From positions 1 to 18,230 of the forward strand of contig LJUI01000039.1 of the NCBI GenBank assembly GCA_001303705.1: a stretch of 18,230 nt of DNA, written 5' to 3'. The translations under genes were made by a program, and so were the position numbers. The notes beneath the pieces were generated by a model that was not told where the DNA came from, searched no databases, and was given only the letters and a program-made list of their open reading frames with translations. Positions 1-18,230 of the stretch are shown here, one piece after another; position 1 is the first letter of the stretch; each line of letters opens with the position of its first letter. This stretch comes from a candidate division TA06 bacterium SM23_40. GTDB lineage: Bacteria > LJUI01 > SM1-40.

Positions 1-44
1 CGAGGCCCTTCGGTCTTCTCCGCCGTCTGCTTCCGGTCGAATGA
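1..44 (+). CDS. 3' end of an upstream gene (partial, unidentified)
   Basis: The frame with codons beginning at base 3 is open from the left edge and stops at TGA 42-44, giving a tail that ends RPFGLLRRLLPVE. The stop overlaps the ATG of the next gene as ATGA, the same junction found between several gene pairs further along, which is the main reason for calling it real. The fragment is far too short to identify. Given the neighbours it may be another glycan-biosynthesis gene, but that is a guess. Confidence 0.4.
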   Translation, partial: RPFGLLRRLLPVE

Positions 45-1078
45 GGCGGGACGGGAAGAGCGGGACTGATGCCCGGAAGGTATCGCTCATACGTTGCCAG
101 AAGTGCGTGCTGCCCATCAGCTTTCCCGGCGTCTCGCTCGATGAGCAGGGAGTGTGCAACCACTGCCGCGAGCGTGATCGGAAGGGCTCGGATGAGGGGG
201 CGAGGCGGCAGGTGCGGGAGCGGTTTGAACAATTGGCCGGCGAGGTGAGGGGGAGGCAGACCTACGATTGCCTGGCGGCATACAGCGGAGGAAAGGACAG
301 CTCATACACTCTCTATCTGCTTCGTGTCCGGTTTGGGCTCAACGTGCTCGCCGTCACCTTCGACAACGGATTTCTCGCGCCGCACGCGGTGGTTAACGCG
401 GAGAGGGTCGTTCGCAGGCTGCGCATCGATCATCTCATCTACCGGCCACGGTTCGATGTTCTGCGCAAGGTCTTCGTTGCTGCAGCGAGGGAAGATCTCT
501 TCTCGAAGAAGACGCTCGAGCGAGCGAGCAGTGTGTGCACGGCATGTATGTCGTTCGCCAAGTTCGGATTCATGCGCCTGGCGGTCGAGCGACAGATTCC
601 GTTTGTCGTGTACGGGTGGTCCCCGGGGCAGGCTCCGCTCACCGCTGCCCTGTTCAGGCACAACGGCCCCCTGCTGCGTCGAATGCAGGACGCAGTCAAG
701 GGCCCTCTGGAGGGGGCGACGGGCGAGGACCTCTCTCCGTACTTCCTGGAGGAAGGGCACTTCGCGACAGGGGAGTGGCCGTACAACGTCAGCCCTCTGG
801 GATTCATGGACTATGACGAAGAACAGGTCCTGAGTGTCATCGGCTCGCTCGGTTGGGAGCGTCCCTCCGGGGTCGACGCCAACTCGACGAATTGCCTTCT
901 CAATTCGTTCTCGAACCAGGTGCACCTCGAGAGACTGGGTTTCCACCCCTACGCACTCGAGCTCGCGAACCTTGTGCGCGAAGGCATCCTGTCGCGCGAC
1001 GAGGCAGTCGCTCGCCTCGAGGCCCCGGAAGATCCAGAGACAGTGATAACGGTCAGAAAGAGGTTGGGACTCGATTGA
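41..1078 (+). CDS. PP-loop ATPase, N-acetyl sugar amidotransferase-like
   Basis: A 345-residue cytoplasmic protein of the PP-loop ATP-pyrophosphatase superfamily. Residues 19-42 hold a Cys4 metal-binding-type motif (C19, C22, C39, C42) in the context CxxC-LP...GVCNHC, the hallmark opening of the N-acetyl sugar amidotransferase family (WbpG/PseA-like). The PP-loop SGGKDS is at residues 82-87, and a further CxxC is at 166-169. Members adenylate a sugar carboxamide or carboxylate oxygen and replace it with nitrogen, for example to make acetamidino groups on surface sugars. WbpG-type enzymes normally take ammonia from HisH/HisF-like partners; none is encoded here. The ATG overlaps the upstream stop (ATGA), and no strong ribosome site is visible, so translational coupling is likely. 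The fold is secure; the substrate is not known, and the region after the PP-loop departs from my memory of classical WbpG. Confidence 0.78.
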   Translation: MRRDGKSGTDARKVSLIRCQKCVLPISFPGVSLDEQGVCNHCRERDRKGSDEGARRQVRERFEQLAGEVRGRQTYDCLAAYSGGKDSSYTLYLLRVRFGLNVLAVTFDNGFLAPHAVVNAERVVRRLRIDHLIYRPRFDVLRKVFVAAAREDLFSKKTLERASSVCTACMSFAKFGFMRLAVERQIPFVVYGWSPGQAPLTAALFRHNGPLLRRMQDAVKGPLEGATGEDLSPYFLEEGHFATGEWPYNVSPLGFMDYDEEQVLSVIGSLGWERPSGVDANSTNCLLNSFSNQVHLERLGFHPYALELANLVREGILSRDEAVARLEAPEDPETVITVRKRLGLD

Positions 1079-1151
1079 CGGAAAGACAGGGCGTTGCGAA
1101 GTCGATCTCACGCGGAGTATCGACGCAGCCAGTGCCGAACAGGAGATGGTG
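1079..1151. other. Longest gap inside the operon, no clear signal
   Basis: About 70 bases separate the PP-loop gene from the propeller gene, the only sizeable break before 18017. I see no hairpin followed by T-run, and only the AGGAG ribosome site near its right end. A TTGCGA/TATCGA pair with an 18-base spacer is too weak to call a promoter. Confidence 0.4.
1141..1145 (+). promoter_or_regulatory. Ribosome binding site deciding the start of the propeller gene
   Basis: AGGAG lies directly against the ATG at 1146 but six bases before the in-frame ATG at 1152. The normal spacing favours 1152 as the true start. Confidence 0.55.
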
Positions 1152-2396
1152 ATGGTGTACACGCTGATGCTACTGATGATGATGAATATGTGGCTCGTGC
1201 CTGTATCCGAGAATGTAGAAGTCCAGATCGCCGCCACGAACGATCCCAATGCTACGCTCGGCATTCCCAGGCACAAGGTCCATGTGTCGCAGAGCAATCC
1301 GGGTCAGTGGTGGGTGCTGTATGGCAAGCCGAGCGGCAACCTCAAAATGAGCACCGATAGGGGACAGACATGGACGGGCCTCGAACCGGATGCGATCACC
1401 GTCTGGGAATGGCTCGACTATCACGCCGAGATGGCGGGAGATGATGAAGGGAATCTCCACTTTACCTTCCCCGAACCGGCCGCCCACACACAGCTATACA
1501 GGCGGATGGACGCGCCGGCGCGGACTCGGAGCGACCTCCGTGCGGCGGTGACCCTGGCCGATCTGACGCCGGGCAATTGGAACCGCGGCTCGATACTCGT
1601 TGATGGCAGCACGGTGTGGGTATTCAGTCGATCGTCATATGCGGCGGCGGGGAATGTGCGGTACCACCGATCTACGGATGGAGGCATCACCTGGTATGCG
1701 ACACCGGAGGATTCCGGGTATGTGCGGCAGACCGGATGCTCGAATGTACGGATAGGGTCTGTAGAGTACATGGGCAAGCCGACGGTAGTCATCTGGTACG
1801 ACGGTGAGGGGTACCGCTACTACGTGCGGGAAGGGTCGAATTGGGTGGGGCATCCGGATTCGACGATCTACTGGGGCACATGCACGCGCCAGTTCAGTAT
1901 CTCGGTCATCGCCGACAGCACCTTTCATATCGTGTGGCAGGATACGGATGACTCCGGCCTGCTCCGGCATGCGTGGAAGCATTTCTCCGGTGGCACCGGC
2001 GAGTGGCATTACGGGATCGTCGACGAGAACCCGGGAAATGGCAATTTTCTCCCGATGCTCACCCGGTCGGGGACGACGCTCTACGTCGTCTACTCGCGCC
2101 TGGTCGGACAGAGGTACGAGCGTGCGATCTGCTACAGAGTGTGGAACGGAAATAACTGGAGCATCGTACCCCTCAGAGTGTCGCGGCTGAGCGATAACTG
2201 CCTCCACCCCAACGCTCCGCCGAGCGTGCCGCCGGAAGCGAACCATATCCCGGTCGTCTGGACCGCGGGTGCGAATGCGCCGTACAGAGTGATGTGCGGC
2301 AGAATGCCCGTCACACCGGTTCGAAGCATAAACGGGGCGACGTCGGGCTCAGGAGCTCGGATCCCTCGGAAAAAGCCAGAGAATGATCATGGATGA
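1152..2396 (+). CDS. Secreted sialidase-like (BNR/Asp-box) beta-propeller protein
   Basis: About 414 residues from ATG 1152 (416 from ATG 1146). The N-terminus is a short, strikingly Met-rich hydrophobic stretch of about 20 residues (MLLMMMNMW core) with no basic n-region, read as an atypical signal peptide or anchor. Two clear Asp-box motifs follow, STDRGQTW at about residue 67 and STDGGITW at about residue 174, each of the S-x-D-x-G-x-T-W form found on blades of six-bladed sialidase-type propellers. Trp/Tyr-rich blade strands continue to about residue 390, then a polar tail. Known relatives include sialidases and many non-enzymatic secreted propellers; the Arg triad and the Asp/Tyr/Glu set of true sialidases cannot be assigned confidently. 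It follows a gap of about 70 bases and overlaps the next gene by 14 bases. It may bind, trim or scaffold the exported glycan (inference). Confidence 0.72.
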   Translation: MVYTLMLLMMMNMWLVPVSENVEVQIAATNDPNATLGIPRHKVHVSQSNPGQWWVLYGKPSGNLKMSTDRGQTWTGLEPDAITVWEWLDYHAEMAGDDEGNLHFTFPEPAAHTQLYRRMDAPARTRSDLRAAVTLADLTPGNWNRGSILVDGSTVWVFSRSSYAAAGNVRYHRSTDGGITWYATPEDSGYVRQTGCSNVRIGSVEYMGKPTVVIWYDGEGYRYYVREGSNWVGHPDSTIYWGTCTRQFSISVIADSTFHIVWQDTDDSGLLRHAWKHFSGGTGEWHYGIVDENPGNGNFLPMLTRSGTTLYVVYSRLVGQRYERAICYRVWNGNNWSIVPLRVSRLSDNCLHPNAPPSVPPEANHIPVVWTAGANAPYRVMCGRMPVTPVRSINGATSGSGARIPRKKPENDHG

Positions 2397-3282
2397 GCAT
2401 CCGTTCCATTTCTCGTGCAATGGATCGAGGATCTTCGCGATCCTCCACTCACCAGAGCAGAGGGCCGGTGGGGAGTCGGGAAAAGGGTACATCTTCTGCG
2501 CGCCGCTCGGTGAGGAGCAGGTACGGACACGGCGCATATTCACCACCTTCGCGCGTGAACTCGCGCGGCGCGGGTCCTGGGTACTGCGGTTCGACTACCG
2601 GGGCGAAGGTGACAGCGATGGCCACTTCGAGGACGCGAGCCTCGAGACACGGGTCGAAGACGTGCGTGCGGCGATCTCGGAACTTCGTCGGCGGGCAGGT
2701 GTCGAGCGAGTAGGGTTGCTGGGTTTGCGGTTGGGAGGAACGCTCGCCCTGCTCGCCGGTGCGGAGCGCGGGGAGGTAGAGGATCTCGTTCTCTGGGCGC
2801 CGATCGTCGACATCTACGGCTACCTGTACAGTGCTCTCCGGGCGAATCTTGCCACGCAGACCCTCGTCTATCGCGAGATTCGAGCGACGAGGGACGAACT
2901 CCTCGAACGTTGTCGCCGGGGGGAGCCGGTGAACGTCCAGGGGTTTCTCTTCACCTGGGCGCTGTTCGAGCAGGCGAGGGCGATCGATCTCTCACAACAT
3001 GCGCAACAGTATCGTGGCCGGTCGCTCGTGATCGACCTTGCCAGGTCAACAAGAGACGTGGGCGGGGACGGCAATCGGAGCGAGGCACGATGCCTCTATG
3101 AGTGGCTCGCGGCGAGCGGCGTGAGCGATCTGATGTCGATCCAGCGCGAATTCTCGTGGGAGGAGACGCCGACGTGGAACCCGAGGCCCGAAAGGCTCTT
3201 CTCACAAACTCTGGAATGGGTCGACGCCTGTCGACAGCCGAAGAAGGTTGAATATGGAACACCCCGTCCAGTTTCTGAGTGA
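2383..3282 (+). CDS. Alpha/beta hydrolase, exosortase A-associated hydrolase 2-like, degenerate active site
   Basis: A 299-residue cytoplasmic alpha/beta-hydrolase-fold protein. The early core is standard: an oxyanion-region strand (YIFCAPLGEEQ), helix FARELARRG, then VLRFDYRGEGDSDG around residues 67-79. The nucleophile elbow reads GLRLGG at 114-119, so Arg116 sits where Ser/Cys/Asp is expected, and no His occurs in the usual C-terminal catalytic loop, which instead is rich in Trp and Glu (EFSWEETPTWNP). The architecture and its pairing with a second hydrolase match the hydrolase 2 family of exosortase A loci (TIGR03101-like), in which, as I recall, a non-Ser elbow is common. It may be a binding or partner subunit rather than a hydrolase. 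ATG 2383 lies inside the propeller gene; ATG 2389 is an alternative start. The gene overlaps the next by 29 bases. Confidence 0.75.
   Translation: MIMDEHPFHFSCNGSRIFAILHSPEQRAGGESGKGYIFCAPLGEEQVRTRRIFTTFARELARRGSWVLRFDYRGEGDSDGHFEDASLETRVEDVRAAISELRRRAGVERVGLLGLRLGGTLALLAGAERGEVEDLVLWAPIVDIYGYLYSALRANLATQTLVYREIRATRDELLERCRRGEPVNVQGFLFTWALFEQARAIDLSQHAQQYRGRSLVIDLARSTRDVGGDGNRSEARCLYEWLAASGVSDLMSIQREFSWEETPTWNPRPERLFSQTLEWVDACRQPKKVEYGTPRPVSE
3242..3247 (+). promoter_or_regulatory. Ribosome binding site deciding the start of the second hydrolase
   Basis: AGAAGG sits six bases before ATG 3254. It adjoins an in-frame TTG at 3248 with no spacing, so ATG 3254 is preferred. Confidence 0.6.
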
Positions 3283-4183
3283 GGCCGGTCACCGGTTGAT
3301 GGGAATCCTGCACGTTCCTCACGGACCGGGGCGGCCGGCGGGGTATGGCCTCGTCCTGCTCAACATCGGGCTCCACTACCGCGTCTGCCACAACCGCCTG
3401 TTTGTGAAGCTGGCGAGAGCTCTGTCGCGAGAGGGATACCACGTCCTCCGCTTCGACACACACGGCGTCGGGGACAGCGAGGGTGAGATCGAGGCTGGAT
3501 CTGTCCTGGTCCACTTCGATCGCGTCCAGAGAGGACTCTTCGTCCCGGACACCCGCGCAGCGCTCGACCACCTGTCCCGGGAACTGGGGCTGGAGCGGTT
3601 TGTTCTCGCCGGGTTGTGCGGCGGGGCGCTCACGGCAATCCACACTGCTGCCGAGGATCGACGTGTACAGGGAGTCATCTTCATCGCAGGGCCGATGACT
3701 GTGACATCTCCCACCGAGGACCGGGAGTTCCACCCGTGGGAGGCCGGTCAGTGGCTCGCTGGATACAGGGCGAGGCTCCGTAACCCTCGTGCATGGGCGC
3801 GCCTCGTCTCCGGGAAGAGCGACTATGGGATGATGGTCAGAGCGCTCGCCGTCAAGATGCACCATCGCTGGTGCCAGATGTGGACCGGGTCCGCACTGGG
3901 CCGGCCGGGAGCAGCGCCGGGCGGACACTTCAATACGCACTATCTCGACTCATTCCAACGCTTCGTGGGGAGGGGAGGGAAGGTGTTGTTCGTCTTCCCC
4001 GAGCTCGATAAGACGGCAGAGGAATTCGAGATCTATTTCGACAAGCCAATACTCACGCAAACGCGCGCGTTCGAGGGGAAGTACGAGATCCTCAGGATCG
4101 AGCGTGCCAATCACTCATTCACGCTCGCAGAGTCCCAGGAGCGACTGAGGGATGGTGTTCTGACGTGGCTTCGCACAGCATGA
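3254..4183 (+). CDS. Alpha/beta hydrolase with Cys nucleophile, exosortase A-associated hydrolase 1-like
   Basis: 309 residues from ATG 3254. The N-terminal pattern NIGLHYRVCHNRLFVKLAR, then VLRFDTHGVGDSEG, is very close to the hydrolase 1 family of exosortase A systems (TIGR03100-like). The elbow reads GLCGG, making Cys122 the likely nucleophile. Asp252 (FPELDKT) is a candidate acid and His287 (ANHSFTLAES) the base, so a full Cys-Asp-His triad can be drawn. In XrtA loci this protein is encoded next to hydrolase 2, the gene order seen here. Cys-nucleophile members may be thioesterases or acyltransferases; the substrate is not established. The C-terminal stop TGA overlaps the following ATG (ATGA at 4180-4183). 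It probably acts in the cytoplasm on an activated acyl group made by the ligases downstream (inference). Confidence 0.8.
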   Translation: MEHPVQFLSEAGHRLMGILHVPHGPGRPAGYGLVLLNIGLHYRVCHNRLFVKLARALSREGYHVLRFDTHGVGDSEGEIEAGSVLVHFDRVQRGLFVPDTRAALDHLSRELGLERFVLAGLCGGALTAIHTAAEDRRVQGVIFIAGPMTVTSPTEDREFHPWEAGQWLAGYRARLRNPRAWARLVSGKSDYGMMVRALAVKMHHRWCQMWTGSALGRPGAAPGGHFNTHYLDSFQRFVGRGGKVLFVFPELDKTAEEFEIYFDKPILTQTRAFEGKYEILRIERANHSFTLAESQERLRDGVLTWLRTA

Positions 4184-5178
4184 GGCGATCGGTCGCCGTC
4201 TGTATTGTTAACTGGAACGGCGGTGACCTGATCCGACAGTGTATCAGGTCGGTCCGTGGTGGGCGCGATCTTCACCGCGAGGTCGTTGTCGTCGACAACG
4301 CATCGCGCGACGGGAGCCCGGATCGGATCGCCCTCGAGTTTCCCGATGTGCGGCTCATCCGAAACCGGGAGAACATAGGGTTCGCCCGGGCGAATAACCA
4401 GATGCTGCGCCAACTCACCGCCGACTACTTCCTCCTCCTCAATCCTGATGCGGTCCTCATGCCCGGCGCACTCGAACGCATGGTCGAGTTCATGGATGCT
4501 CATCCGCGCGCCGGAGCGTGCAGTCCGCTCGTCGTCGACGAAAGTGGTGGAGACCAGTGGGTTCCCACTCGATTTCCGACGGTGTGGGGCGAGCTCTGTT
4601 ACTGCGCCACGTTCCTCCTGGCCCCGCTCTCCTGGGTACTTTGCCGCTGGAGGGCATATGGCCGCGAGCGAGTGTGGAGGAGCGTGTGCGGAGACGGACG
4701 GCAGGGGATCCGGGTCGATGTTCTCAACGGGGCATGCCTCCTCGTCCGTCGCCAGGCACTGGTCCAGATCGGGCCGCTCGAGGAGCGCTTCTTCCTCTTC
4801 TCAGAGGAGGCCGACTGGTGCCGGCGCATGCAGCTGGCAGGATGGGGTCGGTACTGGATCCCGTCCGCGACGGTCGTGCATCTGGTTGGCAGGAGCCGGG
4901 CCCATCTCCCGGAGGCGAGCGGGGCGGTCCACTTCTATCGGAGCCGCGTGCTCCTGTTCGCGATCCACCGCGGCCGGCTCCAGGCGGAGATCGTGCACAG
5001 TCTCTATCGCCTCTCCTGGCGGTGGAACATACTGGTCGGGATGGTCGGCGGAATGGTGCGGCCGGGGCGGCGGGCGGCGGACGAGCGGATCGCGCATTAT
5101 CGAACTCTGGCCAGTGAACTGAGCCGCAGCGACGGCGATACGCACAGGATAGGCCGGCAGACGAGGCAGGGGCGGTAA
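4180..5178 (+). CDS. Glycosyltransferase family 2, rhamnosyltransferase-like
   Basis: 332 residues from ATG 4180, chosen because it overlaps the previous stop as ATGA; a GTG at 4165 in the same frame would add only five residues. GT2 signatures are clear: IVNWNGGD at 9-16, VVDNASRDGS at 37-46, RENIGFARANNQ around 63-74, and LLNPDA at 86-91 (the DxD-equivalent, Asp90). GACLLVRRQAL lies near 185 and FSEEADWCRR near 207-216, with Asp212 as the likely catalytic base. This arrangement is typical of WbbL-type dTDP-rhamnosyltransferases, though the sugar cannot be read from the sequence. The C-terminus is basic with a mildly hydrophobic segment (NILVGMVGGMV) that may touch the membrane. It presumably adds a sugar to the lipid-linked repeat unit on the cytoplasmic face. 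The stop is shared with the next start (TAATG). Confidence 0.9.
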   Translation: MRRSVAVCIVNWNGGDLIRQCIRSVRGGRDLHREVVVVDNASRDGSPDRIALEFPDVRLIRNRENIGFARANNQMLRQLTADYFLLLNPDAVLMPGALERMVEFMDAHPRAGACSPLVVDESGGDQWVPTRFPTVWGELCYCATFLLAPLSWVLCRWRAYGRERVWRSVCGDGRQGIRVDVLNGACLLVRRQALVQIGPLEERFFLFSEEADWCRRMQLAGWGRYWIPSATVVHLVGRSRAHLPEASGAVHFYRSRVLLFAIHRGRLQAEIVHSLYRLSWRWNILVGMVGGMVRPGRRAADERIAHYRTLASELSRSDGDTHRIGRQTRQGR

Positions 5179-6680
5179 TGAGGGAATTTCTCAAGGGAAT
5201 CGGCAAGCATTCGGTTGTCTACGGCCTGGGGGATATGCTCTCCAAGACGGTGGGGTTCTTCCTCATCCCTCTATACACGCGATACCTGGAGACGTGGGAG
5301 TACGGGACGCTCGAGGTGATGTTCGTCACGCTCAATATCGCCGCGATCTTTGCCCTCCAAGGGATGGCGAGCGCGCTGATTCGCGCTTACCTCTTCGACC
5401 ACACTGACAGCGAAGCAACACAGCGCCAGGTGCTGAGCACGGGGTTTTTCTATCTCGCCGGGTCATGTGCGTTCATCTACGGCGGCCTCATCTTCTGGGC
5501 GCCGGCCATATCCCGGCTCCTGTTGCGCTCGACGGAATGGGCAGGCCTGTTGCGCTGGGTCTTCCTGACTGGCTTCCTGACGACGGTGTCGTACGTATCG
5601 TTCGCCTATCTCCGTGCCCGCGTGAAGTCCGCGGCGTTCGTCAGCATCAAGCTCTTCTCTGCTGTGCTCAACATTTCGCTCAACATCTATCTGGTCGTCG
5701 TCGTCGGTCTGGGGTTGGCGGGGATCATCTACAGTAATTTTATCGCAGCGCTTGCCGTCTTCATCATCGGGCTCGTGGTGCTCCGCCACCAGCTCGTACT
5801 CCGGATCGATATCGAGAAGCTACGCGGCATGCTCAGCTACGGACTGCCTCTCGTTCCCACAGGTCTGGCGCTCTGGATCCTGGCGGTCTCCGACCGCTAC
5901 TTTCTCCAGTTCTTCTCTACACAGGGGGAGGTCGGCCTCTATTCGCTGGGAGATAAATTCGCGCATATCTTCAGCGTGATGCTCGTCCACCCATTCACCC
6001 TCGTCTGGTCGGCGTTCTATTTTCCGCTCGCGCGCCAGCCTCACGCACGTGAGACATTGGGGCGGTTCCTCAGTTACTTTGTCGCGGCCGCGGGGTTCGT
6101 CGGAATCGGTGTGGCTGCGGGCTCAAACATCCTCATCCGCCTCGCGGCGCCGCCGGAATACTGGCGGGCCCGGGGGGTCGTTGCGCCGCTCGTCGCCTCC
6201 GGTGCTCTCTTCGCGGTGATTCTCGTCCTCGATGCCGGGATCGGGATCACGAAAAAGACGAAGTACCTGCCCCCCATAGTCATGAGTGCAGCCGCGGTCA
6301 ACATGGGGCTCAACGGGCTCCTCATTCCGCGGTGGGGGATGATGGGAGCGGCCTGCGCCACGCTGGGATCGAACATGGTCTACTGCACCATCGCCTATGT
6401 GGTGAACCAACGTCTGTACCCGGTGCCGCACGACTGGGGCCGCCTCGTGAGGGCAGGAGGAACGTTCATTCTGTTGTTGGCGACCACATATCTCATCGAC
6501 ACGGGTAGCATGGGCCGCGACGTCGCCCTTGCGGCCGGCCTCGTCGCGGCCTACCCGATACTCCTTTTTATCTCTGGATTCTTCACCGAGGACGAGCGAA
6601 GAGCGGCGGTGCAGTCTGCCGTTGCCGCCGCCGGCAGCCTGACCAGGCTCGCCGCGCCGATCCGCGCCCTGTGGGGGTGA
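5178..6680 (+). CDS. Polysaccharide flippase, MOP superfamily (Wzx-like)
   Basis: A 500-residue integral membrane protein with about 12-14 hydrophobic segments running almost end to end. The opening, with GKHSVVYGLGDMLSKTVGF followed by LIPLYTRYL and a YG-x-LEV segment, is characteristic of polysaccharide-transporter (PST) members of the MOP exporter superfamily. The repeat-like second half includes YGLPLVPTGLALWIL and SDRYFLQFF, also typical of the family. The role is to flip undecaprenyl-linked repeat units from the cytoplasmic to the periplasmic face. Length is normal for Wzx. It starts on ATG 5178, which overlaps the preceding TAA by one base, and a purine-rich GGCAGGGGCGG lies just upstream. 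Together with the O-antigen ligase-type protein at 10066-11532 it implies Wzx/Wzy-style rather than ABC-transporter export. Confidence 0.93.
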   Translation: MREFLKGIGKHSVVYGLGDMLSKTVGFFLIPLYTRYLETWEYGTLEVMFVTLNIAAIFALQGMASALIRAYLFDHTDSEATQRQVLSTGFFYLAGSCAFIYGGLIFWAPAISRLLLRSTEWAGLLRWVFLTGFLTTVSYVSFAYLRARVKSAAFVSIKLFSAVLNISLNIYLVVVVGLGLAGIIYSNFIAALAVFIIGLVVLRHQLVLRIDIEKLRGMLSYGLPLVPTGLALWILAVSDRYFLQFFSTQGEVGLYSLGDKFAHIFSVMLVHPFTLVWSAFYFPLARQPHARETLGRFLSYFVAAAGFVGIGVAAGSNILIRLAAPPEYWRARGVVAPLVASGALFAVILVLDAGIGITKKTKYLPPIVMSAAAVNMGLNGLLIPRWGMMGAACATLGSNMVYCTIAYVVNQRLYPVPHDWGRLVRAGGTFILLLATTYLIDTGSMGRDVALAAGLVAAYPILLFISGFFTEDERRAAVQSAVAAAGSLTRLAAPIRALWG

Positions 6681-6687
6681 TACGAAA

Positions 6688-8625
6688 GTGCCCGGATTGT
6701 ACGGATTTATGAGGCGCGAGCCAGTGCCTGAGGAGGCCAATCGAGAGCTCCTCCGGCGCATGGGGTCTGCCCTGAGACATGGACCGACCTATACCCTGGA
6801 CTGGCATTTTGATGAGCGCACCGCGATAGCGACGATTGCGCCTCGGCCGGGAGGAGATACAGCACTCGCATGGGACGGCGACCGGACGGTCTGTGTCGCT
6901 CTGGCAGGTACGTGTTCGTACGCGGGCGGGAATGGAGGGCGAGAAGGGAGGGCGACGCCTTCGGCTCTGGTCCGGACGTGGAGACGTGAAGGTGAGTGCA
7001 TGGCTCCCGGGCTGCGCGGCGAGTTCGTGGTGGGCATCCTCGATGCCGGGAAGACGGAAATCACGCTCATCGTCGGTCCATTCGGCCTGCGCCGCCTGTA
7101 CTATGCCGTCACTCCGCACATTGTGCTCTTCGCACCAGAGGTGAAGGCGATCCTCGCCTGCCGAGAGGTAGAGCGGGAAGTCGATGATGTTGCGATCGCA
7201 GACCTCGTGAGTCTCTCCTATGTCCTGGGTGAAAGGACACTCTTTCGCGCAATATCTCGTGTTCCGGCCGGGACGATGCTCAGGATCAGTCCGGCCGGCG
7301 TCGATCAGAAAACGTACGTACAGCCTGGGTATGGTGGGAGGGTGGATGCAGCTGGCGAGGAGGAGGCGGTCGGGGAGGGTGAAGCGGTGGTGGAGGTGAT
7401 CCGCCTCCTCCGCCAGGCTGCGGCACGGCAGGTTGCAGGCGCGGCCAGGGTCGGTGTCTCTCTCAGTGGGGGACTCGATTCCCGGCTCGTCCTCGCTCTG
7501 GCCCGTGAGGAGGCGAGCGACGTCGGCGCGTATACATTTGGCACCTACCGCAATGAAGAACGAAAGATCGCGCAGACGGTGGCCGAGGCTGCGGGAGCCG
7601 ATGACTACTCGTGGCTCCCGTTGCGGGCTGACCGCCTTCCCGAAGAGCTGACCGCCGCGGTCTGGATGACTGACGGGATGATCGAGGCGACCTCCGGTCG
7701 TACGCTCAACTCGATACGCGAGCAGGCGGGGAGGCGGGACATGCTTCTCGTCGGCCTGTACGGGGAGAGCATCCTGGGGGGAGACAAGTTCACGGACGAG
7801 GAGATACGCACCGACCTCTCTCTGGACGAGGAGCTCGCCGGGATCGAGCGGGGGCTCGGCCTCCAGCACAACCTGCCACTCTGGCAGCACATCTTCGATG
7901 CAGGCGTAATCCGGGCATTCGAAGATCGAGTGCGCGGAGATATCGCTAAAGAATATGCGCGTTCGCGTGGGGTCTCACCCTTCTTCTCGGATCGAAAGGA
8001 CCACTTCTTCCTGATGCACCGCGCCCGGCGCTATCTCGGCGAGGCGTGTCTGGAGAGTTACTTCGCCTCTGATGGGTTCCTCTTCTTCGACTACGATCTG
8101 GTCTCCTATCTTCTTTCGCTCCCACCGGCAGTACGCGCGAAACACCGTCTCTATGCACAAGTCATGGCCCGGGCCTGCCCTGTCCTGGCGGGCATCCCCT
8201 GGCAGCGAACCGGAGCACCTGTGTATGCCCGGGCACCTCGAACGCGGCGGTGGCGGCGAGTGGTGTCGGGTCGATTCCGGGATCTGACCCGGAAGGCGAG
8301 TCTGGGAGGAATCGACCTGCCCGATCCCTCGCGGGCCACGGACTTCGATCGCTGGTATCGCGTCTCACATCTCTTCCGCCGGTTTGTCCGCGATGCGCTG
8401 CTCGATCGTGGAGCAGTCTGTCGTCCGTGGTACAGACCGGGAGGGGCTGAGAGACTCCTCCGCTGGCAGGATGCGGGAAAGAATTACTCATTCCTCATAT
8501 CGAGACTTCTGGCGCTCGAGCTCTATTGGCGCGAGCTCGGCAGGCGGGGACTGGACGGGGAGGTCGATCCGGGGACGGCGAGATCCGAGCGAGGAATGAT
8601 GAAGGGAGGAACGACCAGGGTATGA
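6688..8625 (+). CDS. Asparagine synthetase-like protein lacking the glutaminase Cys
   Basis: 645 residues from GTG 6688, seven bases after a GGGGTGA purine run. The start is supported because MPGLYGFM aligns with the invariant MCGI-G opening of class II amidotransferases. Here residue 2 is Pro, so the N-terminal nucleophile Cys is missing. Other glutamine-site motifs are also lost: RHRGPD has become RHGPTY (30-35) and FNGEIYN has become VALAGTCSY (70-78). The overall fold is kept (FGLRRLYY, FAPEVKAIL). A Glu-rich linker (about 220-235) leads to an intact synthetase domain with the PP-loop SGGLDSR at 260-266. The ATP-dependent amide-forming half therefore looks usable, with free ammonia or an amine as nucleophile rather than glutamine-derived ammonia. 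Beta-lactam synthetase is a known homologue without Cys2. It likely modifies a carboxylated sugar or acyl group (inference). Confidence 0.85.
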   Translation: MPGLYGFMRREPVPEEANRELLRRMGSALRHGPTYTLDWHFDERTAIATIAPRPGGDTALAWDGDRTVCVALAGTCSYAGGNGGREGRATPSALVRTWRREGECMAPGLRGEFVVGILDAGKTEITLIVGPFGLRRLYYAVTPHIVLFAPEVKAILACREVEREVDDVAIADLVSLSYVLGERTLFRAISRVPAGTMLRISPAGVDQKTYVQPGYGGRVDAAGEEEAVGEGEAVVEVIRLLRQAAARQVAGAARVGVSLSGGLDSRLVLALAREEASDVGAYTFGTYRNEERKIAQTVAEAAGADDYSWLPLRADRLPEELTAAVWMTDGMIEATSGRTLNSIREQAGRRDMLLVGLYGESILGGDKFTDEEIRTDLSLDEELAGIERGLGLQHNLPLWQHIFDAGVIRAFEDRVRGDIAKEYARSRGVSPFFSDRKDHFFLMHRARRYLGEACLESYFASDGFLFFDYDLVSYLLSLPPAVRAKHRLYAQVMARACPVLAGIPWQRTGAPVYARAPRTRRWRRVVSGRFRDLTRKASLGGIDLPDPSRATDFDRWYRVSHLFRRFVRDALLDRGAVCRPWYRPGGAERLLRWQDAGKNYSFLISRLLALELYWRELGRRGLDGEVDPGTARSERGMMKGGTTRV

Positions 8626-10088
8626 AGCGTCTGTTGCTTATCAGCTATGCCTTCCCGCCGATGGCTGCGGTGGGAGGCCATCGAACGGTCAAGTTCGCCA
8701 AGTTCCTCCCTGAATTCGGGTGGGAGCCGACAGTCCTGACCGTACGCTCGGGGTTCAACTACGCCTACGACCCCAGCCTGCTCGACGATCTCCCGGGATC
8801 ATTGAAAGTGCTGAGGACCCCGTCTATGGAGCCGCTCCGCTGGTGGGAGGGTCGAAAAGGGAGGGAGACCGAGTATGCATCAGGCGAGGAGGTCGACCGG
8901 TGGGGGAGTTCGCTCCCTACGGGATCGGAAACGGAATGTTCTTGCAGCGCGGTCGGGGGCCCGGCGAGAGATATGGGGAGAGCAGCGCGCGGGATCAAGC
9001 AGCTGGCCCGGGACCTTCTCACCACGCCTGATGAGCAGGTGTGGTGGATACCGTTTGCGGTGGCGGCCGGGCTGAAGGCAGTCGCGGACGGCATCGACGT
9101 CATCTATACCACAAGTCCTCCCCACTCCACGCATCTCGCCGGTTGGCTTCTCTCATTGCTCACCGGAAAGCCGTGGGTGGCAGATTTTCGGGATCTATGG
9201 ACGTCGAACATCCATTTTCTCCCGTCGCGGCGCGGCGGGAAGAGGGAGAGGGTAGAGCGATGGCTCGAGGCGCGTCTGTTGCGTGATGCTGCAGCGATCA
9301 TCACTACTTCTGAGAAGTCGCGCGAGCTGCTCTCTTCGCAGATAGGTGGGAATGGACGGGCAGATCGCGAGGCCCGCACCCGGTGGTTCACTATCACGAA
9401 CGGATTCGATCCGGACGATTTCGCTGATGCCGTAGAGGAGGGAGGTCGAGGCGTACAGCCCGGCTCGCTCAGTCCACGCGACTGGGGCCTCCTGCGCGAG
9501 AGGGATGGCGGCAGGTTCATCATCACCTTTCTCGGCAGCCTGTACGGCGACCGGCGCCCTGACCTGCTCCTTGCCGGTCTGAGGGAGTGGTTCCGCACCG
9601 AGCCCGAGGTACGGCCATTCGTGCGGGTGAAGCTTGTGGGGAATAAGTCCCCGGATATCGAGGGCCGGCTCAGTCTCGGTGAGCTCGTGGGATCGATCGA
9701 CATATCTGGTCACCTGCCGCACCGCAAGGCCCTCGCGTTATTGAGGCGCTCGAACCTGTTGCTGCTGTTGCTGGGCGGAGGAGAGGAGAACGGGGGGGTC
9801 ATACCTGCGAAGCTTTTCGAATATCTCTATGTCGGGCAGCCCATCCTGGCGCTGGTGCCGGAGGGAGAGGCAGCTATGCTTGTCCGGCTGCTTGCCCGTG
9901 GAAGCGTGGTCACCGAAGAGAGTCCGCAGGCCGTTGCCCGTGAGCTGCGGTACTGGTATCGCGCCTGGCGGGGGGAGATCGATCCGCCTCCTACGGATGG
10001 CGGGGGCCTGCTCTCTCTCTATGAGCGAAGGAACTGTACGTCCATGCTGGCGAGGGTGCTGGAGTATGTACGAAAAGACAATAGATAG
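8622..10088 (+). CDS. Glycosyltransferase family 4-type (GT-B fold)
   Basis: 488 residues from ATG 8622, which overlaps the preceding TGA as ATGA; GGGAGGA lies 11 bases upstream. The opening MKRLLLISYAFPPMAAVGG is the typical first strand and glycine loop of GT4-like enzymes. VADFRDLW follows near residue 190, an ITTSEKSRELL strand-helix near 230, ITNGFDPDDF near 264, and ITFLGSLYGDRRPDLL near 305. The donor-binding motif is IPAKLFEYLYVGQPIL around 394-409, with Glu400 the conserved glutamate. Residues of about 76-120 form a charged, low-complexity insertion absent from the core fold. The enzyme is predicted to be a cytoplasmic, nucleotide-sugar-dependent transferase; donor and acceptor are unknown. 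Its end overlaps the next gene by 23 bases. Confidence 0.88.
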   Translation: MKRLLLISYAFPPMAAVGGHRTVKFAKFLPEFGWEPTVLTVRSGFNYAYDPSLLDDLPGSLKVLRTPSMEPLRWWEGRKGRETEYASGEEVDRWGSSLPTGSETECSCSAVGGPARDMGRAARGIKQLARDLLTTPDEQVWWIPFAVAAGLKAVADGIDVIYTTSPPHSTHLAGWLLSLLTGKPWVADFRDLWTSNIHFLPSRRGGKRERVERWLEARLLRDAAAIITTSEKSRELLSSQIGGNGRADREARTRWFTITNGFDPDDFADAVEEGGRGVQPGSLSPRDWGLLRERDGGRFIITFLGSLYGDRRPDLLLAGLREWFRTEPEVRPFVRVKLVGNKSPDIEGRLSLGELVGSIDISGHLPHRKALALLRRSNLLLLLLGGGEENGGVIPAKLFEYLYVGQPILALVPEGEAAMLVRLLARGSVVTEESPQAVARELRYWYRAWRGEIDPPPTDGGGLLSLYERRNCTSMLARVLEYVRKDNR

Positions 10089-11532
10089 TAGCCCGGGCCT
10101 CGGATGGCTCTGTTCGCGGGAGGGCGCGCGCATTGCAGTTCCGCTCTGCCTTGCAATCCTGGCGCTGGTGATCGGTGTCTCTCTCGCGGGGTCACCCATC
10201 GTCGGGTATGCAGCGCTGGGGGCTTCGGCCCTTGCGCTCCTCGTAGTCATCCTGCTGCACGATCCATTCTGGGGGCTCGCCGCATACATGGTGACGTTCT
10301 ATGTGCGGCCTGGGGAGCTCGTGCCCGCCCTGGCTCCGCTGCATATCGAGCGGGTGGTGGGGCTGCTGGCGCTGGCCGCGCTCATCTGGCATCGACGTAC
10401 AGGGGAGCGGTGGGAGGCACTGAACCATCGCGTCACGCTCATGATGGCGGGTTTCCTCGGCATCATGGCGCTCTCTGTCGTCACGGCATACTGGAAGACG
10501 CTGGCTATCCTGGAAACGATCGAATTCGCCAAGATCCTGGTGGCCTATCTCCTGATCATCGGTCTGGTGAACAGCGAGAGGAGAATGGGGGCGTTTGTCT
10601 GGATCTACCTGGTGCTCATCGGCTGGACCGCCGGGTCATCCCTGTGGGGGTTCTTCTCGGGCGCCAACCGGGGGTTTGCCATGGGGATCGACAGGGCGCG
10701 CGGCCTCGCGCTCGCCTGGGGTCATCCCAACTCCCTGGCGATGACGCTTCTCGCCGCGGTCCCCTTTCTGTACCTGCTCATCCCCGTGGAGCGACGACGG
10801 CCTGCACGGCTAGTCCTCATATTGATCTTTGCGCTCTCGTTGCTGACGATCATGTACACCGGTTCGCGGGCGGGAATGCTCGGCGTCCTCGTCGCGGCGG
10901 TCGCACTCTGGTGGCGGACAGGGAGGCGGCCGGCGATGTTCGTCGGCATTACAGTCGCACTCCTGTGTGCGGCGCTGCTGATGCCATACCAGTACCAGAT
11001 GAGGATGGTATCGATCCTCGACTATCAGCAGGATCCGTCATCTCTCGGCAGGATCGACTCCTGGATCTCCGGCCTTCACATGTTCCTCGACAGGCCGCTC
11101 CTCGGGGTAGGGCCCGGCAATTTCGGCATCGCGCACGGCCTGGCTTACTCCTCTCCCTGGCGTCCGAGCTGGCTCGAGGCCCACAGCATCTACATTCAGC
11201 TGCCGGCAGAACTGGGCCTGGTCGGGCTCGTCTGGTTCGCGGGCATACTCTTCGTTGTCGCACGTGTGAACCGGAAGACGAGGCAGATGCTCGTAGCCGG
11301 AGGGAACGTGTGGAGCTGGCACTACCGGCTGGCAGTCGCGCTCGACATCAGTCTCGTCGTCCTTCTGTTCACCGGGCTGTTCGGGCATAACCTGTACAGG
11401 CCGACCTACTATTTCATCGCGGGGATGTCGGTGGCGCTGGCGTATATCGTCCGTCAGGTCGCAGCCGGGGGGCCTGCAAGTGCGCAGAATAGTGCGCAGG
11501 GAATGAGCAACAAACGTTGGGAAGTGACGTAA
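10066..11532 (+). CDS. O-antigen ligase/polymerase-type membrane protein (Wzy_C family)
   Basis: About 488 residues from ATG 10066, with GGAG close upstream; in-frame ATG 10021 is a less likely, longer start. Some 10-12 hydrophobic segments are visible from residue 20 onward. The family motifs are GSRAGMLGVLV at 266-276, the periplasmic-loop signature LLGVGPGNFG at 346-355, and HSIYIQLPAELGLVGL starting with His373. These are characteristic of WaaL/Wzy-type proteins and of the O-glycosylation ligases associated with exosortase loci. The protein would use lipid-linked glycan on the periplasmic side, either polymerising it or transferring it to an acceptor; sequence alone does not decide which. 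No second Wzy candidate is present in the window, which makes the polymerase role plausible. The stop is shared with the following start (TAATG at 11530-11534). Confidence 0.88.
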   Translation: MYEKTIDSSPGLGWLCSREGARIAVPLCLAILALVIGVSLAGSPIVGYAALGASALALLVVILLHDPFWGLAAYMVTFYVRPGELVPALAPLHIERVVGLLALAALIWHRRTGERWEALNHRVTLMMAGFLGIMALSVVTAYWKTLAILETIEFAKILVAYLLIIGLVNSERRMGAFVWIYLVLIGWTAGSSLWGFFSGANRGFAMGIDRARGLALAWGHPNSLAMTLLAAVPFLYLLIPVERRRPARLVLILIFALSLLTIMYTGSRAGMLGVLVAAVALWWRTGRRPAMFVGITVALLCAALLMPYQYQMRMVSILDYQQDPSSLGRIDSWISGLHMFLDRPLLGVGPGNFGIAHGLAYSSPWRPSWLEAHSIYIQLPAELGLVGLVWFAGILFVVARVNRKTRQMLVAGGNVWSWHYRLAVALDISLVVLLFTGLFGHNLYRPTYYFIAGMSVALAYIVRQVAAGGPASAQNSAQGMSNKRWEVT

Positions 11533-13004
11533 TGAGCGACCATACCACGCGAATCATCAGATCGGTTGTCCATCCCCTGTGGGCGTTGAAGGACGGAAGC
11601 AGACACCTCTCCTACCTTCGCCTGTACGAACAGACGCAGCACTGGTCGCGCGAGCGCCTGGAGGAGATGCAGTGGCGCCGCCTGGAGAAGCTCCTCTCTC
11701 ATGCGTACGAGTTCTCTCCATTCTATAGGGATCGGTTCCGGAGGTGGGGGCTCGAGCCCCGAGACATCCAATCCCCGGACGATCTTCGCCGTCTCCCTGT
11801 GCTGACGAAGGAGGATATCCAACAGTCAGGACAGCACATGGTCTCGACATCGAGCAGGCGGGAGGAGCTGATCCCGGACATGACCGGGGGCTCGACGGGA
11901 AGGCCGCTTCGCTTCTGCCGTGACCGGTTTGCTGACTCGCACCGCCGCGCGGCGACGTTCCGGCACAATAGGATGGCCGGCTGGAATCTGGGGGATAAGG
12001 TCGGTGTGGTGTGGGGTGCACGGCGCGATCTCGTGGGGCTGCGGGGATGGAAGGCAGAGGTGAGGAGCCGGCTGCTCGAGCGGCAGCGGGTGCTCGACGC
12101 GTCTTCCATGGGCCCTCGGGAGATGGCCAGATTCGGGGAGATCCTGACCCGGTTTCGCCCGACAGTCCTCTTCGGGTATGCCAAGGCGATGGCGATCTTC
12201 GCGCGGTTTCTCAGCGAGACGGGGATCGACGGCATCCATCCCCAGTCAGTCGTTACATCGGCCGAGATGCTGGAGCCCGGTGAACGGCTCCTCATCGAGC
12301 AGGCCTTCGGCTGCCCGGTCTATGACCGGTACGGATGTCGTGAGGTGGGCCTGATCGCAAGCGAATGCGAGTATCGCGGGGGACTCCATATCAACGCAGA
12401 GAGTCTATACGTCGAAATCATGAGCAACGGTGTGCCCGCCAGGCCCGGAGAGCTCGGGCATGTCGTCATCACCGATCTGGTCAATTACGCGATGCCGATG
12501 ATCAGGTATCGGATCGATGACCTGGCCTCGCCTGCCGCCGCATCGTGTAAGTGCGGCCGAGGTCTGCCCCTCATCGATAAAATCGCAGGGAGGACGACGG
12601 AGTTCATCGTCCTGCCGGACGGCCGGCTCGTCTCCGGCGCCTCGCTCACCATCTATCTTGTGGCCAGGATCAAGGGCATCGGGCAGGCACAGCTCATCCA
12701 GGAAGATCCGACAACAGTGAGAGTCCGCGTCGTGCCGGATCACGAGTTCGGCGACGCGACGATCGATTCGTTCTGTGCGCAGGCGAGGGAGATCATGGGA
12801 GATGGCATCTCGTTCCGGTTCGAGCTATGCGACCGTATCGAGAGGGAATCCTCGGGCAAGTACCGGTTCTGCATCTCGAACGTGGCCGGAGACAGGTTCT
12901 CTGCAGGGATCCCTTCATATGATGGCCGTATAGACGACCGGTCCGCGTCGGGCGGGGAGAGGCCGACCGGGGATTCCGTCGAGGCGGACGGAGAGGGGAG
13001 ATGA
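11532..13004 (+). CDS. PaaK/CapK-type adenylate-forming enzyme, copy 1
   Basis: 490 residues from ATG 11532, which overlaps the previous TAA; TTG 11517 would be a weaker start. It belongs to the ANL superfamily, phenylacetate-CoA ligase branch, often annotated CapK in capsule loci. Visible motifs are HAYEFSPFYRDRF near 57-69, the P-loop-like TGGSTGRP at 118-125, YGCREVG at 267-273, ITDLVNYAMPMIRYR near 313-327 and SGKYRF with Lys443 as the likely catalytic lysine. A CKCGRG segment before the hinge is also typical of PaaK relatives. It should activate a carboxylic acid as an acyl-adenylate and pass it to CoA or another acceptor; the acid is unknown. It is followed directly by a clear paralogue, suggesting tandem duplication with divergence. 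The C-terminal 35 or so residues are polar and lie beyond the usual domain end. Confidence 0.88.
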   Translation: MSDHTTRIIRSVVHPLWALKDGSRHLSYLRLYEQTQHWSRERLEEMQWRRLEKLLSHAYEFSPFYRDRFRRWGLEPRDIQSPDDLRRLPVLTKEDIQQSGQHMVSTSSRREELIPDMTGGSTGRPLRFCRDRFADSHRRAATFRHNRMAGWNLGDKVGVVWGARRDLVGLRGWKAEVRSRLLERQRVLDASSMGPREMARFGEILTRFRPTVLFGYAKAMAIFARFLSETGIDGIHPQSVVTSAEMLEPGERLLIEQAFGCPVYDRYGCREVGLIASECEYRGGLHINAESLYVEIMSNGVPARPGELGHVVITDLVNYAMPMIRYRIDDLASPAAASCKCGRGLPLIDKIAGRTTEFIVLPDGRLVSGASLTIYLVARIKGIGQAQLIQEDPTTVRVRVVPDHEFGDATIDSFCAQAREIMGDGISFRFELCDRIERESSGKYRFCISNVAGDRFSAGIPSYDGRIDDRSASGGERPTGDSVEADGEGR

Positions 13005-14479
13005 CGGTGATCGGTGAGTGTCTCGATCGGTTCGGCCATCTGGCCTCGAAACACGTGACCTATCCCCTGTGGCTGGCGCGGGAGGGCGAGAGCAGAGTCC
13101 TCCGCTACATGCGCGAGTTCGAGGAGGTGCTGTCGTGGCCGCGCCTGAGGATCGAGGATCTCCAGACGAGACGACTCCGGGCGATCGTGCGCCATGCATA
13201 CGAGACGACTCCCTATTATCGTGACCGGTTCGACCGCGCCGGCGTGAAGGTCGAGATGATCAAGGATCCCACGGATCTCCGCCTCATTCCCCGGCTGACA
13301 AAAGAAGATCTCAGGCACCACGCCCACGATCTCATGTCGCGGCATTATCCCCTGGGCAGTCTCTTCAGGAGCGCAACCGGGGGCTCGACGGCGACACCCA
13401 TCCGGTTCTACCAGGATACCGACAGTGTGCTCCGCCGGGTCGCCCACACGCATGTCTTCAATCGCTGGTACGGTCTTGATCTCGGGGAGAAGATGGCGCT
13501 CCTGTGGGGAGCGGCGCAGGATCTGACGGCGATCGATTCCATCAAAGATAGGGTGAAGGAGCGATATATATTCCGCCGCATGATACTTCCCTGCGCGCGC
13601 CTTGATGAGGGGATGCTCGATCTATATGTACGGCGGCTCAGGGAGTTCCGTCCCACTCTGCTCCGCGGATATACGAACAGTCTGTTCGCCCTCGCCCAGT
13701 ACATTCTGGCAACCAAGAGCGAGGTGCCGCTGGAGGCGGTGGTCAGTGCCGCTGAGCCACTCTACCCCTTCCAGCGGCCTGTCATCGAGGAGGCGTTCGG
13801 AGCTCCGCTCTTCGAACAGTATGGCTCTCGCGAGGCAGGCCTGATGGCGAGCGAGTGCCAGGCCCACGGACCGCTCCATGTCGATGCGGCGAGCATCTGT
13901 CTGGAGATCGTCGATCGCGGGGGAAAGGCCGGTAAGGACGATCGTATTGCGACCTCCGATGCGGGGGCTTCGCGCGAGGGAGAAATTCTCGTGACCGATC
14001 TCTTCAACTACGGGATGCCGCTCCTGCGCTATGCCATCGGGGATCTCGGGCGCTGGGACGGCGATGGATGCGGCTGCGGGGCCGGGCTTCCGGCGCTGGC
14101 CCAGGTATCGGGCAGAGTGACGGATTCGATCCTGACGCCGGACGGGACGCTCGTCTCCGGCGCCGCCCTGACCGTCTATCTCGTGGCAGACCGCCCGGGG
14201 TTCAAGCAGCTCCAGGTGGTTCAGGAGAGACTCGAAGGGGTGACGGTTCGTATCGTCCCTTCTGAATCGTACACGGAGTCCGATATGGAATACTTGAGAA
14301 GACAATTGCGGCGGTTCCTGGGCACATCGATGAAGATCGACTACAGATTCGAATCCGAGATACCGAAAGAGGCCTCGGGGAAGTATCGCTACGTTGTCTC
14401 GAGCCTCTGGTCGAGCAGGGCGGAGAGTCCGGGCGCTGCCGATCAGGGCGATGCCGCTACACAAGGAGGAGAGAAGTGA
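13001..14479 (+). CDS. PaaK/CapK-type adenylate-forming enzyme, copy 2
   Basis: 492 residues, starting on ATG 13001 in an ATGA overlap behind a GAGAGGGGAG run. It shares the motifs of the preceding gene in the same order: HAYETTPYYRDRF near 65-77, TGGSTATP at 126-133, YGSREAG at 274-280, VTDLFNYGMPLLRYAIGDLG in the middle of the C-terminal third and SGKYRY with Lys461. The A3 loop reads STA rather than STG, a difference from copy 1 worth noting; the catalytic lysine and the Arg-Glu pair after the YG motif remain, so activity is expected. It contains an insertion relative to copy 1 (GKAGKDDRIATSDAGASREG, about 307-326). Two copies may activate two different acids or act at successive steps. 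It likely works in the cytoplasm alongside the hydrolases and amide-forming enzymes (inference). Confidence 0.88.
   Translation: MTVIGECLDRFGHLASKHVTYPLWLAREGESRVLRYMREFEEVLSWPRLRIEDLQTRRLRAIVRHAYETTPYYRDRFDRAGVKVEMIKDPTDLRLIPRLTKEDLRHHAHDLMSRHYPLGSLFRSATGGSTATPIRFYQDTDSVLRRVAHTHVFNRWYGLDLGEKMALLWGAAQDLTAIDSIKDRVKERYIFRRMILPCARLDEGMLDLYVRRLREFRPTLLRGYTNSLFALAQYILATKSEVPLEAVVSAAEPLYPFQRPVIEEAFGAPLFEQYGSREAGLMASECQAHGPLHVDAASICLEIVDRGGKAGKDDRIATSDAGASREGEILVTDLFNYGMPLLRYAIGDLGRWDGDGCGCGAGLPALAQVSGRVTDSILTPDGTLVSGAALTVYLVADRPGFKQLQVVQERLEGVTVRIVPSESYTESDMEYLRRQLRRFLGTSMKIDYRFESEIPKEASGKYRYVVSSLWSSRAESPGAADQGDAATQGGEK
14463..14470 (+). promoter_or_regulatory. Strong ribosome binding site before a GTG start
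   Basis: AAGGAGGA, a near-perfect anti-16S match, ends five bases before GTG 14476. It fixes the start of the double glycosyltransferase on a GTG that overlaps the previous stop (GTGA). It also supports a bacterial host. Confidence 0.75.
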
Positions 14480-16974
14480 GAGTTCTCGTGCTTGACGAGG
14501 AACTCCCAGTTCCACCCGATGCCGGGAAGCGCATCCGGACGCTGAGCCTCCTCTCGCGGCTCGCGCGGAAGAACGAGATCACGTTTCTCGCTCCGGGCGA
14601 TCTTCGGCGTTCGAGCGAGGCGGTCGAGACGCTCCGGTCGGTGGGTCTCCGCGTTATCCTCGTGCCCGTTGCGGGGACGAGCGCGAACGCGAACGCGGAC
14701 GGGGAAGCTCCTGACCAGGGGGGGATCCGGTTTCTCTCGCGCCTGTTGCTGAATATGGGTGAACGCTATCCGTATTCTGTGGTCCGTCATTTCAGCCGGG
14801 AAGTGGAGCGTGCGGCAGTCAAGGCATGGAGCAGCGGGGCATACGACCTCGTCCACTGCGAGTGGACACCTTTCGCTCCCCACCTCCGCCAGCTCGGCCG
14901 CGCTCCCGCGGTCATCATGTGCCACAATGTCGAGTCTGAGATCTGGGGGCGGCAGGCGAGGTATGGATCGAGTTACCTGGCGAGAGCATATTCGTTCTTC
15001 CAGTGGAGGAAGATGGATCGGTTCGAGCGAGAGGCGTTCCGCGAACTCGGGCCTGCGATCGTGGTCTCCGAGCGAGATGGGCAGATACTCCGCAATCGAT
15101 ATGGAGCGACGGTTCTCGGCGTCGTGGAGAACGGTGTCGACACGGACTACTTCACTCCGCACCCCGAGGGGGAGCAGGATGGCGAGGTGGTCTTCGTCGG
15201 ATCGATGGACTGGCGGCCCAACCAGGACGCTGTCAACTACCTCCTCGATGAGATATGGCCGCGTCTCCGGGTGGAGCACGGCGGTCTTCATCTCACGATC
15301 GTGGGGAGGCGTCCTCCGCGGTCGCTCGTCGAACGGTGTGCTCGCACCTCTGATGTCGACTGCACCGGCAGAGTGGACGACGTGCGCCCGTACCTGGAGC
15401 GCGCAGCACTCGTCGTCGTCCCCCTTCGTATCGGCGGGGGGAGCAGGATCAAGATCCTCGAGGCGATGAGTGCGGGGAAGGCGGTGGTTGCGACACGCGT
15501 GGGGGCGGAGGGTCTTGAGGTGGAGCCGGGAAGGCATTGTATCGTGGCCGATAGCCCTCGTCAGTTTGCCGATGAGGTCGGTGCCCTGCTCGTGTGCCGC
15601 GAGCGGCGGACCCGGCTGGGAGATGAAGGTCGCCGGCTCGTGACGGAGCGATACGGATGGGATCGGATGGCGGGGCATCTTCATAGCATGTGGGAGAAGG
15701 CGCTGCGGCAGGACCACAACGGTAACCGCGCGCGGAGAGCGCCACGGAGCGGCGGAAGCGGTGGCCGGCAGTCGGTTCGGGTTTCGTGCCGGGCAGCGAA
15801 GATGCAGGGCGAACGGGTCGGCGCGGTCAGCGTCATGCATCTCCGGGCGAGCGAGTTCGTGGGCGGGCCGGAGAAGTTGATATTGGAGCAGTGCAATGGC
15901 GACAGAGCGGGGAGATATCAGTTCATCGTCACATCGTTCACTGCCCGGAGCAACGGCGACGGGAACGCTCTATTGCGTGCCGCCGCAGAACGCGGCCTCT
16001 CCATCGCTTCGATACAGAGCCGCTGGCGTTTCGATCCATCTGTTGTGCAGCAATTGGCCCGCCTCATCGAGAAGGAAGTCGTCGATATCATCTGTGCGCA
16101 TGGGTACCGGGCTCGCCTGACTGCCTATGCGGCAAGAATCCTCACGGGGAGGCCGGTCGTGGCGGTATGTCATGGCTGGACGGGCGAGGATGCGAAGGTG
16201 CGGATATATGAAACCGTCGATCGAAGAATGCTCCGGTATGCAGACCACGTCGTGGCTGTCTCCCGCTCTATGGAGCGGCAGATACTCGGTCTGGGCGTGG
16301 AGGACGAGCGTATCTCCGTCATTCCCAATTCGATCGAGCTCGCCCGTCGCGGTGCTGGCCAGGGTAATGGGCGGTCCGGCCGCGAAGGGAGACGGGGGCT
16401 GAGGGCCGATCTCGGCATCGGGGAGCGCATACCCCTCATCATCAGCGCCGGCCGGCTCAGTCCGGAGAAGGGTCACCGATTCCTCCTCCGCGCAGTACCC
16501 GCCGTTCTCGAGCAGATCCCGGAGGCCCACATCGCGGTCCTCGGTGAGGGGCCGGAACGCGGGAACCTCGAGGCGATTGCACAGGAGCTGGGCATCGAGG
16601 GCCATCTCTCGTTCCCGGGATTCCGGAGCGATCTGGACGAACTGTGGGAGGAAGTCGACCTATTCGTTCTCCCCTCTCTTTCCGAGGGATTGCCCCTGGT
16701 CATCCTGGAGGCTATGGGCGCAGGGGTCCCGTGCGTGGCGACAGAGGTGGGGGGCGTGCCGGAGGTGATCCGGCACAGGGAGACAGGGATGGTAGTCCCG
16801 GCCGGCTCTCCTTGTGCCCTTGCTCATGCCATCCTCGAGGTGATGAGCGATCTGGAATTGAGGTCGAGGCTCGGCAGGGGAGGCAGGCGCCTGGTGAGGT
16901 CGCGCCATGCATGGTCGAGGAACAGAGAACTTCTGGGGAAGGTCTATGAGCGAGTACTGGCGAAAAGGCGGTGA
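14476..16974 (+). CDS. Double glycosyltransferase: two GT4 domains in one chain
   Basis: 832 residues, twice the usual GT4 length. Domain 1 (about 1-410) opens LVLDEELPVPPDAGKRIRTL, resembling the sugar transferase type 1 of exosortase loci (TIGR03087-like). It contains CHNVESEIW, VVENGVDTDYF and the donor motif IGGGSRIKILEAMSAG (319-334). A basic, Gly/Ser/Arg-rich linker follows (about 412-445). Domain 2 (about 450-832) starts VMHLRASEFVGGPEK, with VCHGWTGED, VIPNSIEL, ISAGRLSPEKG and the EX7E motif Glu737-Glu745 (SEGLPLVILEAMGAG). Both donor sites look intact, so the protein may add two sugars in succession. A real fusion is simplest, but a frameshift error in the linker is possible: a TAA at 15723-15725 in another frame would end domain 1, and ATG 15802 or 15835 could begin domain 2. 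The end overlaps the next gene by 29 bases. Confidence 0.87.
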   Translation: MRVLVLDEELPVPPDAGKRIRTLSLLSRLARKNEITFLAPGDLRRSSEAVETLRSVGLRVILVPVAGTSANANADGEAPDQGGIRFLSRLLLNMGERYPYSVVRHFSREVERAAVKAWSSGAYDLVHCEWTPFAPHLRQLGRAPAVIMCHNVESEIWGRQARYGSSYLARAYSFFQWRKMDRFEREAFRELGPAIVVSERDGQILRNRYGATVLGVVENGVDTDYFTPHPEGEQDGEVVFVGSMDWRPNQDAVNYLLDEIWPRLRVEHGGLHLTIVGRRPPRSLVERCARTSDVDCTGRVDDVRPYLERAALVVVPLRIGGGSRIKILEAMSAGKAVVATRVGAEGLEVEPGRHCIVADSPRQFADEVGALLVCRERRTRLGDEGRRLVTERYGWDRMAGHLHSMWEKALRQDHNGNRARRAPRSGGSGGRQSVRVSCRAAKMQGERVGAVSVMHLRASEFVGGPEKLILEQCNGDRAGRYQFIVTSFTARSNGDGNALLRAAAERGLSIASIQSRWRFDPSVVQQLARLIEKEVVDIICAHGYRARLTAYAARILTGRPVVAVCHGWTGEDAKVRIYETVDRRMLRYADHVVAVSRSMERQILGLGVEDERISVIPNSIELARRGAGQGNGRSGREGRRGLRADLGIGERIPLIISAGRLSPEKGHRFLLRAVPAVLEQIPEAHIAVLGEGPERGNLEAIAQELGIEGHLSFPGFRSDLDELWEEVDLFVLPSLSEGLPLVILEAMGAGVPCVATEVGGVPEVIRHRETGMVVPAGSPCALAHAILEVMSDLELRSRLGRGGRRLVRSRHAWSRNRELLGKVYERVLAKRR

Positions 16975-18016
16975 GATCCCGTTTATTTCGGTGATCGTGC
17001 CCGTGCGGAATGAGGAAGCCTCGATCGGGACGACTCTCGATTCCCTTCTCGCACAGACGTATCCGCGCGATCACTTCGAGATCATCATCGTCGATGGCTA
17101 CTCTTCCGATCGAACGGAAGCGATCGTGCGCGACGCAATGAAGAGAGACCGTATCGTGCGGCTCCTCCGGAATCCCCGTCGCCTGTCGAGCGCGGCGAGA
17201 AACGTCGGCGTACGGGCATCACAGGGGGATGTCGTCGTCGTCATCGACGGACACTGCCGTGTGCCGAGGCGCGATCTCCTCTGGGTGGTGGCGCAGTGTT
17301 TCGAGATGAGCGGCGCCGACTGTCTCGGCCGGCCGCAGCCGCTGTTCGATAAGGGCAACAGTCGGTTCCAGGAGGCGATCGCCCTCGCCCGCGCGAGCTG
17401 GCTGGGGCACAGCCAGAAATCCCACATCTACGGCAAGAAACGAGGATTCGTCAGCCCCGTAAGCGTCGGGTGTGCATACCGCCGGGAGGTGTTTGAGGAG
17501 ATAGGGATGTTCGACGAGCAGTTCGATGCCTGCGAGGATGTGGAGTTCAACTACCGTGTGGAGCGGGCGGGACACGTGAGCTACATCGACCCGCGGCTCG
17601 CCATTGCCTACCGCCCCAGAAATACGCTCGGCGGATTCATCCGACAGATGATGCGCTACGGGCGTGGCCGCTGTCGGTTCCTCAGGAAGCATCCCGAGGC
17701 GATCGACCTCGATGTGCTCGTTCCTCCGGCATTCGCTGTGGGGCTGGGGATCGTCTTCGCAGCGTACAGGACGGACCCTCTCCTGGGAATGGTGCTGGCT
17801 GCGCCATACGCAGGATATCTCGGGATCGTAATGGCCGAGTCGATCGCGGTCGCCGCGGCCAGGAGCTGGCGCTATCTCCCGTACCTGCCAGTCATCTTCG
17901 TTGCCACGCACGTCGGACTGGGGATCGGTTTCCTGCTCGAATGTCTTTCACGCTACGAAGACGATATGTTTCGGATCCCGGATACCGTCACCGATCACAC
18001 CGCGGGGGGAGAATGA
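16946..18016 (+). CDS. Glycosyltransferase family 2, ExoA-like
   Basis: 356 residues from ATG 16946, behind GGGGAAGG at 16935-16942; an upstream ATG at 16907 lacks such a site. GT2 elements are VIVPVRNEE (16-24), IIVDGYSSDRT (47-57, Asp50), LSSAARNVGV near 78-87, and VIDGHCRVP (99-107) in place of the DxD. The pattern VGCAYRREVFEEIGMFDE near 173-190 and CEDVEFNYRVERAG (196-209) completes the catalytic core; Asp198 is the likely base. This set matches the succinoglycan ExoA type. Two or three hydrophobic segments follow (about 255-330, with PPAFAVGLGIVFAAY and YLPVIFVATHVGLGIGFLL), as in ExoA-like enzymes that sit on the inner membrane. It probably extends the lipid-linked repeat unit. The stop overlaps ATG 18013. 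Confidence 0.9.
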   Translation: MSEYWRKGGEIPFISVIVPVRNEEASIGTTLDSLLAQTYPRDHFEIIIVDGYSSDRTEAIVRDAMKRDRIVRLLRNPRRLSSAARNVGVRASQGDVVVVIDGHCRVPRRDLLWVVAQCFEMSGADCLGRPQPLFDKGNSRFQEAIALARASWLGHSQKSHIYGKKRGFVSPVSVGCAYRREVFEEIGMFDEQFDACEDVEFNYRVERAGHVSYIDPRLAIAYRPRNTLGGFIRQMMRYGRGRCRFLRKHPEAIDLDVLVPPAFAVGLGIVFAAYRTDPLLGMVLAAPYAGYLGIVMAESIAVAAARSWRYLPYLPVIFVATHVGLGIGFLLECLSRYEDDMFRIPDTVTDHTAGGE

Positions 18017-18063
18017 GACGAGTGAGTCACTGGATCGGGGCGATACGTGAGGTGCCCCTATGA
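18013..18063 (+). other. Mini-ORF of 16 codons in the spacer
   Basis: ATG 18013 overlaps the preceding stop (ATGA) and reads MRRVSHWIGAIREVPL before TGA 18061-18063. That stop in turn overlaps an ATG at 18060. It is too short to recognise. It could be a coupling leader that carries ribosomes towards the next gene, a remnant, or chance. Confidence 0.2.
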
Positions 18064-18122
18064 GAGGCCTGGATCGCGATCGGCCTGGTATTGGGATGCG
18101 GGTGGGCCCGGACGGACGAGGA

Positions 18123-18131
18123 GGGGGGAGG
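18123..18131 (+). promoter_or_regulatory. Ribosome binding site for the last, partial gene
   Basis: GGGGGGAGG ends nine bases before ATG 18141. This favours 18141 over the in-frame ATGs at 18060, 18096 and 18159. Confidence 0.45.
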
Positions 18132-18140
18132 TGGGCGAGC

Positions 18141-18230
18141 ATGGATGGCCGACAAGGAATGGATAGCCGGCAAGCAACGGAAGAGGCGGCCGCGAAGAAG
18201 AGACTGCGGATTCTCTTCATCATCGATGAG
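18141..18230 (+). CDS. 5' end of a probable glycosyltransferase (partial)
   Basis: The frame is open from ATG 18060 to the right edge, with the best start at ATG 18141. After a polar leader (MDGRQGMDSRQATEEAAAKK) it reads RLRILFIIDE, a hydrophobic first beta-strand of the kind that opens GT4 and related Rossmann-type enzymes. Only 30 codons are present, so the family is a tentative reading from this strand and from the neighbours. The reverse-strand open frame across the same bases has no supporting feature. Confidence 0.45.
   Translation, partial: MDGRQGMDSRQATEEAAAKKRLRILFIIDE

Follow-up and report, generated by a model that had tools for sequence, protein, structure and literature searches.

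Known chemistries on the asparagine synthetase fold

For the most part, the known enzymes that make amide bonds without glutamine on the asparagine synthetase (AsnB) fold belong to antibiotic and RiPP pathways. Beta-lactam and carbapenam synthetases have no working glutaminase and belong to antibiotic clusters, and the lasso peptide cyclases (NF033535) use the fold to form an amide bond to an amine. Proteins of the WbpS type (TIGR03108) are glutamine enzymes. They have the AsnB fold, occur in surface-glycan clusters with FemAB-like neighbours, and amidate uronic acids in these glycans (PMC7468200).

The protein described here, AsnL (a working name), is encoded in an 18,230-nt stretch of DNA (the window) that spans the entire contig C148 of a 2.88 Mb MAG, and the protein resembles each of these systems in part. 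Three haloarchaeal plasmid proteins annotated as ‘asparagine synthase-related’ (Halorientalis WP_077208155.1, Natronococcus WP_252490896.1 and Halomarina WP_254547419.1) are homologous to AsnL over the full length; like it they lack the nucleophile Cys2 (starting MVG- or MPG-), carry SGGSDSR, and read GLYAD where the window protein reads GLYGE. Their neighbours are glycan-type as in the window and include a flippase (adjacent, in Natronococcus), sulfatase/phosphatase-like proteins and a GNAT protein. They differ in being archaeal and ~25% identical to AsnL, and the placement of these Cys-less proteins with the window protein is supported at 88/50 only. Beta-lactam and carbapenam synthetases match the AsnL model over both domains (Z ~24-25) and have likewise lost the Glu-Tyr pair of the DExxGGY loop, which reads GYGADIPLGGM and GYGSDLLFGG, respectively; this strengthens the comparison with beta-lactam synthetase drawn in an earlier, sequence-only reading of the locus. 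However, their catalytic Tyr lies in GYG(A/S)D, whereas the Tyr of the window’s GLYGE is one position off and is unconserved among relatives, and AsnL belongs to a glycan cluster instead of an antibiotic one. The lasso peptide cyclase resembles AsnL in its fold and in the reaction we propose below, but AsnL scores 71 bits against the NF033535 cut-off of 525 and no lasso genes were recognised in the window. A lasso-cyclase-like fragment (L096, 486 bits) is also Cys2-less (MSAIVG), but keeps RGPD and SGGLDSS. The best PDB match to AsnL, by both predicted structure and sequence, is the hydroxyamidotransferase TsnB9 (PDB 7ylz), which in contrast keeps Cys2 (MCGVAG) and RGPD in the aligned region.

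The asnL gene and the fold of its product

The asnL gene (6688..8625, + strand) encodes 645 amino acids from a GTG start. A ribosome-binding site, GGGGGTGA (6673..6680, + strand), lies 7 nt 5′ of this GTG, matches GGAGGTGA at seven of eight positions and overlaps the stop codon of the preceding flippase gene. The frame opens with MPGLYG (6688..6705, + strand), placing a Pro where Cys2 should be, as the sequence-only reading had claimed. From the upstream stop (6640) to 6688 the frame contains no other start codon, the ribosome-binding site at the GTG is good, and no Cys occurs in the protein before residue 69; an alternative start that restores Cys2, named in that reading as an observation that would undo it, is therefore ruled out.

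Family models recognise AsnL poorly. Pfam Asn_synthase scores 64 bits, and GATase_7 matches residues 96-157 only (26.5 bits), leaving the nucleophile end unrecognised; all NCBIfam asparagine-synthase-type models score far below their cut-offs. AsnL is not a glutamine-hydrolysing asparagine synthase of TIGR01536 (98 bits against a cut-off of 267), given its Pro2 and the loss of RGPD/NGE and the DExxGGY pair, and of the family features compared it retains the SGGxDS PP-loop (SGGLDS, 260-265). Nor is it an XrtA/PEP-CTERM amidotransferase of the WbpS type (74 bits against 817). No PF09721 match, which would indicate an exosortase, was found in the window’s genome, a ~90% complete MAG. A second AsnB in the same genome is an ordinary MCGICG protein that scores 464 bits to TIGR01536.

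An AlphaFold2 model of AsnL built from 29 sequences (pLDDT 72, pTM 0.77) aligns with AsnB-fold enzymes across both domains (residues 2-626), with Z scores of 29.8 for TsnB9, 26.4 for E. coli AsnB, 25.6 for human ASNS, 24.9 for beta-lactam synthetase and 24.3 for carbapenam synthetase. Confidence in the model is low in parts of the old glutaminase site (32-52 and 67-87).

Both active sites are altered

In alignments, the RGPD and NGE motifs of the glutaminase half read HGPT and AGT in AsnL, in agreement with the sequence-only reading, and its further claim of an intact PP-loop holds as well. This loop (S260-GGLDS-R266; 7465..7485, + strand) ends in an Arg, a residue that every protein of the 16-member group described below has at this position; canonical AsnB has Ser, Gly or Ala there. 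That reading missed the alterations in the synthetase half, where the pyrophosphate loop G356-LYGESILGG-D366 (7753..7785, + strand) replaces the canonical GxGxDExxGGY, such that Ser361 and Asp366 align with its Glu and Tyr. In addition, the segment I503-PWQRTGAP-V511 (8194..8220, + strand) replaces the canonical RxKxGF, with Arg507 at the position of the essential Lys.

Across the group, Cys2 is absent from all 16 members and RGPD is lost throughout. The NGE position is mostly DGE; because the Cys2-bearing AsnB of the window’s genome also reads DGE, the change of N to D in this motif is not diagnostic by itself. The group has a signature of its own, SGGxD[ST]R, in which Gly262, Asp264 and Arg266 are each invariant (16/16). 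Among the first nine members identified, the DExxGGY Glu is lost in all and the Tyr in eight; GLY[AG][DE] is common to the window protein (GLYGESILGGD) and the three haloarchaeal members, and [IV]P..xTG replaces RxKxGF in most members. The Mg-binding Asp (Glu360 in the window protein) and the essential Lys (Arg507) are kept non-uniformly. The window protein has also lost residues that most relatives keep (E461S, R463G and D130G). We found no conserved substitute in the group for the lost catalytic dyad.

These losses bear on what the enzyme could make. PesC relies for catalysis on the pair E363/Y368, which the E. coli enzyme, AsnO, TsrC and ScdTA share (PMC13060819); from the residue spacing, we read this pair as the Glu and Tyr of DExxGGY. 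In human ASNS, the amino group of the substrate sits in a pocket made up of Glu364, Asp367 and Glu368, the variants E364A, E364Q and D367A show no activity on aspartate and ammonia, and Lys466 is the essential Lys of AsnB (PMC6748925). Since the pair is lost in AsnL and the PesC and human data show that these residues are needed, asparagine is not the expected product. Amidating enzymes that use ammonia retain the DExxGGY pair (PMC13060819). The loss of Cys2 together with the Glu-Tyr pair is thus the pattern of the lactam synthetases and not of the ammonia-using enzymes, which by analogy points to an amine as the group that would capture the acyl-adenylate.

A Cys2-less group across Bacteria and Archaea

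Searches of genomes returned two kinds of match, many ordinary MCG- AsnB proteins and a few proteins similar to AsnL over the full length. Most matches of one genome search were ordinary Cys2 AsnB proteins whose similarity to AsnL spans only residues ~90-300, and these were set aside. The window protein alone as query found no relatives in genome contigs or viral contigs, a phylum-level search around the window’s genome matched only that genome itself, and a six-row alignment gave no usable pattern; a three-row alignment matched five loci, of which three are group members, and had no match in viral contigs.

The full-length relatives begin MPG-, MAG-, MAR-, MVG- or MIA-, never MC-, so that the absence of Cys2 is conserved and the proposal of a coherent glutaminase loss, as opposed to a point change, is upheld. 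They include L006/L086 from Candidatus Abyssobacteria SURF_17 (MARVVG; L086:10001-11887, better conserved than AsnL), L007 (MPGIAG), L062 (MPGLAG), L063 (MPGLVG), L064 (MAGLFG), L044 (MPGLYG), the Latescibacterota proteins L087 (MPGLAG) and L088 (MIAGF, with a less certain start call), and seven more from a single phylum, present in one to three copies per genome and starting MAG- or MPG-. The L044 frame (835-2628, G194) departs from family similarity after about residue 395, probably through a frame error in the MAG, and its first 390 residues alone were used. Outside the group, Cys2 is kept in 67 cellular homologues with a recognisable start and in 40/40 non-redundant homologues from viral contigs. 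The exception is a distant AsnB-like protein (L034:586-2457) that starts MSGICG, reads HRGTG and has an altered pyrophosphate loop.

We built a tree from the synthetase half alone, trimmed to begin 35 residues ahead of the PP-loop, and thus the N-terminus cannot drive the grouping. A branch supported at 100/100 sets the Cys2-less proteins apart, at first with nine members and then with 16 (the window protein and 15 others). When plasmid ‘asparagine synthase-related proteins’ were added, the three haloarchaeal ones joined the group and two formed a neighbouring long branch. Branches are long, and the exact sister of the window protein is unsure. AsnL has no Cys2, an Arg after SGGxD[ST], xTG in place of RxKxGF, and a position within the group on its synthetase half. 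On the evidence of its sequence, it is a member of a deep, uncharacterised AsnB-fold group in Bacteria and Archaea; we found no description of this Cys2-less group in the open-access literature.

Selection was measured on two orthologue pairs, taken from two species of one genus, that belong to a sister branch and not to the window protein’s own branch. Their dN/dS values are 0.164 (L204/L205) and 0.190 (L201/L203), and by domain they are 0.19 and 0.25 for the former glutaminase and 0.15 and 0.16 for the synthetase. Because both domains are constrained, these values indicate that the sister-branch proteins are in use and that the dead glutaminase domain is still needed.

A flippase recurs beside group genes

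In the window, asnL lies in a string of genes whose ends are close or overlapping. A Wzx-type flippase (Polysacc_synt_3; 5178..6680, + strand) is directly 5′, and a glycosyltransferase (MKRLLLISYAFPP; 8622..10088, + strand) starts within the end of asnL, overlapping its stop. Downstream are an O-antigen-ligase/Wzy-like membrane protein (9829..11532, + strand; true start probably further downstream), which scores 138 bits to TIGR03097 against a cut-off of 188, and two tandem CapK-like adenylate-forming ligases (11532..14479, + strand), given for context only; more glycosyltransferases follow beyond the CapK-like pair, including a single 832-aa frame with two GT4 glycosyltransferases (14476-16974). 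Upstream are a pair of alpha/beta hydrolases with overlapping genes (2383-4183), which are related to hydrolases 2 and 1 of the exosortase system but score under both cut-offs, and a WbuX/N-acetyl-sugar-amidotransferase-like PP-loop protein (41-1078; 134 bits, cut-off 203). The last would be a second PP-loop enzyme of the amide/amidine type in the cluster. WbuX-like proteins usually have a glutaminase partner, which in this genome would lie off the contig.

The sequence-only reading had tied asnL to the CapK and hydrolase 1/2 genes. This tie did not hold, as BLAST with all window proteins detected neither CapK nor hydrolase 1/2 homologues near seven relatives; a Wzx-type flippase recurs instead. 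It directly adjoins the group gene at four bacterial loci (the window, L035, L092 and L116). L092 has the window’s order of flippase, AsnL, GT4 (a homologue of the window glycosyltransferase) and O-antigen-ligase-like gene, with a transposase gene inserted, and near both L035 and L092 lie FemAB-like proteins whose relation to TIGR03019 is below its cut-off of 260 (71-87 bits). At L007/L036, an ABC-2 exporter adjoins the group gene. Within flanks of ~1.5 kb, a flippase was detected at 4/16 group genes compared with 1/65 Cys2 control loci; the Fisher p of 0.005 is optimistic because the probe derives from the very four flippases scored as positive and fails to detect the window’s own when that one is left out, making the control rate a lower bound. 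The Latescibacterota and G370-phylum members lie outside obvious glycan loci, and thus the glycan link holds for a branch and not for the whole group.

Proposed function and alternatives

We propose that AsnL is an ATP-dependent (AMP/PPi-forming), glutamine-independent amide ligase that joins a carboxylate to an amine and decorates a surface glycan; we infer substrate and catalysis, and give this reading a probability of about 0.4. ATP would bind at the PP-loop and a carboxylate would be adenylated, most likely a uronic acid of a lipid- or nucleotide-linked glycan, or an acyl or amino-acid unit destined for such a glycan. The adenylate would then be captured by an amine on a second substrate, as in beta-lactam synthetase, with the former glutaminase domain serving as a structural or substrate-binding part, and the amide-linked substituent would be added before the flippase exports the unit. 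The predicted fold over both domains, the grouping on the synthetase half, the constraint on both domains in the sister branch, the invariant Asp264 and Arg266, the lactam-synthetase-like loss of the DExxGGY pair and the adjacent flippase all favour this ligase. However, the Mg-binding Asp and essential Lys are not uniform, the window protein lacks three residues kept by most relatives, the dyad has no conserved replacement, and a glycan substrate cannot hold for members outside glycan loci.

The same variation is why a pseudoenzyme, although we consider it unlikely, stays a serious rival: both active sites are altered, and within its branch the window protein ranks with the most changed. Such a protein would keep the fold, perhaps bind nucleotide, and act without catalysis as a scaffold or regulator of flippase-linked export. 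A scaffold would not need so strict a PP-loop, however, and in the sister branch the synthetase half is the more constrained one.

Other PP-loop chemistry is quite improbable. Here the adenylate would be captured by a hydroxyl, thiol or hydroxylamine, or AMP would be transferred to the substrate; the fold does serve hydroxyamidotransfer, TsnB9 being the best structural match to the model, and nitrile formation (PMC13060819), but nothing in AsnL speaks positively for any such reaction. We regard as decidedly unlikely an ammonia-dependent uronamide synthase, which would convert a uronic acid to the uronamide product of WbpS/WbqG with ammonia that is free or supplied by another protein, such as the WbuX-like product of 41-1078. 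WbpS-type precedent in glycans (PMC7468200) and the ability of canonical AsnB and PesC to use ammonia (PMC13060819) make it conceivable, but AsnL has lost the dyad of the amidating enzymes, the human Glu364/Asp367 variants fail with ammonia too (PMC6748925), and the TIGR03108 score is far below its cut-off. Finally, a decaying gene or an assembly artefact, suggested by a single MAG whose gene has no known close relative, is largely refuted by group-wide conservation, with the same losses in several lineages and dN/dS well below 1 in relatives, and also by the gene itself, whose 645-codon frame is intact, resembles coding sequence in base composition, follows a good ribosome-binding site and belongs to a run of overlapping genes.

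To return to the proposed amide ligase, a broader claim, which we offer as a doubtful one, is that a cross-domain AsnB-fold family abandoned glutamine hydrolysis as well as the amidation dyad, and that one of its branches came to play on surface glycans the part that beta-lactam synthetase plays in antibiotic pathways. The ligase of this branch, encoded beside a flippase, would act between molecules, attach amines or amino acids to the carboxylates of sugars and supply amide-linked glycan substituents. If this is true, asnL would be a candidate gene for such substituents, and a widespread version linked to glycan export would extend this glutamine-free chemistry to cell-surface sugars. Group proteins are labelled as asparagine synthase though that enzyme’s two active sites are both altered in them, which is a warning for annotation.

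Further Cys2-less proteins

The G370-phylum paralogues (L198-L205 and L206-L212), one to three Cys2-less copies per genome, have degenerate PP-loops (SAGNDTR, SGGHDSR), with LEGxP replacing the pyrophosphate loop, and lie near carbamoyltransferase, cupin, amidase and DUF1028 genes. Two further Cys2-less proteins fall among the Cys2 rows of the tree and look like separate losses. The first, from a Streptomyces coelicoflavus plasmid (L217:4647-6455, MSGIAG), adjoins an acyl-CoA dehydrogenase gene and an NRPS-type adenylation gene, apparently a loss within a natural-product cluster. The second, apparently another separate loss, is from the tractable organism Azospirillum brasilense (p5; L216:6001-7818, MSRIAG) and lies directly 5′ of a gene for a nucleotide-sugar dehydrogenase, a maker of sugar acids.
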